Positions 1 through 64,000 of a DNA stretch of 64,000 nt are shown here, one piece after another. Made by a program: the position numbers and the translations under genes. How positions within the stretch are numbered: the first letter of the stretch is position 1; every line of letters begins with the position of its first letter. Source of the DNA: Desulfuromonadales bacterium (lineage in GTDB: Bacteria; Desulfobacterota; Desulfuromonadia; Desulfuromonadales; Geopsychrobacteraceae); contig JAHYIY010000001.1 in the NCBI GenBank assembly GCA_019429255.1, positions 1-64,000 on the forward strand. The letters run 5' to 3'. The notes below the pieces were generated by a model. It searched no databases and had not been told where the DNA came from. It saw nothing but the letters and a program-made list of their open reading frames with translations.

Positions 1-19
1 AGTATCCGGTTAGCTGGCT

Positions 20-168
20 AAGCAAAAAGCGCCAAATGCAAGGCGCGCGTTTGTTGAGCAATGAGGCGTACTTACGTACGTCGAAGCAGCGAAATAAACG
101 CAGCAACGCGGCAGTTGGTGAGTTTTTTGCGACGCCATCATCCTATGACTTTTTGCGAGTGCATCAAT
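20..168. repeat. structured intergenic repeat upstream of atpQ
   Basis: No gene is visible in the first 205 bases. The stretch has imperfect inverted arms (AAAAAGCGCCAAATGC near 24 against GCAGTTGGTGAGTTTTTTGC near 111-130) around a small inverted core (TACTTACGTA). Its right end (141-166) recurs with one mismatch at 52371-52396 after another operon. I recognise the general form as an interspersed palindromic repeat of proteobacterial genomes, but cannot name the family. It lies where N-ATPase operons normally continue without a break from atpC into atpQ. Confidence 0.55.
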
Positions 169-205
169 AGATGAACAGAAAATATTTAAGATTGATGAGG
201 TTTTT

Positions 206-571
206 GTGACAGATAAATCGATGAGAAAAGATCCCCATGGAGACTTCAGACGCAAGGTGGAAAAAACCCAGAAGCGCAAGATGCGTGCCCAGCGTCAGGG
301 TGACCAGGGGATGTGGTTCGGCTTCGGGATGTTCGGGCTGGTAGGGTGGTCGGTAGCAATACCGACGCTGGTTGCGATCGCTGCCGGCATCTGGATCGAT
401 ACCCGTTTTGCAGGGCAATACTCCTGGACCTTGATGATGCTGGTGATCGGTATCGGGGTGGGCTGTCTGAACGCCTGGTTCTGGGTCAGTCGCGAACGCA
501 CTAACATCGAAGATGAATTTCACCGCAACCAGCAAAACGACGTGCACAAAGGGGGGGGAAATGACCCTTGA
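206..571 (+). CDS. atpQ: N-ATPase accessory membrane protein AtpQ (AtpZ-like)
   Basis: This 121-residue protein has a basic N-terminal tail (about residues 1-35) and two hydrophobic segments (about 36-65 and 73-93), the usual form of AtpQ/AtpZ. The family is a small inner-membrane partner found in N-type F-ATPase operons and is thought to assist rotor assembly or Mg2+/Ca2+ handling. The start is GTG at 206, five bases after a GAGG ribosome binding site. Its 3' end overlaps atpR by 11 bp, and the gene order atpQRBEFAG is diagnostic of N-ATPase. The usual proximal genes atpD and atpC are not in the window and would have to lie to the left of the repeat. Confidence 0.88.
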   Translation: MTDKSMRKDPHGDFRRKVEKTQKRKMRAQRQGDQGMWFGFGMFGLVGWSVAIPTLVAIAAGIWIDTRFAGQYSWTLMMLVIGIGVGCLNAWFWVSRERTNIEDEFHRNQQNDVHKGGGNDP

Positions 572-866
572 GGGATGGCAGCTCGCAGCTTGTTTTATCG
601 CTGGAGGCCTTATCGGAGTCTTCTATTTCGGCGGACTATGGTTGACGGTGAAGCGTATCCCGACCAGCGGCAATCCCCATCTGCTGCTGGTCAGCAGCTT
701 CTTCCTGCGTATGGCGGCGGCACTGGCGGCCTTCTACGCCCTGATCCCCTGGGGATGGCAGGCGCTGGTCGCAGCCCTGCTCGGTCTGCTGATCAGCCGT
801 CAGGTATTAACCCGGATGAATAGCCGAAAACCCAACAACCGACCAACAATAACAACAGACAGGTGA
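561..866 (+). CDS. atpR: N-ATPase membrane subunit AtpR
   Basis: AtpR is a small three-helix membrane protein found only in N-type ATPase operons. It is thought to bind or assist the c-ring or a-subunit. The 101-residue product has hydrophobic stretches at about 8-28, 41-61 and 65-80, with a conserved pattern of buried Arg residues (SFFLRMAAAL). I chose ATG 561 because it follows a run of G residues that serves as ribosome binding site and gives the family's usual length. It overlaps the end of atpQ, which suggests translational coupling. Confidence 0.87.
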   Translation: MTLEGWQLAACFIAGGLIGVFYFGGLWLTVKRIPTSGNPHLLLVSSFFLRMAAALAAFYALIPWGWQALVAALLGLLISRQVLTRMNSRKPNNRPTITTDR

Positions 867-878
867 GATAGCGCTTTC

Positions 879-1613
879 ATGGAAATTACTCCCGATGCCT
901 TCATTTACTGGCAACATGGTTTTGTCAAACTCAATTCCACTATCGTCATGACCTGGCTGAATATGTTGCTACTGGTCGGGTTTTCGATATTCGTGACCAT
1001 AGGTCTGACTTCCAGTAAAAACCTGGGTCGTGGGCAGAATCTGATGGAAGTGGTGGTGAGCAATATCCGCAACCAGATCGGTGACATGGGACTGAAACCG
1101 GTCGATGAATTCCTCCCCTTTATCGGCACCCTCTTTCTTTTTATCCTGGTACCCAACATTCTCGCTGTCGTGCCGGGCTACCGGGCGCCGACCGGTTCCC
1201 TGTCCACCGCCGCGGCACTGGCTATTTGCGTCTTCGTCGCTGTGCCAGCCTGGGGGGTTCGCCGCCGGGGACTGCTCGGCTATTTGAAGCAATACATCCA
1301 GCCGACCCCCTTTATGCTCCCCTTCAATATCATGGGAGAAATCTCACGCACCCTGGCCCTGGCAGTCCGGCTGTTCGGAAATATCATGAGCGGAGCGATG
1401 ATCGCAGGGATACTGCTGTCTATCGCCCCCCTTTTCTTTCCCGTGCTGATGAACATTCTCGGACTGATCACCGGCGTCATCCAGGCCTATATATTTGCCG
1501 TTCTTGCGGCTGTCTACCTGGCCGCAGCCGCCAGACTCCAGCAGGAGAAGGAAGGCAATACCGATCAATCAGAAAAACAACCCCGTGACAAAGGAGGTAT
1601 CTCTCATGGATAG
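879..1613 (+). CDS. atpB: F0 subunit a of the N-type ATPase
   Basis: The subunit forms the ion half-channels of the F0 stator. The protein has 244 residues and five to six membrane helices. The essential arginine is R164 in the motif AVRLFGNIMSG, which faces the c-ring carboxylate in all F-ATPases. The basic C-terminal tail (QQEKEGNTDQSEKQPRDKGG) contains the ribosome binding site of atpE, and the last 8 bp overlap atpE. Its position between atpR and atpE agrees with N-ATPase operons. Confidence 0.95.
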   Translation: MEITPDAFIYWQHGFVKLNSTIVMTWLNMLLLVGFSIFVTIGLTSSKNLGRGQNLMEVVVSNIRNQIGDMGLKPVDEFLPFIGTLFLFILVPNILAVVPGYRAPTGSLSTAAALAICVFVAVPAWGVRRRGLLGYLKQYIQPTPFMLPFNIMGEISRTLALAVRLFGNIMSGAMIAGILLSIAPLFFPVLMNILGLITGVIQAYIFAVLAAVYLAAAARLQQEKEGNTDQSEKQPRDKGGISHG

Positions 1614-1887
1614 TCTTGGTTGGGTCGCCGTCGCCTCTATCATCAGTAGCGGTCTGTGCATCGGTATCGGTGCTATCGGGCCTGCCCTCGGTGAAGGTCG
1701 CGCTCTGGCCCAGGCCCTCTCAGCCATGGCACAGCAACCTGACGAAACCAACACCATCACGCGAACCCTCTTCGTCGGCCTTGCCATGGTCGAATCGACG
1801 GCCATTTACGCCTTTGTCGTCTCGATGATTCTGCTCTTCGCAAACCCTTTCTGGAATTATTTTCTGAGCCAGACAGCTGGAGGTTGA
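1606..1887 (+). CDS. atpE: F0 subunit c with Na+-type ligand set
   Basis: The 93-residue hairpin protein forms the rotor ring. The second helix contains VESTAIY, so E63, S64, T65 and Y68 match the Na+ ligands known from Ilyobacter (E65, S66, T67, Y70). In the first helix, E30 occupies the place of Q32, as in N-ATPase c-subunits, giving two carboxylates per hairpin. The start is ATG 1606, eight bases after a perfect AAGGAGGT. Na+ rather than H+ specificity is inferred from these residues; the N-ATPase family as a whole is predicted to be Na+-translocating. Confidence 0.95.
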   Translation: MDSLGWVAVASIISSGLCIGIGAIGPALGEGRALAQALSAMAQQPDETNTITRTLFVGLAMVESTAIYAFVVSMILLFANPFWNYFLSQTAGG

Positions 1888-1888
1888 G

Positions 1889-2728
1889 ATGCTTATCGAC
1901 TGGTTTACGGTCGCTGCCCAGATCGTCAATTTTCTCATCCTGGTTTTTCTTCTCCACCGGTTTCTCTATCGCCCGATCGTCGGACATATGACCGAAAGAG
2001 AAAACAAGATCAGACAGCGCCTCGAGGAAGCCGCAGAAAAAAAGAAAGGGGCGCAAAACCTGATTGAGAAGTACCAGCTAAAACTCGACAATCTTGATAA
2101 AGAAACAGGCAAAAAAATCGAACAGGCGGAAAAGCAGGCGGACCTGCGAAAAACGGAGATCCTTGCCCAAGCCAGGAAAGATGTTGAAGACCAGCGCGCA
2201 AAGTGGTTGCAGGCACTGGACAAGGAAAAAGAAGCCTTTGCCCGCAAGTTCAAAAAGCGCGGAAGCCAGGAGATCCTCAAATATGTTCGCCGCATCATCG
2301 ATGACCTGGCGGATGAACCCTTGAATAACCGCCTGACCCAGGTCCTTGCGACGAAAATCGAAAATCTTGACCAGGATGACAGAAAAAAACTCCGGCACGC
2401 CGCCGACACCGACCAGATCATCGTTCGATCAACATGTGAACTAGCTGCGCCGGAACAGCGCAAGCTGACGACAATTTTTCACGAAATATGTGGGAAAGAT
2501 GCAGCTATTGTTTACCAGATTGACCCAGAAGGCCCCTTAGGCATCGAAGCCCGGGCAGGAAACATCCGCCTTTCCTGGGGAATTGAGAACTATCTTGAAG
2601 AATTACAGTCCCGGGTAATTTCCCTGGTTGAAGAAAAAGCCCATGAACAGAGAAGGGGCAATGAAAATGGGTCCAACGACAAAAACGGGGAAAAAGAAGA
2701 TAAAGAGGAAGATGAAAAACACTCATAA
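1889..2728 (+). CDS. atpF: F0 subunit b with fused delta-like C-terminal domain
   Basis: This 279-residue protein is far longer than an ordinary b subunit (about 160). It starts with one membrane helix (about 5-25), followed by a long charged coiled coil (about 38-150). Residues about 165-245 resemble the C-terminal part of the delta/OSCP subunit (IIVRSTCELAAPEQRKL, then DPEGPLGIEARAG). A very acidic/basic tail follows. No separate atpH is present, which fits N-ATPases where the peripheral stalk is a b-delta type fusion. The start ATG 1889 follows GGAGG with one base between it and the atpE stop. Confidence 0.9.
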   Translation: MLIDWFTVAAQIVNFLILVFLLHRFLYRPIVGHMTERENKIRQRLEEAAEKKKGAQNLIEKYQLKLDNLDKETGKKIEQAEKQADLRKTEILAQARKDVEDQRAKWLQALDKEKEAFARKFKKRGSQEILKYVRRIIDDLADEPLNNRLTQVLATKIENLDQDDRKKLRHAADTDQIIVRSTCELAAPEQRKLTTIFHEICGKDAAIVYQIDPEGPLGIEARAGNIRLSWGIENYLEELQSRVISLVEEKAHEQRRGNENGSNDKNGEKEDKEEDEKHS

Positions 2729-2770
2729 AAATTCCCGCAGCAGATTCCTGCCCATTGATGGAAAGAGGCA

Positions 2771-4354
2771 ATGACCGACAACACACCGCAAACGACTAAA
2801 ATACTTGAGGATACTTTCGCCTCTCTTGATCGCAGTCTGGCAGACTACACCCCTGTTCTTCATCCTCAGGTGTTCGGTCGGGTTGATTATATCGGCAAGG
2901 GCATTGCGCGGGTACACGGTCTTGACCAAGTCCAGTCAGAGGAATTGCTCGCCTTTCCCGGGGGAACCCTCGGTCTGGCGTTTAACGTTAATTCCCGTGA
3001 AGTCGGGGTCATCATGCTCGGCGAATATGAACATCTTGGAGCCGGCGACGAAGTACGCCGTACCGGGCGGGTGCTCGATGTGCCGGTGGGAGATGAACTC
3101 ATCGGGCGGGTACTCGATCCGACCGGAAGGGTGCGGGACAGCAAGGGCGGTCTGCGCTTTCGTGAGCGGCGCCCGATCGAGCGCCCGGCTCCCGAAATTA
3201 TGGACCGGGCCCCGGTAACCGTTCCACTGATGACCGGACTCAAGGCGATTGACGCCCTGATTCCCATCGGGCGCGGACAGCGCGAACTGATCCTCGGTGA
3301 TCGCCAGACCGGTAAAACAGCCATCACCATCGATACCATCATCAACCAGAAAGGCAAGGGGGTGCTCTGCTTTTATTGCGCCATTGGACAACGTGCTGCG
3401 AGCGTCGCACGGGTAGTCGCTGATCTGAGAAAACACGGCGCCATGGAATACACGACGGTGGTGACGGTCCTGGGTGACGATGCTCCCGGCTTAAAATATA
3501 TTGCACCTTACGCCGCTACCACCATGGCTGAATATTTCATGGAGCAGGGCAAAGACGTCCTCGTGGTCTACGACGATCTCACCCACCACGCCCGCGCTTA
3601 CCGCGAGCTTTCCCTGCTGTTGCGACGCCCTCCGGGACGCGAAGCCTTTCCCGGAGATATCTTCTATATTCACTCGCGCCTTTTGGAACGTTCGACCCGT
3701 CTGCGCAAAGAACTCGGAGGGGGGTCACTGACCGCCCTGCCCATCATCGAAACGGAGGCTCAGAATATCTCCGCCTATATTCCGACCAATCTGATCTCCA
3801 TTACCGACGGACAGATCTATCTTTCTCCTGATCTGTTTCGCAAAGGCAACCTGCCCCCTATTGATATCGGCAAATCGGTCTCCCGGGTCGGCGGAAAAAC
3901 CCAGTTTCCGGCTTATCGCAGCGTCGCCGGAGACCTGCGTCTGACCTACTCTCAGTTTGAAGAGCTTGAAGCCTTTTCACGTTTTGGAACACGTTTGGAT
4001 GAAGACACCCGCAAAACCCTCGAAAGAGGACGCCGGGTACGTTCAATTCTGAAACAGCCACAATACTCGCCGCTGTCAGCCTCCCAGCAGATTATCGTGC
4101 TCCTCGCAGTCAATGAAGGGATTTTTGATACGATCCCTGAAGAAAAACTGATGGAAGCGGAGACCCTCGTGCGAGAAGCTCTGCAACAGGATGACGAGGT
4201 GGCGCTGAAGATTGAAGCAGGGGAAAAACTTGCGAATGAAGATCAGGTGAAACTGCGTGACATGGCACAAAAGGCCGTTGCCGGCCTGACCAAAGGAGAA
4301 GAAAAGATGACCAAAAAAGACAATTCAACCAGTCGCAAAGAAAAAAACAAATAA
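2771..4354 (+). CDS. atpA: F1 subunit alpha of the N-type ATPase
   Basis: This is the non-catalytic nucleotide-binding subunit of the F1 head. The 527-residue protein has the beta-barrel N-terminal domain, the P-loop GDRQTGKT (176-183), and the alpha-subunit motifs [20 protein letters not shown] and [13 protein letters not shown]. The C-terminus has an extra lysine-rich tail of about 25 residues ([13 protein letters not shown]). The start ATG 2771 follows GAAAGAGG. It precedes atpG by 5 bases. Confidence 0.95.
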
Positions 4355-4359
4355 ACCCT

Positions 4360-5250
4360 ATGCAGACACTCCAAAGCATGGAGCGCAAGCTCAAGAGTGC
4401 AGACGACCTGTATACCGTAGTACGGACGATGAAGTCCCTGGCCGCGGTCAGCATTCGTCAGTACGAAGAGGCGACCCGTTCTCTTGAGGAATATTTTCAT
4501 TGTGTTGAAATGGGGCTGCGGGCTGCTTTGCGAACTCACCCTCACAGCGGCCGCCAGCAAGACCCACGGACTACCCTGATCGTCGTTTTTGGTTCGGATC
4601 AGGGCATGGCGGGACGCTTCAATGAAGCACTCATTGAATTTGTCCAGGAACACCTCGATCCTCAAAAAGAGCGGATCCTGATCTGGGTCAGCGGAATCAA
4701 GATGCATGGGCTGGTCGAAGATGCCTTCGGTGAGATCCAGCACCTGTTCCCCCTGCCCTCTTCGGCCGAGGGAATCTCCACCAGGGTTCAGGAAATCCTG
4801 CTGCATTTTAGCGAACTCCGCGAAAAGGAAGGTGAGTCGCGGCTGATCCTCTTCCATAATCAACCGGCAGGAGGATCAACCTATCGGCAGAACCGCGTCA
4901 ACCTCCTGCCGCCCGACCAGCAGTGGCTGCAAGACCTCGGCGGTGGAAAATGGCCGGGACGGCAGATTCCCCTTTATACCATCCCCTGGGAAGATCTTTT
5001 CAGCGCCCTGATTGGTGAATATCTCTTTGTCGCCCTGTTCCGCGCTTTTGCAGCTTCCATGGCGGCAGAAAATGCGGCGCGTCTGACCTCGATGCAGAGG
5101 GCCGAAAAAAATATCGAGGAAACCAAGGAAGAATTGAAGCTGCGCTATCACACCATGAGACAGAATGCCATCTCAGAGGAGCTGTTCGATGTCATTTCAG
5201 GGTTTGAAGCTTTGACCCAAAGTGAAAGAGACCAGGGACTATGCCCTTGA
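4360..5250 (+). CDS. atpG: F1 subunit gamma of the N-type ATPase
   Basis: The central-stalk subunit of 296 residues. The N-terminal helix (MERKLKSADDLYTVVRTMKSL) and the C-terminal helix (AAENAARLTSMQRAEKNIEE...ISEELFDVISGFEAL) form the coiled coil of the rotor shaft. Sequence divergence in the middle is typical for N-ATPase gamma. It is the last gene of the operon; the next gene begins 47 bp later and is unrelated to the ATPase. Confidence 0.92.
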   Translation: MQTLQSMERKLKSADDLYTVVRTMKSLAAVSIRQYEEATRSLEEYFHCVEMGLRAALRTHPHSGRQQDPRTTLIVVFGSDQGMAGRFNEALIEFVQEHLDPQKERILIWVSGIKMHGLVEDAFGEIQHLFPLPSSAEGISTRVQEILLHFSELREKEGESRLILFHNQPAGGSTYRQNRVNLLPPDQQWLQDLGGGKWPGRQIPLYTIPWEDLFSALIGEYLFVALFRAFAASMAAENAARLTSMQRAEKNIEETKEELKLRYHTMRQNAISEELFDVISGFEALTQSERDQGLCP

Positions 5251-5297
5251 GTCATCTGCCACGACTATTGTTACCTATCCAGTAAAGGATGCGAACC

Positions 5298-8141
5298 ATG
5301 CTCTCTGCTCCGTACCAGGATTTTTTAACTGCTGTCAGCAAGACCTTGCCGAAAAAGCGATTGACCACCGATCCACTGAAGACGGTCACGTTTGGAACCG
5401 ATGCCAGTTTTTATCGACTGATTCCCAAAATCGTCATCCATGTAGAAAACCAGGACGAGGTAAGGCTGATTCTGCGCGAAGCCAATAAGAGGAAATTGCC
5501 GGTCACTTTCCGGGCGGCAGGGACCAGCCTCTCGGGACAGGCGATCAGTGACAGCATTCTGGTTCAGTTGGGCAAAGGCTGGCAGGGCTACCGGATCTTC
5601 GACAAAGCCAGAAAGATTGAGCTGCAACCCGGCATTATCGGCGGTCGTGCCAATCTGTTGCTGGCCGAGTTCGGAAAAAAAATCGGCCCTGACCCGGCCT
5701 CCATCGACAGTGCCAAAATCGGCGGTATTGTTGCCAACAACGCCAGCGGCATGTGTTGCGGAGTTGCCGAGAACAGTTACAAGACCCTGGATAGTCTGAG
5801 ATTGATTTTGGTCGATGGAACCCTTGTTGACACCGCTGATGACAAAAGCCGCTCCGCTTTCATTCGCAGCCACCCCCATATCCTCGAGGGACTTGCCGAA
5901 CTGCGTAACCGGGTTGCCGCTGATCCTCAATTAAGTGAGCGCATCCGCTATAAATTTAAAATTAAAAACACCACCGGTTACAGCCTCAACGCACTGGTCG
6001 ATTTCAAGGATCCCTTCGACATCATGCAACAGCTGATGGTCGGTTCAGAAGGGACCCTCGCCTTTATCGCCAACGTCGTCTACAAGACGGTTGTCGAGCA
6101 TCAACACAAGGCCAGCGCGCTGATCATGTATCCTGACGTCGCCACCGCCTGCAGCGTCATTGCGCTGCTGCGCGACAATCTCCCGGTTGCGGCTGCGGAA
6201 CTGATGGATCGCGCCGCCCTGGCATCCGTCCAGGACGAACCGGGCATGCCCGCCTATCTGGCCGGACTCGGCGCTGAAGTCACCGCCCTGTTGGTGGAAA
6301 CCCGTGCGACCAGTGCGGCCAAGCTGCAACAGCAGATCAAGCAAATTGGTGCAGCCCTGGCAAAAATCAAGACCGTCCGTCCGCTCGAGTTTACCGACAA
6401 TCCGGATGAATACAAGGTTTACTGGAACATCCGCAAGGGGCTGTTCCCCGCAATCGGTGCCGTGCGCGAAACCGGCACCACGGTAATCATCGAGGATGTC
6501 GCCTTCCCGATTGAGCATCTGGCTGCAGCCGCCCTCGATTTACAGAAGCTGTTCAAAAAATATCATTATCACGAAGCGATCATCTTCGGCCATGCCCTGG
6601 AAGGCAACCTGCACTTTGTTTTTACCCAGGATTTCTCCCAGGAGGAAGAGGTTCTTCGCTATCGCCATTTGATGGACGAAGTCGTTACCATGGTCGTGGA
6701 CAAGTATGACGGTTCCCTCAAGGCCGAGCATGGCACCGGACGTAATATGGCCCCGTTCGTCGAAAAGGAATGGGGAACCGCGGCCTACCAGCTGATGGTC
6801 CAGCTCAAGCAGCTGTTCGATCCCGATCAATTGCTCAACCCGGGGGTCATTATCAACCCTGATGCCGAAACCCATATCAAGAATTTAAAACCGCTGCCTG
6901 CCACCCACGAACTGGTCGACAAGTGCATTGAATGCGGCTTTTGCGAGCCGGTCTGCCCGTCACGCAACCTGTCCTTCACCCCCCGTCAGCGGATTGTCGG
7001 TCGGCGCGAAATCAGTCGCCAAATGGCCGCAAACGGGTCCCCGGAGCTGGTCAAACAGCTGCTCAAATCCTACCGTTATCCGGGCAAGGAGACCTGTGCC
7101 GCCGATGGTCTCTGCGCCACCCGCTGCCCGGTCGGCATCGACACCGGAAAGATGATCAAAGCCCTGCGCGAAGAGGCCAACGGGGAGCTTGCCAATCATG
7201 TCGCCGACTGGGTTGCGCGCAACTTTAAAGGTGTCGCCACCGGCATCAATACCACCCTGAATGGTGTTGATAAAATCCACCAGCTGACCGGCACCGCTTT
7301 CATGGAATCTGCCTCTTCTGTCGCCCGCACCTTAAGCGGTAACCATCTGCCGCTATGGAACCGGGAGATGCCGTCCGGTGTTGGAAAAATCACTACTGAA
7401 CAGATCGACCCGAACAACCCACTCCAGGTCATCTATTTTCCCGCCTGTCCCAGTCGCTGCATGAGCGGCCCGGCACGGGGGGAAACGGAACCGGACGCAC
7501 TGCCCCACAAAACCGCCGCCCTGTTGAAAAAAGCGGGTTATCAGATCCTCTATCCCGACAACCTCGGCAAACTCTGCTGTGGGCAGGCCTTTGAAAGCAA
7601 AGGCTTCTTTAAACAAGCCGATGACAAAAGCGCCGAACTCAATCGGGCCCTGCTGACCATCTCAGACGATGGTGCAATTCCGGTTCTCTGTGACACCAGC
7701 CCCTGTCTGATGCGGATGAAGGATAAGCTGGATAAAAAATTGAAGCTCTATGAACCGATCGAGTTTGTTCTTGAATTTCTCCAGGACAAATTGACCTTTA
7801 CCCCCTTACCGCAAAAAATCGCCCTGCATGTGACCTGCAGTGCGCGCAAGATGGATCTGACGGATAAATTCGTGCGTCTGGCGCAGGCCTGTGCCCATGA
7901 AGTTGTAGTACCGGAAGACATCTACTGCTGCGGGTTTGCCGGGGATCGGGGCTTCAACTATCCGGAATTGAATGAATCGGCGCTGGAAGGATTAAAAGAA
8001 CAACTACTGGGATGTGACGCCGGCTATTCAACCAGCAAAACCTGTGAGATCGGCCTGTCACTGCGCGGTGAGATTCCCTACCGGTCAATTCTCTATCTGG
8101 TTGACGCGGCGACAAAGCCCAAACTCACTATTAGAGACTGA
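5298..8141 (+). CDS. FAD-linked, Fe-S 2-hydroxyacid dehydrogenase (D-lactate dehydrogenase-like)
   Basis: The 947-residue protein joins an FAD-binding domain of the PCMH/VAO type (about 50-230, with RAAGTSLSGQ near 72 and IGGIVANNASGM), an FAD-oxidase C-terminal domain (about 250-530), two ferredoxin-like cysteine motifs (CIECGFCEPVCP from 543, CAADGLCATRCP from 600), and two CCG domains (near 760 and 876). This matches large respiratory D-lactate or 2-hydroxyacid dehydrogenases that feed electrons to quinones or cytochromes. I placed the start at ATG 5298 because AAAGGA lies eight bases upstream; an in-frame ATG at 5289 overlaps that site. The exact substrate is not readable. Confidence 0.85.
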   Translation: MLSAPYQDFLTAVSKTLPKKRLTTDPLKTVTFGTDASFYRLIPKIVIHVENQDEVRLILREANKRKLPVTFRAAGTSLSGQAISDSILVQLGKGWQGYRIFDKARKIELQPGIIGGRANLLLAEFGKKIGPDPASIDSAKIGGIVANNASGMCCGVAENSYKTLDSLRLILVDGTLVDTADDKSRSAFIRSHPHILEGLAELRNRVAADPQLSERIRYKFKIKNTTGYSLNALVDFKDPFDIMQQLMVGSEGTLAFIANVVYKTVVEHQHKASALIMYPDVATACSVIALLRDNLPVAAAELMDRAALASVQDEPGMPAYLAGLGAEVTALLVETRATSAAKLQQQIKQIGAALAKIKTVRPLEFTDNPDEYKVYWNIRKGLFPAIGAVRETGTTVIIEDVAFPIEHLAAAALDLQKLFKKYHYHEAIIFGHALEGNLHFVFTQDFSQEEEVLRYRHLMDEVVTMVVDKYDGSLKAEHGTGRNMAPFVEKEWGTAAYQLMVQLKQLFDPDQLLNPGVIINPDAETHIKNLKPLPATHELVDKCIECGFCEPVCPSRNLSFTPRQRIVGRREISRQMAANGSPELVKQLLKSYRYPGKETCAADGLCATRCPVGIDTGKMIKALREEANGELANHVADWVARNFKGVATGINTTLNGVDKIHQLTGTAFMESASSVARTLSGNHLPLWNREMPSGVGKITTEQIDPNNPLQVIYFPACPSRCMSGPARGETEPDALPHKTAALLKKAGYQILYPDNLGKLCCGQAFESKGFFKQADDKSAELNRALLTISDDGAIPVLCDTSPCLMRMKDKLDKKLKLYEPIEFVLEFLQDKLTFTPLPQKIALHVTCSARKMDLTDKFVRLAQACAHEVVVPEDIYCCGFAGDRGFNYPELNESALEGLKEQLLGCDAGYSTSKTCEIGLSLRGEIPYRSILYLVDAATKPKLTIRD

Positions 8142-8393
8142 AAGTCCATGTACTGTCTGGCGACTGAAAATGGCATAGTCAAAAGCCCTCTATCCTCTTT
8201 GTGCCAGAGAAGACCCACCAGCAGAGAAGGAAAATTTGTACCAGCAGTAGACTGATAATAATCAGCTAAGCTACTGACGAACAGCGTCATCCAGTTTAGT
8301 GCTGCTGCACCCGTTGCCTGAATTCCTCCTCGAGGATTATTGTGCCCCCGAAACTACCTGAAAGGCGTGACAACGGACCTGCTTGAGTCGGTC

Positions 8394-9263
8394 TCAGGTG
8401 GTAGGTTGCACCTGCTCATCGCGGATCAGCAGGATGGCGTTATTGATCCGCTTGACCAGCTCCAGCACTCCCCCTGGGCGAGGGTCTAGCGCGGCATCCG
8501 CCGGCAGGACCAACAGTTCCCGCTGGGTGGACTGAAACAGCCGGGCAAGTAACCCCCGGACAAGGGGAAGATCGAGGGGATGATATCTTTTCTGCACAGC
8601 AGCAGCGGCAGGATGGTCTGCCACCGCAGCCCTCAGCCTTCGCATGTTCTGCCGGTCTGCGGCCGGCAGCAGGATTTCCAGCTCGCCCCCGATAATTCCG
8701 GCAATACCCGCCGCCAGCGTAAGCGCCCTGGCGCTTAATGCCGAGCCGGTAAAGACCGTCAGAATCGGAGAACTTAGTCGAAAACCTTCCTGGATAAACA
8801 TCGATTGCCCCCGGCCGTGCAGGATGAGGTAACGGGCCGCCGATCCCATGGTGGAACCGAGCAGGGATCTCCCCATTCGCCCCATGACAATGAGGTCCGC
8901 CGAGGTGGCCTGTTCCAGAATCACCGCCTCAACAACGCCACGCCTGATATCAAAAGACCAGCTGATTCCCATCTCGCCGATGGCACCGGCGATCATCCGC
9001 CGGATGCGCTCACTTTGGCGTTTGAGATCCCGTTCCAGCTCATGAGCTGGGCGCGGCCGACATTCGTGGCTGCAGACCTCGTGAAAAAATGCGTGCCGGG
9101 AAAGCTTCAACAATTTTTCATCTTCTACGAACAGGCAACTGATTTCGGCCTGCAGGGCGGCAGCCAGAACCTTGGCCGTCTCCAAGGCCGTCCGGCTGTG
9201 GACAGATTCGTCCACGGGAACCAGGATACGGCGGACGCTGACGTGTTGATTGTCACGAGTCAC
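8394..9263 (-). CDS. tandem universal stress protein (two UspA domains)
   Basis: The product of about 289 residues has a first UspA domain (VRRILVPVDES at the start, then ADLIVMGRMGRSLLGSTMGS, the nucleotide-binding loop) and a weaker second domain (SPILTVFTGSALSARALTLA...ELLVLPAD). Such proteins bind ATP or act as stress switches in the cytoplasm. I chose GTG 9263, preceded by GAGAGAGG. A TTG at 9302 in the same frame would add 13 residues and lengthen the overlap with the upstream protease gene (11 bp with the chosen start), so the two genes are likely co-transcribed. Confidence 0.82.
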   Translation of the reverse strand: MTRDNQHVSVRRILVPVDESVHSRTALETAKVLAAALQAEISCLFVEDEKLLKLSRHAFFHEVCSHECRPRPAHELERDLKRQSERIRRMIAGAIGEMGISWSFDIRRGVVEAVILEQATSADLIVMGRMGRSLLGSTMGSAARYLILHGRGQSMFIQEGFRLSSPILTVFTGSALSARALTLAAGIAGIIGGELEILLPAADRQNMRRLRAAVADHPAAAAVQKRYHPLDLPLVRGLLARLFQSTQRELLVLPADAALDPRPGGVLELVKRINNAILLIRDEQVQPTT

Positions 9264-11694
9264 GGTCGCCTCTCTCGCCCGGGCCTTCCTCGCCTTTGCC
9301 AAACTTACTCATATTGTCGGCAAAAGTCCGCAGCCGCCGCAAGACCAGCTCGTTGACCGAATCTGCGGGATACCGCCGCTGCTCATCCGCTTCGCCCGCG
9401 GGCCGGCCGGTAAGAAGTTCGATGCCCTGGTCGATGTTTTCAATCGGATACACATGAAACTCCTGGTGCGCAATGGCCTCCACCACATCTTTGCGAAGCA
9501 TCAGGTGCTTGACGTTGGTCGCCGGGATCAGCACCCCCTGGCTACCGGTCAGACCCCGGTGACGGCAAACATCGAAAAACCCCTCGATCTTTTCGTTGAC
9601 CCCGCCGATAGCCTGAACCCGGCCATACTGATCCACCGAACCGGTAACGGCAAACTGCTGCTTGATCGGCACTTCGGCAATGGCCGACAGCAGCGCGTAC
9701 AGTTCCGCCGAAGAGGCGCTGTCACCTTCCACCCCGCCATAGGACTGCTCGAAAACCAGCGAGGCGCTGAGGGAAAGCGGCATTTCGGTACCGTAACGAG
9801 CGCCCAGGAAACCGGACAAAATCAGGACTCCCTTGGAATGGATCGGTCCGCCCAGTTTGGTCTCCCGTTCAATATCGATCACCTCACCCTTACCCATGTA
9901 CACCTGGGCGCTGATCCGGGAAGGCTTGCCGAAGGCAAAATCTCCCAGCATCATGACGGCCAGACCGTTGACCTGCCCGACTCGGGATCCCTCCGTCTCA
10001 ATGCGCAGAGTGCCGCGCTGGATCTCTTCCTGAATCCGCTGACGCAGGCGATCGGAGCGGAAAACCTTGGAATCAATGGATTTTTGCACATCACCGGCGC
10101 GCACTGTTTCATGCTTGTGCTGCCGGGCCCAGTAGTCGGCTTCCAGCATCAGGTCTTTGATGTCACGGATGCGGATATTGAGCCGTTCACTGTCTCTCAT
10201 CATCCGCGAACTCTGTTCGATGAGCCTCCCGACGGCGCTTTTGTCGAAATGGAGCAGTTTCTGTTTAGCCACGATATTGCCCAGCAGCCGGACATAGAGC
10301 TCTTGATTTTCCCCGTTTCTCTCAATCTGGACATCAAAATCAGCCGCGACCTTGAAGATCTGGGGAAATTCCGGGTCGAACCGCTGGAGCAGATAATAGA
10401 GCATCGGCTCACCGATGATGATGACCTTAACCTTTAAGGGGATCGGTTCCGGTTCGAGCATGACCGTGCTGAGCAGGCTGTACATCTCAGCCAGCGACTC
10501 AATCTTAATGCAATTGGACTGTAGAGCCCGCTTCAATCCGTCCCAGGCACCGGGATGGGTGAGGATCTTGCGGGCGTCAATGATCAGGGCTCCGCCGTTG
10601 GCCCGGTGCAGCGCGCCGGCTTTGATCAGGGTAAAATCAGTAACCAGGGCTCCCATCATCGATATGTGTTCAACCTTACCCACCAGGTTGGCATAGGTGG
10701 GGTTGTCTTCAAATACTATCGGAGCGGCGTTCAGCTTGCTGTTGTCAACCACCAGGTTGACCTTGTAACGCCTTATAGCCGGCGAGTCCATGTCGGTCTC
10801 CTCGCCGCTGGGAAGGGATGATTGTTGCTGATCCTCGGTGAGAAATGCCGGAAGGTTGTCCATAATATCTTTTTTCACCACATCCAGGTGGGCGGGGATA
10901 CCCGCTATCTCGGCATATTCGGCTTTTACCCCGGCAACCAGTTGGGTAAGGGATTTTTCGGTGATCTCCTTGTTGAGGGTCGCCATTTTTTCCTGAATTT
11001 CCTTTTGCCATTGCGGGATTTTTTCCAGAATTTTCTGGGAATCGGCCTGGAGCCCCGCCATTTCCTTTTCATAATTCTGCAGCGTTTCTTTCGGCAATTG
11101 CTTGAATTCATCCGGCGACATGACATCACCATCCTTATCGAGGGGCGCGAAGGCCAGTCCCCCGGGAGTCCGCAGCAAAGCCAGTCCCTTTTTCGTGGCC
11201 CTGTCGCTGATCTCTTTGAAGGCCTTTTGCTGTCTCTCTTTAACCTCTTCTCCGATCGCCTGGACCTGGTGCTGGTATTCTTCACTTTCAAAGCTCGCCT
11301 TAAGGGCGCTTCTGGCATCCTTGATCATCTTTGCCAGATCTTTGGTGAACCGGATACCTTTTCCCGCCGGCAACTGCAGCTTTTTCGGCCGGGACTGATC
11401 GTCGAAATTGTTGACATAACACCAGTCATCGGGGGGAGAAAGCTTCTTCAACTGGCCTTCGAGTACCTGGGCGGCCATGGTGTGGCGACCCGTTCCGGAT
11501 TGCCCCAGGACAAAAATATTATAACCCTGGTGTTCCATGCCGGTGCCAAAGCGCAGAGATTCCACCGCCCGGGGCTGGCCCAGGGCTTCACTCAGTTCTT
11601 TGATCGGCTCCAGATCTGCCGTCGTTTCAAACTTCAATTGTTCCAGGTTACATGCCCGGAAAACTTGATCCGCCTCCAGTCGGTTTACTGGCAT
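9253..11694 (-). CDS. Lon-like ATP-dependent protease (AAA_32/LonC type)
   Basis: The 813-residue protein has an AAA+ region whose P-loop reads GQSGTGRHT (about residue 64), with Arg where most ATPases have Lys. It is interrupted by a long coiled insert (about 125-270), and is followed by a C-terminal Lon protease domain. The catalytic dyad is visible as Ser in GDSASSAELYALLSA and Lys in GGVNEKIEGFFDVC. These are family features of the YcbZ-like Lon relatives of unclear substrate. ATG 11694 follows GGGAG; a GTG lies one codon upstream. It overlaps the Usp gene by 11 bp. Confidence 0.88.
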   Translation of the reverse strand: MPVNRLEADQVFRACNLEQLKFETTADLEPIKELSEALGQPRAVESLRFGTGMEHQGYNIFVLGQSGTGRHTMAAQVLEGQLKKLSPPDDWCYVNNFDDQSRPKKLQLPAGKGIRFTKDLAKMIKDARSALKASFESEEYQHQVQAIGEEVKERQQKAFKEISDRATKKGLALLRTPGGLAFAPLDKDGDVMSPDEFKQLPKETLQNYEKEMAGLQADSQKILEKIPQWQKEIQEKMATLNKEITEKSLTQLVAGVKAEYAEIAGIPAHLDVVKKDIMDNLPAFLTEDQQQSSLPSGEETDMDSPAIRRYKVNLVVDNSKLNAAPIVFEDNPTYANLVGKVEHISMMGALVTDFTLIKAGALHRANGGALIIDARKILTHPGAWDGLKRALQSNCIKIESLAEMYSLLSTVMLEPEPIPLKVKVIIIGEPMLYYLLQRFDPEFPQIFKVAADFDVQIERNGENQELYVRLLGNIVAKQKLLHFDKSAVGRLIEQSSRMMRDSERLNIRIRDIKDLMLEADYWARQHKHETVRAGDVQKSIDSKVFRSDRLRQRIQEEIQRGTLRIETEGSRVGQVNGLAVMMLGDFAFGKPSRISAQVYMGKGEVIDIERETKLGGPIHSKGVLILSGFLGARYGTEMPLSLSASLVFEQSYGGVEGDSASSAELYALLSAIAEVPIKQQFAVTGSVDQYGRVQAIGGVNEKIEGFFDVCRHRGLTGSQGVLIPATNVKHLMLRKDVVEAIAHQEFHVYPIENIDQGIELLTGRPAGEADEQRRYPADSVNELVLRRLRTFADNMSKFGKGEEGPGERGDRDS

Positions 11695-11923
11695 CACCCA
11701 TCTCCCTGTGTTGTTTGATCTCTGCTGCCGAATGGCTAAAAGTCAATCGGCCGGAAAATCTGACCGCATCAACCTCTCGCGACGCCACGAACAGTGGCCG
11801 CCTTGGCGCTTTTGGCACTGTCCGCCCTAATCAGCATCACCCGCCCAGATAAAGATGGCGGCGGTTAGCGCCGATCCCATCAGACAATCCCACAGAACAG
11901 TATCGCCGATAGGATGAAAAGCG
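11695..11923. other. intergenic stretch with no recognised feature
   Basis: I see no gene, RNA or clear terminator between the Lon-like gene start and the first MITE copy. The last eight bases (11916-11923, GAAAAGCG) are the left target-site duplication of that MITE. Confidence 0.5.
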
Positions 11924-12078
11924 GTAACTATTCACTGCTGTCCTTGCGCAGGGTCGGGGTTCCTGTGGCAAGGGTGTTTGTCGCCATGGATGGCGACAAC
12001 AAGCGATCATGGATGACCCAACGGGAAACAATCGCGCCCCTTGACATAGGATCCGAAGAGCCGGTGCTGAACAGATAC
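11924..12078. mobile_element. MITE copy 1 (IS66-like termini)
   Basis: A 155-bp non-coding element. The left end is GTAACTATTCACTGC and the right end GGTGCTGAACAGATAC, imperfectly inverted. It is flanked by an exact 8-bp duplication GAAAAGCG (11916-11923 and 12079-12086). Inside is a 10-bp perfect palindrome (TTGTCGCCAT / ATGGCGACAA) and a second one around ATCATGGATGA. GTAA termini with 8-bp duplications are the mark of IS66-family transposition; no transposase is encoded. Copies 2-4 are at 23257, 26701 and 47403, all in the same orientation. Confidence 0.88.
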
Positions 12079-12171
12079 GAAAAGCGTACACATACTTGCC
12101 ATTTGTCTCTACGTTGCCTGATGCAAGTATACCATTGGCGGTTGCGGGGTTCGTACCACTGAGGCAAATTT

Positions 12172-12528
12172 TCAGTAAAGCGAAGTTAAAACGGGCGTGC
12201 ACATCATGGTCGTATTGACATCCTTATGCCCCCATAATTCCTGGGTTGTTCGAATGCTGCAACCCGACTCCAACCAGTGGGTGGCAAAACAATGGCGAAC
12301 AGTGTGGCAACCGGCTCGTTTGACCATCCCCGGGCTTTGTCCTTTTCTTCTGCCGAAATTCAAGGCGGGAAAGACCAGCACAGCAGGATGACAGCGCAAT
12401 GCCCGGGCATTGCGGCTGCAGAAAATATCTTTCTGTTCATTCCCTCGTGCCGTGACATGATAAAAAGCTCCGGGACATTCAATTGTCAGCGGCCACGTCA
12501 TTCCCTGTTCTGGCGCTAACAGCAACAC
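12172..12528 (-). pseudogene. chimeric remnant: REP-type transposase N-terminus joined to integron-integrase C-terminus
   Basis: The reading frame begins with a fragment like the N-terminus of Y1/REP-associated transposases ([20 protein letters not shown], 12501 down to about 12405). It then switches to the C-terminal end of a tyrosine recombinase of the IntI type: [20 protein letters not shown], then [15 protein letters not shown]. The conserved HxxRH and GH residues remain, but the tyrosine expected in MIYTHVL is Cys in MMCTPVL. Both parts are truncated and the join is abrupt, so the frame is most likely a fusion of two decayed genes rather than a working protein. Confidence 0.75.
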
Positions 12529-12594
12529 CCTGTCCCCTTTATGACAAAAAGTCTGTCATTGTTGAGACCTGCCTCCTCTCTGTTTCGTAAAATA

Positions 12595-12603
12595 TGTTAG
12601 AAT
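12595..12603 (+). promoter_or_regulatory. extended -10 promoter for the CxxC miniprotein gene
   Basis: TGTTAGAAT gives an extended -10 (TGn plus TAGAAT, five of six matches to consensus). There is no clear -35, which extended -10 promoters can lack. An inverted repeat ATGACA...TGTCAT lies at 12541-12559. The predicted start near 12610 leaves about 90 bases of leader before the ATG at 12699. Confidence 0.4.
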
Positions 12604-12698
12604 GGGAGGGTAATCAGCAGTTGAAATCCGGACGTATTCTGCCGGTGGCCGCGTCAGCCCGGCATCACGTCCGCCAACCATCAGAAAGGAGTGTCATC

Positions 12699-12905
12699 AT
12701 GACGGATCAATTTTCCAAAGCCACTAAAGAGTCCGGTGAAAAATCAGCATTTGTCTGTGTCAGTTGTGGCCACCACAATATTCCTGACAGTGGTAAGAAA
12801 ACAGCCAAGCCGATGAGTCAGGTCAAAGACAGTTATTCGGAAGCGATCAAGGAATCCGGCGAAAAATCGGCTTTTGTCTGTGAAGGCTGCGGCCACGCCC
12901 AGTAA
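12699..12905 (+). CDS. 68-residue protein with two CxxCGH repeats
   Basis: I do not recognise the family. The protein is an internal duplication: a 20-residue unit ending SGEKSAFVCVSCGH is repeated about 45 residues later as SGEKSAFVCEGCGH, each preceded by a KE/AIKE segment. Each unit has one CxxC pair, so two units could form one zinc ribbon, or two protomers could share a metal. The DNA of the repeats is also similar. ATG 12699 follows AGAAAGGAG. The gene lies alone between mobile-element remnants. There is no signal peptide, so it is probably cytosolic. Confidence 0.72.
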   Translation: MTDQFSKATKESGEKSAFVCVSCGHHNIPDSGKKTAKPMSQVKDSYSEAIKESGEKSAFVCEGCGHAQ

Positions 12906-12957
12906 ACCGCAGGCGACTGATCCTGGTTGACCTGCAACAAAACAACCAGTGCTTAGC

Positions 12958-13251
12958 TCAATGCACGGGGGCCTGTCCGGGGCCAATCCGGCCGACCAGG
13001 CTCAGATCACAGCCGCAAGCAATCGCCGAGCCGAACAAGGCCAGGCAACCAAGCGACAGCAGACAGGATGAGGTCAACTCGATGTTAAAAGGCGTCCCGC
13101 TGAATGCCGCCACAACCAGCATGCACAACCTGCCATAGGCCATACCGATGGTGTTGGTTTGCACCACCGGTAGTCCGTGCTGCTGATTGCGCGCCGAAAC
13201 ACCCGGCGACCCCAATAGAGAACGGATTGAGGAAGTGTCCGCCGCCGGCAA
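12958..13251 (-). pseudogene. remnant of an EamA/DMT-family transporter
   Basis: From about 13197 the translation matches the late part of EamA transporters: SARNQQHGLPVVQTNTIGM, then GCLALFGSAIACGCDLSLVG and RIGPGQA. Intact family members have about 280-300 residues and ten helices; only about 75 residues and two helices remain, with no upstream half in any nearby frame. It ends prematurely after the RIGP motif. The upstream part of the frame (PAADTSSIRSLLGSPG) is unrelated. I read it as a decayed fragment. Confidence 0.7.
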
Positions 13252-13347
13252 CTCGCTAAATCCCCTGGCGAGCGCAGCGAGAAGGGGCGCCTGCCGTCTT
13301 CAGCCTCGCAGAAAATTGCACTGCCCGATGCGCACCACAAGTCGCCC

Positions 13348-14484
13348 CTACCTCTCCACCCCTTTCAACCGCATTATCCGCCGATAGGACTCATCAATCC
13401 GGCGTTCGGAAATGACTCCGGTTGCTACCAGATCCCGGATGATATTCACCACCCTGGGCACGATCTCCGGATCGTAATCGAGGTTGTTGCCGAACAGCAG
13501 GATATCTACTCCAGCCTCAAGGGCAAGCTGCACCGCTTGTTCGAGACCATAATGCTCGCTGATCGCGCCCATCTGCAGATCGTCGGAAAACACCACGCCG
13601 GCAAACCCTAATTGCCCCCGCAACAAGCCCGTGATGGTGGAGTGTGACAGGGTCGCCGGATGATCAGCATCGAGATTGGCATTGAAGACATGGGCGGTCA
13701 TCAGCGCCTGCACTTCCCCCGTTTCCAGCAGTTTGGTGTATGGCACCAGTTCGCGTTCTGTCCAGCAATTGGTCACATCGACAAAACCCAGATGAGAATC
13801 GCTGTGCGAACTGCCGTGACCGGGGAAATGCTTGATGACGGCCACCACACCCTGAGCTTTATGGGCCTGGATGACCTCACGCGCATGGTGGATCACCTTG
13901 TCAGGCTGTGCTGAAAAACAGCGCTCAAGACGGGCAATCACCGGATTGTCGGGGTTGACACACAGATCCACCACCGGCGCGAAATTGACGTTGATTCCCA
14001 GTTCAGCCAGGGTAGCGGCGATCTCCGCACTCGCACTATAAGTCGCCTGCGGATCGTCCAGCCGCCCCAGCTCGGCGTGAGACACCGTCCGGGAAAAACC
14101 GTACTCCGGCTTCAAACGGGCAACTCGTCCGCCTTCCTGATCAACAGCAACCAACAGTGGTGATATCGCAGCCTGCTGTAAAGCTGCAATCAGATTTTTA
14201 AGTTGCTGCGGCGAGGTGATATTACGCCCGGGCTGGCGGGTCAGAACATCGTAATCGAAGAGAATGACCCCGCCGAGATGGTGCCGGCGGATATCACGCA
14301 GGATGACATAGCCATCATTCAGCGCTGTTCCCCGAAATCCGACCATCAGCATCTGGCCTATTTTGTTATTCAATGACTCATTTGCCGCCGATTTGCCGGC
14401 AGCAACGGCGGTAGCACTAAAGAACAGAGAACAACACAGGACCAGGATCACCGGGATATTTCTCTGAACGCAACGTACCGCCAT
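13348..14484 (-). CDS. nagZ: beta-N-acetylhexosaminidase (glycoside hydrolase family 3)
   Basis: This enzyme removes N-acetylglucosamine from muropeptides during peptidoglycan recycling. The 378-residue product carries the family signature KHFPGHGSSHSDSH, the acidic nucleophile region FSDDLQMGAI, and the substrate loop DQEGGRVARL. ATG 14484 gives a clean signal peptide (hydrophobic VILVLCCSLFFSATAVAAG), so it appears exported. Many NagZ proteins are cytosolic; a secreted form is usual in some delta-proteobacteria and Gram-positives. An in-frame ATG at 14508 overlaps the cupin stop. It follows the cupin gene, probably in one transcript. Confidence 0.88.
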   Translation of the reverse strand: MAVRCVQRNIPVILVLCCSLFFSATAVAAGKSAANESLNNKIGQMLMVGFRGTALNDGYVILRDIRRHHLGGVILFDYDVLTRQPGRNITSPQQLKNLIAALQQAAISPLLVAVDQEGGRVARLKPEYGFSRTVSHAELGRLDDPQATYSASAEIAATLAELGINVNFAPVVDLCVNPDNPVIARLERCFSAQPDKVIHHAREVIQAHKAQGVVAVIKHFPGHGSSHSDSHLGFVDVTNCWTERELVPYTKLLETGEVQALMTAHVFNANLDADHPATLSHSTITGLLRGQLGFAGVVFSDDLQMGAISEHYGLEQAVQLALEAGVDILLFGNNLDYDPEIVPRVVNIIRDLVATGVISERRIDESYRRIMRLKGVER

Positions 14485-14494
14485 GCCCCCTGTC

Positions 14495-14827
14495 CTACCC
14501 CTGCTCATGATAAAAAACCGCCAGCCAGATGCAATCTTCGTCGCTGCTGGTTCGCACAACCCGATGTTTACGCTGCGCCGGAATCAGCAGGTAATCCCCC
14601 GCCTGCAGGCACAGATGTTCTTCAGGATCCAGCAATTCAAGTTCCGCCTTTCCCTGTAACAGCAGAACGAACTCGTGCTGCTGTTGATCGTACCAGAAAC
14701 CTGGTGGCGAAGCGTGGCCACGCGAGACAATCCGCTCAAAACGCACCACACCGCTGTCGGCCAGAACATCGATCAATTCTTCCGGCAAGTGAGCGGGAAT
14801 CGATGCAAAGAAATTGCTGGAGATCAT
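14495..14827 (-). CDS. single-domain cupin protein
   Basis: The 110-residue protein has one cupin beta-barrel. Motif 1 reads DQQQHEFVLLLQGKAELEL and motif 2 GDYLLIPAQRKHRV, giving His, Glu and His as likely metal ligands. Cupins of this form (similar to those annotated as phosphoribosylaminoimidazole-like or cytoplasmic metal-binding cupins) have diverse functions and the substrate cannot be told. It sits 15 bases after ilvD and overlaps the possible early start of nagZ. Confidence 0.75.
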   Translation of the reverse strand: MISSNFFASIPAHLPEELIDVLADSGVVRFERIVSRGHASPPGFWYDQQQHEFVLLLQGKAELELLDPEEHLCLQAGDYLLIPAQRKHRVVRTSSDEDCIWLAVFYHEQG

Positions 14828-14842
14828 GACAGGCGGCGGCCG

Positions 14843-16546
14843 TTACGAGGTCACAGCACCGCTTGAGGCCGATGATACCAGCCGTGCGTACTTGGCCAGG
14901 ACTCCACGCTGGATCTTCTGGACAGGAGCCTGCCAGCCGTGACGACGCTGGGCCAGCAGCGCATCATCCACGAGCAGGTTAAGGGCCTCATGATCCAGAT
15001 CGATTTCAATCTGATCCCCCTCCTCCACCAGCGCCAGGGGGCCACCAACCTGGGCTTCGGGACAGATATGGCCGATCATGATGCCGTGGGTACCACCGGA
15101 GAAGCGTCCGTCAGTGAGCAGGGCAACCGTATCTCCGAGCCCGGCGCCCATCAGCGCCGCCGAAGGCGATAACATCTCCCGCATGCCGGGACCACCTTGC
15201 GGGCCTTCATAACGGATCACGACAATATCGCCCGGGTTGATGCGATTGGCCAGAATTGCGCTCATGGCCTCCTCTTCGCGCTCAAATACCCGCGCCGGGC
15301 CACGCATGGTGGTTAAATCCTTACCGCTCTGCTTGAGGACACAACCTTCCGGAGCCAGATTGCCGAACAGCATGCGAATGTGCTTGCCGGCAGCCGCATA
15401 GGGACTGGCAACCGGGAAAACCACATCCTGTCCGGCGGGCAGATCAGGAGCGTTGGCCAGATTTTCAGCCACGGTTTTTCCCGTCACCGTCAGACAGTCG
15501 CCGTGCAGCAAACCGGCAGCAAGCAGGTGCTTCATCACCATAGGGACGCCGCCCAAGGGATGCAAATCGTTCATCAGATAGCGCCCATAGGGTTTGAAGT
15601 TGCCGAGCAGCGGCACCCCGGCGGTAAAATCGGCCATCTCCTTCAGGGTCAAAGGCACCTCAGCCTCGCGCGCGATAGCCAGCAGATGCAATACCGCGTT
15701 GGTCGATCCTCCCAGCGCCCACACCAAGGTCAAGGCATTTTCGAAGGCTTGGCGGGTCATGATCTGCCGCGCGCTAACGCCGCGTTTGAGCAATGTCATC
15801 AGGGTTGCAGCACTGCGCCGCAAATCACCCTGCTTATCCGGTGACGGCTGATTATCCGGATCCACTGCCATATTCGACGAACCTCCGGGAACGCTCATCC
15901 CCAGGGCTTCAATCGCCGCAGCCATGGTATTAGCGGTATACATGCCACCACAGGACCCGGCACCGGGACAGGCATGACATTCGATCTGACATAGCTCATC
16001 AGCGTCGATTTTGCCGGCGCTGTAGGCACCGATCCCTTCAAAGGCACTGACGATATTCAGATCCCTTCCGCCATGATGACCAGGGCGGATACTACCACCG
16101 TAGAGGGTCAATCCGATCAGATCATTGCGGGCAATCGGCATCAGTGCCGCCGGGATGGTCTTGTCACAACCGGACAGGGTCACCACCGCGTCCACCTGAT
16201 AACCTTCGGTCATCAACTCAATGGCATCAGCAATCACTTCGCGGCTGACCAGCGAATATTTCATCGCTTCAGTGCCCATGGAGATACCATCGGATACTAC
16301 CGGTGTGCCGAAGACAATGACCTTGGCCCCGACCGCTTCCAATTCAGCCTGGAGCAGATCCCCAAGAACACGGATATGGTCGTTACAGGGGGTACCGTTG
16401 GTATAGGGAACCGCCAGCGCCACCAACGGCTTGGCGAAATCCTCGTCGCTAAAACGCACCGCCCGCAGCATGGTGCGCGCCGCTGTTCGTTCTACCCAGT
16501 TACTGCCGCCGGGATCGCCGGTAATTGTTGCGCTGCGTCGTTTCAT
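14843..16546 (-). CDS. ilvD: dihydroxy-acid dehydratase
   Basis: IlvD dehydrates dihydroxyisovalerate and dihydroxymethylvalerate in valine, isoleucine and leucine synthesis, using an Fe-S cluster. The 567-residue product contains GCDKTIPA and [19 protein letters not shown] with the cluster cysteines, and the C-terminal [15 protein letters not shown] motif. ATG 16546 follows AAGGAG. The ilvB and ilvN genes lie directly upstream on the same strand, but an intrinsic terminator stands between ilvN and ilvD just before the ribosome binding site. Confidence 0.95.
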
Positions 16547-16562
16547 GATTTCTCCTTCCAGC

Positions 16563-16610
16563 AAAAAAAATCGGGGTGCAGCACCGCCATTGATCAGCAC
16601 CACACCCCGA
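16563..16610 (-). terminator. terminator or attenuator abutting ilvD
   Basis: On the minus strand the arms TCGGGGTG and CACCCCGA enclose about 24 bases and are followed by eight T residues. The T-run ends only 16 bases before the ilvD start codon, next to its ribosome binding site. It can end ilvBN transcripts or attenuate ilvD. The loop region in the ilvD frame encodes Val-Leu-Ile codons after a GTG, which may be chance. Confidence 0.72.
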
Positions 16611-16633
16611 CATCATAACACAATCAAACATCT

Positions 16634-16741
16634 GTGAGCTGTGAACAGTGAGCGGTGAGCAGTGAACTTCAATTGCTTACTTCCCACTTCCCACTACCCA
16701 CTCCCCACTACCTATTTCCCACTCCCTACCCCTACCCCCTA
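16634..16741. repeat. low-complexity C-rich and GTGA repeats
   Basis: Short imperfect units (GAGCTGTGAACAGTGAGCGG, then many CCCACT/CCCTAC units) fill the space between ilvN and ilvD. Such simple repeats vary in copy number between strains. The last bases overlap the ilvN stop. Confidence 0.6.
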
Positions 16742-17209
16742 CTTCTCCATCGCCGTGACCCCGGTACGGGCAATCTCAACGATATGCCCCTGACCAACCT
16801 CATCCAGAAAGGCATCGATGCGCCTGGTTGAGCCGGCAACCTGAAGAATGTGAATGTCGTCACTTTTTTGTTCGAGAATCTCGAAGTTGTAGCGGCCGTG
16901 AAAGGTTTCGAGCACCGACGCTTCAATCTCCAGCTTTACAATCGCCACCTCACGCCAATAGCTATGATCGGTATCCAGTTCTTTCACCGAGATGACTTCG
17001 GTAAATTTTTCCAATTGACAGACCACCTGGTCAACCCTGTCCTGATCGCTTTCGCGCAAGGTGATGGTCATGCGACTGACGCCGGGGATGCGCGAGCGAC
17101 AAACGGTCAGGGTATCGACGTTGTACATTTTTTTGCGGATCAACATCGAGATCTTGTTGAGAACCCCGGGGTGATCGAGGGTGAAAGCAAGTATGGCACG
17201 CCTTTTCAT
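16739..17209 (-). CDS. ilvN: acetolactate synthase small (regulatory) subunit
   Basis: The regulatory subunit binds valine for feedback control and activates IlvB. The 156-residue protein has an ACT domain at 1-80 (AILAFTLDHPGVLNKISMLI) and the ALS small-subunit C-terminal domain. ATG 17209 overlaps the ilvB stop in ATGA and follows AAGGAG inside ilvB, so translation is coupled. Confidence 0.93.
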   Translation of the reverse strand: MKRRAILAFTLDHPGVLNKISMLIRKKMYNVDTLTVCRSRIPGVSRMTITLRESDQDRVDQVVCQLEKFTEVISVKELDTDHSYWREVAIVKLEIEASVLETFHGRYNFEILEQKSDDIHILQVAGSTRRIDAFLDEVGQGHIVEIARTGVTAMEK

Positions 17210-18972
17210 GCTGCTTCTCCTTGTTTGGTCTGATCTTTTTTCGGCGCATGGGGATGACGGATCATCATATCGCCAAAACCACCCCCGGCGGGAATCATCG
17301 GCAGAATAACCTCGGATGGATCGCAAATAAACTCAAGGACCATAGCACCTTTGCAGGCGATCGCCTCTTCAATGGCCGGCACCACATCTTCAAGCAGCTC
17401 AACCTTGCGATAAGGAATGCCATAAGCCTGGGAGATCAAACCAAAATCGGGACTCAGCATCGGTGTGCCGGCAAAACGACCATCAAAGAAAAAGGTTTGC
17501 CACTGGCGCACCATCCCCAGGTAACCGTTGTTGAGAATGATAATTTTGACATCAATCTGTTTTTCCATGATGGTTCCCAGTTCCTGCATGTTCATCTGGA
17601 AACCGCCGTCGCCACTGATCGACCAGACCCGCTCTTTGGGCCGGGCCAGCTTGACACCAATCGCCATCGGCAAGGAACACCCCATCGTCCCGGCGCCACC
17701 GGAACCGAACCAGCTATTGTTGGTCTGGTAATTATAAAAACGCGCGCACATCATCTGGTGCTGACCGACATCGGCAACAACCAGGTCACGCCCTTTGGTC
17801 ACCGCTGAAAGTCGATGAACAATACCTTTCATCAGCAACTTATTGTCGTTGCCGATACCGACCTCGATCTCTTCACGCAGATCCTCTTTCATAACCTCGC
17901 GGAAACTGTTGATCTTGTCCCACCAGCGGCGGCGAGGGGTACAGGTCAACATGGGATCACCCATCAGCACATGCAAGGTACGATAGACATCGGCGTTGAT
18001 CGCCACCGTTGTGCGGACATTCTTGTCAATTTCCGAAGCATCGATTTCAACATGAATGACGGCAGCATTCTGGGCGTATTCATCCAGCTTACCGGTCACC
18101 CGATCATCAAAGCGCATCCCCAGGGCGATCAGCAGGTCAGCTTCCATGATCGCACGGTTGGCCTCAACCGTACCATGCATTCCCATCATTCCCAGGTGCA
18201 GGGGATGATCTGCCGGAATGGCGGAAATACCGTGGAAGGTGGAGGCGACAGGGATATTGACCTTTTCAATAAAGCGCTGGAGCAGATCTCCGGCATTACT
18301 GTTGATCACACCATGGCCGCAGAAAATCAGCGGCCGTTCGCTCTTGTTAATCAGCTCAATCGCCTGGCGGATTGGATCCCGTTCGGGTGTCGGCGTATAA
18401 AAATAACCGGGCAGATGGGGGCGGAACTTTTTGGCATCAAAGCGGTAATCGTCGCCGGCCTGCTGGTTTTGAATATCCTTGGGCAGATCGATAACCACCG
18501 GACCCCCACGACCGGTGGTAGCCACATAACAGGCCTCATGGACGGTCTTTTCGACATCTTCAGCAGCCAGAGGCATGTAGGTTTGTTTGCTGATCGGCAT
18601 CATGACCCCGACGACATCGCTTTCCTGAAAAGCATCGGTGGCAATCACTCCGGTAGCTACCTGCCCGGTAATGGCCAGCATCGGGACTGAATCCATGTGG
18701 GCATCGGCAACACCGGTTACCAGGTTCATTGCTCCAGGACCGGAGGTCGACAGGCACACGCCGATCTGCGGTGTCGAAGTCGACAATGAAGCCCGGGACA
18801 GACCCTGCGCCATAAAAGCAGCACCCTGCTCATGGCGAGCCATAACAAATTCAAACGCCCCCATTTTTTCCATTTCATCGAAAACCGGCATGATCGCACC
18901 GCCGGTATAACCAAAGAGGAAGCGAACTTTACGCTCCTTCAGTGCCTTGAGTAATAGTTGTTTTCCATTCAT
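17206..18972 (-). CDS. ilvB: acetolactate synthase large (catalytic) subunit
   Basis: A thiamine-diphosphate enzyme that makes acetolactate or acetohydroxybutyrate. The 588-residue protein has the N-terminal catalytic Glu region (HEQGAAFMAQG), the FAD-binding middle domain and the ThDP motif SGDGGFQMNMQELGT...NNGYLGMVRQWQ. ATG 18972 follows GAGGGC. A sigma-70 promoter is visible about 115 bases upstream. Confidence 0.95.
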   Translation of the reverse strand: MNGKQLLLKALKERKVRFLFGYTGGAIMPVFDEMEKMGAFEFVMARHEQGAAFMAQGLSRASLSTSTPQIGVCLSTSGPGAMNLVTGVADAHMDSVPMLAITGQVATGVIATDAFQESDVVGVMMPISKQTYMPLAAEDVEKTVHEACYVATTGRGGPVVIDLPKDIQNQQAGDDYRFDAKKFRPHLPGYFYTPTPERDPIRQAIELINKSERPLIFCGHGVINSNAGDLLQRFIEKVNIPVASTFHGISAIPADHPLHLGMMGMHGTVEANRAIMEADLLIALGMRFDDRVTGKLDEYAQNAAVIHVEIDASEIDKNVRTTVAINADVYRTLHVLMGDPMLTCTPRRRWWDKINSFREVMKEDLREEIEVGIGNDNKLLMKGIVHRLSAVTKGRDLVVADVGQHQMMCARFYNYQTNNSWFGSGGAGTMGCSLPMAIGVKLARPKERVWSISGDGGFQMNMQELGTIMEKQIDVKIIILNNGYLGMVRQWQTFFFDGRFAGTPMLSPDFGLISQAYGIPYRKVELLEDVVPAIEEAIACKGAMVLEFICDPSEVILPMIPAGGGFGDMMIRHPHAPKKDQTKQGEAA

Positions 18973-19088
18973 TTTTTGCCCTCGATTATCTTGAAAAGAT
19001 CGTCCGTTAATACTCTGCCGCAGGGGAACCATGACGACTCAGCCCAGACATCTGTGCCCTCTGTGGCTTTAGGTTAAAAAGACAGTGT

Positions 19089-19118
19089 TTTATCTGTCAG
19101 AATGGGGGGTATTGTCAA
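19089..19118 (-). promoter_or_regulatory. sigma-70 promoter of ilvBN
   Basis: On the minus strand a perfect -35 TTGACA (19113-19118) is followed after 18 bases by GATAAA (19089-19094). A short inverted repeat GACAG...CTGTC brackets the -10 and could be an operator. The leader to ilvB is about 110 bases and shows no obvious T-run terminator. Confidence 0.6.
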
Positions 19119-19174
19119 GCAACAGGCACCAGAGCGCCGGAAAAATTTATTTCCCAAGAGCGCAACAAACAGGA

Positions 19175-19744
19175 TTAAAAAAATCCTGTAAAGCCGATAC
19201 GCAACCCTTCATCAATCGTCCTGTTATTTTTCCGGGTATCCTCTTTGAGACGCAGACTATAATAGCCAAGCTTCAAGCGCACCTTGGGAATCATGGCATA
19301 GGTCAGGGCAATCTCTGTTTGCGTCAGGTTGTCCGCATCACTAAAAGAGAAAACCTCCGGCGCATGGTAAGCTGCAGCAGTCACCCCGAAGCCTCCAAGT
19401 TGCGGTGGTGCGTAAGATGCCCGCAATCCTAACGCCAGGTTGATAAAATCGGTATTTTTCGCGGTTGATCCAGCATAAAGCCGCACCCCCATCCCTAGTT
19501 GGGTGCCGGGATATTGACCGGGGCTGCCAACAAAGTCTGCTCCGATGCGCCCCACCTTGGTTTTTTCATCGTCGTTGTAAAGAAAACCGGCAGTGCCAAA
19601 AACAACACCAAATTCATCTTGTGCCACCGGGCGCTCATACCCCAAATGAAAACTTTCATTATTAAAGCCGATATCAACTGAATCGGCATTGGCCAGAGTG
19701 GTGATCAGACAGAGCAGAACGGCTAAAAACGTACGTATCGTCAT
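19175..19744 (-). CDS. YfaZ-like outer-membrane protein
   Basis: The 189-residue product begins with a signal peptide (MTIRTFLAVLLCLITTLANA). It continues with alternating beta-strand sequence and ends with an aromatic residue (GFTGFF), typical for small outer-membrane barrels. The length and the pattern LYNDDEKTKVGRIGADFVG suggest the YfaZ family, of unknown function. ATG 19744 follows AAGGAG. It stands alone, without an obvious partner. Confidence 0.72.
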   Translation of the reverse strand: MTIRTFLAVLLCLITTLANADSVDIGFNNESFHLGYERPVAQDEFGVVFGTAGFLYNDDEKTKVGRIGADFVGSPGQYPGTQLGMGVRLYAGSTAKNTDFINLALGLRASYAPPQLGGFGVTAAAYHAPEVFSFSDADNLTQTEIALTYAMIPKVRLKLGYYSLRLKEDTRKNNRTIDEGLRIGFTGFF

Positions 19745-20048
19745 AAAATAACTCCTTGTCAAAAATGTCTCTTTAAACTGTACATCTTTGCACAGGTTGC
19801 AATCGGGTGACAATGAAATCAAGGCAAACCAGGGGGAGAATGTGCAAAAGCACAGTGCCATTCACGAAAGTTAAGAAGGCTCCTGCTCCAACTTGAGCTG
19901 CTCCTTTTCAAATTGAAGAGCGGGGAAGTGCAAGTGCAAGAGAAAGAGAAGTTAGCTGCAATTATTTTTTCTTTCTGCAAAAGATGTCCAAAAGTCGCAA
20001 CGCCCGGACAAATCCGGGCGTTATAAAAATAAAGGAGGAAAAAGTCAT
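19745..20048. other. intergenic stretch, one hairpin only
   Basis: No gene is seen. The stretch holds A- and G-rich sequence upstream of the YfaZ-like gene and a strong hairpin at 19999-20022 downstream of the TRAP genes, listed separately. Confidence 0.5.
19999..20022 (-). terminator. hairpin terminating the TRAP operon
   Basis: Perfect arms AACGCCCGGA and TCCGGGCGTT with a four-base loop lie about 27 bases past the TRAP permease stop. The following minus-strand sequence has only ACTTTT, so termination may be partial or the hairpin may protect the mRNA 3' end. Confidence 0.6.
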
Positions 20049-22133
20049 TCAGGCAATAGCGGGCTTAGTGGCACCTTCGGCAAGATCTTTACGTTTATTA
20101 AGGATGATAAGGGCCATCAGCAGCAGCCAACCACCGACATTGACCCACCATACTGTCGGCCACAGAAGCAGCGCGGAAGAAGCCAGGGTCAAAAGACGGA
20201 AGACCGGGTTCAGTTTGGCTTCCATAAAGCCTTCAATTCCAGCAGCAAAGGCGTAAAGGCCGAACAGGGCAAAGAAAAAGATATACAGATCCTGAGCCAG
20301 GGTGCCACCAATAAAGGGGGTGTAGGCAAACAGCAGGGGGATAATGTAGAGCCCCTTGGCCAGTTTCCAGGAATAAAAACCGGTGATCATCGGCTTGGAG
20401 CCGGCAATGGCAGCACCGGCAAATGCTGCCAGAGCAACCGGTGGCGTGACGTTGGAATCCTGACTGAGCCAGAAGACGATCAAGTGGGCCGAGAGCAGGG
20501 CAAAGGTCAGGGTATGGTCACTGAGCACCGACTCACGCACCAGATTGGCCAGATCGAAGGGGATGGCATCGACAATCGAGCGCGCCGTTGCCACCGACAT
20601 GGGTTCGCCAATCAGGGCCAGCTGTTCCGGTACCGCCAGCATAAAGAAGGTTTTTGCCGCTTCCGGCACCTGACCACTGACCAGCGCCTTGATCAGCATC
20701 CCGTCAGCAATCAAACCTGACAGGGCCGGAGCCGAGAGGGTCCCCAGAACAATATAAGCGGCGGTAACCGGCAGTCCCATCCCCAATACGAGGGACGCCA
20801 GGGCAACCAGGCCAATGGCGATCAGCAAACTGTGTCCGGCCCATTGGTTGATCATCAGTGAAAAGGTATTGCCGATACCAGCCGTGGTAATCACGTTAAC
20901 GATCAGGCCGATGGTACACAGCAGAATCGCTGTCATGATCATGTTTTTTGCCCCCAGAGCCAATGCCTCAATAACCGCTTTAGGGCCCATCTTGTTGGGG
21001 GTCAACCAGGACGAAACGACTACGGCAATCATACTATAACCGGCAGCGTAAGTCGGAGTAAAACCATAGATCAGCAGACCAATCAATATGCCGATCGGCA
21101 GCAGAAAGACAATACCCCCCTTTTTGATGACCTCAACAAAAGAGATCGACTCATCATCCATCGCGGTCACATAACTGCGCTTGGCTTCGATGCGGATAAA
21201 AAAGCCGACAGTGGCAAAATACAAAAACGCCGGGAGGATGCTGACCAGAACAATGGTGGTATAGGGAATCTGGGTGTAGGTCGCCATAACAAAAGCACCC
21301 GCACCCATAATCGGCGGCATCAACTGGCCACCTGTCGAGGCGGCCGCCTCGGCACCAGCAGCGAACTTAGCGGGGAAACCGGCTTTTTTCATCAGCGGGA
21401 TGGTAATAACCCCGGTCGAAGCGGTATTGGCCACTGCCGAACCGGAGATGGTTCCCATCAAGCCGGAAGCGATCACCGCCACAAATCCCGGGCCGCCGAC
21501 CAGACGTCCGGCGACCGCTCGCGCCATGTCGATAACAAAATCCCCGGCTCCGGAACGCAGCAAAAAGGCACCGAACAGCAAAAACATGAAGACATAGGAG
21601 GAAGAGATCTGGGCAATCGTGCCGAACAGGGCGTCATCACCATAGATACTGCGAAATAGCAGAGTTTCAGGCTGCAAGCCGGCAAAACGGAACATCCCTG
21701 TCAACTCACTTCCCCACCAGCCGACATAAGTGAGCCCGACGACTATCAGCACCGGAATAAACCAGCCGGCCACCCGCCGCGTAAATTCGATGGCGCAAAG
21801 AACAACGATAATCCCGGCGATCCATTCCGATTGGACGAGATAGATGCCGCGAGCATAGATGGCGTCTTCCCGGGCAATCAGGAAAATCGCCGACGAGGCC
21901 GCAATGACCCCCAGAAAGACATCAAAAAGGCGCAGGAGCAATGGACCGTTACGTCGCAAGGGATAGGCAATGGCGACCAGGATAGCGAAGCCGGCAAAAT
22001 GCAGGGAATTTTGCCAAAGACTTGAAAGCACTGCAAAAACATTAAACCAGATATGCATCACTGAGACGGCGACGCCAATGATCATCAGTGCCCAGTGCTC
22101 AACCAGGCCAATTTCTTTTTCGGTAACGGACAT
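20049..22133 (-). CDS. TRAP transporter fused small/large permease (4TM/12TM)
   Basis: The 694-residue protein fuses the DctQ-like and DctM-like membrane subunits, the usual form in TAXI-TRAP systems. These couple solute uptake to a Na+ or H+ gradient. About 16-18 hydrophobic segments are visible, and the DctM core has GSAVANTASTGVITIPLMKK and GMGLPVTAAY. ATG 22133 follows GGAGAG. The binding-protein gene lies directly upstream, separated by a terminator-like hairpin that may set a high ratio of binding protein to permease. Confidence 0.92.
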   Translation of the reverse strand: MSVTEKEIGLVEHWALMIIGVAVSVMHIWFNVFAVLSSLWQNSLHFAGFAILVAIAYPLRRNGPLLLRLFDVFLGVIAASSAIFLIAREDAIYARGIYLVQSEWIAGIIVVLCAIEFTRRVAGWFIPVLIVVGLTYVGWWGSELTGMFRFAGLQPETLLFRSIYGDDALFGTIAQISSSYVFMFLLFGAFLLRSGAGDFVIDMARAVAGRLVGGPGFVAVIASGLMGTISGSAVANTASTGVITIPLMKKAGFPAKFAAGAEAAASTGGQLMPPIMGAGAFVMATYTQIPYTTIVLVSILPAFLYFATVGFFIRIEAKRSYVTAMDDESISFVEVIKKGGIVFLLPIGILIGLLIYGFTPTYAAGYSMIAVVVSSWLTPNKMGPKAVIEALALGAKNMIMTAILLCTIGLIVNVITTAGIGNTFSLMINQWAGHSLLIAIGLVALASLVLGMGLPVTAAYIVLGTLSAPALSGLIADGMLIKALVSGQVPEAAKTFFMLAVPEQLALIGEPMSVATARSIVDAIPFDLANLVRESVLSDHTLTFALLSAHLIVFWLSQDSNVTPPVALAAFAGAAIAGSKPMITGFYSWKLAKGLYIIPLLFAYTPFIGGTLAQDLYIFFFALFGLYAFAAGIEGFMEAKLNPVFRLLTLASSALLLWPTVWWVNVGGWLLLMALIILNKRKDLAEGATKPAIA

Positions 22134-22145
22134 GGAACTCTCCGG

Positions 22146-22174
22146 AGAAAAACGACCGCCCTTTGGGGCGGTCG
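22146..22174 (-). terminator. intercistronic terminator between TAXI gene and TRAP permease
   Basis: Perfect 9-bp arms CGACCGCCC/GGGCGGTCG with a four-base loop are followed on the minus strand by five T residues. The T-run touches the ribosome binding site of the permease gene, whose ATG is 13 bases further on. Confidence 0.75.
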
Positions 22175-22191
22175 CAGTGGGAAAGACCGGA

Positions 22192-23220
22192 CTAATCTGC
22201 AATCAGGCGTGCGGGGATATCCAGACCGACCTCGCGGTAATATTTGAGGGCTCCGGGATGCAACGGCATCGGTAAACCGGCAAGAGCCTTCTCTATTGCC
22301 ATCACCCTGGTTGCACTGTGGATGGCATTCAAAAATGGCAGGTTTTCATAGGTTGTTTTAGTGATATGGTAAACAGCGTCTTCATCGATGTCCGCACGCA
22401 CTGCAAGGAAGTTAGGCTGGGCAATGGTATTGATATCCTTAACCTGACCTGGATAGGTACCAGCAGGAACCACGTAACGTGTCCAGAGCTCCATGCCGCT
22501 GTCGGCCTGTTTCATCTGCTCATCGGTAAAGTCAAGAACCACAACATCGTCACCCATGGTCGCGAAGGTCCGCGTCACTGCACTGACTGGAGCGCCGGCC
22601 GGGGTACTCATTCCGGCCACCTGACCGTTCTGCAAGGCATCAGCTGAAGGGCCATAACCGGCATAGGCAAGGCTATACTCTTTTTCGATATCAACACCGA
22701 GACCGCCGAGCAGGGTCTTGTTAGAACCGAGAGTACCTGAGTTACGTGGTCCCATGGCCATATTCTGCCCCTTCATCGCCACCAGGTCCGCCGCCGTTCC
22801 AGTTTTGGCAAAACGCTTGAGAACAGTAAAGTGCTCGACATTCTGCCACAACATGGTCACTGCACGCAGATCGCGCTGAGGACCGGCAGCGGCAAAATCT
22901 CCTGTGCCGTTCCAGGCCCAGGCGCCGTAAAGTCCCTGCAGAATGGCAAACTGAACTTCATTGTCGTTCAGGAGTTTGATGTTTTCTCCGGAACCGGCAG
23001 AGCTGATTGCCGACATGCCAATTTTCTGGGATGGCTGCAGCTTCACCTTGATCAAGGTGGAAAGAGCAACACCCACCGGATAATAGGTACCACCGGTCGA
23101 GGCGGTCGCCAGCAGATAATCACGTTCTGCGGCAACAGCCCTCACAGGCATCACCAAGGCAAACGAAAACATCAGTACAAACAGGCACAAACTCGAGGGT
23201 ATCCAACGAAATCTGTTCAT
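22192..23220 (-). CDS. TAXI-family TRAP solute-binding protein
   Basis: The periplasmic binding component of the TRAP system, 342 residues. A signal peptide is followed by the TAXI signature LLATASTGGTYYPVGVALST. The family generally binds glutamate or other small acids; the ligand is not evident. ATG 23220 follows AGGAGGAAAAG. MITE copy 2 lies 36 bp upstream of the start, so transcription starts either inside the MITE or the mRNA leader includes it. Confidence 0.92.
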   Translation of the reverse strand: MNRFRWIPSSLCLFVLMFSFALVMPVRAVAAERDYLLATASTGGTYYPVGVALSTLIKVKLQPSQKIGMSAISSAGSGENIKLLNDNEVQFAILQGLYGAWAWNGTGDFAAAGPQRDLRAVTMLWQNVEHFTVLKRFAKTGTAADLVAMKGQNMAMGPRNSGTLGSNKTLLGGLGVDIEKEYSLAYAGYGPSADALQNGQVAGMSTPAGAPVSAVTRTFATMGDDVVVLDFTDEQMKQADSGMELWTRYVVPAGTYPGQVKDINTIAQPNFLAVRADIDEDAVYHITKTTYENLPFLNAIHSATRVMAIEKALAGLPMPLHPGALKYYREVGLDIPARLIAD

Positions 23221-23256
23221 TCTTTTCCTCCTGACATCATGTGGGTTAGAAAAAGT

Positions 23257-23410
23257 GTAACTATTCACCACTATCCTTGCGCAGGGTCGGGGCTCCTGTG
23301 GCAAGGACGTTTGTCGCCATGGACGGCGACAACAAGCGGTCATGGATGACCCAACGGGAAACAATCGCGTCCCTTGACATAGGAGCCCCGATCCGGTGCT
23401 GAACAGTTAC
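23257..23410. mobile_element. MITE copy 2 upstream of the TAXI gene
   Basis: A 154-bp element with GTAACTATTCACCAC at the left and GGTGCTGAACAGTTAC at the right, flanked by exact 8-bp duplications GAAAAAGT (23249-23256, 23411-23418). The long outer stem pairs TCGGGGCTCCTGTGGCAAGG with CCTTGACATAGGAGCCCCGA apart from two mismatches. Two inner palindromes are centred on CATGGA/GGTCATGGATGACC. Confidence 0.9.
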
Positions 23411-23704
23411 GAAAAAGTCCCGAAAAAGGGTCGTCGCGACCCAGCCGAGAACACATCATTGTTTCGGCTGAAGTCATTGACAACCCCCTCTAGAGGCCGC
23501 AGACAACAACATTAATTTGTCATACTAGCCAATCAGTATTTTTTCTGCCAACCCCCCCTGTATTTTTTATTCAAAGAGCAAAACCACCAATGCGTTTTTG
23601 GCAGGATAAATCTGAAAGAACAGCAAAGATAGCTTTTTCGGTCATCATACCAAAGAAATTCAAGTGAAGCTTTAGTAGGTCAGGAATTTGCCAAACACCC
23701 GTCA
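23411..23704. other. intergenic stretch between MITE 2 and the RlmI-like gene
   Basis: After the MITE's right target duplication I see a small palindrome GGGTCGTCGCGACCC (near 23429) and AT-rich sequence. No gene or RNA is evident. A promoter for the TAXI gene, displaced by the MITE, may lie here. Confidence 0.4.
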
Positions 23705-24895
23705 TTACTGCCTGACGCAGATGACAAATTTGAGATAGCGCCCCTCGGGAAAGCCAAGGTCACAGGGGAAATCCTCAGATTGTCCACCGACATAAACAGT
23801 TTTAAGTCGGGAACCATCAGCGACACCACGGCGCAACTCTTTCATATAATCATCAAGAGAAACCTTTTGATGATTGGAAGAACCGACCAGCAGTCCCCCT
23901 GAAGACAACAGAGGCAGCAGCTCACTGACCAGACTAGAGGTCCCCCCATGAGTGGCAAAGCGACTTTTTTTGGTAGTTGAAAAGGATGGTGGGTCAAACA
24001 GAACACAATCAAATCGACGCCCCTGTGTCTGAAATTTTGCGAGTTCGGCAAATACGTCGCCGACAATAAATTCATGCTGTTGCGGGTCGATCCGGTTAGC
24101 CTTAAAATTTTCACGAGCAATGGCCAAATACTTTTCCGACACATCGACGCTGGTGACCCGGCTGGCTCCAGCCGCCGCAGCGGCTACTGAAAAAGCGCCG
24201 GTAAAGGCAAACAGGTTAAGCACCTGCATTCCTGCAACCCGCTGCGTCAATTCCCGGCGATTACGGCGCTGATCGGGGAATAAACCGGTATGGAGTCCAC
24301 GCTGCAGATTCACCTGATAATACAGACCATCCTCCTTCACCTGATAAACATCAGGTGCGGCAGCGCCTGCCAGGAGTTCATTAATCTGGCGGCTTTTATT
24401 TTGAGCTTCGAGTTTGCGCGTTTGTTGCGGACGATATTTCAAATAAATGCCTTTTGGCCGAAAAACATTTGCCAGTGCCGCTACTAATTCGCTCCGATAA
24501 GCCTCCCATGCAGTGGTATAAAGTTGCAGCATCAGGTAATCACCGTAGCGATCAACCGTTACTCCCGGCAGGGCATCCCCCTCTCCATTCACCAGGCGAT
24601 AGCAGTCGCTATCCCCAAGCAGGGCGTGGTGACGCAATGTCAGGCAATCCTGGAATTGCTCCTCCAGCCAACGACTGCTGATACTTTCCGGGTCGCCCGA
24701 CAACCGGCGGGCGACGATACGGTTTTGTGGATCACAGATTGCCACCGCTAGAGGCTGCCGTTGCTCATCGACCAGCATTACCAGTTCTCCGTTGGCCACT
24801 TTGGGCCATTGGCGGGTGTAGCGATCGGCAATTACCCAGGGATGGCCCTGTAGCAATATGCGTTTGGTTTCCGGTCCCACCAGACACTTTTTCAT
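23705..24895 (-). CDS. class I rRNA methyltransferase, RlmI-like, with PUA domain
   Basis: The 396-residue protein starts with a PUA-like RNA-binding domain (KRILLQGHPWVIADRY). It continues with a Rossmann methyltransferase: motif I LNLFAFTGAFSVAAAAAGAS, motif II VDVSEKYL, and motif IV FDPPSFST. This layout matches RlmI, which methylates a cytosine of 23S rRNA, but related enzymes modify other positions. ATG 24895 follows AAGGATC. It is divergent from the SAM methyltransferase at 25060. Confidence 0.85.
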   Translation of the reverse strand: MKKCLVGPETKRILLQGHPWVIADRYTRQWPKVANGELVMLVDEQRQPLAVAICDPQNRIVARRLSGDPESISSRWLEEQFQDCLTLRHHALLGDSDCYRLVNGEGDALPGVTVDRYGDYLMLQLYTTAWEAYRSELVAALANVFRPKGIYLKYRPQQTRKLEAQNKSRQINELLAGAAAPDVYQVKEDGLYYQVNLQRGLHTGLFPDQRRNRRELTQRVAGMQVLNLFAFTGAFSVAAAAAGASRVTSVDVSEKYLAIARENFKANRIDPQQHEFIVGDVFAELAKFQTQGRRFDCVLFDPPSFSTTKKSRFATHGGTSSLVSELLPLLSSGGLLVGSSNHQKVSLDDYMKELRRGVADGSRLKTVYVGGQSEDFPCDLGFPEGRYLKFVICVRQ

Positions 24896-24996
24896 CGTTT
24901 GATCCTTCTGCCGAATCAGATTGTTGACCCGGGCAGACACAGTAAAAAAATGGGTTCAAAAAAATTAACGGCAAAAACAATTTCCACCGGTCATTA

Positions 24997-25028
24997 TCTG
25001 CTAAAATAGCAGAATTTGATGCTATACT
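24997..25028 (+). promoter_or_regulatory. extended -10 promoter with operator-like inverted repeat
   Basis: TGCTATACT gives an extended -10 (TATACT at 25023-25028). A perfect 7-bp inverted repeat TCTGCTA-aaa-TAGCAGA (24997-25013) covers the place where a -35 would be. A regulator binding there would directly control the methyltransferase gene at 25060. Confidence 0.5.
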
Positions 25029-25059
25029 GGCTCCAAAAATTTTCTTACAGGATGTATCA

Positions 25060-25854
25060 ATGGACAAAAAATTCAAAAATCGGATCCGCGAGCAGTTCGG
25101 CAGGACAGCAACCGCTTACGTAGAGGCAACCCATTTTACCGGCGGCCAGGATCTCGAAGAGGCGGCGCGCCTGCTCCAGCCGACCCAGGACGACAATATG
25201 CTCGATGTTGCCTGCGCTGGAGGTCACATGGCGCTGTATTTCTCCCCCATGGTACGTCAAGTAGTCGCTTCCGACCTGACCATGCAAATGCTCAAAAAAG
25301 CCCAGGAACATATCGCCGAAGAAGGTCGTATCGACAATGTCATTTTTCGCGAGGCCGACGCCGAAGATCTGCCGTTTCCTGCCGGCTCCTTTACCTTGTT
25401 GACCTGCCGCATCGCATCGCACCATTTTGCCGATGTCCCGCGCGCTTTGCGTGAATTTCACCGGGTCCTAAGACGCGGCGGGCGCATGGTCATTATCGAC
25501 ACCTTATTACCGGAAGATCCGGAAATTTCCGATTTTTTTCAAACCATGGAACAAATGCGCAATCCAACCCACGTCAAAGCGTTTAGCGAGGAAGAATGGC
25601 GGCAGATGATCGAGGATGCCGAACTGATTCTGCAGGAAACGCTGATCATTCCCAAGATCCACGACTTTCAGGAGTGGGTTAAAACAGCCGGCCTCAACCG
25701 TACCAAAATTCAGGAACTCAACAAATTTTTTATGGAAGCATCGCCGAAGGTCCACGATTTCTTCAAAATCGAGTCTTTCGCCGGTGAAGTCGAAAGCTTC
25801 ACCGATCAGAAGCTATTAATCTACGCAACGCGCAAGGAAAAAGAGAAAAAATAG
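25060..25854 (+). CDS. UbiE-like SAM-dependent methyltransferase
   Basis: The 264-residue protein has the SAM-binding motif LDVACAGGHMALYF, the acidic loop ASDLTMQML and the post-motif EFHRVLRRGGRMVIID, typical of Methyltransf_11/UbiE proteins. A C-terminal helical part (about 180-260) is longer than in UbiE proper. The substrate is unknown. ATG 25060 follows CAGGATG. Transcribed alone from the extended -10 promoter upstream. Confidence 0.82.
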   Translation: MDKKFKNRIREQFGRTATAYVEATHFTGGQDLEEAARLLQPTQDDNMLDVACAGGHMALYFSPMVRQVVASDLTMQMLKKAQEHIAEEGRIDNVIFREADAEDLPFPAGSFTLLTCRIASHHFADVPRALREFHRVLRRGGRMVIIDTLLPEDPEISDFFQTMEQMRNPTHVKAFSEEEWRQMIEDAELILQETLIIPKIHDFQEWVKTAGLNRTKIQELNKFFMEASPKVHDFFKIESFAGEVESFTDQKLLIYATRKEKEKK

Positions 25855-25866
25855 GATGGGAGAATG

Positions 25867-25895
25867 GGTATGGGCAGGGAAGACCCGCCCATACC
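25867..25895. terminator. hairpin between convergent genes
   Basis: Arms GGTATGGGC and GCCCATACC extend inward through GGG/CCC with one bulged base. It lies 12 bases after the methyltransferase stop and 40 bases before the end of the convergent OmpA gene. No T-run follows, so it may act for both strands only weakly. Confidence 0.6.
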
Positions 25896-25934
25896 AAAGC
25901 AGAATTCCGATATTTTTACACCGGGACAATAAAA

Positions 25935-26606
25935 TCAATTCGGAATGACATAAATCTCCACCCGCCGATTTTCAGCCCGACCTGCCGCTGTCTGATTGCC
26001 GGCAATCGGTTCCAACTGTCCGCGCCCTTCAGTTGACAAGCGGTAACGAGCCACCCCTTGATCCATCAGATAATCAGCGACAGCATTCGCCCGCCGCAGG
26101 GACAAACGCAAATTATAGTCCGGATTCCCGACGTTGTCGGTATGGCCGACAACAGCAATATCGGTCTGCGGATAACGATTCATAATATCGGCAATTTTGT
26201 TAAGGGAAGAGTGAAAGCTTGGTTTGACCGTCGCTGAGTCAAAATCAAAACCAACTTCACTGCTCATGGTCAGTTTGAGAATTTCATTCTGCTGACGCTC
26301 GACTTCAATCTGATGCTGGGCCTGTTCATTAGCAAGTTGCTGTTCAAATTCGGTCTGTTGTTTATCCATATAGGAGCCAACACCGGCACCGAGGGCCCCA
26401 CCTGCTGCACCGCCAATTAGCGCCCCACGCAAGGCGCCACTGCTTTTATCACTCTGATAGCCGATGATGGCGCCGGATGCGGCACCGAGGATGGCGCCGA
26501 TACCGGCACCTTTTTTTGTTTGCTCATGAGTGGTGTTGGCTGCACAACCACTTAAGCCCACCAGCACAGCAACAACAAGTACCCATAATCCTGATCTGTA
26601 AATCAT
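25935..26606 (-). CDS. OmpA-family lipoprotein with glycine zipper
   Basis: The 223-residue protein starts with a lipoprotein signal peptide (lipobox LSGC, Cys at about 21). A glycine-zipper membrane segment (GAGIGAILGAASGAIIGY, then GALIGGAAGGALGAGVGSY) follows, and a C-terminal OmpA peptidoglycan-binding domain (VVGHTDNVGNPDYNLRLSLR, ENRRVEIYVIPN). It would sit in the outer membrane and grip the cell wall, like YiaD/Pal-type proteins. MITE copy 3 lies about 95 bp upstream. Confidence 0.9.
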   Translation of the reverse strand: MIYRSGLWVLVVAVLVGLSGCAANTTHEQTKKGAGIGAILGAASGAIIGYQSDKSSGALRGALIGGAAGGALGAGVGSYMDKQQTEFEQQLANEQAQHQIEVERQQNEILKLTMSSEVGFDFDSATVKPSFHSSLNKIADIMNRYPQTDIAVVGHTDNVGNPDYNLRLSLRRANAVADYLMDQGVARYRLSTEGRGQLEPIAGNQTAAGRAENRRVEIYVIPN

Positions 26607-26700
26607 TTTAACTCTCCTTGATATTGTTAAGGCCGTCTTTATTCCATACAGATATTTGAGCCGTTATTATAGCACGATATCCCACCAAGCAAAATCAATC

Positions 26701-26854
26701 GTAACTATTCAGCTATGCCCTTGCGCAGGGTCGGGGGCAGGCGACAAGGGTGTTTGTCGCCATGGATGGCGACAACAAGCGATCATGGATGACCCAACGG
26801 GAAACAATCGCGTCCTTTGACATAGGCCCCCCCGACCCGGTGCTGAACAGATAC
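26701..26854. mobile_element. MITE copy 3
   Basis: A 154-bp copy with GTAACTATTCAGC at the left and TGCTGAACAGATAC at the right. The flanking 8-mers AATCAATC (26693-26700) and AAACAATC (26855-26862) match at seven of eight positions, suggesting an older insertion. The outer stem here has changed to GGGTCGGGGGC against GCCCCCCCGACCC, so pairing is kept while sequence differs from copy 2. It lies between the OmpA and citrate synthase genes. Confidence 0.87.
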
Positions 26855-26872
26855 AAACAATCATGCCGGCAG

Positions 26873-26911
26873 CAAAAAAAAATCGGGGGGCCCGAACGAG
26901 CCTCCCGATTA
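26873..26911 (-). terminator. terminator of the citrate synthase gene
   Basis: On the minus strand, AATCGGGAGGC pairs with GCCCCCCGATT (one G-U), and a run of nine T residues follows. It lies 28 bases after the gltA stop. Confidence 0.88.
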
Positions 26912-26938
26912 TCATCAACATGTAAAAATTACGATCAT

Positions 26939-28255
26939 TTATTCGTTGATACCAGCCGCTTTCTCAAGCATCGCTGTAGTAACCGACTTGGGACGCTCAA
27001 GGCCATAACCCAAAGCGCGATCCCAGGTGATGTTGGCGAGGCAACCCAACGCACGGCCGATTCCAAACAGCACGGTATAGAACTCGTACTGGGTCACGCC
27101 GTAGTACCACTGGATAACACCGGACTGGGCATCAACATTCGGCCAGGGGTTCTTGGCCTTACCATGCTCGGTGAGCACCCCCGGTGCAACTTCAAAAATC
27201 ATGCTCACCAGTTTGAACAACGGGTAATCTTTGAGCCCTTCAGTCTTCAGGCAGAACTCACGCTGAGTGGAATAACGAGGATCAGTCTTGCGCAGAACGG
27301 CATGGCCGTAACCAGGGATAACCTGACCACTGTTCAGGGTTGCCCACAGGGCTTCCTTGAGTTTTTCTTCCGTCGGCACCTGGCCACCGAGCTGGGTCAT
27401 GAAATTCTGGGTCCAGCGTAGCACCTCTTCGTTGGCCAGACCGTGGAGCGGGCCGGCAAGACCATTGATACCGGCACTGTAGGCATAGTAAGCGTCGGAC
27501 AACGCAGAAGCGACCAGGTGGGTGGTGTGAGCAGAGACGTTGCCGGACTCGTGGTCGGAGTGAATGATGAAGTACATCCGCGCAACATCGTCATAAGGAG
27601 CGGGGATACCCATCATGCGGGCGAAGTTACCACCCATGTCGAGGTTCGGATCAGCGTCGATATGGGTGTCACCCATGTACTTCATCCGGTAGATGTAGGC
27701 ACCAATGGGACCCAGCTTGGCCATCATATTATTGGCATCTTCGTACATATCTTCCCAGCAGGTCATCTTGTTGAACTTGCCGGAAGAATAGGTCGCGGCG
27801 AAAACCGAATCACGCTGCATGGCGAGAATAGCGGAAGAAAACATGGCCATCGGATGACAATCACGTGGCAGAGCGCGCAGCACGTCAATAACATAGGCAG
27901 GAATCTGGGAGCGCTGTTTCCAGTCTTCAACCACTTCAAGGGTCTGCTCCATGGTCGGCACATCACCGGTCAACAGCATCCACCAGAAACCTTCAACGTA
28001 AGGGTAGTCACTACCCGGAACCTTGGGCAGAGCAGCAAAGGTTTCAGGAATGTCCTTGCCGCGGAAACGAATTCCTTCCTGCGGATCAAGGTAGGAGATG
28101 TCTGTCACCAGACACTTGATGTCACGAGCACCACCGATCGCCTGACCGATTGTCACATCACCGAGCTTAACATCACTGAATTCCTTAAGAAGACGGGTGG
28201 TACGGGGACGGTGCTCTGCAATTTTCTGTGCCAGTACTTGCTTCAATGTCGACAT
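26939..28255 (-). CDS. gltA: citrate synthase, eukaryote-like type
   Basis: Condenses acetyl-CoA and oxaloacetate at the entry of the TCA cycle. The 438-residue protein resembles the mitochondrial type, with GLAGPLHGLANEEVL, PGYGHAVLRKTDPRY and SRALG-like FGIGRALGCLAN. A eukaryote-like citrate synthase is a known peculiarity of Geobacteraceae and relatives, which points to that lineage. ATG 28255 follows AGGAGAG. It has its own promoter and terminator. Confidence 0.96.
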   Translation of the reverse strand: MSTLKQVLAQKIAEHRPRTTRLLKEFSDVKLGDVTIGQAIGGARDIKCLVTDISYLDPQEGIRFRGKDIPETFAALPKVPGSDYPYVEGFWWMLLTGDVPTMEQTLEVVEDWKQRSQIPAYVIDVLRALPRDCHPMAMFSSAILAMQRDSVFAATYSSGKFNKMTCWEDMYEDANNMMAKLGPIGAYIYRMKYMGDTHIDADPNLDMGGNFARMMGIPAPYDDVARMYFIIHSDHESGNVSAHTTHLVASALSDAYYAYSAGINGLAGPLHGLANEEVLRWTQNFMTQLGGQVPTEEKLKEALWATLNSGQVIPGYGHAVLRKTDPRYSTQREFCLKTEGLKDYPLFKLVSMIFEVAPGVLTEHGKAKNPWPNVDAQSGVIQWYYGVTQYEFYTVLFGIGRALGCLANITWDRALGYGLERPKSVTTAMLEKAAGINE

Positions 28256-28470
28256 ACTCTCTCTCCTTTTGTGGGTGTAAAACAGCCTATTGATGCCCTT
28301 GCGGGCCATGGGAAACATTTCCGCTTTGGCGGAAAACAACAACGATCATGAACCGGAAAACTGATGATTCATGGTAATAGCAGGTACGGTAAGGAATTAG
28401 GGAAGTCAGAACCTTGAGAAAGAACCAATGCTGCTTGAGACGCAGCAAAGCGCTGATTTTCCCAAATGTT

Positions 28471-28499
28471 GTTCTAACAACTTACCCCCTTATTGTCAA
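28471..28499 (-). promoter_or_regulatory. sigma-70 promoter of citrate synthase
   Basis: On the minus strand, a perfect -35 TTGACA (28494-28499) and a -10 TAGAAC (28471-28476) are 17 bases apart. The leader to gltA is about 210 bases. Promoters for gltA and dusB are divergent and about 90 bases apart. Confidence 0.6.
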
Positions 28500-28579
28500 G
28501 TTGTAAATTGTATACTGTATCCACCGCGCCCAACCGCGCAATTTACCGGTTTTTGGTAGAGAGCTGCCAATTTTTTTCT

Positions 28580-28607
28580 TTGCGCGACCCTAAACCGATG
28601 CTAGTAT
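28580..28607 (+). promoter_or_regulatory. sigma-70 promoter of dusB, nearly leaderless
   Basis: TTGCGC (28580-28585) and an extended -10 TGCTAGTAT (TAGTAT at 28602-28607) are 16 bases apart. The predicted transcription start near 28614 is only about five bases before the ATG at 28619, and no ribosome binding site is seen. Confidence 0.5.
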
Positions 28608-28618
28608 GCTCAAAATTT

Positions 28619-29599
28619 ATGCAAAAAGCTCCCCTCACCATACAATCCCTGACCCTCGATAGTCCGGTTATCCTCGCCCCGATGGCCGGGATTTCCAGCC
28701 TGCCCTATCGACGGATCATGAAGTCCTGCGGCGCCGGCCTGGTCTATAGTGAGATGGTCAGCGCCAATGGTCTGGTCCGTGATGGGGCCAAAACACAGCA
28801 TTTACTGATCACCCACCCGGAAGAATATCCGCTGGGAATCCAGTTGTTTGGCAGCGATCCTGAGGTTCTTGCCGAGGCGATTTCACGGTTTAGAGAGCCA
28901 CCGGCGGTTGTCGATCTGAACATGGGGTGCCCGGTAAAAAAAGTCATTCGCAGCGGCTCAGGCAGCGCCCTGCTGCGGGACCCAAAACTGATTGCCCGTA
29001 TTCTTAAGGCGGTGCGCCGCCGCGTGACCGGTCCGCTAACCATCAAGATCCGCTCGGGATGGGATATCCACCATATCAATTTTCTTGACATTGGGCACAT
29101 AGCCCAGGAAGAAGGTGTCGATGCCATCACCCTCCACCCACGCACCCGCTGCCAGGGGTTTGCCGGTCGGGCCGACTGGAACCACATTAGCGAGTTGAAG
29201 CAGGCGTTGGATATACCAGTGTTTGGAAGCGGCGATATCATAACCGTCGATGACGGCATCCGCATGTACCGCGAGACCGGTTGTGACGGCCTGATGATCG
29301 GTCGGGGCGGCTATGGTAATCCCTGGCTGATCCAACAGATTAATGACACCCTGCAGGGCAAGCAGATCACCTGTCCCAGTGCAATTGACAAGCTGGCGAT
29401 GATTCAGCGTCATATTGATCTGCACTGTGAGCAGTTTGGAGATGATAAAGCACTACTCGAGATGCGCAAGCATATCAGCTGGTATGCGCGTGGCATGGAA
29501 GGCGCCAGTCAGTTCAGATCACAGGTTCAGTCATGCCGACAGTTGTCCGATCTGGTTGTCTTGACCCATGATTTTTTTCACCAGGATCACCATCTATGA
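28619..29599 (+). CDS. dusB: tRNA-dihydrouridine synthase (DusB family)
   Basis: An FMN enzyme that reduces uridines in tRNA. The 326-residue protein has the TIM-barrel start PVILAPMAGISSLPYRR, the catalytic-Cys motif NMGCPVKKV, and the phosphate-binding IGRGGYGNPW. I start it at ATG 28619 because homology begins at PLTIQSLTLDSPV; earlier ATGs lie inside the promoter. Its last four bases overlap the start of the kinase gene (ATGA). Linkage of dusB to an NtrBC pair is common in proteobacteria. Confidence 0.93.
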   Translation: MQKAPLTIQSLTLDSPVILAPMAGISSLPYRRIMKSCGAGLVYSEMVSANGLVRDGAKTQHLLITHPEEYPLGIQLFGSDPEVLAEAISRFREPPAVVDLNMGCPVKKVIRSGSGSALLRDPKLIARILKAVRRRVTGPLTIKIRSGWDIHHINFLDIGHIAQEEGVDAITLHPRTRCQGFAGRADWNHISELKQALDIPVFGSGDIITVDDGIRMYRETGCDGLMIGRGGYGNPWLIQQINDTLQGKQITCPSAIDKLAMIQRHIDLHCEQFGDDKALLEMRKHISWYARGMEGASQFRSQVQSCRQLSDLVVLTHDFFHQDHHL

Positions 29600-30711
29600 C
29601 TCCAACCAAACGACTGGCATTAGAAGATTACGTATCGATCATCGACAACATTGACGACGCCGTTATTGCCATCAATCAATCAGGAACCATTATTCTGTTT
29701 AACCCGGCGGCACAGAATTTTACCGGTCTGTCCGAAAGACAGGCGCTGGGCAAGATATTCTGCGATTGTTTTCAGCGCCAGGAAAGTCTTTGTGATCTGG
29801 TCAGAACCTCCCTGCGTGAAGGACGCTCCCTCTCTGACCACGAAGCAGTTACCTTCGACGCCCCGGGGCACCGACGTAAACGCCAGCTCAGTGTCAGTGT
29901 TTCACCGATCCACTCGACGGCCGGACAGCAGCAGGGTGCAATTGTCATCATGCACGATTTAACCCAGGTGCGCTCACTCGAAGAGGCGGTGCGCCACGCC
30001 GATCGCCTCACCATGGTCGGCACAATGGCTGCCGGACTGGCCCACGAAATCAAAAACCCCCTGGGCGGCATCAAAGGAGCAGCCCAATTGTTGCAGATGG
30101 AATTGGGCGAAAAGTCTGACCTTCAGGAGTACACCAGCCTGATTATCCGCGAAAGTGAACGCATCAACCGCATTATTGTTGAACTGCTTGATCTCGCCGC
30201 GCCGCGGCGCAATCGTCTGGAACCGGTCAACATCAACCAATTACTCGATGAGATGATCCGTCTCCACCGTCACAGCGGGACAGCGCGGCATATCGTCTTC
30301 AAACTGCTCCTTGATCCGAGCATTCCGCCGATCTACGGCGACAGCGACCTGCTCAGCCGACTGTTTCTTAATCTGCTCAAAAATGCCTGGGAAGCATCTT
30401 TCGAACATACCGAGATAATCATTGAAACCAGAATCGATGGCGAATATTATCTTAACGTCGAAGGTTCACGCCCGACTCCCCTGGTTCTGGTGCGCATCAG
30501 CGACCGTGGGCCCGGCCTCTCACGTACAGAGATGGAACAGGTATTTACCCCCTTTTACACCACAAAAGATGGCGGCAGCGGTCTAGGATTACCTATCTGC
30601 CAGAAGATTGTTGCCGACCATGGTGGTTTGCTGCATTTCAATGAACATCCTGACGGCGGCACAATTGTTACGGTCTCGCTCCCCCTGTTGCGTACTGATC
30701 GTAACGAATAA
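29596..30711 (+). CDS. NtrB-type sensor histidine kinase
   Basis: A 371-residue soluble kinase with no membrane helix. It has a PAS domain (about 10-125, SIIDNIDDAVIAINQSGTI), a HisKA domain with H150 in GLAHEIKNPLGGIKG, and an HATPase domain with the N-box LFLNLLKNAWEAS and G-boxes ISDRGPGLS and GSGLGLPI. The start overlaps dusB. The response regulator follows 19 bases later, so the pair is a cognate two-component system. Nitrogen control is possible by homology but not shown by context. Confidence 0.9.
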   Translation: MTPTKRLALEDYVSIIDNIDDAVIAINQSGTIILFNPAAQNFTGLSERQALGKIFCDCFQRQESLCDLVRTSLREGRSLSDHEAVTFDAPGHRRKRQLSVSVSPIHSTAGQQQGAIVIMHDLTQVRSLEEAVRHADRLTMVGTMAAGLAHEIKNPLGGIKGAAQLLQMELGEKSDLQEYTSLIIRESERINRIIVELLDLAAPRRNRLEPVNINQLLDEMIRLHRHSGTARHIVFKLLLDPSIPPIYGDSDLLSRLFLNLLKNAWEASFEHTEIIIETRIDGEYYLNVEGSRPTPLVLVRISDRGPGLSRTEMEQVFTPFYTTKDGGSGLGLPICQKIVADHGGLLHFNEHPDGGTIVTVSLPLLRTDRNE

Positions 30712-30730
30712 GCACTGACGAGGAAAAGAT

Positions 30731-32173
30731 ATGGCCATTTCACGCATTCTTGTTGCCGATGACGAAGAGAGTATCCGCTGGGTTCTTTCCAAGGCCCTGA
30801 AAAAACAGGGGTACGATGTCGATGTGGCAGAGGATGGCAAGCAGGCCCGAAATAAGATGCAAGAGCACCGCTACGACCTGGCGATTCTGGACATCAAAAT
30901 GCCGGGAGCAAGCGGGCTCGAAATCCTCAAATTTATCCGTGAGGAATATCCGGCAACACTGGTTGTCATTATGACCGCTGAAGCCACCATGGAAAACGCC
31001 GTTGCTGCCATGAAAAACGGTGCCTACGATTACCTGACTAAGCCCTTCGATCTAAGTGCGCTGGACGCGATCATTTTTAAGGCAACTAAAGCCGCAGAGG
31101 TTACCGAACAGATCGATCAACTTAAAAGTGAAATTCAGAGCCATTACAGTTTCGGTCGCAGCATTATCGGCAACAGTCAGACGATGCAAACCGTTTATAA
31201 AACCCTCGGTCGCGTTGCCGGCTCCGATGTCACCGTCTTGATTACCGGCGAAAGCGGCACCGGCAAGGAGCTGATCGCCCGCGCTATCCACATGAACAGC
31301 CCACGTTTGGGCAAGCCTTTTATTGCCCTGAATTGTGCCGCTATTCCACGGGAATTACTTGAAAACGAGCTCTTCGGTCACGAACGCGGGGCTTTTACCG
31401 GCGCGACAGAACGCAAAGCGGGAAAGTTTGAACAGGCCGAAGGGGGGACCCTGTTTCTTGATGAGATCGGTGACATGCCGCTGGAACTACAGGCAAAGCT
31501 GCTGCGCGTGCTACAGGAAAAGGAGGTCACCCGCACCGGAGGTCAACAAACGATCAAGGTCAACGTCCGCATTGTCGCAGCGACCAACCAGAATATGGCG
31601 CAACAGGTCGAGACAAAAACCTTCCGAGAAGATCTCTATTACCGTCTTAACGTCGTTCCGATTTCATTGCCGGCACTGCGCGAACGCCGAGATGACATCC
31701 CGGCACTGGTCGATTTTTTTCTCCAGAAGGCGCGCCAGGATTTCGGCATTGATGCCATCGAGTGCAGCCGGCAAGCGCTGCAACTACTCAAAGGTCACCA
31801 CTGGCCCGGCAATGTGCGGGAGCTGGAAAACACCATCAAACGCGCCGCGCTGCTGTGCCCCAATCACGTGCTGACGGCGGCGGACTTTCCTGACCTGGGG
31901 ATCAAAGAAGGGTCACTTCCCAACGAAGATTCGCTGGAAGCGCTGGTCTGTCGCAAACTGGAAAGTTCACTGGCACAGATGGATTTAAGTGAGATGAACA
32001 ATCTCTATGAGATGGTTCTGCATCAGATCGAACGCCCGCTGATCAACATTGTCCTGCAAAAGGCGCGCTGCAACCAGGTGCGTGCCGCCGAAATCCTCGG
32101 CATCAATCGCAACACCCTGCGCAAAAAGATCAGTACCCTGAATATCGACGTCAAACGCAACAACGGTGGCTGA
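30731..32173 (+). CDS. NtrC-type sigma-54 response regulator
   Basis: The 480-residue protein has a receiver domain with phospho-acceptor D54 (LDIKMPG), an AAA+ domain with GESGTGKE, the sigma-54 contact loop GAFTGA and [11 protein letters not shown], and a Fis-type helix-turn-helix at the end ([19 protein letters not shown]). ATG 30731 follows GACGAGGAAAAG. Its stop codon abuts that of the convergent dnaB gene in TGATCA, leaving no room for a terminator. Confidence 0.93.
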
Positions 32174-33544
32174 TCAGTAACCTTCTTCTCGCCGGGCCTG
32201 GTTTTCAAAACGGGTAAACTCACCGCGGAAGGTCAGATGGACGGTGCCGATCGGCCCGTTACGCTGCTTGCCAATGACAATTTCAGCGTCTTTTTCATGC
32301 CCTTTTTCACAGGTTTTTTCGTGGCTCTTGCATTCTTCGCAGTAAACCGTTTCGCGATAGATAAACATGATGACGTCGGCGTCCTGCTCAATAGCGCCCG
32401 ATTCCCGCAAGTCAGCCATGACGGGACGCTTGTCGGTTCGACTTTCCAGCGAGCGGTTGAGCTGCGACAAAGCAACAACAGGGACCGAGAGCTCTTTGGC
32501 CAACGCTTTAAGCGAACGTGAAATCTCGGAAATCTCCTGCTGCCGACTCTCCGGATTACTCCCGCGCATCAACTGCAGATAATCGACGACAACTAATCCC
32601 AGACCATGCTCAGCTTTTAGACGCCGCGCCTTGGAACGCAACTCAAGCACCGAGATGGCCGGAGTGTCATCGATAAAGATCTGGGTTTCACTGAGCTGGC
32701 CGGCCGCCATGGTCAGCTTGGGCCAATCCGACTCCCCGAGGTGGCCGGTCCTTAACCGTCCGGCATCAACCTTGGCCAGCGAACAGAGCATCCGCTGCAC
32801 CAGCTGTTCCTTGCTCATTTCCAGTGAAAAAACAACCGCCGGCAGCGCATTGTCATCATGAGTCGTGGCATACTCGATGAGGTTCAGCGCAAATGCGGTT
32901 TTCCCCATGGAGGGGCGGGCAGCAATAATGATCAGGTCACTTGGCTGCAAGCCGGCAGTCATTTTATCCAGGTCGAGATAACCGGTAGGGACTCCGGTCA
33001 CCAGTTCCTTGCGTTCGTAGAGCTTTTCGATGGTGCGGAAGGTATCCTTGAGGATTTCCCGAACCGGGAAGTAGGATGGCCGGGTGCGATTTTCAGCAAT
33101 CTCAAAAATTGCCTTTTCGGCACGATCGAGAATCTCCTCCATATCGCCGCCATCGTACCCTTGGGTGGCGATATCCGTCGATACCTCAATCAGTTTGCGC
33201 GCTACGGCCTTCTCTTTAACCAATTTACAGTAGTATGAAATATTGGCGGCAGTCGGAACATAATCAACCAGGGTTGCCAGATAACTACTGCCACCGGCAG
33301 TATCCAACTCCTGATGTGCTTTTAGTTCAGCGGTCAAAGTCACAAGGTCAGCCGGTTCATTGCGCTCGGACAGACGAATCAGACCTTGAAATATTTTGCG
33401 GTGACTCTCACGGTAAAAATCACTCGGCACTAACACTTCCAGGGCACGGTTAAGCGCCTCGTTTTCCAGCATTACCCCGCCCAGAACCGACATTTCCGCT
33501 TCAAGGTTCTGGGGTGGCAAACGATGTGATGACAATTCGGACAT
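32174..33544 (-). CDS. dnaB: replicative DNA helicase DnaB
   Basis: The hexameric helicase of the replication fork, 456 residues. It has the N-terminal primase-interaction domain (LPPQNLEAEMSVLGGVM), the P-loop AARPSMGKTAFALN, and the DnaB motif VVDYLQLM. A cysteine-rich insert (YCEECKSHEKTCEKGHEKD) just before the conserved KQRNGPIGT could bind zinc. ATG 33544 follows GGGAGAAAAG. In many bacteria dnaB follows rplI; here the two are 7 kb apart. Confidence 0.95.
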   Translation of the reverse strand: MSELSSHRLPPQNLEAEMSVLGGVMLENEALNRALEVLVPSDFYRESHRKIFQGLIRLSERNEPADLVTLTAELKAHQELDTAGGSSYLATLVDYVPTAANISYYCKLVKEKAVARKLIEVSTDIATQGYDGGDMEEILDRAEKAIFEIAENRTRPSYFPVREILKDTFRTIEKLYERKELVTGVPTGYLDLDKMTAGLQPSDLIIIAARPSMGKTAFALNLIEYATTHDDNALPAVVFSLEMSKEQLVQRMLCSLAKVDAGRLRTGHLGESDWPKLTMAAGQLSETQIFIDDTPAISVLELRSKARRLKAEHGLGLVVVDYLQLMRGSNPESRQQEISEISRSLKALAKELSVPVVALSQLNRSLESRTDKRPVMADLRESGAIEQDADVIMFIYRETVYCEECKSHEKTCEKGHEKDAEIVIGKQRNGPIGTVHLTFRGEFTRFENQARREEGY

Positions 33545-33601
33545 ACTTTTCTCCCAACAGCTGATGATGTCGGCAAGATAACAGGAAAAAGCAACGACAC
33601 A

Positions 33602-33631
33602 AAACAAAAAGAGGGTCTTCAACAGACCCTC
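33602..33631 (-). terminator. terminator downstream of hisI
   Basis: GAGGGTCT and AGACCCTC with a five-base loop are followed on the minus strand by TTTTTGTTTTG. It lies between hisI and dnaB and would end hisI transcripts before dnaB. Confidence 0.85.
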
Positions 33632-33755
33632 AGGTAAAAGCAGACAGATAGATCCAGGCCGCAGCGCAAAAGAACCATTTCCATCACATCAAGCAGCGCG
33701 ATGGCGTCACCAGGCTCGGCCGATTGTACAGATGAATATTCTGACAGCGCCGCTG

Positions 33756-34151
33756 CTACAGGGGCTGTAAACTGCCATCCGTCAAATTCAGCTTGCGATA
33801 GAAACAACTGGCGCGCGTCTGCCCCGTCTCAGGATCTTTGGTATGGCAACTGCCCCCGCCCTGGGGCACAACCCGGTAAATCACGGCATCCTGATCGCAG
33901 TCGGTGTAGATGTCGATAATTTTCAGATAATCGCCGGAAGTTTCGCCTTTGGTCCAGAGTTCATTACGTGAGGTCGACCAGAAGGTCGCCATTCCTTTTT
34001 CCAGGGTTGTCTGTAACGCCTGTTGATTAACATAGGCCAGCATCAAAATACGCCCATCGGCAACATCCTGAACCACGGCCGGCACAAACCCGCCACGCTT
34101 GGCGAAGTCGATCAACACCTCGTACCCTTCTTCCAGCTTTTTTTTATCCAT
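33756..34151 (-). CDS. hisI: phosphoribosyl-AMP cyclohydrolase
   Basis: Third step of histidine synthesis. The 131-residue protein shows the family's metal and substrate motifs: LMLAYVNQQAL, FWSTSRNELWTKGETSG, and the zinc-ligand region DCDQDAVIYRVVPQGGGSCH. It is a stand-alone HisI without the HisE pyrophosphatase domain. ATG 34151 is used; another ATG lies four codons earlier. No other his gene is near. Confidence 0.93.
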   Translation of the reverse strand: MDKKKLEEGYEVLIDFAKRGGFVPAVVQDVADGRILMLAYVNQQALQTTLEKGMATFWSTSRNELWTKGETSGDYLKIIDIYTDCDQDAVIYRVVPQGGGSCHTKDPETGQTRASCFYRKLNLTDGSLQPL

Positions 34152-34175
34152 GAAAGCAACCATCCGACAGATTAA

Positions 34176-34203
34176 AAAATACTCAAGCGTTATATTTTGT
34201 CAA
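34176..34203 (-). promoter_or_regulatory. possible sigma-70 promoter of hisI
   Basis: Minus-strand TTGACA (34198-34203) and TATTTT (34176-34181) are 16 bases apart, and the hisI start is about 25 bases beyond the -10. Confidence 0.4.
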
Positions 34204-34268
34204 CAAGTGGCAACAACATCAAGAACACTTTTATTAAAATCACACCAAATAAACCGTTTCTTATCATT

Positions 34269-34307
34269 AAAAAGGGGTGCCAGAACAATGTGCCGGCACC
34301 CCTTTTT
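34269..34307. terminator. terminator, probably bidirectional, downstream of hcp
   Basis: AAAAAGGGGTGCC and GGCACCCCTTTTT form a 13-bp stem around a 13-base loop, with A-run and T-run on the two sides. It lies about 70 bases after the hcp stop. Confidence 0.88.
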
Positions 34308-34378
34308 CGTTGTCGCTTTTTGCTGGTCAGTCCTGGCAACTTAGCCAGGGATCCAGCATAGCCTTTCTTTTCAAGCTA

Positions 34379-36007
34379 TCAGTTACCTGCCATGATTGCA
34401 GCTACGTCGCCGGCAACATCACCAATCGGTTTGATGTCGAAATTTTCCACCAGCACTTTGGCAACGTTTGGCGACAGGAAGGCCGGCAATGTCGGTCCCA
34501 GACGGATATGCTTTACCCCTAGAGCGAGCAGGGCGAGGAGCACGACGACCGCTTTCTGCTCGTACCAGGCGATATCGTAGGAAATCGGCAGATCGTTGAT
34601 ATCCTCCAGACCAAAGACTTCCTTGAGCTGTAACGCTATGAAGGCCAGTGAATAGGAATCGTTACACTGACCGGCATCCAGAACCCGCGGGATACCGCCG
34701 ATGTCGCCAAGGTTGAGTTTGTTGTAGCGATATTTGGCGCAGCCGGCGGTCAAAATCACCGTATCATTAGGCAACGCCTCGGCCACCTCGGTGAAGTAGC
34801 TGCGTCCGGCCTGACGCCCGTCACAGCCGGCCATGACAACAAAGCGCTTGAGGGCGCCGGACTTGACGGCGTCAACAACCTTGTCGGCCAGGGCCATGAC
34901 CTGGGCATGGGCAAATCCGCCAACGATGGCGCCGGTCTCGATCTCGGTCGGGGCGGCACAGGTCTTCGCCTTGGCAATGATTTCCGAGAAATCCTTGGCG
35001 CCACCTTCGAGACGGTCGGCGATATGGGTTGCGCCCGGCCAACCGGCCATACCGGTGGTGTAAATGCGATCCTTATAGGCCTCTTTAACCGGGGTAATAC
35101 AGTTGGTGGTCATCAGAATCGGGCCGTTAAAGGAAGTGAACTCCTTGTCCTGCAACCACCAGGCGTTGCCGTAATTACCGACAAAATGATCGTACTGCTT
35201 AAAGGCTGGATAATAGTTGGCCGGCAGCATTTCACTGTGGGTATAAACATCAACACCGGTGCCTGCGGTCTGTTTGAGCAGTTCTTCCATGTCCTTGAGA
35301 TCATGGCCGGAGATCAGAATACCGGGGTTGTTGCGGACACCAATGTTGACACTGGTGATTTCCGGATTGCCGTAGGTGGTGGTATTGGCCTCATCGAGCA
35401 GGGCCATGGTCGTCACCGCAACCTCACCACATTTAAGCACCTGACCGACCATTTCATCGACACTCAAATCACGGGTGGTCGTAGCAAGGGCGGAAATCAT
35501 GAAATCGTAGATTTCCGGCTTCTCAAAACCGAGCACTGCAGCGTGATCAGCGTAAGCCGCCATCCCCTTGAGACCATAGATCAGCAACTCACGCAGAGAG
35601 CGCACATCTTCGTTAGCCTGCGACAATACTCCGACCTCGGCGGCCTTGGCAGCATAGCTGCTTTCAGGACCATTCCAGTTGAGGACATCGAGATCACTGC
35701 TATAGCCGATGGCCAGTTTCAAAGCATCGCGTTTGGAGATCGATGCCTTGATCAGATCAACAAAGCGGGCGTTATCAAAGTTGGCATTGGTAATAGTGGC
35801 AAAGAAGCTCTGGCAGATGAACAACCCGACAGAAGAATCCAACTTGTTTTGTTTCTTTGCTTCCTCGGCAACAACTGCCAGGCCTTTAAGGGTGTAGACC
35901 AGCAGATCCTGCAGACCGGCAGTATCTTCCTTTTTGCCACATACACCGGCGATGGTGCAGCCGCTTCCTTTTGCTGTTTCCTGACACTGGTAACAGAACA
36001 TACTCAT
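34379..36007 (-). CDS. hcp: hybrid cluster protein (hydroxylamine/NO reductase Hcp)
   Basis: The 542-residue protein begins with the Fe-S cysteines C5, C8, C17 and C23 ([21 protein letters not shown]). It keeps the hybrid-cluster ligands in [27 protein letters not shown] and [11 protein letters not shown]. Hcp reduces hydroxylamine in vitro and handles nitric oxide under anaerobic nitrosative stress. ATG 36007 follows AAGGAGAGCG. No hcr reductase gene adjoins it. Instead a four-gene cassette is divergent from it across a region with two FNR/CRP-type boxes. Confidence 0.95.
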
Positions 36008-36093
36008 AAAACGCTCTCCTTTTTTGATGGTTATAGATTATTGCTCCTGATGTTGCTTGTATGCAACAGTGCCGCAACCCGGATAAAAAAAAA

Positions 36094-36107
36094 TTGACAC
36101 AGATCAA
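36094..36107. promoter_or_regulatory. FNR/CRP-type box near hcp
   Basis: TTGACACAGATCAA fits the TTGAC-N4-ATCAA pattern of FNR/DNR/HcpR-type regulators. It lies 87 bases upstream of the hcp start codon. No clear hcp -10 is positioned to decide between activation and repression. Confidence 0.6.
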
Positions 36108-36137
36108 AAGCGTAACAGAAAAATATTTTTTTTCTTC

Positions 36138-36151
36138 TTGACCTGAATCAA
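36138..36151. promoter_or_regulatory. FNR/CRP-type box at -41.5 of the cassette promoter
   Basis: TTGACCTGAATCAA fits the same TTGAC-N4-ATCAA pattern. Its centre lies 41.5 bases before the start expected from the -10 TATACT at 36174-36179, the classical position for class II activation by FNR-family proteins. Confidence 0.65.
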
Positions 36152-36173
36152 TTTAATTCAGCCACACTGCCCC

Positions 36174-36179
36174 TATACT
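36174..36179 (+). promoter_or_regulatory. -10 element of the cassette promoter
   Basis: TATACT without a good -35 (the FNR-type box occupies that place) fits an activator-dependent promoter. The predicted start is near 36186, giving a 23-base leader with AAGGAG before ATG 36209. Confidence 0.55.
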
Positions 36180-36208
36180 CAGGCTCACATCAGCTAAGGA
36201 GAGCCAAA

Positions 36209-37441
36209 ATGACGACGATGACCCTGAACAAAGACATGACAATTAAAGATATTCTGCAACACTGGCCGGAAACCCTCGATGTGTTCGTGGCCAACGGCTT
36301 TGATAGCTTTCGTGACGAAACACAGCGCAATGCTATCGCCCCTTATCTCAAACTGGAACGCGCCGCCCAGATGAAAAATTATGATCTGAACAACTTCATG
36401 ACTCTGTTGCGTGACCAGATTGCCCTTAACAGTCACCAGACCGACATCACCATGAAAAAAACCGATCACGGCAACGCTGATATTCGTATTGCCGGACTGC
36501 TTCCCTGCCCGGTGCGCTTGCCGCTATTGGAAAGTTTTGATGCTTTTATCGAAAAGTTTACCGCCGAAACCGGCCGGCGCGTCAGCTACAAGCTCGAAGC
36601 GGCTTCGGTCGGTGCTGACTGGATTGCTGCGAACATTCGCGGCATTGAAGATGCAGACAAACTTCCTGACATCTTTATCTCTGCCGGATTTGAAACTTTC
36701 TTCGACCAGAAAACCATTGGCCGTTTTAAGGATCAGGGGGTGTTTGAGGACATCTGCGGCGCTGCCGTCAACCCGGATTTTGCCGGTCTTGATATCCGTG
36801 ATCCCAAGGGCGACTACTCAATTGTAGCAGCGGTTGCTGCAGTCTTCATGATCAACCATGACGTGCGTGGCGACCTGCCGATTCCACGGCGCTGGAGCGA
36901 TCTGTTAGAACCCGAATTCGCCCAGCAAGTGGCGCTGCCGGTCGGTGACTTTGATCTGTTTAACGCCCTGTTGCTGGCGATCCACAAGGAGCACGGGGAG
37001 GAGGGGGTAAAAAAACTCGGACGCTGCATGCTCAAATCAATGCACCCGTCACAGATGGTGAAAAATGCCAAACGGGTCAGCGAGGCTAAACCCTATGTTA
37101 CCATCATGCCGTACTTTTTCACCAAAATGGCGCGCATGGTCGAAGGGCTTGAGATCATCTGGCCGGAAGATGGTGCCGTTGTCAGCCCGATATTCATGTT
37201 GACCAAGCGTTCTACCCTCAACAAGACCCGACCCATTGCCGAGTTTTTGAGCGGTCGTGGGGTCGGCGAAATGCTCTCCCACAAAGGACTGTTTCCCTCC
37301 CTGCACCCGGAAGTGGACAACCGGCTCAACTTCGAGCATCCGTGGAAATGGATCGGCTGGGACTACATCTATCAGCACGATATCGGCACCCTGATCCATG
37401 ACACCAACAAAATATTTGAAGATGCCCTCGGCATCGATTGA
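36209..37441 (+). CDS. cytosolic DUF1858 plus substrate-binding-protein fusion
   Basis: The 410-residue protein starts with a DUF1858-like helical domain (about 8-75, TIKDILQHWPETLDVFVANG). A periplasmic-binding-protein fold of the Fe3+/spermidine type follows (about 90-400, IAGLLPCPVRLPLLESFDAF, IFISAGFETFFD). There is no signal peptide or lipobox, so unlike true transport proteins it should stay in the cytoplasm. It leads a four-gene unit with a GTPase, an ATPase and a zinc ribbon, and no permease. A role in binding a small ligand or metal for an intracellular assembly reaction is inference. A single Cys in LLPCPVR is notable. Confidence 0.8.
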   Translation: MTTMTLNKDMTIKDILQHWPETLDVFVANGFDSFRDETQRNAIAPYLKLERAAQMKNYDLNNFMTLLRDQIALNSHQTDITMKKTDHGNADIRIAGLLPCPVRLPLLESFDAFIEKFTAETGRRVSYKLEAASVGADWIAANIRGIEDADKLPDIFISAGFETFFDQKTIGRFKDQGVFEDICGAAVNPDFAGLDIRDPKGDYSIVAAVAAVFMINHDVRGDLPIPRRWSDLLEPEFAQQVALPVGDFDLFNALLLAIHKEHGEEGVKKLGRCMLKSMHPSQMVKNAKRVSEAKPYVTIMPYFFTKMARMVEGLEIIWPEDGAVVSPIFMLTKRSTLNKTRPIAEFLSGRGVGEMLSHKGLFPSLHPEVDNRLNFEHPWKWIGWDYIYQHDIGTLIHDTNKIFEDALGID

Positions 37442-37453
37442 AGGAGTTAAATC

Positions 37454-38149
37454 GTGCGTTTTTTAACCGTTTCCGGCCCCCCATCATCCGGCAAAACGTC
37501 TGTCATCCTGAGGGTGATTGAGGCCCTGCAGGCACGTATGCACAAAATCGGCGTGGTCAAGTTCGACTGCCTGCTGACCGACGATGACACCCTCTATGCG
37601 AAAAAAGGGGTGCTGGTAAAAAAAGGGCTCTCCGGCGCCCTGTGCCCCGACCACTATTTTGTCAGCAATATCGAGGCCTGTGTCACCTGGGGCAAAGAGA
37701 ACGGTTGCGAATATCTGATCAGTGAAAGCGCCGGTCTGTGCAACCGCTGTTCACCCCACATCAACGACATTACTGCCATCTGTGTTATCGACAATCTGAG
37801 TGGCGTCAATACACCACGCAAAATCGGTCCGATGCTGAAATCCGCCGATATCGTCGTCATCACCAAGGGCGATATCGTCTCCCAGGCCGAACGCGAGGTG
37901 TTTGCCTCCCGGGTCAAGCAGGTCAATCCCGGTGCCGTCATCATGAACATCAACGGCATCACCGGCCAGGGGGCGTTTGAACTGACCAGTCTGTTTGAAA
38001 CGGCCTCCGACATCGACACCCTTAAAGGCAAAACCTTGCGTTTCTCCATGCCGGCCGCCCTGTGCTCCTATTGTCTCGGTGAAACCCGCATCGGCGACGA
38101 ATATCAAACCGGCAATGTCCGCAAGATGGACATGGAGGACAATAAATGA
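37454..38149 (+). CDS. HypB/UreG/CobW-like P-loop GTPase with two CxxC pairs
   Basis: The 231-residue protein has the P-loop GPPSSGKT (8-15), a HypB/UreG-like switch ESAGLCNRCSPH and a G4-like ITKGD. Two cysteine pairs, C96/C99 (CNRC) and C204/C207 (CSYC), suggest metal binding. GTPases of this class insert nickel or cobalt into enzymes, or act on Fe-S proteins. The start is GTG 37454 after GAAGGAG, 12 bases after the preceding stop. It overlaps the ATPase gene by ATGA, so expression is coupled. The partner enzyme is not proven; Hcp is the nearest metalloenzyme. Confidence 0.8.
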   Translation: MRFLTVSGPPSSGKTSVILRVIEALQARMHKIGVVKFDCLLTDDDTLYAKKGVLVKKGLSGALCPDHYFVSNIEACVTWGKENGCEYLISESAGLCNRCSPHINDITAICVIDNLSGVNTPRKIGPMLKSADIVVITKGDIVSQAEREVFASRVKQVNPGAVIMNINGITGQGAFELTSLFETASDIDTLKGKTLRFSMPAALCSYCLGETRIGDEYQTGNVRKMDMEDNK

Positions 38150-39144
38150 GACACGTCGCCCTGTATCAACAGCCCCTAACCACCACTCTGGCAGATCATC
38201 CCTACATTGAGGACTTCCTGTCCTCATTTGGACTGCCGGTTGCTGCAAGCAACAACAGTCTTGAGCACTACCTTGACCAGTTGAACCCCGACTTGCTTGA
38301 GGACCTGGGCTTAAGCCGCGAACAACTGCAACGCAGCCTCGATGATTTTCTCAACGGCATGCTGGCGTTGCGCAAACCCCTCGACAAAGTCGAGTCCCTG
38401 ACGATCATCGGGGGTCATAATAAATCAGGTGAAGCTGAAGAGGTTGAACTGACCCTGCAACCGGGAGAGGTGACCTGCATCGTTGGCCCCACCGGCTCAG
38501 GCAAAAGCCGCCTGCTCGCCGACATCGAATGGGTTGCTCAAGGAGACACCCCAACGGGACGCAAGATCCTGATTAACGATCAGGTACCGGACAGCCAATG
38601 GCGTTTTTCTACCGAACATAAACTGGTGGCGCAACTGTCACAAAATATGAATTTTGTTATGGATCTGACAGCCGAGGAATTTATCCAGATGCATGCTGAA
38701 AGCCGTCTGGTGACCAATCCGCAGGAAAAAGTCGCCCAAATCCTGGAACAGGCCAATATGTTGGCCGGCGAGCAGTTTTGTCCTGATACGCCGGTCACCG
38801 CCCTCAGCGGCGGTCAGTCGCGGGCGCTGATGATCGCCGATATGGCGTTTCTGAGCAAGTCCCCTATTGCCCTGATAGATGAAATTGAAAATGCCGGGAT
38901 TGATCGGAAAAAAGCCCTGAACCTGCTGATCCGTGAAGAAAAAATTGTTCTGATGGCGACCCATGATCCAATTCTGGCACTGATGGGTGATCGCCGCCTG
39001 GTGATTAAAAACGGCGGCATCGCCAAGGTTATCAAAGCGAACGAGGCCGAACGTCGCAATCTGCAGCGTTTGGAAGAAATGGACAATCAACTCCTGGCGT
39101 TACGCAACCGGATCCGCTCCGGCGAAACCCTGGAACAACTTTAA
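38146..39144 (+). CDS. stand-alone ABC-type ATPase
   Basis: The 332-residue protein has an N-terminal helical part of about 85 residues not usual in transport ATPases. An ABC domain follows with Walker A GPTGSGKS (114-121), signature LSGGQSRALMIA (from 220), Walker B IALIDEIEN and H-loop LMATHDP. A coiled C-terminal tail (AERRNLQRLEEMDNQLLALR) ends it. No membrane protein is encoded nearby, so it probably powers a soluble process rather than transport. It is translationally coupled to the GTPase. Confidence 0.82.
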   Translation: MRHVALYQQPLTTTLADHPYIEDFLSSFGLPVAASNNSLEHYLDQLNPDLLEDLGLSREQLQRSLDDFLNGMLALRKPLDKVESLTIIGGHNKSGEAEEVELTLQPGEVTCIVGPTGSGKSRLLADIEWVAQGDTPTGRKILINDQVPDSQWRFSTEHKLVAQLSQNMNFVMDLTAEEFIQMHAESRLVTNPQEKVAQILEQANMLAGEQFCPDTPVTALSGGQSRALMIADMAFLSKSPIALIDEIENAGIDRKKALNLLIREEKIVLMATHDPILALMGDRRLVIKNGGIAKVIKANEAERRNLQRLEEMDNQLLALRNRIRSGETLEQL

Positions 39145-39155
39145 AGGAGCAGATA

Positions 39156-39401
39156 ATGATGCACGACGGCTGTCAAGGTCAGGTTGGCGATGGTGCAAAA
39201 GTGGTAGACAAGTTACGGATGATGGGTTTTTCCAACTACAGTCTGCCGCAAGAGGTTGAGCTCATCTGTAGTGGCTGTGATCAGAATTTTACCATGGCGA
39301 CCCTGGAGTGTCGCTGCCCGCATTGCGGCATGGTTTACGGCGTTACCCCCTGCCATGCCCATGATACCAAAAGTATCCAAGCTGCTGGAATTGACTATTG
39401 A
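39156..39401 (+). CDS. small zinc-ribbon protein of the hcp-linked cassette
   Basis: This 81-residue protein has a C-terminal cysteine array: CSGCDQNFTM, then CRCPHCG, then CHAHD, enough ligands for one or two zinc or iron sites. The N-terminal half has few marks. ATG 39156 follows AAAGGAG, 11 bases after the ATPase stop. I do not recognise a named family. As the last gene of the cassette it may be a metal carrier or adaptor. Confidence 0.72.
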   Translation: MMHDGCQGQVGDGAKVVDKLRMMGFSNYSLPQEVELICSGCDQNFTMATLECRCPHCGMVYGVTPCHAHDTKSIQAAGIDY

Positions 39402-39415
39402 GAAGGCTGATCAGC

Positions 39416-39454
39416 GCCGCCCTTTTTCTACTGCACTATGGTGGAAAGGGGCGG
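39416..39454. terminator. hairpin between convergent cassette and PilZ gene
   Basis: CCGCCCTTTTTCTAC pairs with GTGGAAAGGGGCGG through several G-U pairs, around a nine-base loop. It lies between the zinc-ribbon stop and the PilZ stop and could serve both. Confidence 0.5.
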
Positions 39455-39458
39455 GATA

Positions 39459-40121
39459 TTAATTTTTTTCTTCTGACAACTTCTTTTCAGCCATCGTCGA
39501 AATAAACTGCCAGAGAACATCTCGGGTCGGACCGTCCAGATTGGAAAACCGCACGCCGGAAGTGTGCCCAAGGTTACCCTCGCTATCCCCTTGATGAGTC
39601 CAGCAAACCTCTCCGGCGATAATATTGGTATCCTTCTGTTCAGGTAACTGAAAAACCAGGGTGACAATCCCATTAACCCGAGGCAGCGGGTTTTTACTGA
39701 AAGTTTCAATGCAGGCACCATCCATGCTCAGGTTGTAGATACTGCCGGCACATTCTTGTTGCAAGTAACGCAGCTTGACCGGAATGGGTTGAGCAAACTC
39801 ACAACGATAGTGATCCCTGGCCCCTGCCATCATCCCCTGCAGTACTGACATAAACTTCTCAATACTACGCAGACTCACATCCGAAGCACTGTTGTTGCCA
39901 CTCATCGTGTTGCGCTCCTCAATCACCTCATCCAGGAGCTTACGGTAGCGATAGAAGCGTTTCAGCAGATCGTTACGATCAAAGGTAAAGCCATTGGAAG
40001 AGATTAGAACGTTGCTGACCGGAACCTGCGCCTGACACTGGTCACAGCCAATCACCTTCAACTCAGCAAGCAAGGCTGAGCGAATATTTTTCTGACATTT
40101 TGGACACTTCATCATCAACAT
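39459..40121 (-). CDS. PilZ-domain protein with N-terminal zinc ribbon
   Basis: The 220-residue protein starts with a zinc-ribbon knuckle pair (CPKCQK, CDQCQA). It has a helical middle and then a PilZ domain with the DxSxxG-like motif NLSMDGACIE preceded by basic residues (HYRCEFAQPIPVKLRYL). PilZ domains bind cyclic di-GMP, but the RxxxR motif is not perfect here, so binding is uncertain. Transcribed alone, with rplI upstream behind its terminator. Confidence 0.8.
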   Translation of the reverse strand: MLMMKCPKCQKNIRSALLAELKVIGCDQCQAQVPVSNVLISSNGFTFDRNDLLKRFYRYRKLLDEVIEERNTMSGNNSASDVSLRSIEKFMSVLQGMMAGARDHYRCEFAQPIPVKLRYLQQECAGSIYNLSMDGACIETFSKNPLPRVNGIVTLVFQLPEQKDTNIIAGEVCWTHQGDSEGNLGHTSGVRFSNLDGPTRDVLWQFISTMAEKKLSEEKN

Positions 40122-40207
40122 GACAGACCCCCTCTTTTACTGCATAAGATAGCCCGACGTCACCGCCATTAGACAGGTTCCACCGTAGACCAACTGCGAC
40201 TTAGACG

Positions 40208-40242
40208 AAAAAAGGCCGCCGGGAAAACACCGTGCAGCCTTT
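40208..40242 (-). terminator. terminator of the rpsF-rpsR-rplI operon
   Basis: Minus-strand AAAGGCTGC pairs with GCGGCCTTT (one G-U) around 17 bases and runs into TTTTTT. It lies about 36 bases after the rplI stop. Confidence 0.8.
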
Positions 40243-40277
40243 AATCCCAACACTTCTCGAAAATCCGCAACGAAGGT

Positions 40278-40733
40278 TCAGGCTTCTTCCGGGGAAACCA
40301 CAACCTTCAACTCAGCTGTGACACCGGCATCAAGCTTGATAGTAACCAGGTGCTCGCCAAGGGTTTTTATCGGTTCACCCAGTTGAATCTTTTTGCGGTC
40401 AATAGCAATTCCGGCGGCGGCAAGCTTAGCTTCCAGATCCATAGAAGTCACGGATCCAAACAGTTTACCTTCGTCACTGGCACGCTGGGCGAAATCACAG
40501 GTCACCCTCTCGATGCGAGCCTTCAAGGCATTAGCATCGTTGGTCACTTTTTCCAATTTACGCGTCAGTTGCCGCTTCTGGTGCTCAAGTTCCTTCACGT
40601 TGCGGCTATCAGCCACGTGGGCCAAACCCTGAGGCACCAGGTAATTTCTGGCGTAACCTGCTTTGACATTGACAATATCTCCGATGGTACCTAGACCATC
40701 GACATTTTCTCGCAGAATCACATCTGTATTCAT
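40278..40733 (-). CDS. rplI: 50S ribosomal protein bL9
   Basis: The 151-residue protein has the L9 N-terminal signature VDGLGTIGDIVNVKAGYARNYLVPQG, the long connecting helix, and a C-terminal RNA-binding domain (KLFGSVTSMDLEAKL). It closes the rpsF-rpsR-rplI operon. The frequent neighbour dnaB is not adjacent here. Confidence 0.97.
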   Translation of the reverse strand: MNTDVILRENVDGLGTIGDIVNVKAGYARNYLVPQGLAHVADSRNVKELEHQKRQLTRKLEKVTNDANALKARIERVTCDFAQRASDEGKLFGSVTSMDLEAKLAAAGIAIDRKKIQLGEPIKTLGEHLVTIKLDAGVTAELKVVVSPEEA

Positions 40734-40801
40734 ATATTTTCTCCGTAGCGGAACGTATTATGATCGGTGCGTATCGTGGATCAGTTCCCTATTAGACCCA
40801 A

Positions 40802-41071
40802 TCAAACTGAATGTGAGGTGGTATAGGGCAACAGCGCAATCTGCCGGGCATTTTTGATCGCATCGGCGATATGACGCTGATGGGTCGCACAGGTTCCGGA
40901 AATCCGTCGAGGAACGATTTTGCCGCGCTCCGACAGGTAGTAACGCAAGCTGTCGACATCTTTGTAATCAATTCTAGCGCCTTTGTCGGCACAGTAACGG
41001 CAAATCTTGCGACGGCCAAAGCGGCGGCGCGGGGCTGGAGAACTGGGACGTCCTGAATTTTCAATAGCCAT
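40802..41071 (-). CDS. rpsR: 30S ribosomal protein bS18
   Basis: The 89-residue protein carries the S18 core [15 protein letters not shown] and [22 protein letters not shown]. It includes the CxxC/C pattern of zinc-binding S18 forms. ATG 41071 follows AGGAG. No ssb gene lies between rpsF and rpsR, unlike Firmicutes and many others. Confidence 0.96.
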
Positions 41072-41100
41072 ATTGGTAATCTCCTGATCAGTGGTTGTGT

Positions 41101-41493
41101 TTATTCTTCGTCGTCGCTGTCGACATCGTCATCATCGTCATCATCGTCATCGACTGACGCAACATATGCAGCAGGCTCGACAGGCTCAACAGGCTCTGCA
41201 GCAAAATCGCGATCCAACCGTACGGTCAGAAAACGCAGAATCTGCTCGTCCAACCGCAAACGACGCTCATACTCGGCAACAACCTCTGGTCCGGCACTGA
41301 ACAGCACCTGGATGTAACTGCCGCGCTCAGCCTTTTTGATCGGATAAGCGAGCTTGCGCACACCCCAGTTGTCCAGCTTGACAATCTCAGCCTGTTGATC
41401 GCTGAGAATTTTCTGGAACTTGTCCACCATCGCTGTCAGCTCGTCGCCGACAACCTCCGGATGAACGATGTAAAGTGACTCGTAATTTCTCAT
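41101..41493 (-). CDS. rpsF: 30S ribosomal protein bS6 with long acidic tail
   Basis: The 130-residue protein has the S6 fold ([38 protein letters not shown]). The C-terminal 30 residues are unusually acidic, with nine consecutive Asp encoded by GAY repeats and then VDSDDEE. In E. coli the S6 tail is modified by added glutamates; here the acidic tail is built in. First gene of the operon. Confidence 0.95.
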
Positions 41494-41521
41494 TGAGCAT
41501 TTACCCCTTTCGGATTAACAG

Positions 41522-41573
41522 CCCCGGGCACACCCCGGAACAAGGAATGGTGCGGAATCACCATGAATCCGCA
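41522..41573 (-). promoter_or_regulatory. candidate S6:S18-binding leader of rpsF
   Basis: Two hairpins precede rpsF by 29-80 bases: CCGGG/CCCGG with a five-base loop (41524-41538) and TGCGGA/TCCGCA (41551-41573). The second can re-pair through GGTG/CACC. Many bacteria control this operon with an mRNA structure bound by S6:S18. I cannot confirm the conserved CCG bulge. Confidence 0.35.
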
Positions 41574-41634
41574 GAACCAAAGTTTTTATCACGCAACCTG
41601 CACGATTACAAGCGCTTTTATCTTTAAAGCGATT

Positions 41635-42729
41635 TCAGACATTAAAACGAAAATGCATCACGTCACCATCGATTACCCGATAATTCTTCCCTTCGAGGCG
41701 CAACAACCCCTTCTCCCTGGCACCCGTTTCCCCTCCGGATGCGACATAATCCTTATAAGCAGTGACCTCGGCGCGGATAAAGCCTTTTTCAAAGTCACTG
41801 TGAATAACACCGGCAGCCTGAGGCGCTGTTGATCCGTCAGAAACTGTCCAGGCCCGGACCTCTTTCGGTCCCGCGGTGAAATAGGTGATCAGTCCCAACA
41901 AGCGATAGCCGGCATGAATCATCCGATCCAGCCCCGATCTTTCAAGACCCAATTCCGCCAGAAAGTCGGCCTTTTCATCCTTGTCCAGTTCGGCAATTTC
42001 AGCCTCAATCTTGCCACACAAGGTCAGCATCTCAGCTCCCTCAGCAGCAGCCTGCTCACGCACCTGAACAACAAAAGGATGTGAGCCGGCAAGATCATCT
42101 TCAGCGACATTAGCAAGGTACAGGACCGGTTTGACAGTAATCAGGTGAAGATCTTTGATTAGCGACCTTTCATCATCTTCAAGAGCGACCGAGCGCGCCG
42201 GCATCCCCTGATTCAGGGCCCTGGAGATCCTTTCCAGGACGGCAACCTCAGCCTGCAGTTTTTTATCACCACTTCTGGCCTGCTTACTGCTGCGCTGAAT
42301 ACGGCGTTCAACCGAATCAAGATCAGCCAGGTTAAGTTCGGTCTGAATCACTTCGATATCGCGCAGCGGGTCGATGGATCCATCGACGTGAACAACGTTA
42401 TCATCCTCAAAACAGCGCACGACATGGGCAATGGCATCAACCTGACGGATATGACCCAGAAACTGGTTACCCAGCCCTTCGCCGCGACTTGCACCCTTCA
42501 CCAGACCGGCGATATCGACAAATTCCATCACTGTCGGCACAATCTCCTTTGGCTTAACCAGAGAAGCCAGCACATCCAGACGTGGATCGGGAACCGCAAC
42601 CATCCCGACATTCGGCTCGATGGTACAAAAAGGATAGTTGGCAGATTCAGCACCGGCAGCGGTGATCGCATTGAATATAGTCGACTTTCCGACATTGGGA
42701 AGACCGACAATTCCACATTTGAAGCCCAT
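41635..42729 (-). CDS. ychF: redox-regulated ATPase YchF (Obg family)
   Basis: The 364-residue protein has P-loop GLPNVGKST, the switch region [19 protein letters not shown], an ATP-specific NxxE-like LANVAEDD motif, a coiled middle and a C-terminal TGS domain ([21 protein letters not shown]). YchF binds ribosomes and prefers ATP. ATG 42729 follows GAGGAT, which directly follows the T-run of the hppA terminator. Confidence 0.95.
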
Positions 42730-42742
42730 GTTTTTTATCCTC

Positions 42743-42778
42743 AAAAAAGGATAGCCGAAGCGTGCGCTTCGGCTATCC
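42743..42778 (-). terminator. hppA terminator abutting ychF
   Basis: A perfect 13-bp stem (GGATAGCCGAAGC / GCTTCGGCTATCC) with a four-base loop is followed by six T residues on the minus strand. The T-run runs straight into the ychF ribosome binding site, 13 bases from its ATG. Confidence 0.92.
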
Positions 42779-42804
42779 GATCATCTATCTGTTCGTTACC
42801 CTGG

Positions 42805-44820
42805 TCAGATCAGCAGCGGTGCGATGACCAGCGAGACAACACTCATCAACTTGATCAGAATGTTCATCGACGGGCCGGAGGTGTCTTTCAGCGGATCGCC
42901 GACGGTATCCCCAATAACTGCAGCAGCATGGGCATCACTGCCCTTACCGGCACCTTCGAGTTGACCACTTTCAATATACTTTTTGGCGTTATCCCAGGCA
43001 CCGCCACCGTTGGACATAAACAGCGCCAAGAGCACACCGGACAGGGTCGCGCCGGCCAGCATACCACCGAGAGCTTCCTTACCAAGAAGAAAACCAACCA
43101 GCACCGGCGCAGCAACAGCGACAACACCAGGAAGAATCATCTCCCTAAGGGCCGCTTTGGCCGAAATATCGATGCATTTCTGTGAATCCGGCTTGGCACC
43201 TTCTTTGCCTTCAAGCAACCCTGGAATTTCACGGAACTGACGACGGATCTCATCGACCATAGCTCCGGCGGCGCGACCAACACTGGTCATGGTCAGAGCA
43301 CCGATAAAGAATGGCAGGGCACCCCCGACCAACAGACCGATAACAACAATCGGCTCAATCAGGTTGATTGATTCAAGACCGACCGTTGTGGCATAGGCAG
43401 AAAACAGAGCCAGTGCGGTCAAGGCGGCAGAACCGATAGCAAAACCTTTACCAATAGCTGCGGTGGTATTACCGATAGCATCGAGGCCGTCAGTGATCTT
43501 ACGAACTTCCGGTCCGAGACCGGCCATCTCCGAAATACCACCGGCATTATCGGCGATCGGTCCATAGGCATCGACGGTCATCGTAACCCCAACGGTGGCC
43601 AACATGCCAACAGCAGCGATACCAATACCATAGAGACCGGCAAATGCATTGGCGACAAAGATGGCAAAAGCAATGATCAGTACCGGCAGAACCGCCGATT
43701 CAAGGCCAACGGCCAGGCCGTGGATAATGTTGGTTGCCGGGCCGGTTTTACTGGCTTCAGCAATCCGCTTTACCGGGCCATGAGCGGTGTAGTACTCGGT
43801 GATCTGACCGATCGCAATTCCGGCAAGGGTACCAATGAGAATAGCCCAGAAGATACCGGCATTCAGTCCAGCTGCCTTGATGTAAACGAAAGCGGCAACA
43901 AGAAAACCACCAGCTGCGACAAAGGTTGTATAGTGCAGGGCCTTGGCCGGGTCCATTGATTTAAGAAAACGCATGGAGAAAATACCGATGACCGAAAAGA
44001 CCAGACCGATCATCGCCAGAGCTAATGGCAGCAGCATGGCAGCCGCCTGTACATTGGCACCGGAACCGAGTTTGGTGAGCAGCAGCGGGCTGGCAGCAGC
44101 AGCAATGGCCATGGTGGCGATAATCGAACCGACATAGGATTCAAAAATATCAGCACCCATACCAGCGGTGTCGCCAACGCAGTCACCGACGTTGTCAGCG
44201 ATAACACCCGGGTTGCGGGGATCGTCTTCAGGAATACCTGCTTCAACCTTACCTACCAGGTCAGAACCGACATCAGCGGCCTTGGTGTAGATTCCACCAC
44301 CAACACGAGCAAACAGGGCAATGGATGAGGCACCCATGGCAAAACCACTCATATGCTTAGCAGTCTCAATATCACCGCCATAAAAAATGTAGGCAATACC
44401 AACACCAACCAGACCTAAGGAGGCAACAGCAAGACCCATAACAGCGCCACCGTTGAAAGAAACCTCCAGGGCACGCGCCTGACCATGGGCACGGGCCGCC
44501 TCAGAGGTTCTGACATTGGCACGGGTCGCCGCCTTCATACCGATGAACCCGCAGGTCATGGAACAAACAGCGCCGCCAAGAAAAGCCAGGGCACTGTGAA
44601 TACTCATGGCAACAGCAATCAACACAAAAACTACCACAATAAAAATAGCCAGCGCACGATATTCGCGGTTTAAAAAGGCCATGGCGCCTTTGTGGATATC
44701 CTCGGATATCTCACGCATCTTGTCATTGCCTACTGGTTGTGATTTAACGTTATTGTAGATCACCAGTGCGATCACAAAACCGATCACCCCGAGTATGGGG
44801 GCCCATGCTTGCAGTTGCAT
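42805..44820 (-). CDS. hppA: membrane pyrophosphatase, K+-dependent type, probably Na+-pumping
   Basis: The 671-residue, roughly 16-helix protein hydrolyses pyrophosphate to pump cations. Substrate motifs are [35 protein letters not shown] and [23 protein letters not shown] has Ala where K+-independent enzymes have Lys, pointing to K+ dependence. The Glu in [11 protein letters not shown] is at the position usual for Na+-pumping K+-dependent enzymes. Na+ (or mixed Na+/H+) transport is therefore inferred, not shown. Confidence 0.95.
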
Positions 44821-44849
44821 TTGTCTCGCCTCTTTCGTCTGATAGGTGT

Positions 44850-45428
44850 TTAAAGATTCTCTTCCAGAGTAAACCCGTTAAATTTATTCATGGCAGCATC
44901 TGCGCCACGATGGATGATTAATTCTGCCGCATCCGCTGCAACCGCTACCATGGTTGGCAACCCGACCCGTTCTGCCGCACTGAATGTTCCAAGAACATGG
45001 CGCGTCACATCACCGTGATCAGGTTTATCGATACCGAAACGCAAGCGGACAAAGTCGCGGCGCCCGAGGACGCCGATAATGTCGCGAATCCCGTTGTGGC
45101 CACCGTGCCCCCCTTCCTTGCTGATCTTCAACCGCCCAAAGGGCAAATCAAGATCGTCGTAAATTACGACAATATCAGCAGGCTCCACCTTCAAAGCACA
45201 ACTGGCGGCGTGGACGCAAGTCCCACTGCGATTCATATAGGTCTGGGGAAGAATGATGGTGGTCTGCTGCGCAGCAACCGCCCCTACCCCGTACAGTCCC
45301 TGATAGCCTTTTTTTTTCAGGGCAATGTGATAACGCCCGGCGACCTGCTGCGCCACCATAAAACCTATATTGTGGCGGGTTACCGCATATTCAGGACCAT
45401 AATTACCGAGACCGACGAGTAATTTCAC
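44850..45428 (-). CDS. pth: peptidyl-tRNA hydrolase
   Basis: Releases tRNA from dropped-off peptidyl-tRNA. The 192-residue protein has [19 protein letters not shown] with the catalytic His, the PQTYMNRSG motif, and [15 protein letters not shown]. The start is GTG 45428. It follows rplY in the common prs-rplY-pth-ychF order, here interrupted by hppA. Confidence 0.95.
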
Positions 45429-45464
45429 TGGCTGCGACCACTAAATAGCTGTTCAGTGATGATG

Positions 45465-46073
45465 CTATTCTTCATCACTCTCTGCAGTTTCAGCTTCGGC
45501 GCCGGTTTCTTCCTCAGCACTATGGCCGATGACGGTAACAACAGTAAAGTTCACATCGTGAACAAACTCGACCCCGGCGGGTGCTGTTACGTCCTCAATG
45601 TGAACGGTATCGCCAATCTCCAGCGCCTCGATATTGACTTCGATCGTTTGTGGCACCTGGGTCGGCAGACAGACAACCTCAAGCTCTTTTCTGATCAGCT
45701 GGGTAGAACCACCCATCTTCTGTCCCCTGGAGATGCCCACAACAGTAACCGGTACCATGAAGTGGCCTTTTTCCTTGAGATTGATCGCATGCAGATCGAC
45801 GCTGAGCATATCACGACGCAATGCATGGAGCTGGGCGTCCTTGAGAACAACAACCTTCTTGTCGAGACCGGCACCGGACAGAGTCAGCAGGGTGTTCCAG
45901 CCAGCCTCACCCGACACCGCCTTTTGCAGGGCCTTTGGATCGACTGAAATCATTGTCGCCTCCATACCCTTGCCATAGACAACGGCCGGAACCTTCCCAG
46001 CAGCTCTTAATCTCCGGGCAAAACCTTTGCCTGCGTTCTCGCGTGCTTCTACTTCCAAAACTACTTGAGCCAT
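45465..46073 (-). CDS. rplY: 50S ribosomal protein bL25 (long CTC form)
   Basis: A 5S-rRNA-binding protein of 202 residues with the L25 N-terminal domain (LEVEARENAGKGFARRLRAA) and a TL5/CTC C-terminal domain (TIEVNIEALEIGDTVHIEDV). The acidic tail ends ESDEE. ATG 46073 is preceded by GGAGG at some distance. Confidence 0.95.
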   Translation of the reverse strand: MAQVVLEVEARENAGKGFARRLRAAGKVPAVVYGKGMEATMISVDPKALQKAVSGEAGWNTLLTLSGAGLDKKVVVLKDAQLHALRRDMLSVDLHAINLKEKGHFMVPVTVVGISRGQKMGGSTQLIRKELEVVCLPTQVPQTIEVNIEALEIGDTVHIEDVTAPAGVEFVHDVNFTVVTVIGHSAEEETGAEAETAESDEE

Positions 46074-46129
46074 CTATTTAGTCCTCCGTATAAATTGGTT
46101 ATTCATATGCACTGATAACATCATTTTTT

Positions 46130-47068
46130 CTATACAAACAGCGAACTGACCGACTCCGCATTATGGATGCGGCGAATCGCTTCAGCAAGCAGATAGCTGA
46201 CCGACAGCCCTTGCAACCTATCACATTTGTTCAGTTTTTCCTGAATCGGAATAGTGTCGGTAACAAAAACCTTCTGCAGTGGACTTTCCGCAATACGCTC
46301 CAACGCCGGTCCCGACAATACCCCATGGGTAGCGAAAGCATAAACGGCCGTTGCCCCCTGATTCTGCAATGCGGTAGCAGCAGTACAAAGAGTACCGGCA
46401 GTATCAATCATGTCATCGACAATGGTACAGACCTTACCCTTGACGTCGCCGATGATATGCATCACTTCCGACACGTTGGGTCCACTACGACGTTTATCGA
46501 TAATGGCAAGTCCGGCATCCAGTCGCTTGGCAAAAGCGCGCGCACGCTCAGTACCCCCGGCATCGGGCGAAACAATGACCAGTTCACCGAGATTCAGACG
46601 ACGGATTTCATCAAGCATGACCGGTGCGGCATACAGATGATCAACCGGAATATCGAAAAATCCCTGAATCTGACCAGCATGCAGATCAATCGTCAACAAG
46701 CGGTCGATACCGGCGACGGAAAGAAGATCAGCAACAAGTTTGGCGGTAATCGGCGCCCGCGGTGCAACCTTACGATCCTGCCGGGCATAGCCGAAATAAG
46801 GCACAACCGCATTGATACGTGCTGCAGAGGCACGCTTCAGGGCGTCGGTCATGACCAGCAATTCCATCAGATTGTTGTTTGCCGGAGAGCAGGTCGATTG
46901 AATGACGTAGACATCGCGACCACGCACATTATCATTGATCTCAACCAGAACTTCTCCATCTGAGAAGGTCTTGACCTTGGCGTTGCCGATGTTTACCGAG
47001 AGATGCCGGCAGATATCATGAGCCAACGGCTCATTGGAGTTGCCGGTAAAAACTTTGATCATACCCAC
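46130..47068 (-). CDS. prs: ribose-phosphate pyrophosphokinase
   Basis: Makes PRPP for nucleotide, histidine and tryptophan synthesis. The 312-residue protein has [10 protein letters not shown], the ATP site region [21 protein letters not shown] and the PRPP loop [14 protein letters not shown] 47068 is better spaced from AAGGG (nine bases) than ATG 47062, so I use GTG. The tRNA-Gln gene and its partial duplicate lie directly upstream. Confidence 0.96.
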
Positions 47069-47110
47069 GTGTCAATACCCTTCATCCAAATTAACTAAGG
47101 TTGAAACTGT

Positions 47111-47145
47111 CGAAACTTTTAAATTGGCTGGGGCGCCAGGATTCG
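47111..47145. repeat. 35-bp duplication including the tRNA-Gln 3' end
   Basis: These 35 bases (CGAAACTTTTAAATTGGCTG, then GGGCGCCAGGATTCG) are identical to 47281-47315. The part from TGG onward is the last 21 bases of tRNA-Gln with CCA. The period is exactly 170 bp. It looks like a remnant attachment site or an abortive tRNA duplication. Confidence 0.85.
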
Positions 47146-47294
47146 CCCACTTCGTCGTCGCCATCACGGCGGCTCCTGCGTCGGCTCCCCTACGCTCACT
47201 GCCGCGGCCATCCATGGCCGCTCTTCTGACATTGAGTCAGCGTTCGCTGCGCTTCGAATCCTGGCTGAACAGCCGAACAACGAAACTTTTAAAT

Positions 47295-47369
47295 TGGCTG
47301 GGGCGCCAGGATTCGAACCTGGGAATGCCGGAATCAAAATCCGGTGCCTTACCGCTTGGCGACGCCCCA
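47295..47369 (-). tRNA. tRNA-Gln (anticodon TTG)
   Basis: On the minus strand the gene begins TGGGGCGTCGCCAAGCGG and ends GGCGCCCCAGCCA with encoded CCA. The anticodon stem CCGGA/TCCGG encloses loop TTTTGAT, giving anticodon TTG. The T-arm reads CCAGGTTCGAATCCTGG. It lies between ispE and prs, the common place for this tRNA. Confidence 0.96.
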
Positions 47370-47402
47370 ATAAACAGCCTGTCGATCTTGTAAACAAAAA
47401 AC

Positions 47403-47546
47403 GTAACTATTCAGCACTATCCTTGCGCAGGGCCTTTGGCTCCTGTGGCAAGGGTGTTTGTCGCCATGGACGGCGACAACAAGCGGTCATGGATGACGAA
47501 AAGCGCCCCTTGTCATAGGATCCCCGATCCGGTGCTGAACAGTTAC
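47403..47546. mobile_element. MITE copy 4 between ispE and tRNA-Gln
   Basis: A 144-bp copy with the best preserved ends: GTAACTATTCAGCAC and GTGCTGAACAGTTAC, inverted with one mismatch. Exact 8-bp duplications CAAAAAAC flank it (47395-47402, 47547-47554). About 10 bp in the right half are missing compared with the other copies. It lies 34 bp upstream of the tRNA-Gln gene. Confidence 0.92.
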
Positions 47547-47620
47547 CAAAAAACAAATGAAGCCGGTCAAAACCGGCACCGCTTCATATGATAATAGTCT
47601 TGTACCTGCGCAACAAAACT

Positions 47621-48475
47621 CTACAACGGCGACACCGGGCAGGTCCACCAGTCAGTTTCCACAGCCAGCACACTGGCGGCACTTTGCGCCTGGTCGAGGG
47701 TATCAAACACCCCAAAAAGGGTTGCGCCGCTACCCGACATCAGCGCCCCACGAGCACCAAGTTGCAATAGGCGCTGTTTGATCTGCCGCAACAAAGGATG
47801 ACGCATCAGCGTAACCCGCTCCAGATCGTTATGCAGAGCGGCACACAACTCTTCCTTAGTCACAACAGAAAACCTCGGAAGGTTAGCCAGTTCACCTCCC
47901 TTTGTCAACTGTAAACTTTGATAAACTTCGGCCGTCGATACCGCTATTCCCGGATTGACCAACAGGTAGGCAACCTCGGGTAACGGCGGCAATGGTGTCA
48001 GTTCAGTGCCGATACCCGTGGCCCAGGCTGGTCGCTGAAACACAAAAAAAGGGACATCGGCTCCAAGTTGCGCACCCAATCTCTGCAAGTGGCTATTATC
48101 CATGTGCAGAGCAAGTATGTCGTTTAACGCCAGCAGCACCGTAGCGGCATTTGATGAGCCACCGCCAAGGCCGGCGGCAACCGGGATGCGTTTATCGATC
48201 CGAATGTCGATACCGACCTCGACATCGACCTGTGCCTCGGAAAAGAGTAACCGGGCCGCCCGGGTAGCGATATTATTTTCACCGGGTGCCAACGCCAGAC
48301 CGTCACAAGTTACATTTATTTCTCCGGATGTTGTTACGCGGATACGGATATCGTCACACAAGTCAATACGCTGCATCGCCATCGCCAATGCGTGGTAGCC
48401 ATTGTCATAACGCCCCAGCACATGCAGGCACAGGTTGATTTTTGCCGGAGATTTATAGTTTTTTTCTAACATCAT
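47621..48475 (-). CDS. ispE: 4-diphosphocytidyl-2-C-methyl-D-erythritol kinase
   Basis: A GHMP kinase of the non-mevalonate isoprenoid pathway, 284 residues. It has SPAKINLCLHVLGRYDNGYH at the start and the ATP motif PVAAGLGGGSSNAA, then GALMSGSGATLFGVF. Two ATG codons stand at the start (48475, 48472). The ispE-tRNA-Gln-prs arrangement is usual; MITE copy 4 has inserted into it. Confidence 0.95.
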   Translation of the reverse strand: MMLEKNYKSPAKINLCLHVLGRYDNGYHALAMAMQRIDLCDDIRIRVTTSGEINVTCDGLALAPGENNIATRAARLLFSEAQVDVEVGIDIRIDKRIPVAAGLGGGSSNAATVLLALNDILALHMDNSHLQRLGAQLGADVPFFVFQRPAWATGIGTELTPLPPLPEVAYLLVNPGIAVSTAEVYQSLQLTKGGELANLPRFSVVTKEELCAALHNDLERVTLMRHPLLRQIKQRLLQLGARGALMSGSGATLFGVFDTLDQAQSAASVLAVETDWWTCPVSPL

Positions 48476-48672
48476 CTACACTTAACTTATATTTCAGGCT
48501 ATCTTCAGGTGAAATCGGAACTTTCGCTCAGCTGTCAGCAAACAGTCAAGAAAAAGAACCCGCTGTGCTGACAAAAAACCTGTTTTTGCCGACCTGTCCT
48601 GCTAAAATCAAACTCGGCACTGATTATCGATTCGATCCAGCTCGGCCGATGAAAGTGGAGACACCAGCAACC

Positions 48673-49557
48673 ATGAAAAAAGGTAAATGTTTTGTCCTTA
48701 TCCTGCTGACTCTGGCTTTGACAGGAGCACCGCCATTGCCACCCGTCCTGGCAACTTCCTACAAACCTGTCATCTATTTCGGCGTCATCCCGCGCTACAA
48801 CCCGATCATCATGTACCGTTCCTACCAGCCGATGATGGATTACCTGAGCGCCAACACCCCCTATCGTTTTGAGTTAAAGCTGTCAAGGGACTACCACCTG
48901 GCAGTGGAGTTTTTACAAAACGGCACGACCCCCATTGCTTCGCTGGGTCCTGTCACGTTTTCCGAGGCCTACAGAAAGTTCGGGGCCATTCCGATTGTTG
49001 CGCCGCTCAGCGCCAGAGGGGTACCCTATTATCACAGCATCATCGTGGTCCTGGAGGACAGCCCCATAACCTCTCTGGAAGAACTCAAGGGAAAGAGCTT
49101 TGCCTTTGGGGATCACCACTCCACCTCCGGCAAACTGATACCCCACCATATGCTTGCGCAGAAGGGGATACAGCTTTCCGACCTGGAGTCCTACAGCTAC
49201 TACGAATCCCACGATGCGACAGCTAAAGCCGTTCTCAAGGGGAACGCTGTCGCCGGAGCCGTCAAGGATGTCGTTGCCTACCGCTATCGTGAACACGGGT
49301 TGCGGTTTCTTGCCGTTTCCGATCCGATCCCGGCCGTCCCCATTGTGGTGCGCAAAGAGGAAGACCCCCATCTGGTGGCGGCAATGAAAGAGGCACTGCT
49401 GGCTATCGACCCATCCGATCCCCGGACGAAACAGCACCTCATTCAGTGGGATCCGGAGTTCGCCCATGGCTTTGTCAGCGTCGACATTGACGACTACAGG
49501 GACATTATTGAATTGACGTACAACAACAAAACCGGTTGCGGCCTCGGATGTCACTGA
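48673..49557 (+). CDS. PhnD/AioX-like periplasmic oxyanion-binding protein
   Basis: The 294-residue product has a signal peptide (CFVLILLTLALTGAPPLPPVLA) and a PhnD-type binding fold (YFGVIPRYNPIIMYRSYQPM, then KGKSFAFGDHHSTSGKLIPHHML). It is the first gene of a binding-protein, kinase, regulator trio, as in the arsenite sensor AioX-AioS-AioR and its Arr/Arx analogues. It has no transporter genes beside it, so it is probably a sensor subunit. The C-terminus ends CGLGCH (C289, C293), which could bind a thiophilic ligand. ATG 48673 gives the best signal peptide; ATG 48649 is in frame. Confidence 0.85.
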   Translation: MKKGKCFVLILLTLALTGAPPLPPVLATSYKPVIYFGVIPRYNPIIMYRSYQPMMDYLSANTPYRFELKLSRDYHLAVEFLQNGTTPIASLGPVTFSEAYRKFGAIPIVAPLSARGVPYYHSIIVVLEDSPITSLEELKGKSFAFGDHHSTSGKLIPHHMLAQKGIQLSDLESYSYYESHDATAKAVLKGNAVAGAVKDVVAYRYREHGLRFLAVSDPIPAVPIVVRKEEDPHLVAAMKEALLAIDPSDPRTKQHLIQWDPEFAHGFVSVDIDDYRDIIELTYNNKTGCGLGCH

Positions 49558-51020
49558 AATACCCACAGATCGGCCTGCGCGCCCGCTTCATGCTGCTTGC
49601 GGTAGTGCTGACCGTCACCTCCTCGAGTATCTGGGGTGGCTGGCTGTGGCAACATGAGAAGAAGTCCCTGCTCGAGCGACCCTCGCGGGAAGCGGAGATG
49701 CTGGTTTCAACCATGGCGATTCCGATCATTAACGCCATCGTGTATGAAGAACTCGGCATTATTCACGAAGGCGGACTGCTTGACAGTTTTGTCGCGGAGA
49801 TCATGGCAACGCCGCAACTGGAGGTTCGCTATGCCTTCGTTCTCAATGAAGACGGCCGCGTTCTGGCCCATACTCGTCTGACGGAATACAGAAAAACCTA
49901 CTCCGACCCGCTGACTCTCCAGATCCTGCGCGCCCCCTCTTTCCAGCAATTCTTCAGTGTCGTTGACGGAGAACGCATTTCAGACTTCATTATGCCGCTG
50001 TCCATTGCCGGCAAAAGCTGGGGGGTGCTGCAAGTCGGTATTTCCATGGAACCTGCGTACCGGGAGCTGGCCCAACTGGCTCGACAGGTCATTTTCTTCT
50101 CCTGTCTGTTTTCAGCCGGAGCCTTGTTCATCTACTGGATTATCGGCACCATGCTGGTACGACCCATCAGAAATCTGACCAACAGCATGGAGGGGGTCGG
50201 CAAAGGTCATCCCATATTGCTCGCCAACCGGACACGTCATGACGAAATCGGCCTGTTGCAGAAAAGTTTTGCCGACATGCTTGAACGACTTAACCGGAGC
50301 GAGATCGAACGCAATATTACGATTGCCAGGATGCTGGAAAATGAACGGATTTTAGCCATCGGACGCCTGGTATCCGGCGTCGCCCATGAAGTCAATAACC
50401 CCCTGGCAGGGATTGAAGGCGCCCTTTATCAAATAGAACGCAAAGGTGGCGATCCTGTTCAGCGCTATGTTGGTCTGGTGCGCCAGAGCATCGAACGCAT
50501 CGGCCGCATCGTCGGTCAGCTTTCAGATTTGTCACGGGTTGGTGAAATCATTCCACAAGTGGTGGACAGCGACCTTTTTTTTGATGATGTGGTGATGTTT
50601 TCCCGCATGGCCATCAAAGACAGCGGCTGCCGACTACTGACCGACAACCGCTGCCCCCGCACCATCCTCTTTCTCGACCGTGACAAGATTCATCAGGTGG
50701 CGCTCAACCTGATCATCAACGCGGCTGACGCGACCACCAGCGGCGGCACGGTCAGACTTCTGGCCGAGCTGGATGGCGATTGCTATGTTCTGCAGGTGCA
50801 GAACACCGGCGATCCCATTCCTGATGACATTGCCGCCCAGATATTTACCCCGTTTTTTACCACCAAGGAGGCTGGCCATGGTTCCGGCATGGGTCTTGCT
50901 GTTTCCCGGGGCATTGCCGAGTATCATGGTGGCAGTCTGACATACACCCATCGCGACGGACGTACAGCGTTTACCCTGTCGATTCCGAACGCTCTTTACC
51001 GGGGAACTGATCATGCATAG
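49548..51020 (+). CDS. membrane sensor histidine kinase of the oxyanion-sensing trio
   Basis: The 490-residue protein has a first membrane helix (about 12-34), a periplasmic sensor region (about 35-175), a second helix (about 180-200) and a HAMP domain (MLVRPIRNLTNSMEGVGKG). HisKA follows with H280 in GVAHEVNNPLAGIEGAL, and an HATPase domain with LNLIINAADATTSGG and GSGMGLAVSRGIAE. ATG 49548 overlaps the sensor-protein stop, and its 3' end overlaps the regulator start. Confidence 0.9.
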   Translation: MSLKYPQIGLRARFMLLAVVLTVTSSSIWGGWLWQHEKKSLLERPSREAEMLVSTMAIPIINAIVYEELGIIHEGGLLDSFVAEIMATPQLEVRYAFVLNEDGRVLAHTRLTEYRKTYSDPLTLQILRAPSFQQFFSVVDGERISDFIMPLSIAGKSWGVLQVGISMEPAYRELAQLARQVIFFSCLFSAGALFIYWIIGTMLVRPIRNLTNSMEGVGKGHPILLANRTRHDEIGLLQKSFADMLERLNRSEIERNITIARMLENERILAIGRLVSGVAHEVNNPLAGIEGALYQIERKGGDPVQRYVGLVRQSIERIGRIVGQLSDLSRVGEIIPQVVDSDLFFDDVVMFSRMAIKDSGCRLLTDNRCPRTILFLDRDKIHQVALNLIINAADATTSGGTVRLLAELDGDCYVLQVQNTGDPIPDDIAAQIFTPFFTTKEAGHGSGMGLAVSRGIAEYHGGSLTYTHRDGRTAFTLSIPNALYRGTDHA

Positions 51021-52359
51021 GAACAAGATTCTGCTGGTTGAAGATGAGCTGGTTCATCTGGAGATGCTTACCGAGGTATTGACAGACAACGGCTATCGGG
51101 TTGTTCCGGCCAAAGACGGTCAACAGGCGGCGGACGCTCTGGCCAATGAAATCTTTCCCGTAGCTCTGATCGATATCCGTCTGCCCGATATCAGCGGCAT
51201 GTCACTGCTGGAATTGATCCTTGGCCAGCAACCCGATTGCACCATCATGATGATGACGGCACAGGCAACGGTTGAGGCTGCAGTCGATGCCCTCAAACAG
51301 GGCGCCCATGACTATCTGGCCAAACCTTTTCGCACCGAATTGCTCCTGCTCAAACTCAAACGCCTGTTTCATCTCCAACAACTTGAAGCTGAAAACCGCA
51401 GCTTGCGACAAAAAGATCAGACCTCCGGAATGATCGGTGACAGCGCCTCCCTGCGCAAATTTCTCGGTGCGGCACAGAGCGCAGCGGGAACCGATGCCAC
51501 CATCCTGCTGCAGGGGGAAAGCGGCACCGGCAAGGAACTGGCCGCCGATTTCATCCACCGCTCCAGCCCCCGCTGCGACGGCCCTCTGGTCAAGGTCAAT
51601 TGCGGGGCGATCCCCGAGACCCTCCTCGAATCGGAGCTGTTCGGCACGGAAAAGGGAGCCTACACCGGGGCAGAACAGGCGCGACGCGGCTACCTGGAAC
51701 AGGCTCAGGGCGGCTCCCTGTTTCTGGACGAAGTCGGCGAAATTCCGCAAACGATGCAGGTCAAACTGTTACGCGTTCTGCAGGATGGTGTCATCCGGCG
51801 TCTGGGAAGCGAAAAACAGATCAAGGTCGACTTTCGCCTGATTGCCGCCACCCACCGGGATCTGGCTGAGCTCCGTGATGAAGGAACCATCCGTGAAGAT
51901 TTCTTTTATCGGCTGAATGTCATCCCATTGTATCTGCCGCCCCTGCGGCAGCGGCGCGAAGACATTCCCTTGCTGGTCAATCATTTTATCGGAAAGTACG
52001 CGGCGCGTTACGCAAAAGATCCGATTCGACTGAGTATTGAAACCTACGAACAACTGCAGAACTGCCCATTACCGGGCAATGTTCGCGAGCTGGAAAACCT
52101 GATCGAGCGCCTCCAGGTTCTGGCCCCCGGCAAGGAAATTACCCCCGGGATGCTACCGGAACCACTGCGCCGTTGTGGCGATGGCAGCAGCGAAATTATT
52201 CAATGCTTCCGCACTGACCAGCCCCTGCGCGACGCCATGCACGATTTTGAACAACGTTTTATTGCTCGTGTCGTTAATGAGGAAAACGGCAATCGTACTG
52301 CGGCAGCACAGCGTCTGGGGATTTCCCGTAAATCCCTATGGGAAAAACTCAGCCTTTGA
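51013..52359 (+). CDS. sigma-54 response regulator of the oxyanion-sensing trio
   Basis: The 448-residue protein has a receiver domain with D54 (LIDIRLPD), an AAA+ domain with GESGTGKE, the sigma-54 loop GAYTGA and GGSLFLDEVGEIP, and a Fis-type C-terminal helix-turn-helix (NRTAAAQRLGISRKSLWEKL). A good sigma-54 promoter lies 208 bases downstream of its stop, in front of the molybdoenzyme genes, so these are its probable target. Confidence 0.92.
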   Translation: MHRNKILLVEDELVHLEMLTEVLTDNGYRVVPAKDGQQAADALANEIFPVALIDIRLPDISGMSLLELILGQQPDCTIMMMTAQATVEAAVDALKQGAHDYLAKPFRTELLLLKLKRLFHLQQLEAENRSLRQKDQTSGMIGDSASLRKFLGAAQSAAGTDATILLQGESGTGKELAADFIHRSSPRCDGPLVKVNCGAIPETLLESELFGTEKGAYTGAEQARRGYLEQAQGGSLFLDEVGEIPQTMQVKLLRVLQDGVIRRLGSEKQIKVDFRLIAATHRDLAELRDEGTIREDFFYRLNVIPLYLPPLRQRREDIPLLVNHFIGKYAARYAKDPIRLSIETYEQLQNCPLPGNVRELENLIERLQVLAPGKEITPGMLPEPLRRCGDGSSEIIQCFRTDQPLRDAMHDFEQRFIARVVNEENGNRTAAAQRLGISRKSLWEKLSL

Positions 52360-52370
52360 TGGCGTCGCCA

Positions 52371-52396
52371 TCCTATGACTTTTTGCAAGTGCATCA
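52371..52396. repeat. second copy of the 26-bp intergenic repeat core
   Basis: TCCTATGACTTTTTGC followed by A/GAGTGCATCA matches 141-166 with one difference. The preceding GATGGCGTCGCCATC is palindromic. It lies directly after the regulator stop codon and may be what is left of a longer element. Confidence 0.6.
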
Positions 52397-52427
52397 GCCT
52401 TTAGCATATCCACAACCGCTACCCACC

Positions 52428-52525
52428 GGTAACAGTGTATACAATTATCCAGAACATTCCGTATTTATTATCAATTTCCTCCCCAACAAGACTTTCCGCT
52501 ACCTTCAGGTAACAGGATCTGTACC
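52428..52525 (+). promoter_or_regulatory. candidate enhancer sites for the sigma-54 regulator
   Basis: GGTAACAG occurs twice (52428-52435, 52508-52515); the second is followed by GATCTGTACC and so forms a near-palindrome GGTAACAG/CTGTACC. They lie about 140 and 60 bases before the sigma-54 promoter, the right range for an NtrC-type activator. Assignment is inference. Confidence 0.35.
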
Positions 52526-52566
52526 GTTGTTTTAATAAAAACACCCTGTGTTCAGCCTTTTTATTA

Positions 52567-52583
52567 CGGCATAAACCTTGCTT
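52567..52583 (+). promoter_or_regulatory. sigma-54 promoter of the molybdoenzyme operon
   Basis: CGGCATAAACCTTGCTT has GG and GC ten bases apart, matching the -24/-12 consensus TGGCAC-N5-TTGCW at all key positions except the first T and last C of the -24 box. The start would be about 70 bases before the ATG at 52667. Confidence 0.7.
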
Positions 52584-52666
52584 TCTTCACGCTGGGCCAA
52601 CACTAAATGGGCTCAGCAACATTGTTGCTTTTTTATCAGGACGACACCACACAAAGGAGGACGCGA

Positions 52667-55207
52667 ATGAGATTGACACGAAGAGGCTTCATCAAAGCTT
52701 CCGCTGCTACCGGCGGAGCCATGCTTGCGGCCGGTTGCGCAACAGCCAAACCTGCCACCAGCGCCATGGGAAAAGCGGAAAAAGCCAAGGGCGAGTCGGC
52801 CGGCAAGTGGATTGCCAACACCTGTCAGGGCTGTACCACCTGGTGCCCGATCGAGATTTTTGTTCAGGACGGGCGCGCAGTCAAGGTTCGCGGCAACCAG
52901 CTTAGTAAGGCCAACAGTGGCTACTGCTGTGTTCGCGGCCACCTGATCCTGCAGCAGATCTATGATCCCGATCGTATCAAGACCCCGATGAAGCGCACCA
53001 ACCCGCAAAAAGGGCGCGGCATTGATCCCAAGTTCGTTCCCATTTCATGGGACGAAGCGATGGACACCCTGGCCGACAAGATCATGGAACTGCGCAAGAA
53101 CAACGAAACCCACAAGTTCCTGCTGATGCGTGGCCGCTACTCCGACCACAACGCCATTTTCTATGGTGACCTGCCCAAGATGATCGGCTCTCCTAACAAC
53201 ATCTCCCACAGCTCCATCTGCGCTGAAGTTGAAAAGATGGGGCGAATGTTGGAAGGCTACTGGGGCTACAGTGATTACGATCTCGACAACATGAAGTATC
53301 TGATTGTCTGGGCCTGTGACCCCATGTCTTCCAACCGTCAGATCCCCAACGCCATCCGTAAGATGAACAAGGTCATGGAAAACGGCAAGGTTGCTGTTAT
53401 TGATCCGCGCATGAATAACACCGCCGCCAAGGCGCATGAATGGATGCCGGTCAAACCTTCAACGGACGGCGCTGTCGCCTCCGCCCTGGCGCATTATATT
53501 CTGGTCAATGGTATGTGGAGCAAGGAGTTCGTCGGTGACTTCAAGGACGGCAAAAACCGCTTTGTCAAAGGTGCAACCGTCAATGAAGCCGACTTCGATG
53601 AGAAACTGACCCACGGTCTGGTCAAGTGGTGGAACCTGGCGCTGAAAGATTCAGATCCGGCATGGGCCGCCAAAGAAGCTGGTGTCGATCAGGCACAGAT
53701 TGAGCGCATCGCCAAAGAATTTGCTCAGGCTGCTCCCCAGTGCGCCGTCTGGTTTGGCCCGAATATGCAGCCCCGCGGCACCTATGCCGCAATGACCATG
53801 CACGCCCTCAACGGCCTGGTTGGTGCTACCGATAGCGAAGGGGGACTCTGCACCGGCATGGGCGCTCCCTCCAGCAGCTATCCGAAGTACAACGATTTTC
53901 AGGATCCCGTTGCTGCCGCAGGTGCGAAAAACAAGAAAATCGATCAACGTGGCACCCTGACCTTCCCGGCTATGGCCAGCCACAAACCCGGCTCCGGTGT
54001 TGTTCTCAATAACGTTGCCAACGCCATCCTGGCCGAAGACCCCTACGATATCAAGGTCGCCCTGTCCTACTTCCAGAATGTCAACTTCTCCGGCACCGAG
54101 GGCGCTCGTTGGGACAAGGCGATGACCAAGGTTCCCTTCTTTATCCACTGTGTGCCCATGTTCTCTGAGATGACCTATTTTGCTGACATCGTACTCCCTT
54201 CCGCTCTGCACCATTCTGAAGACTGGACCGTAGTACGCAGCAAAGCCAACCTTCACGGTCACATCTCCATCCAACAACCGGTCATCGATCGGATGTTTGA
54301 TGTCAAAGGCATCGAAACAGAAGTCACCTGGCTGCTGGCGGAGAAACTCAACGACAAGGGCTTCCCCAACATGCTCCAGTGGGTGAAATCCTATAAGGAT
54401 CCGGAAACAGGCAAGGAACCGACAAACAGCATGGAGTTTGCCATCTATGCCACCAAGATCCGCAGTCAAAAAGCCTGGGATCCGGCCGAGAACAAGGACT
54501 ACAAGGGTGACCGCCCCAACGGCTGGGAAGATTTCCGCGCCAAGGGCGTGGTCAACTCGCCTAAATTCATCTTCCGCAAGAAATGGGCAGATGGTTTCAA
54601 AACTGAGACCAAGAAGTTTGAATTCTATAGCGAAACCCTGAAGAAGGGTCTGACCGCTCACGCTGAAAAACACAAGGTCAGCATCGACAAGGTCATGGAA
54701 GTCACCAACTATGAAGCTCGCGGCGAGTTGGCATTTGTCCCCCATTATGAGTCGCCGAAGCGTAATGGCAGCAAGACTGAATACCCCTTTGATCTGGTCG
54801 ACATGAAGTCGCGTTTCAATCGTGAAGGGCGCAGTGCCAACAACACCTGGTACCATAGTTTCAAGCAGTGCGATCCGGGCGATGTCAATGAGCAGGATGT
54901 CATCCAGATCAACCCGGCTGACGCCGCCAAAATTGGCATCAAGGAAGGAGACATGGTCAAAGTTACTTCCATTGTGGGCAGTCTGAAGGTCAAAGCCCAC
55001 CTGTGGGAGGGTGTCCGCCCCGGGGTCGTCGCCAAGTGCTATGGTCAGGGTCACCACGCCATGGGTCGCGTCGCTGCCAAGGATTTTGCCAAGGCCATTC
55101 CTCGCGGAGCTAACTTCAATGAGATCATGCCCGATGACTACGATCGTTTGAGCGGTGCTACCGCCCGTAACGGCGGTCACACTGGCCTCAAGATTGAAAA
55201 AGCCTGA
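52667..55207 (+). CDS. arrA: molybdopterin oxidoreductase of the ArrA/ArxA clade, probable arsenate reductase catalytic subunit
   Basis: The 846-residue protein starts with a Tat signal (RRGFIKASAATGG, then a Cys at the LAAGC site). A [4Fe-4S] motif at C53, C56, C60 and C87 or C88 follows (NTCQGCTTWCP). Segments PKFVPISWDEAMDTL, ISHSSICAEVEKMG, DYDLDNMKYLI, W-SKEFVGDF and DPAWAAKEAGV match stretches I know from ArrA, including regions used for arrA primers. Arsenate is thus the likely acceptor, but polysulfide- or other oxyanion-reducing relatives cannot be excluded. ATG 52667 follows AAAGGAGG. ArrB-like and TorD-like genes follow. Confidence 0.75.
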   Translation: MRLTRRGFIKASAATGGAMLAAGCATAKPATSAMGKAEKAKGESAGKWIANTCQGCTTWCPIEIFVQDGRAVKVRGNQLSKANSGYCCVRGHLILQQIYDPDRIKTPMKRTNPQKGRGIDPKFVPISWDEAMDTLADKIMELRKNNETHKFLLMRGRYSDHNAIFYGDLPKMIGSPNNISHSSICAEVEKMGRMLEGYWGYSDYDLDNMKYLIVWACDPMSSNRQIPNAIRKMNKVMENGKVAVIDPRMNNTAAKAHEWMPVKPSTDGAVASALAHYILVNGMWSKEFVGDFKDGKNRFVKGATVNEADFDEKLTHGLVKWWNLALKDSDPAWAAKEAGVDQAQIERIAKEFAQAAPQCAVWFGPNMQPRGTYAAMTMHALNGLVGATDSEGGLCTGMGAPSSSYPKYNDFQDPVAAAGAKNKKIDQRGTLTFPAMASHKPGSGVVLNNVANAILAEDPYDIKVALSYFQNVNFSGTEGARWDKAMTKVPFFIHCVPMFSEMTYFADIVLPSALHHSEDWTVVRSKANLHGHISIQQPVIDRMFDVKGIETEVTWLLAEKLNDKGFPNMLQWVKSYKDPETGKEPTNSMEFAIYATKIRSQKAWDPAENKDYKGDRPNGWEDFRAKGVVNSPKFIFRKKWADGFKTETKKFEFYSETLKKGLTAHAEKHKVSIDKVMEVTNYEARGELAFVPHYESPKRNGSKTEYPFDLVDMKSRFNREGRSANNTWYHSFKQCDPGDVNEQDVIQINPADAAKIGIKEGDMVKVTSIVGSLKVKAHLWEGVRPGVVAKCYGQGHHAMGRVAAKDFAKAIPRGANFNEIMPDDYDRLSGATARNGGHTGLKIEKA

Positions 55208-55246
55208 TCTGACGATACCCTTATACTTTAAATAGGAGATAAATAG

Positions 55247-56035
55247 ATGGCAAGATACGGAATGGTTATCGACCTGCACAAGTGCACCGGCTGCGGCGCC
55301 TGTGGCCTCGGGTGCAAAACCGAAAACAATACGGACGACCGTGCCGACGGTCAGACCCATAACTGGGCGGACTACAGGACCGTCGTTTCCGGGAAGTTCC
55401 CCAACGTCAAGCTCGAGATGCTACCGGTGCTCTGCAACCACTGTTCCGACGCACCCTGCGTGAAAGCATGTCCGGTTACTCCCAAAGCAATGCACAAGAA
55501 CGCCAAAGGGATGACGATTCACAATCAGGAGCGCTGTATCGGATGTCGTGCCTGTCAGTATGCCTGCCCCTACAGTCAGAATGACGTGGCACAAGGGTCC
55601 AATGACTACAGCGTTATCAGCTTCAATGATTTCGGTAAAACCATCCACGCGGCTTATCAAGATAAAACCGAAATCATCAAGGGCTGCACCACTTCCGGTG
55701 CGGAAATCGCAAAAAAAGCAGGGTTCACACCACCGCATGCCACGAATTACGGCCATCCTGACTATAAAAATATCAGAACTGCTGGCGTGGTGGAAAAATG
55801 TATCCTCTGCGACCATCGCATTGAAAACGGGATGAAGCCCTACTGTACCGATGTCTGTCCATCCAGTGCCCGCGTTGCCGGAGACCTCGACGATCCTCAC
55901 AGCGATGCCGCCAAGTTGGTTAAACAGTATGGTGGACGTCGCCTGAAAAACAATAAGGGCGAATTTCTGGCCGCTAATGAAAACGGTGTCGGACCTAATA
56001 TTTATTACATCCGCACCTATTCAGCGCGCAAGTAA
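55247..56035 (+). CDS. arrB: four-cluster ferredoxin subunit, ArrB-like
   Basis: The 262-residue electron-transfer subunit starts RYGMVIDLHKCTGCGACGLGCKTENN, very like ArrB. It has four cysteine groups: CTGCGACGLGC, CNHCSDAPCVKAC, CIGCRACQYAC and CILCDHR/CTDVC. It has no signal peptide and would travel through Tat bound to the large subunit. No membrane anchor (ArrC/NrfD) gene follows, so electrons probably come from a soluble or membrane cytochrome encoded elsewhere. A terminator follows it. Confidence 0.85.
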   Translation: MARYGMVIDLHKCTGCGACGLGCKTENNTDDRADGQTHNWADYRTVVSGKFPNVKLEMLPVLCNHCSDAPCVKACPVTPKAMHKNAKGMTIHNQERCIGCRACQYACPYSQNDVAQGSNDYSVISFNDFGKTIHAAYQDKTEIIKGCTTSGAEIAKKAGFTPPHATNYGHPDYKNIRTAGVVEKCILCDHRIENGMKPYCTDVCPSSARVAGDLDDPHSDAAKLVKQYGGRRLKNNKGEFLAANENGVGPNIYYIRTYSARK

Positions 56036-56050
56036 CTAATTTACCTGTAG

Positions 56051-56090
56051 AAAAAGCCGCAAACGAAGAGTGTTTCGTCTGCGGCTTTTT
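56051..56090 (+). terminator. terminator after the reductase genes
   Basis: AAAAAGCCGCA pairs with TGCGGCTTTTT, with an inner ACGAA/TTCGT stem. It lies 15 bases after the arrB-like stop and 38 bases before the chaperone gene, so downstream genes may be expressed at a lower level. Confidence 0.9.
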
Positions 56091-56128
56091 ACTCAATCAA
56101 TCCACTACCTCTAATTCGGGAGACATTT

Positions 56129-56761
56129 GTGACCGCTACTGCCCTCATGGATAAAATCGCTGCTACGGCTGATGCATTTCGTCTGCTTTCTGCCTGTTAT
56201 TATGAGCCGGATAAAAACATGCTCCTCGAAGAAGGCCTGTTTATTCAGCTGCGTGAAGCCCTTGAGTTGTGCCTCCCCGACTCGGCTCATCTTGCCGATG
56301 CCCTGGCAACCTGCCTTGAAGCAGCGCCTGAGCAGGATCTACTGATCGATTACGCCAAACTTTTTGTCGGCCCGGATGAGCTGCTGGCACACCCTTATGG
56401 ATCGGTCTACCTTGATGGGCCAAAAATCCTCATGGGAGACTCGACCATGGATGTCATCGTCCGTTACCGTGATGCCGAGTTTGCCATTACTGCTGATTTT
56501 AAGGAAGTTCCTGACCATATAACCGTTGAACTCGAATTCCTCTATTTGCTCTGCTACAATGAGTCCCTGGCTATGGTTGAACAACGTTCTGCGGAACAGG
56601 CCGAGTGGCAGCAGCGCCGTCAGACCTTTATCGATGATCACATCGGCCACTGGATTGATGACTTCTGTGGCAGACTGCGCAACAACACGCAATGCGACTA
56701 TTACCGCCACCTTGCCGATCTGACCCAGCGCTTTATCAACGCACAAAAATCAGCGGCCTAG
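56129..56761 (+). CDS. TorD/DmsD-family molybdoenzyme chaperone
   Basis: The 210-residue all-helical protein contains the family core DYAKLFVGPDELLAHPYGSV followed by YLDGPKILMGDSTMDV. Such chaperones bind the Tat signal of the partner enzyme and hold it for cofactor loading; the ArrA-like protein is the evident client. GTG 56129 follows CGGGAG. Confidence 0.88.
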   Translation: MTATALMDKIAATADAFRLLSACYYEPDKNMLLEEGLFIQLREALELCLPDSAHLADALATCLEAAPEQDLLIDYAKLFVGPDELLAHPYGSVYLDGPKILMGDSTMDVIVRYRDAEFAITADFKEVPDHITVELEFLYLLCYNESLAMVEQRSAEQAEWQQRRQTFIDDHIGHWIDDFCGRLRNNTQCDYYRHLADLTQRFINAQKSAA

Positions 56762-56770
56762 GTTGACAAC

Positions 56771-57709
56771 ATGATGCTGCAGAGCACCGCCTTTAAACTT
56801 CTCACCCCCCAGGACACCCTGCAGATCGAGCGTGGTCGCTGTCTGCGCCACCGATTGTCTTCTTCCAGTTGTCGCAACTGTTTTGCGGTCTGTACCACGG
56901 GCGCCATGAGCTGGTCGGAAACCGGCTTGCACTGGAATCAGGAAAAATGCAGCGGCTGCCTGCTCTGCGCCGGAGGATGCCCAACTGATGCGTTGACCAG
57001 CAATCAGCTGCACCCAAGCGCCCTGCTCCAACGTCTTGATGAAGTCGATAACCCTTTGCTGGCCTGCTCCTTTAACCCACAGACGCAGGGGCATGCGCGG
57101 GTTCCCTGTCTGGGGTTACTCGCTGATCCGCAGCTGCTACTGGTACTGCAACTGGCGCTGGGGAAGGAACTGCGTCTCAATGCGTCAGCCTGTGCAACCT
57201 GCGAAAACTGTCGCATTTTACCGGCACTACAGCAATCAGCTAAACAAGTTACTGAACTGGCACAGGGCTTACCCGGCGCTGTTAAAGTGATTGAGTCAGC
57301 ACCAGAGCTTGATTACCGCGAAAAAAGTTGCTCACGCCGCGAGTTTTTTAACTTTCTCAATCGCCGTTCACGCCAGACCGGGTCGTCCCTGGTCAATCGG
57401 CTGCGTCTCAACACAACTTCCAGCAGTTACGGCAAAAAAAGCATACCCTTGACCCGTCAACTCCTGCTGCAACTCGGCAAGGTGTCTTCCGCCGTGCGGG
57501 AAATGACCGACACGAAGATTCTGCCGGAACTGACCTTTGTCGCCGATTGCCGTGGCTGCACCGCCTGCGTCGGCATTTGTCCAACCGGCGCGCTGTCGAC
57601 CCCGGATATTCGTGGCAACAAACCGGAGGTCAATAAAGACCGTTGTACTGCCTGTTCTCTTTGTGTAGAATTCTGTCGTCAATCAGCAATCACTGTTGCC
57701 ACGCCCTAG
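56771..57709 (+). CDS. 4Fe-4S ferredoxin-type protein with extra cysteine motifs
   Basis: The 312-residue protein has an N-terminal pair of motifs (CRNCFAVC, CSGCLLCAGGC) and a central CATCENC. A helical middle follows, then a C-terminal pair (CRGCTACVGIC, CTACSLCVEFC). It has no signal peptide. Similar proteins often stand beside TorD chaperones and may donate electrons or help maturation; the exact role is unknown. Its stop codon TAG lies in the loop of a terminator hairpin. Confidence 0.78.
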   Translation: MMLQSTAFKLLTPQDTLQIERGRCLRHRLSSSSCRNCFAVCTTGAMSWSETGLHWNQEKCSGCLLCAGGCPTDALTSNQLHPSALLQRLDEVDNPLLACSFNPQTQGHARVPCLGLLADPQLLLVLQLALGKELRLNASACATCENCRILPALQQSAKQVTELAQGLPGAVKVIESAPELDYREKSCSRREFFNFLNRRSRQTGSSLVNRLRLNTTSSSYGKKSIPLTRQLLLQLGKVSSAVREMTDTKILPELTFVADCRGCTACVGICPTGALSTPDIRGNKPEVNKDRCTACSLCVEFCRQSAITVATP

Positions 57710-57722
57710 GGCGTGTTTTTTT
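57700..57722 (+). terminator. terminator with stop codon in its loop
   Basis: CACGCCC and GGGCGTG flank TA and run into seven T residues. The ferredoxin stop TAG (57707-57709) sits at the tip. The mobA start is 12 bases after the T-run. Confidence 0.92.
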
Positions 57723-57733
57723 GGACAGGCGTT

Positions 57734-58342
57734 ATGCAAATTTCGCACAACCAACAAACTTCTGACCATAGCGACATTACCGGGGTGATCCTTGCCGGTG
57801 GCCACAGCCGCCGCATGGGCCGCGACAAGGCCACCCTCACCCTCACCGGGCGCACCCTGTTTGACCGTGCTCACGATGCCTTGTCCGGCATTTTCAAACG
57901 GGTCCTGATCGCCGGAGATCGACCTGATCTGGCTTCCGAGACAATCCCCTGTTTTACTGACAAATATCCCGGTAGCGCCCTGGGTGGTATCCATGGCGGT
58001 TTGTGCGCTGCCCGGACGCCCTGGATTTTTGTCATTCCATGCGACCTGGCCGCACCAGATCCATTCCTGATCCGCCATCTGCTGCCCTACCGGAATGGTT
58101 ATGAAGCCGTCGTGCCGCGCACGACCAAGGGCTTTGAACCGGTTTTTGCCCTTTACCACAAAAGTTGTCTGCCGGTCATGGAACAGATGCTGCGTGCCGA
58201 GAATTACCGAATTTACGACTTTTATGACCGCATCCACATACGCCTTGTTGAATCCTGCGAGATGCCGATCGGATGGGAACGCTCAATGACCAATCTGAAT
58301 TCTCCAGCGGATCTTGCTCTTCTGACGAGAGAGGTACAATGA
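57734..58342 (+). CDS. mobA: molybdenum cofactor guanylyltransferase
   Basis: Adds GMP to molybdopterin, giving the bis-MGD form used by DMSO-reductase-family enzymes. The 202-residue protein has the nucleotidyltransferase start GVILAGGHSRRMGRDKATL, the SALGGIHGGL and IPCDLAAPDP motifs, and GFEPVFALYHKS. ATG 57734 removes seven unsupported residues that lie on the terminator. It overlaps mobB. Confidence 0.93.
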   Translation: MQISHNQQTSDHSDITGVILAGGHSRRMGRDKATLTLTGRTLFDRAHDALSGIFKRVLIAGDRPDLASETIPCFTDKYPGSALGGIHGGLCAARTPWIFVIPCDLAAPDPFLIRHLLPYRNGYEAVVPRTTKGFEPVFALYHKSCLPVMEQMLRAENYRIYDFYDRIHIRLVESCEMPIGWERSMTNLNSPADLALLTREVQ

Positions 58343-58845
58343 CGCCACCCGTTGTTTCTATCGTTGCCAAAAGCGGCACCGGCAAAACCACCCTGCTGGA
58401 AAAATTGATTGCCGAAATGAAAAGGCGCGGGTTTCGCGTCGGCGCGATCAAGCACGATGCCCACAGTTTCAGCATCGATCACCAGGGAAAAGACTCCTGG
58501 CGCCTGACCCAGGCCGGGGCTGACACCATGCTCATCACCTCACCGGCCAAAATTGCCATGGTCAAACAGCATGGCAATAGTGAGCCGAACCTTGATGACA
58601 CTGTCGCTACCTATTGCCAGGATGTCGATATTGTTCTGACCGAGGGGTTTAAGCGCAGCAGCATGCCGAAAATCGAAGTTCATCGACGCGAGCGCAGCGC
58701 CACGCTGCTGTGTCGTGGTGAACAACATGATCCCAACCTGTTTGCTGTGGCATCGGATGAACACCTTGAGCTGGATGTGCCGGTGTTTGACATCAATGAC
58801 ACGACCGGGCTCTGCGATTTGATCGTCAAGAGGTTTCTGTCATGA
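58339..58845 (+). CDS. mobB: molybdopterin-guanine dinucleotide biosynthesis adaptor MobB
   Basis: A small GTP-binding protein of 168 residues with P-loop AKSGTGKTTLLEKL, AIKHDAHSFSID and the EGFKRSSMPKIEVHR motif of MobB. ATG 58339 overlaps the mobA stop in ATGA, and its own stop overlaps the next gene. Confidence 0.93.
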   Translation: MTPPVVSIVAKSGTGKTTLLEKLIAEMKRRGFRVGAIKHDAHSFSIDHQGKDSWRLTQAGADTMLITSPAKIAMVKQHGNSEPNLDDTVATYCQDVDIVLTEGFKRSSMPKIEVHRRERSATLLCRGEQHDPNLFAVASDEHLELDVPVFDINDTTGLCDLIVKRFLS

Positions 58846-59180
58846 CCGATATCCGCATCCGTAGCAAGATCTGGCTTGAGATCAACGACCGACCCTTTCT
58901 CGGTGGTGGCCGTCTGCGCCTGCTGCGCGCTATTGCCGCCACGGGTTCGATCAATGCCGCCTCCCAGCAACTTGGCATCTCCTACCGCAAGGCCTGGAGT
59001 CAGGTGCAGGAGATGGAAAAACACGGCATCCCCATGGTCGAGCGTGAGAAGGGTGGAAGCGGCGGCGGACGCTCCGTCATCACCCCGCAGGCCAGGGAAT
59101 TACTCAGTAAATTTGATGATGTGCAAGAAGGCCTGCACCAGGTAATCGATGAAAAATTTGATCAGGTTTTTAAAGCCTGA
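58842..59180 (+). CDS. ModE-type winged-helix DNA-binding protein (no molybdate-binding domain)
   Basis: The 112-residue protein corresponds to the N-terminal DNA-binding half of ModE: RLRLLRAIAATGSINAASQQ, LGISYRKAWSQVQEME and the wing GGSGGGRSVITPQARELL. The molybdate-binding MOP domains of full ModE are missing. It overlaps mobB in ATGA. It may regulate this operon or molybdate uptake with another signal. Confidence 0.88.
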   Translation: MTDIRIRSKIWLEINDRPFLGGGRLRLLRAIAATGSINAASQQLGISYRKAWSQVQEMEKHGIPMVEREKGGSGGGRSVITPQARELLSKFDDVQEGLHQVIDEKFDQVFKA

Positions 59181-59219
59181 ACAAGATGACACAGAAATTG
59201 ATCAACAAGGAGAACAGCA

Positions 59220-60434
59220 GTGATTGATTACCAGCAAGCCATAAAAGCCATTGCTGACAACATCACCCCATTGTCACCGGTGCAAGTGCCACTGGCCGAA
59301 GGTTTGGGGTGCGTTCTGGCTGCAGATGTATATTCAAAGCTTGAGTTACCCCCCGCCGATAATTCAGCCATGGACGGCTATGCCTATGCCTTTTCCGGCA
59401 GCGTTGACGGCAGCCTGACCGAGGTCGGTTTTCTACCGGCCGGTGGTAGCTTTTCAGCAACGATTGAAGAAGGTGAAGCGATTCGCATCATGACCGGTGC
59501 GCCGCTGCCGGCAGACTGTGACACGGTCGTTCCGATGGAAGATACTGAACACCAGGGGAACAACCGGATTCGCCTGCGCAAGCAACTGCCATGCGGCACC
59601 AATGTTCGCTATCGCGGTGAAGAACTCAAGGCCGGTGAAAAAATTCTCTCCCAGGGCCAACAACTCGACCCGGCGGCTATTGGCATGCTGGCCTCGGCAG
59701 GCATTGCTGAAGTTACCATCTATCCGGCCCCATGCGTTGCAATTCTCTCCACCGGCGACGAGCTGGTCGAACTTGGTGAAACACCAGACAACGGTAAGAT
59801 CATCAACTCCAATGCTCACCTGCTTGCTGCCTGTTTACGTCAGGACGGCTTTACTCCTGTTCTGCTTGGCATCGCCAAAGATCAACCGGGAGAACTTGAG
59901 GCCTGCCTGCGTCAAGGACTGGATGCTGACATGCTGATCACCACCGGTGGAGTTTCCGTTGGCGATCGCGATCTGGTCCAGCAAACCTTGAGTAATATTG
60001 GTTTTAAAACCATCTTCTGGCAGGTTGCCACCAAGCCCGGCAAACCAACCCTGTTCGGCATGATTGGCCGGCAGCCGGTTTTTGGCCTGCCGGGCAATCC
60101 GGGGGCATCCGCTGCTACCTATCAATTGTATGCCCGGCCGGCCCTGCGCATGCTAAGCGGCCATCGCCAACCTTTTTCTTCCAACCTCAAGGTCAAGCTG
60201 GCGACAGCAATTAAAGCCGGGGGCAAACGCCTGCATTTTCTCTGGGGTAATCTGAATATTGTCGCCGGCGAACTGCAGTTTCTGCCGTCTGAACGCCAGG
60301 GCTCGGGCCAGAACCGCAGTGCCATTGGGGCACAGGCACTGTTTCCCCTGCCCATCGACTCCCCTCCAATAGCAGCCGGAGAGATGGTCGAAGTAATTAT
60401 GCTGCATCTGCCGCTTGGTCAAAAAACCTCTTAA
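59220..60434 (+). CDS. moeA: molybdopterin molybdenumtransferase
   Basis: Inserts molybdenum into adenylylated molybdopterin. The 404-residue protein has the MoeA motifs LPPADNSAMDGYAY, GEAIRIMTGAPLPADCDTVV, the MoCF domain ISTGDEL-like AILSTGDELVELG and TTGGVSVGDRD, and FGLPGNPGASA. The start is GTG 59220 after AAGGAG. Confidence 0.95.
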   Translation: MIDYQQAIKAIADNITPLSPVQVPLAEGLGCVLAADVYSKLELPPADNSAMDGYAYAFSGSVDGSLTEVGFLPAGGSFSATIEEGEAIRIMTGAPLPADCDTVVPMEDTEHQGNNRIRLRKQLPCGTNVRYRGEELKAGEKILSQGQQLDPAAIGMLASAGIAEVTIYPAPCVAILSTGDELVELGETPDNGKIINSNAHLLAACLRQDGFTPVLLGIAKDQPGELEACLRQGLDADMLITTGGVSVGDRDLVQQTLSNIGFKTIFWQVATKPGKPTLFGMIGRQPVFGLPGNPGASAATYQLYARPALRMLSGHRQPFSSNLKVKLATAIKAGGKRLHFLWGNLNIVAGELQFLPSERQGSGQNRSAIGAQALFPLPIDSPPIAAGEMVEVIMLHLPLGQKTS

Positions 60435-60455
60435 CTTGAATTAAAGGAGCACATC

Positions 60456-60665
60456 ATGTTTGGTCTGGGAACACAGGAACTGCTGATTATTCTGGTACTG
60501 GTCATGGTTATTTTTGGTGCGGGCAAACTCCCCCAGGTTGGGGAAGCCCTGGGCAAGGGGATACGCAACTTTAAAAAAGGAGTGAGTGAGGCTCAGGAAA
60601 TCGACCTTGCTGACCTAGGTGACAAGAAAAAATCCGAATCGCAAGCAGATCACCATGAAGGATAG
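60456..60665 (+). CDS. tatA: Tat translocase subunit TatA
   Basis: The 69-residue protein has the TatA plan: one short membrane helix ([20 protein letters not shown]), a hinge with Phe-Gly, an amphipathic helix ([20 protein letters not shown]) and a charged tail. Its presence inside a molybdenum-cofactor operon fits the Tat-exported ArrA-like enzyme. No tatC is in the window. ATG 60456 follows AAAGGAG. Confidence 0.93.
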
Positions 60666-61626
60666 TTTTGGACGTAACATCAGTTACTTGCGCCTGTCGA
60701 TCACTGATCGCTGCAATCTGCGCTGCCTTTACTGTATGCCGACTGAGGGCATCGAGCACCGGCAACATGACGAAATCCTCCGTTATGATGAAATGCTGCG
60801 TATTGTTGCTGCTGCCACTACCCTGGGAATCCGCAAGGTGCGCGTCACCGGCGGTGAGCCCCTGGTCCGTAAAGGTGTGATCGGCTTCTTGCAACAGCTT
60901 GCCGCCCTGGAGGGGATTGAAGAAATTGCCCTGACAACCAACGGCATCCTGTTGGCCGACTATGCCCAGGCATTATGTGACACTGGTGTCAAACGACTTA
61001 ATATCAGCCTCGATTCCCTTAACCCTTCTACCTTTAAGGAAATTACCCGGGGCGGTGATCTCAGTCGGGTCCTGGCCGGTATCGATAAAGCCGAACAAAT
61101 CGGCATGAAGATCAAGCTTAATATGGTAGCCATGCGCGGGGTCAATGACCATGAGCTGCTCGATTTTGCCGCATTATCCACAGATCATCCCTGGTCGGTG
61201 CGCTTTATCGAATATATGCCGACAATTCGCGAACAACACTGGCAACAACGGATTATCAGCGGCGCGGATATTCTTGCGCTATTACATACGCATTACCAGT
61301 TGCAGCCTCTCACGACTGATCTTCTCTGTGGCCCGGCGCGCCCTTACCGGATTACCGGTGCCGCCGGTACCATTGGCATCATTACCCCGATGAGCGAACA
61401 TTTCTGTGGCTCCTGCAACCGCATCCGCGTGACCTCAACAGGACAGGCCAAAAGTTGCCTGATGTCGAATGAGGTGACCGATCTGCGCTCCCTCCTAGGT
61501 GTCCGTCAGCGTACCGCACTGATCGACACCTTGAAAAAGGTGATCTGTGGCAAGCCTGAACATCATCGATTGGGCACAGATCCCGATTCTACTACCCCAT
61601 TTTCCATGGCCAGCATAGGAGGATAA
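60655..61626 (+). CDS. moaA: GTP 3',8-cyclase
   Basis: First step of molybdopterin synthesis; a radical SAM enzyme. The 323-residue protein has [12 protein letters not shown], the [10 protein letters not shown] motif, [17 protein letters not shown] and the C-terminal cluster [20 protein letters not shown]. The usual C-terminal GG is present as ASIGG. ATG 60655 lies inside the end of tatA, with a poor ribosome binding site that suggests coupling. Confidence 0.95.
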
Positions 61627-61631
61627 ACAGC

Positions 61632-62072
61632 ATGATTGGCGAGATTATCGCGGTTTGTGTCAGCACCGCTAAAGGTGATCGCAAAACCCCCGTTGACAAG
61701 GTTCTGCTGCGCGAGAATCATGGCATTGTCGGCGATGTCCATGCCGGCGACTGGCACCGTCAGGTTAGTTTATTGGCCAAGGAAAGCATCGATAAAATGC
61801 GCAAAATGGGGCTGGATGTCGATAATGGCGACTTTGCCGAAAACATCACCACCCGCGGGGTGAATCTGCCTGCTCTGCCTATTGGAACCCGGCTCCAAAT
61901 TGGCGAGACCCTGCTTGAAGTGACCCAGATCGGCAAGGAGTGCCACACCCGTTGCGCGATTTACTATCAGGCCGGTGACTGTGTCATGCCCAAGGAGGGG
62001 ATTTTTGCCAGGGTATTACATGGCGGTGAGATTACTCCGGGGTCACAACTGCGGGTATTAAGCGGCAGTTAA
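61632..62072 (+). CDS. MOSC-domain protein
   Basis: The 146-residue protein is a free-standing MOSC domain (beta-strand rich, VDKVLLRENHGIVGDVHAGDW, GDFAENITTRGVNLPALPIG). The conserved Cys is in GKECHTRC. MOSC domains bind or transfer molybdopterin sulfur. It starts five bases after moaA and closes the cofactor operon. Confidence 0.88.
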   Translation: MIGEIIAVCVSTAKGDRKTPVDKVLLRENHGIVGDVHAGDWHRQVSLLAKESIDKMRKMGLDVDNGDFAENITTRGVNLPALPIGTRLQIGETLLEVTQIGKECHTRCAIYYQAGDCVMPKEGIFARVLHGGEITPGSQLRVLSGS

Positions 62073-62135
62073 TATAAGCCGGGAAGCCTTGACTGCTATA
62101 CTTACAAGTGTATCAATCTTTGCAAGGAGACCAGA

Positions 62136-62540
62136 ATGCTATCCCCGACATCCCATCTGCAATGCCATCGTTCGCGTTCCAGTTTGGCGACATTGGGGCT
62201 GTATCTTGTTCTGCTGCCCCTGCTGGTGGCCCTTGCCGGCTGTTCAACCCACGCAGCCAGAACCCAGGAACTGATGGCCACCGACTACCAGCAGCTCGAT
62301 AATGATGCCCTGCTGTTACATTTTTATGAGGTAGAAGATCAGATCAGTGTGACGGAACAACGCCGTTCATCTCCGTCCGTCAGTCTCGGTTTCGGTTTGG
62401 GCAGCTATGGCGGTCGCAGCTCCGTTGGCGCCGGGGTTGGTGTCAGTACCCCGATCGGGCAACCGGAATCAGGGGCCGATCTGCGCGCCCACCTTAACCG
62501 GGTACGCCTGGAGCTGCAGAAGCGCAATATCACCCCGTAA
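62136..62540 (+). CDS. small lipoprotein of unknown function
   Basis: A 134-residue protein with a lipoprotein signal (LGLYLVLLPLLVALAGC, Cys at 36). It has a helical segment (YQQLDNDALLLHFYEVEDQI), a Gly/Ser-rich middle (SLGFGLGSYGGRSSVGAG) and a basic C-terminal helix. I do not recognise the family. ATG 62136 follows AAGGAG. It stands alone after the MOSC gene. Confidence 0.72.
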   Translation: MLSPTSHLQCHRSRSSLATLGLYLVLLPLLVALAGCSTHAARTQELMATDYQQLDNDALLLHFYEVEDQISVTEQRRSSPSVSLGFGLGSYGGRSSVGAGVGVSTPIGQPESGADLRAHLNRVRLELQKRNITP

Positions 62541-62585
62541 AAAATTTCTGGCTATCAACTTCGCTTGCGGTAAAAAGCAAAAAAT

Positions 62586-62675
62586 TTCACCACCCGTTCG
62601 CTTCACTCACTAGAGGCACCGAGCCACAGAGAAGCTCAGGGGTTTTTAAGAATTGCTCAGTGCCTCAGTGGTGAA
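62586..62675. repeat. imperfect compound inverted repeat
   Basis: TTCACCAC (62586-62593) and GAGGCACCGAG (62613-62623) pair with CTCAGTGCCTCAGTGGTGAA (62656-62675), with an insertion in the left arm. The sequence CAGTGCCTCAGTGGTGAA looks like a repeat seen in other environmental bacteria. It may form a hairpin between the convergent lipoprotein and radical SAM genes. Confidence 0.5.
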
Positions 62676-62702
62676 TGCTATTCTGATACTGTTTCATCCC
62701 AA

Positions 62703-64000
62703 TCAGCTGCAAACGCCGCAACGACAGCACCCAGGGGCACAGGGTGGGGTTAAATGTTGCCCTGCTGCACGCTGATATTCTCGCCACAGATACTCGCGTC
62801 GCACCCCGGAATCGATAATTTCCCAGGCGAAAGCTTCATCCTGTCCACGCTCCCGCGTTAACTCATCCAGCAACGGAAATTTAGCTGCAGCGCAAAGTTG
62901 CCGTAAGTTTCCCCCTGTGGCTAATTCCGGCAGCATAGCGGCGATGCGGCGATCGCCGCGCGACAGGAACGCCTGAAGGGTCGCCAGACGCACCGACTCC
63001 ATCATAAAGCGGGTATTGGGAATTCGACTGAACGCCGACTGCAACATTCGCCCTTTTTTCTTCAGCGATTTTTCCCCCTCCATTCCCGCCCATTGAAAAG
63101 GGGTAAAGGGCTTGGGGATAAAGGGGTTAACACTGACCGTCAGGTTGCCCATGTGGCCGCGGGCCTTGCCACTGGCCAGACGAATAGCGACGATCCGTTG
63201 CACCAGAGCAATGATAGCTTCGACATCAGTCATCAGTTCAAACGGCAATCCAATCAGAAAATACAGCTTCAGGTGTTTAATTCCACCATCCGTCAGCAAT
63301 TGCACTGCCGCAAGAATCTGTTCCTCACTCAAGCCCTTATTGATGACATCACGCAGTCGTTGACTGCCGGCTTCCGGTGCTATAGCGACGCTTGCATGAC
63401 CTGCCTCATTCAGCAGTGCAACGGCCTTTGCATCGATGGCATCAAGACGCAAACTTGATACGGAAATCTCGCCACCACGATCAACTATCCCCTGTTGCAG
63501 CGGCAAAACCTGCGAATAATCGGCGATAGCAGCAGCAACCAGCCCGATCCGGTTGCGCTGACATAACCCCTCGTCAACCTGCTGCAGCAGATTATCCAGG
63601 CTGCGTTCACGCGGTGGCAGGTAAACAAAACCGGCAGCACAGAAACGACATCCGCGCGAACAACCGCGCGACACCTCAACCAGCGCCATGTGGCCGAACC
63701 CGGCAGCTTCAGACTGGACGTAAGTACGACTGGCAGAGCTGTCAAGATCCTGCAAATATTGACGCCTGATGGTTTTGGGGACAGCAGCATTGCGCTGATA
63801 AGTAATTCCCTCTGTGGTGTAAAGCGGCTGATAAAACTGCGGAACATAGACACCCGGCAGCTGTGCCAGGGCGAGCAACAGCTCATTGCGCGGTAAAGAT
63901 GTTTGTTGCATGGCAGCATGTAAGGTATCGAGGAGCAAAGGCAGAATGGGCTCGGCCTCACCAACAGCAATCAGGTCGACAATCTCAGCTATAGGTTCAG
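62703..64000 (-). CDS. radical SAM protein of the B12-binding-domain type (5' end outside window)
   Basis: The frame is open to the right edge, so the N-terminal part is missing. The visible 432 residues begin with the linker DLIAVGEAEPILPLLLDTL, a GEGE-like motif. The radical SAM domain has VSRGCSRGCRFCAAGF (CxxxCxxC) and EAGSQRLRDVINKG. The C-terminal part ends with CAPGCCRCGVCS, a cysteine cluster. It resembles TIGR03960-type proteins, which often stand beside ribosome or RNA genes; substrate unknown. TTG 63938 is not the true start. Confidence 0.85.
   Translation of the reverse strand, partial: EPIAEIVDLIAVGEAEPILPLLLDTLHAAMQQTSLPRNELLLALAQLPGVYVPQFYQPLYTTEGITYQRNAAVPKTIRRQYLQDLDSSASRTYVQSEAAGFGHMALVEVSRGCSRGCRFCAAGFVYLPPRERSLDNLLQQVDEGLCQRNRIGLVAAAIADYSQVLPLQQGIVDRGGEISVSSLRLDAIDAKAVALLNEAGHASVAIAPEAGSQRLRDVINKGLSEEQILAAVQLLTDGGIKHLKLYFLIGLPFELMTDVEAIIALVQRIVAIRLASGKARGHMGNLTVSVNPFIPKPFTPFQWAGMEGEKSLKKKGRMLQSAFSRIPNTRFMMESVRLATLQAFLSRGDRRIAAMLPELATGGNLRQLCAAAKFPLLDELTRERGQDEAFAWEIIDSGVRREYLWREYQRAAGQHLTPPCAPGCCRCGVCS

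Follow-up and report, generated by a model that had tools for sequence, protein, structure and literature searches.

The intergenic region between hcp, the gene for the hybrid cluster protein, and a divergent four-gene cassette, both located in a 64-kb stretch of DNA from a Desulfuromonadales bacterium (the window, analyzed at its full length), raises the question of whether one regulator could control both transcription units, and through what promoter arrangement. In the whole window the only exact matches to TTGAC-N4-ATCAA were TTGACACAGATCAA and TTGACCTGAATCAA, which have centres 44 bp apart and are termed here the distal and proximal box, respectively (Table 1), as returned by a zero-mismatch search of the 64 kb with TTGACNNNNATCAA. 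The pair had been reported in a first-pass annotation with the same motif and separation, and both are confirmed. Genome-wide, 19 exact sites were counted versus three for a backward control, which is imperfect in that it contains rare words; as the control is biased and most of the other sites are intragenic, we consider genome-wide enrichment to be weak evidence and do not rely on it. The hcp gene is single-copy in the source genome (G000). A possible second hcp with a box of its own, suggested by a match to the Prismane profile, was rejected since the match is a different protein, a 650-aa CODH-like protein (L200:472-2424, on G000 contig C59).

Table 1. Features of the hcp–cassette divergon, in window coordinates; transcription starts and class II roles are predicted.
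Feature	Position	Strand	Remarks
hcp, hybrid cluster protein, 542 aa	34379..36007	-	NF003658 840 bits, TIGR01703 754 bits
-10-like hexamer CACTGT, hcp	36066..36071	-	29.5 bp from distal box centre; predicted start 36059
Distal box TTGACACAGATCAA	36094..36107	.	Centre 36100.5; predicted class II (-41.5) site of hcp; minus-strand reading TTGATCTGTGTCAA
Proximal box TTGACCTGAATCAA	36138..36151	.	Centre 36144.5; predicted class II (-41.5) site of cassette
-10 hexamer TATACT, cassette promoter	36174..36179	+	First base 29.5 bp after proximal box centre; predicted start 36186
Shine-Dalgarno-like AAGGAG, cassette gene 1	36196..36201	+	From sequence; conserved in relatives
Cassette gene 1, DUF1858 + SBP_bac_6 protein, 410 aa	36209..37441	+	Signal peptide not apparent
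Cassette gene 2, CobW/HypB-like GTPase	37454..38149	+	Conserved C39, C64, C96-N-R-C99, C110, C204-S-Y-C207
Cassette gene 3, ABC-type ATPase	38146..39144	+	Without adjoining permease
Cassette gene 4, 81-aa Cys-rich protein	39156..39401	+	Two CxxC; no Pfam family

To predict the cassette start, the hexamer TATACT was set at -12 to -7, which places the proximal box at -41.5. This agrees with the position given to the second box in the first-pass annotation, as does its statement that the cassette promoter has no -35 of its own, given that no sigma-70 -35/-10 pair was found in positions 35990-36240. The annotation also described the first box as lying nearer hcp, which is correct but underread it: toward hcp, the distal box is likewise at -41.5 of a predicted start, and based on the position of CACTGT at 29.5 bp from its centre, hcp and the cassette each appear to own a class II site. 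The combination of a box at -41.5 from a predicted start, a -10 and no -35 is that of class II CRP/FNR-dependent promoters. The -10 of hcp is weak, which counts against the model. Nevertheless, we think it very probable that the region consists of two separate back-to-back class II promoters which an HcpR1-type regulator activates in response to NO or nitrite. In each of them a single 14-bp CRP/FNR-type box, with its centre at -41.5 relative to the predicted start, would replace the -35, with the proximal box driving the cassette and the distal box driving hcp.

The arrangement was compared across 13 orthologous loci from relatives and our own (14 in total), with each box aligned with its own gene. 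Both boxes were kept in 12 of the 13 relatives, and hence in 13 of 14 intergenic regions when our own is included, the conservation in close relatives on which the first-pass annotation had staked its reading. The proximal box was TTGAYYTGNRTCAA at 13 of the 14 loci, the exception being L041 with TTGACTTAGATCAA. Of the 14 cassette promoters, 11 had a hexamer fitting NANNNT at the exact 29.5-bp offset, against a mean of 1.1 when all offsets are considered; for divergent hcp promoters the figures were 10 of 13 and 1.1, and for promoters of hcp genes that stand alone elsewhere in the order, 10 of 11 and 0.9. These counts come from related genomes and are not independent trials. At the remaining three cassette promoters the hexamer was one base off. 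The -10 sequences themselves differ among loci while their offset is constant, and in the three same-genus species with the divergon (including our own) the boxes stand out as nearly identical blocks amid an otherwise diverged region. The motif search at other hcp genes that the annotation had proposed was also borne out, in that the motif accompanies hcp throughout the order, with the same geometry where hcp stands alone.

The centre-to-centre distance between the boxes was 40–47 bp in nine loci and 138–264 bp in four, a spread that rules out the fixed spacing of a cooperative or looping layout, since a fixed inter-box distance is evidently not required. In a sister species (G003; loci L027/L131) hcp has been relocated, and the cassette upstream retains the proximal box without the distal one; the relocated hcp has its own box, with CAGTGT at the same 29.5-bp offset. 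As judged from these alignments, the two boxes are independent units, each travelling with its own gene. A further rearrangement was observed in G005 (L030 and L133), where ~3.9 kb foreign to the divergon separates hcp from the cassette, an hcp-type box persists beside the cassette and hcp has another box of its own.

Six cNMP-binding proteins were found in the source genome, three of them with a recognised CRP-type helix-turn-helix (HTH). The candidate regulator among these is a 226-aa protein (G000:C26:131-811, hereafter the C26 regulator) with recognition residues Ser180-Glu181 and P. aeruginosa DNR as its closest solved structure; its open frame has three cysteines, in which the canonical FNR Fe-S motif is not apparent. 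The other two full-length CRP-type regulators have Arg180-Glu181; for the C61 regulator (R-E at 180-181) the open frame is 272 aa and 10 cysteines were counted. In delta-proteobacterial HcpR, according to PMC1274295, Ser/Pro180 goes with TTGAC-N4-GTCAA and Arg180 with TGTGA. Among the types that the first-pass annotation had named (HcpR, DNR or FNR), HcpR1, a type close to DNR, is the best fit, since no regulator other than C26 was found in the genome to have the specificity residues predicted; a canonical [4Fe-4S] FNR was not recognised. The C26 regulator has the features of an HcpR1-type regulator, namely membership of the CRP/FNR family near DNR, Ser180 with Glu181 and no apparent FNR cysteine motif, and we infer that it is HcpR1-like from these residues and its likeness to DNR. 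Orthologues were identified in 21 of 25 genomes searched, including our own, with residues 180-181 being S-E in 18, G-E in two and P-E in one, and in G030 hcp and the orthologue are arranged tail to tail. Four drafts (G002, G009, G010 and G011) yielded no copy of the gene, which may reflect missing contigs or incomplete assemblies; G002, G010 and G011 have the twin boxes all the same. The C26 regulator is the protein most likely to bind both boxes, and would activate hcp and the cassette on NO or nitrite stress.

A genome scan identified the cassette in many phyla. Among the 80 loci read, most have retained the order SBP-GTPase-ATPase-81-aa protein; a few were cut by a contig end or had no match to the 81-aa protein. 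The hcp gene adjoins the cassette in 17 of 18 Desulfuromonadales loci, and in ten others it lies downstream on the same strand. Upstream of the cassette we found TTGAC/ATCAA in Deferribacterota, GTAAC-N4-GTTAC in Bacteroidota, Fusobacteriota and Tissierella, and GTTGT-N4-ACAAC in some clostridia. Outside Desulfuromonadota, 28 of 52 upstreams combined a dyad with a -10 placed at the expected distance, compared to 1.65 ± 1.28 in shuffles (maximum 6), although chance probably accounts for a few of the 28 and related species contribute many. Recognition residues encoded by CRP genes in the same loci match the boxes: P-E occurs with TTGAC (L063), R-P with GTAAC (L123, L125, Bacteroidota) and R-S with GTTGT (L104, L108, L122). 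The box type of hcp was also the same as that of the cassette in the same genome in Deferribacterota (5/5, one with a mismatch), Bacteroidota (2/2), Fusobacteriota (2/2) and Tissierella; at three of the five Deferribacterota hcp genes the hexamer at exactly 29.5 bp scores poorly. These comparisons suggest that outside the order the cassette promoter often carries the box expected for the lineage's HcpR type, at the same offset. Together with the conserved boxes and offsets in the 14 loci, such lineage-matched boxes support the joint control of hcp and cassette that the first-pass annotation had envisaged.

In the Spirochaetota that were read, hcp mostly had GTAAC boxes and an Rrf2 gene lay immediately before the cassette. 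The cassette of Cloacimonadota is preceded by a cupin gene, accompanied in one case by an Rrf2 gene. At five spirochaete loci (L072, L073, L074, L102 and L106) with an Rrf2-family gene upstream, a GGTAY-N4-GTACC-like dyad was seen near the cassette start codon; this dyad is possibly the Rrf2 site.

Of the alternatives to this model, the one that survives best, and which we nonetheless regard as unlikely, is that a different CRP/FNR regulator, such as an oxygen-responsive FNR, occupies the boxes and that the pair reports anaerobiosis rather than NO. TTGAC/ATCAA is equally close to the FNR/DNR box TTGAT-N4-ATCAA and to the HcpR1 consensus, and the three drafts with twin boxes but no candidate regulator would be consistent with a different binding protein. 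Arguing against it are the R-E residues of the only other full-length Crp-type-HTH regulators recognised in the source genome, for which a TGTGA-type site is predicted, and the finding that inspection by eye picked out no canonical FNR cysteine cluster among its six cNMP-binding proteins; moreover, the motif follows hcp across the order, and the motif switches in other phyla go with the HcpR type. It is considerably less probable that the boxes serve as operators at which a repressor keeps both promoters shut until NO releases it, as could be proposed by analogy with D. desulfuricans HcpR2, which has been modelled as an hcp repressor (PMC5701242), given that a position of -41.5 without a -35 is a class II activator layout and that the weak -10 elements need help. 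That only one box works, the other being a chance match or, in the case of the distal TTGACA (a perfect -35 hexamer), an ordinary -35, can be dismissed with near certainty, because there is no -10 at 16–18 nt from TTGACA, relatives show TTGACG or TTGACC in its place, and both boxes are conserved, each moving with its own gene.

HcpR boxes at hcp are already known, and the two boxes of the back-to-back promoters described here join a known regulon type. In the HcpR1 regulon of delta-proteobacteria (Rodionov 2004, 2005; PMC545781, PMC1274295), an FNR-like TTGAC-N4-GTCAA box lies upstream of hcp, as it does here, and the regulator has Ser/Pro180 and Glu181 (PMC1274295), which the C26 candidate shares (S180/E181). 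Table 10 of PMC545781 (2004) includes a Desulfuromonas divergon, hcp1/?-frdX2-?, whose two sites lie 45 bp from each other; the divergent partner in our window is the SBP/GTPase/ATPase/81-aa cassette, which is not named in the parts of these papers that were covered. The half-sites here also differ from the HcpR1 consensus in being mixed, TTGAC/TTGAT; the dyad has the form TTGAY-N4-RTCAA, and in this genome TTGAC/ATCAA is one base of ten off the symmetric TTGAC/GTCAA. The HcpR2 regulon of clostridia, Bacteroides and Thermotogales has GTAAC-N4-GTTAC (PMC1274295), the motif that we found at the same offset on both the cassette and hcp of Bacteroidota, Fusobacteriota and Tissierella. It represents another regulator branch and another box than those in the window, where TTGAC/ATCAA and a candidate with Glu181 stand in place of GTAAC-N4-GTTAC and Pro181. 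Class II promoters of E. coli FNR and P. aeruginosa DNR (TTGAT-N4-ATCAA at -41.5) have the same box length, geometry and missing -35, but the box sequence here differs and, unlike FNR, the C26 candidate has no apparent canonical Fe-S cysteine motif. In the literature searched, which covered few subscription journals, we found neither a description of the cassette nor a report of it as a recurrent HcpR target, of the class II reading of both promoters, or of the recurrence across phyla.

The cassette proteins (36209-39401) are cytosolic by sequence, have no adjoining permease and combine invariant cysteines with strong cross-phylum conservation. Of 19 genomes tested that bear the cassette, 18 have a true Hcp, while hcp was found in 25 of 25 genomes searched and the cassette in 17 of 41. 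Since hcp is near-universal alongside the cassette and many relatives with hcp have no cassette, the cassette is not required for every Hcp; rather, it seems that the cassette needs Hcp or the same stress. Our guess is that, when NO stress sets in, it helps to look after metal or Fe-S clusters. A probable third target of the regulator is a cupin gene (G000:C34:5228-5578; L192, L204) with the box TTGATCCGAATCAA at 5136-5149 and TAGTTT at the same offset, a geometry of box and -10 kept in the three same-genus species. In D. desulfuricans the cupin gene Ddes_1828, beside hcp, is NO-induced (log2 4.4, compared to 3.17 for hcp; PMC5701242). Boxes that likewise have a -10-like hexamer at this offset occur in two more intergenic places, G000:C14:6048-6061, before a 460-aa protein of membrane type, and G000:C59:24158-24171, before a short frame resembling a sigma factor.

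We are evenly divided on the broader proposal that many anaerobes have in the cassette a core part of their nitrosative-stress response that has gone unrecognised, one that serves the metal clusters in Hcp, or other clusters damaged by NO, and is kept under the NO-type regulator of each lineage, be it HcpR1, HcpR2, the Ser181 type or an adjoining Rrf2 gene. With the assignments presented here, a four-gene block that had not been characterised becomes a predicted partner of Hcp in the defence against nitric oxide; the block is conserved from Desulfuromonadales to Deferribacterota, Spirochaetota, Bacteroidota, Cloacimonadota, Fusobacteriota and clostridia. The assignments also offer a test of how regulator and box co-evolve, in which the box shifts with the recognition residues and neither the target genes nor the -41.5 geometry changes.
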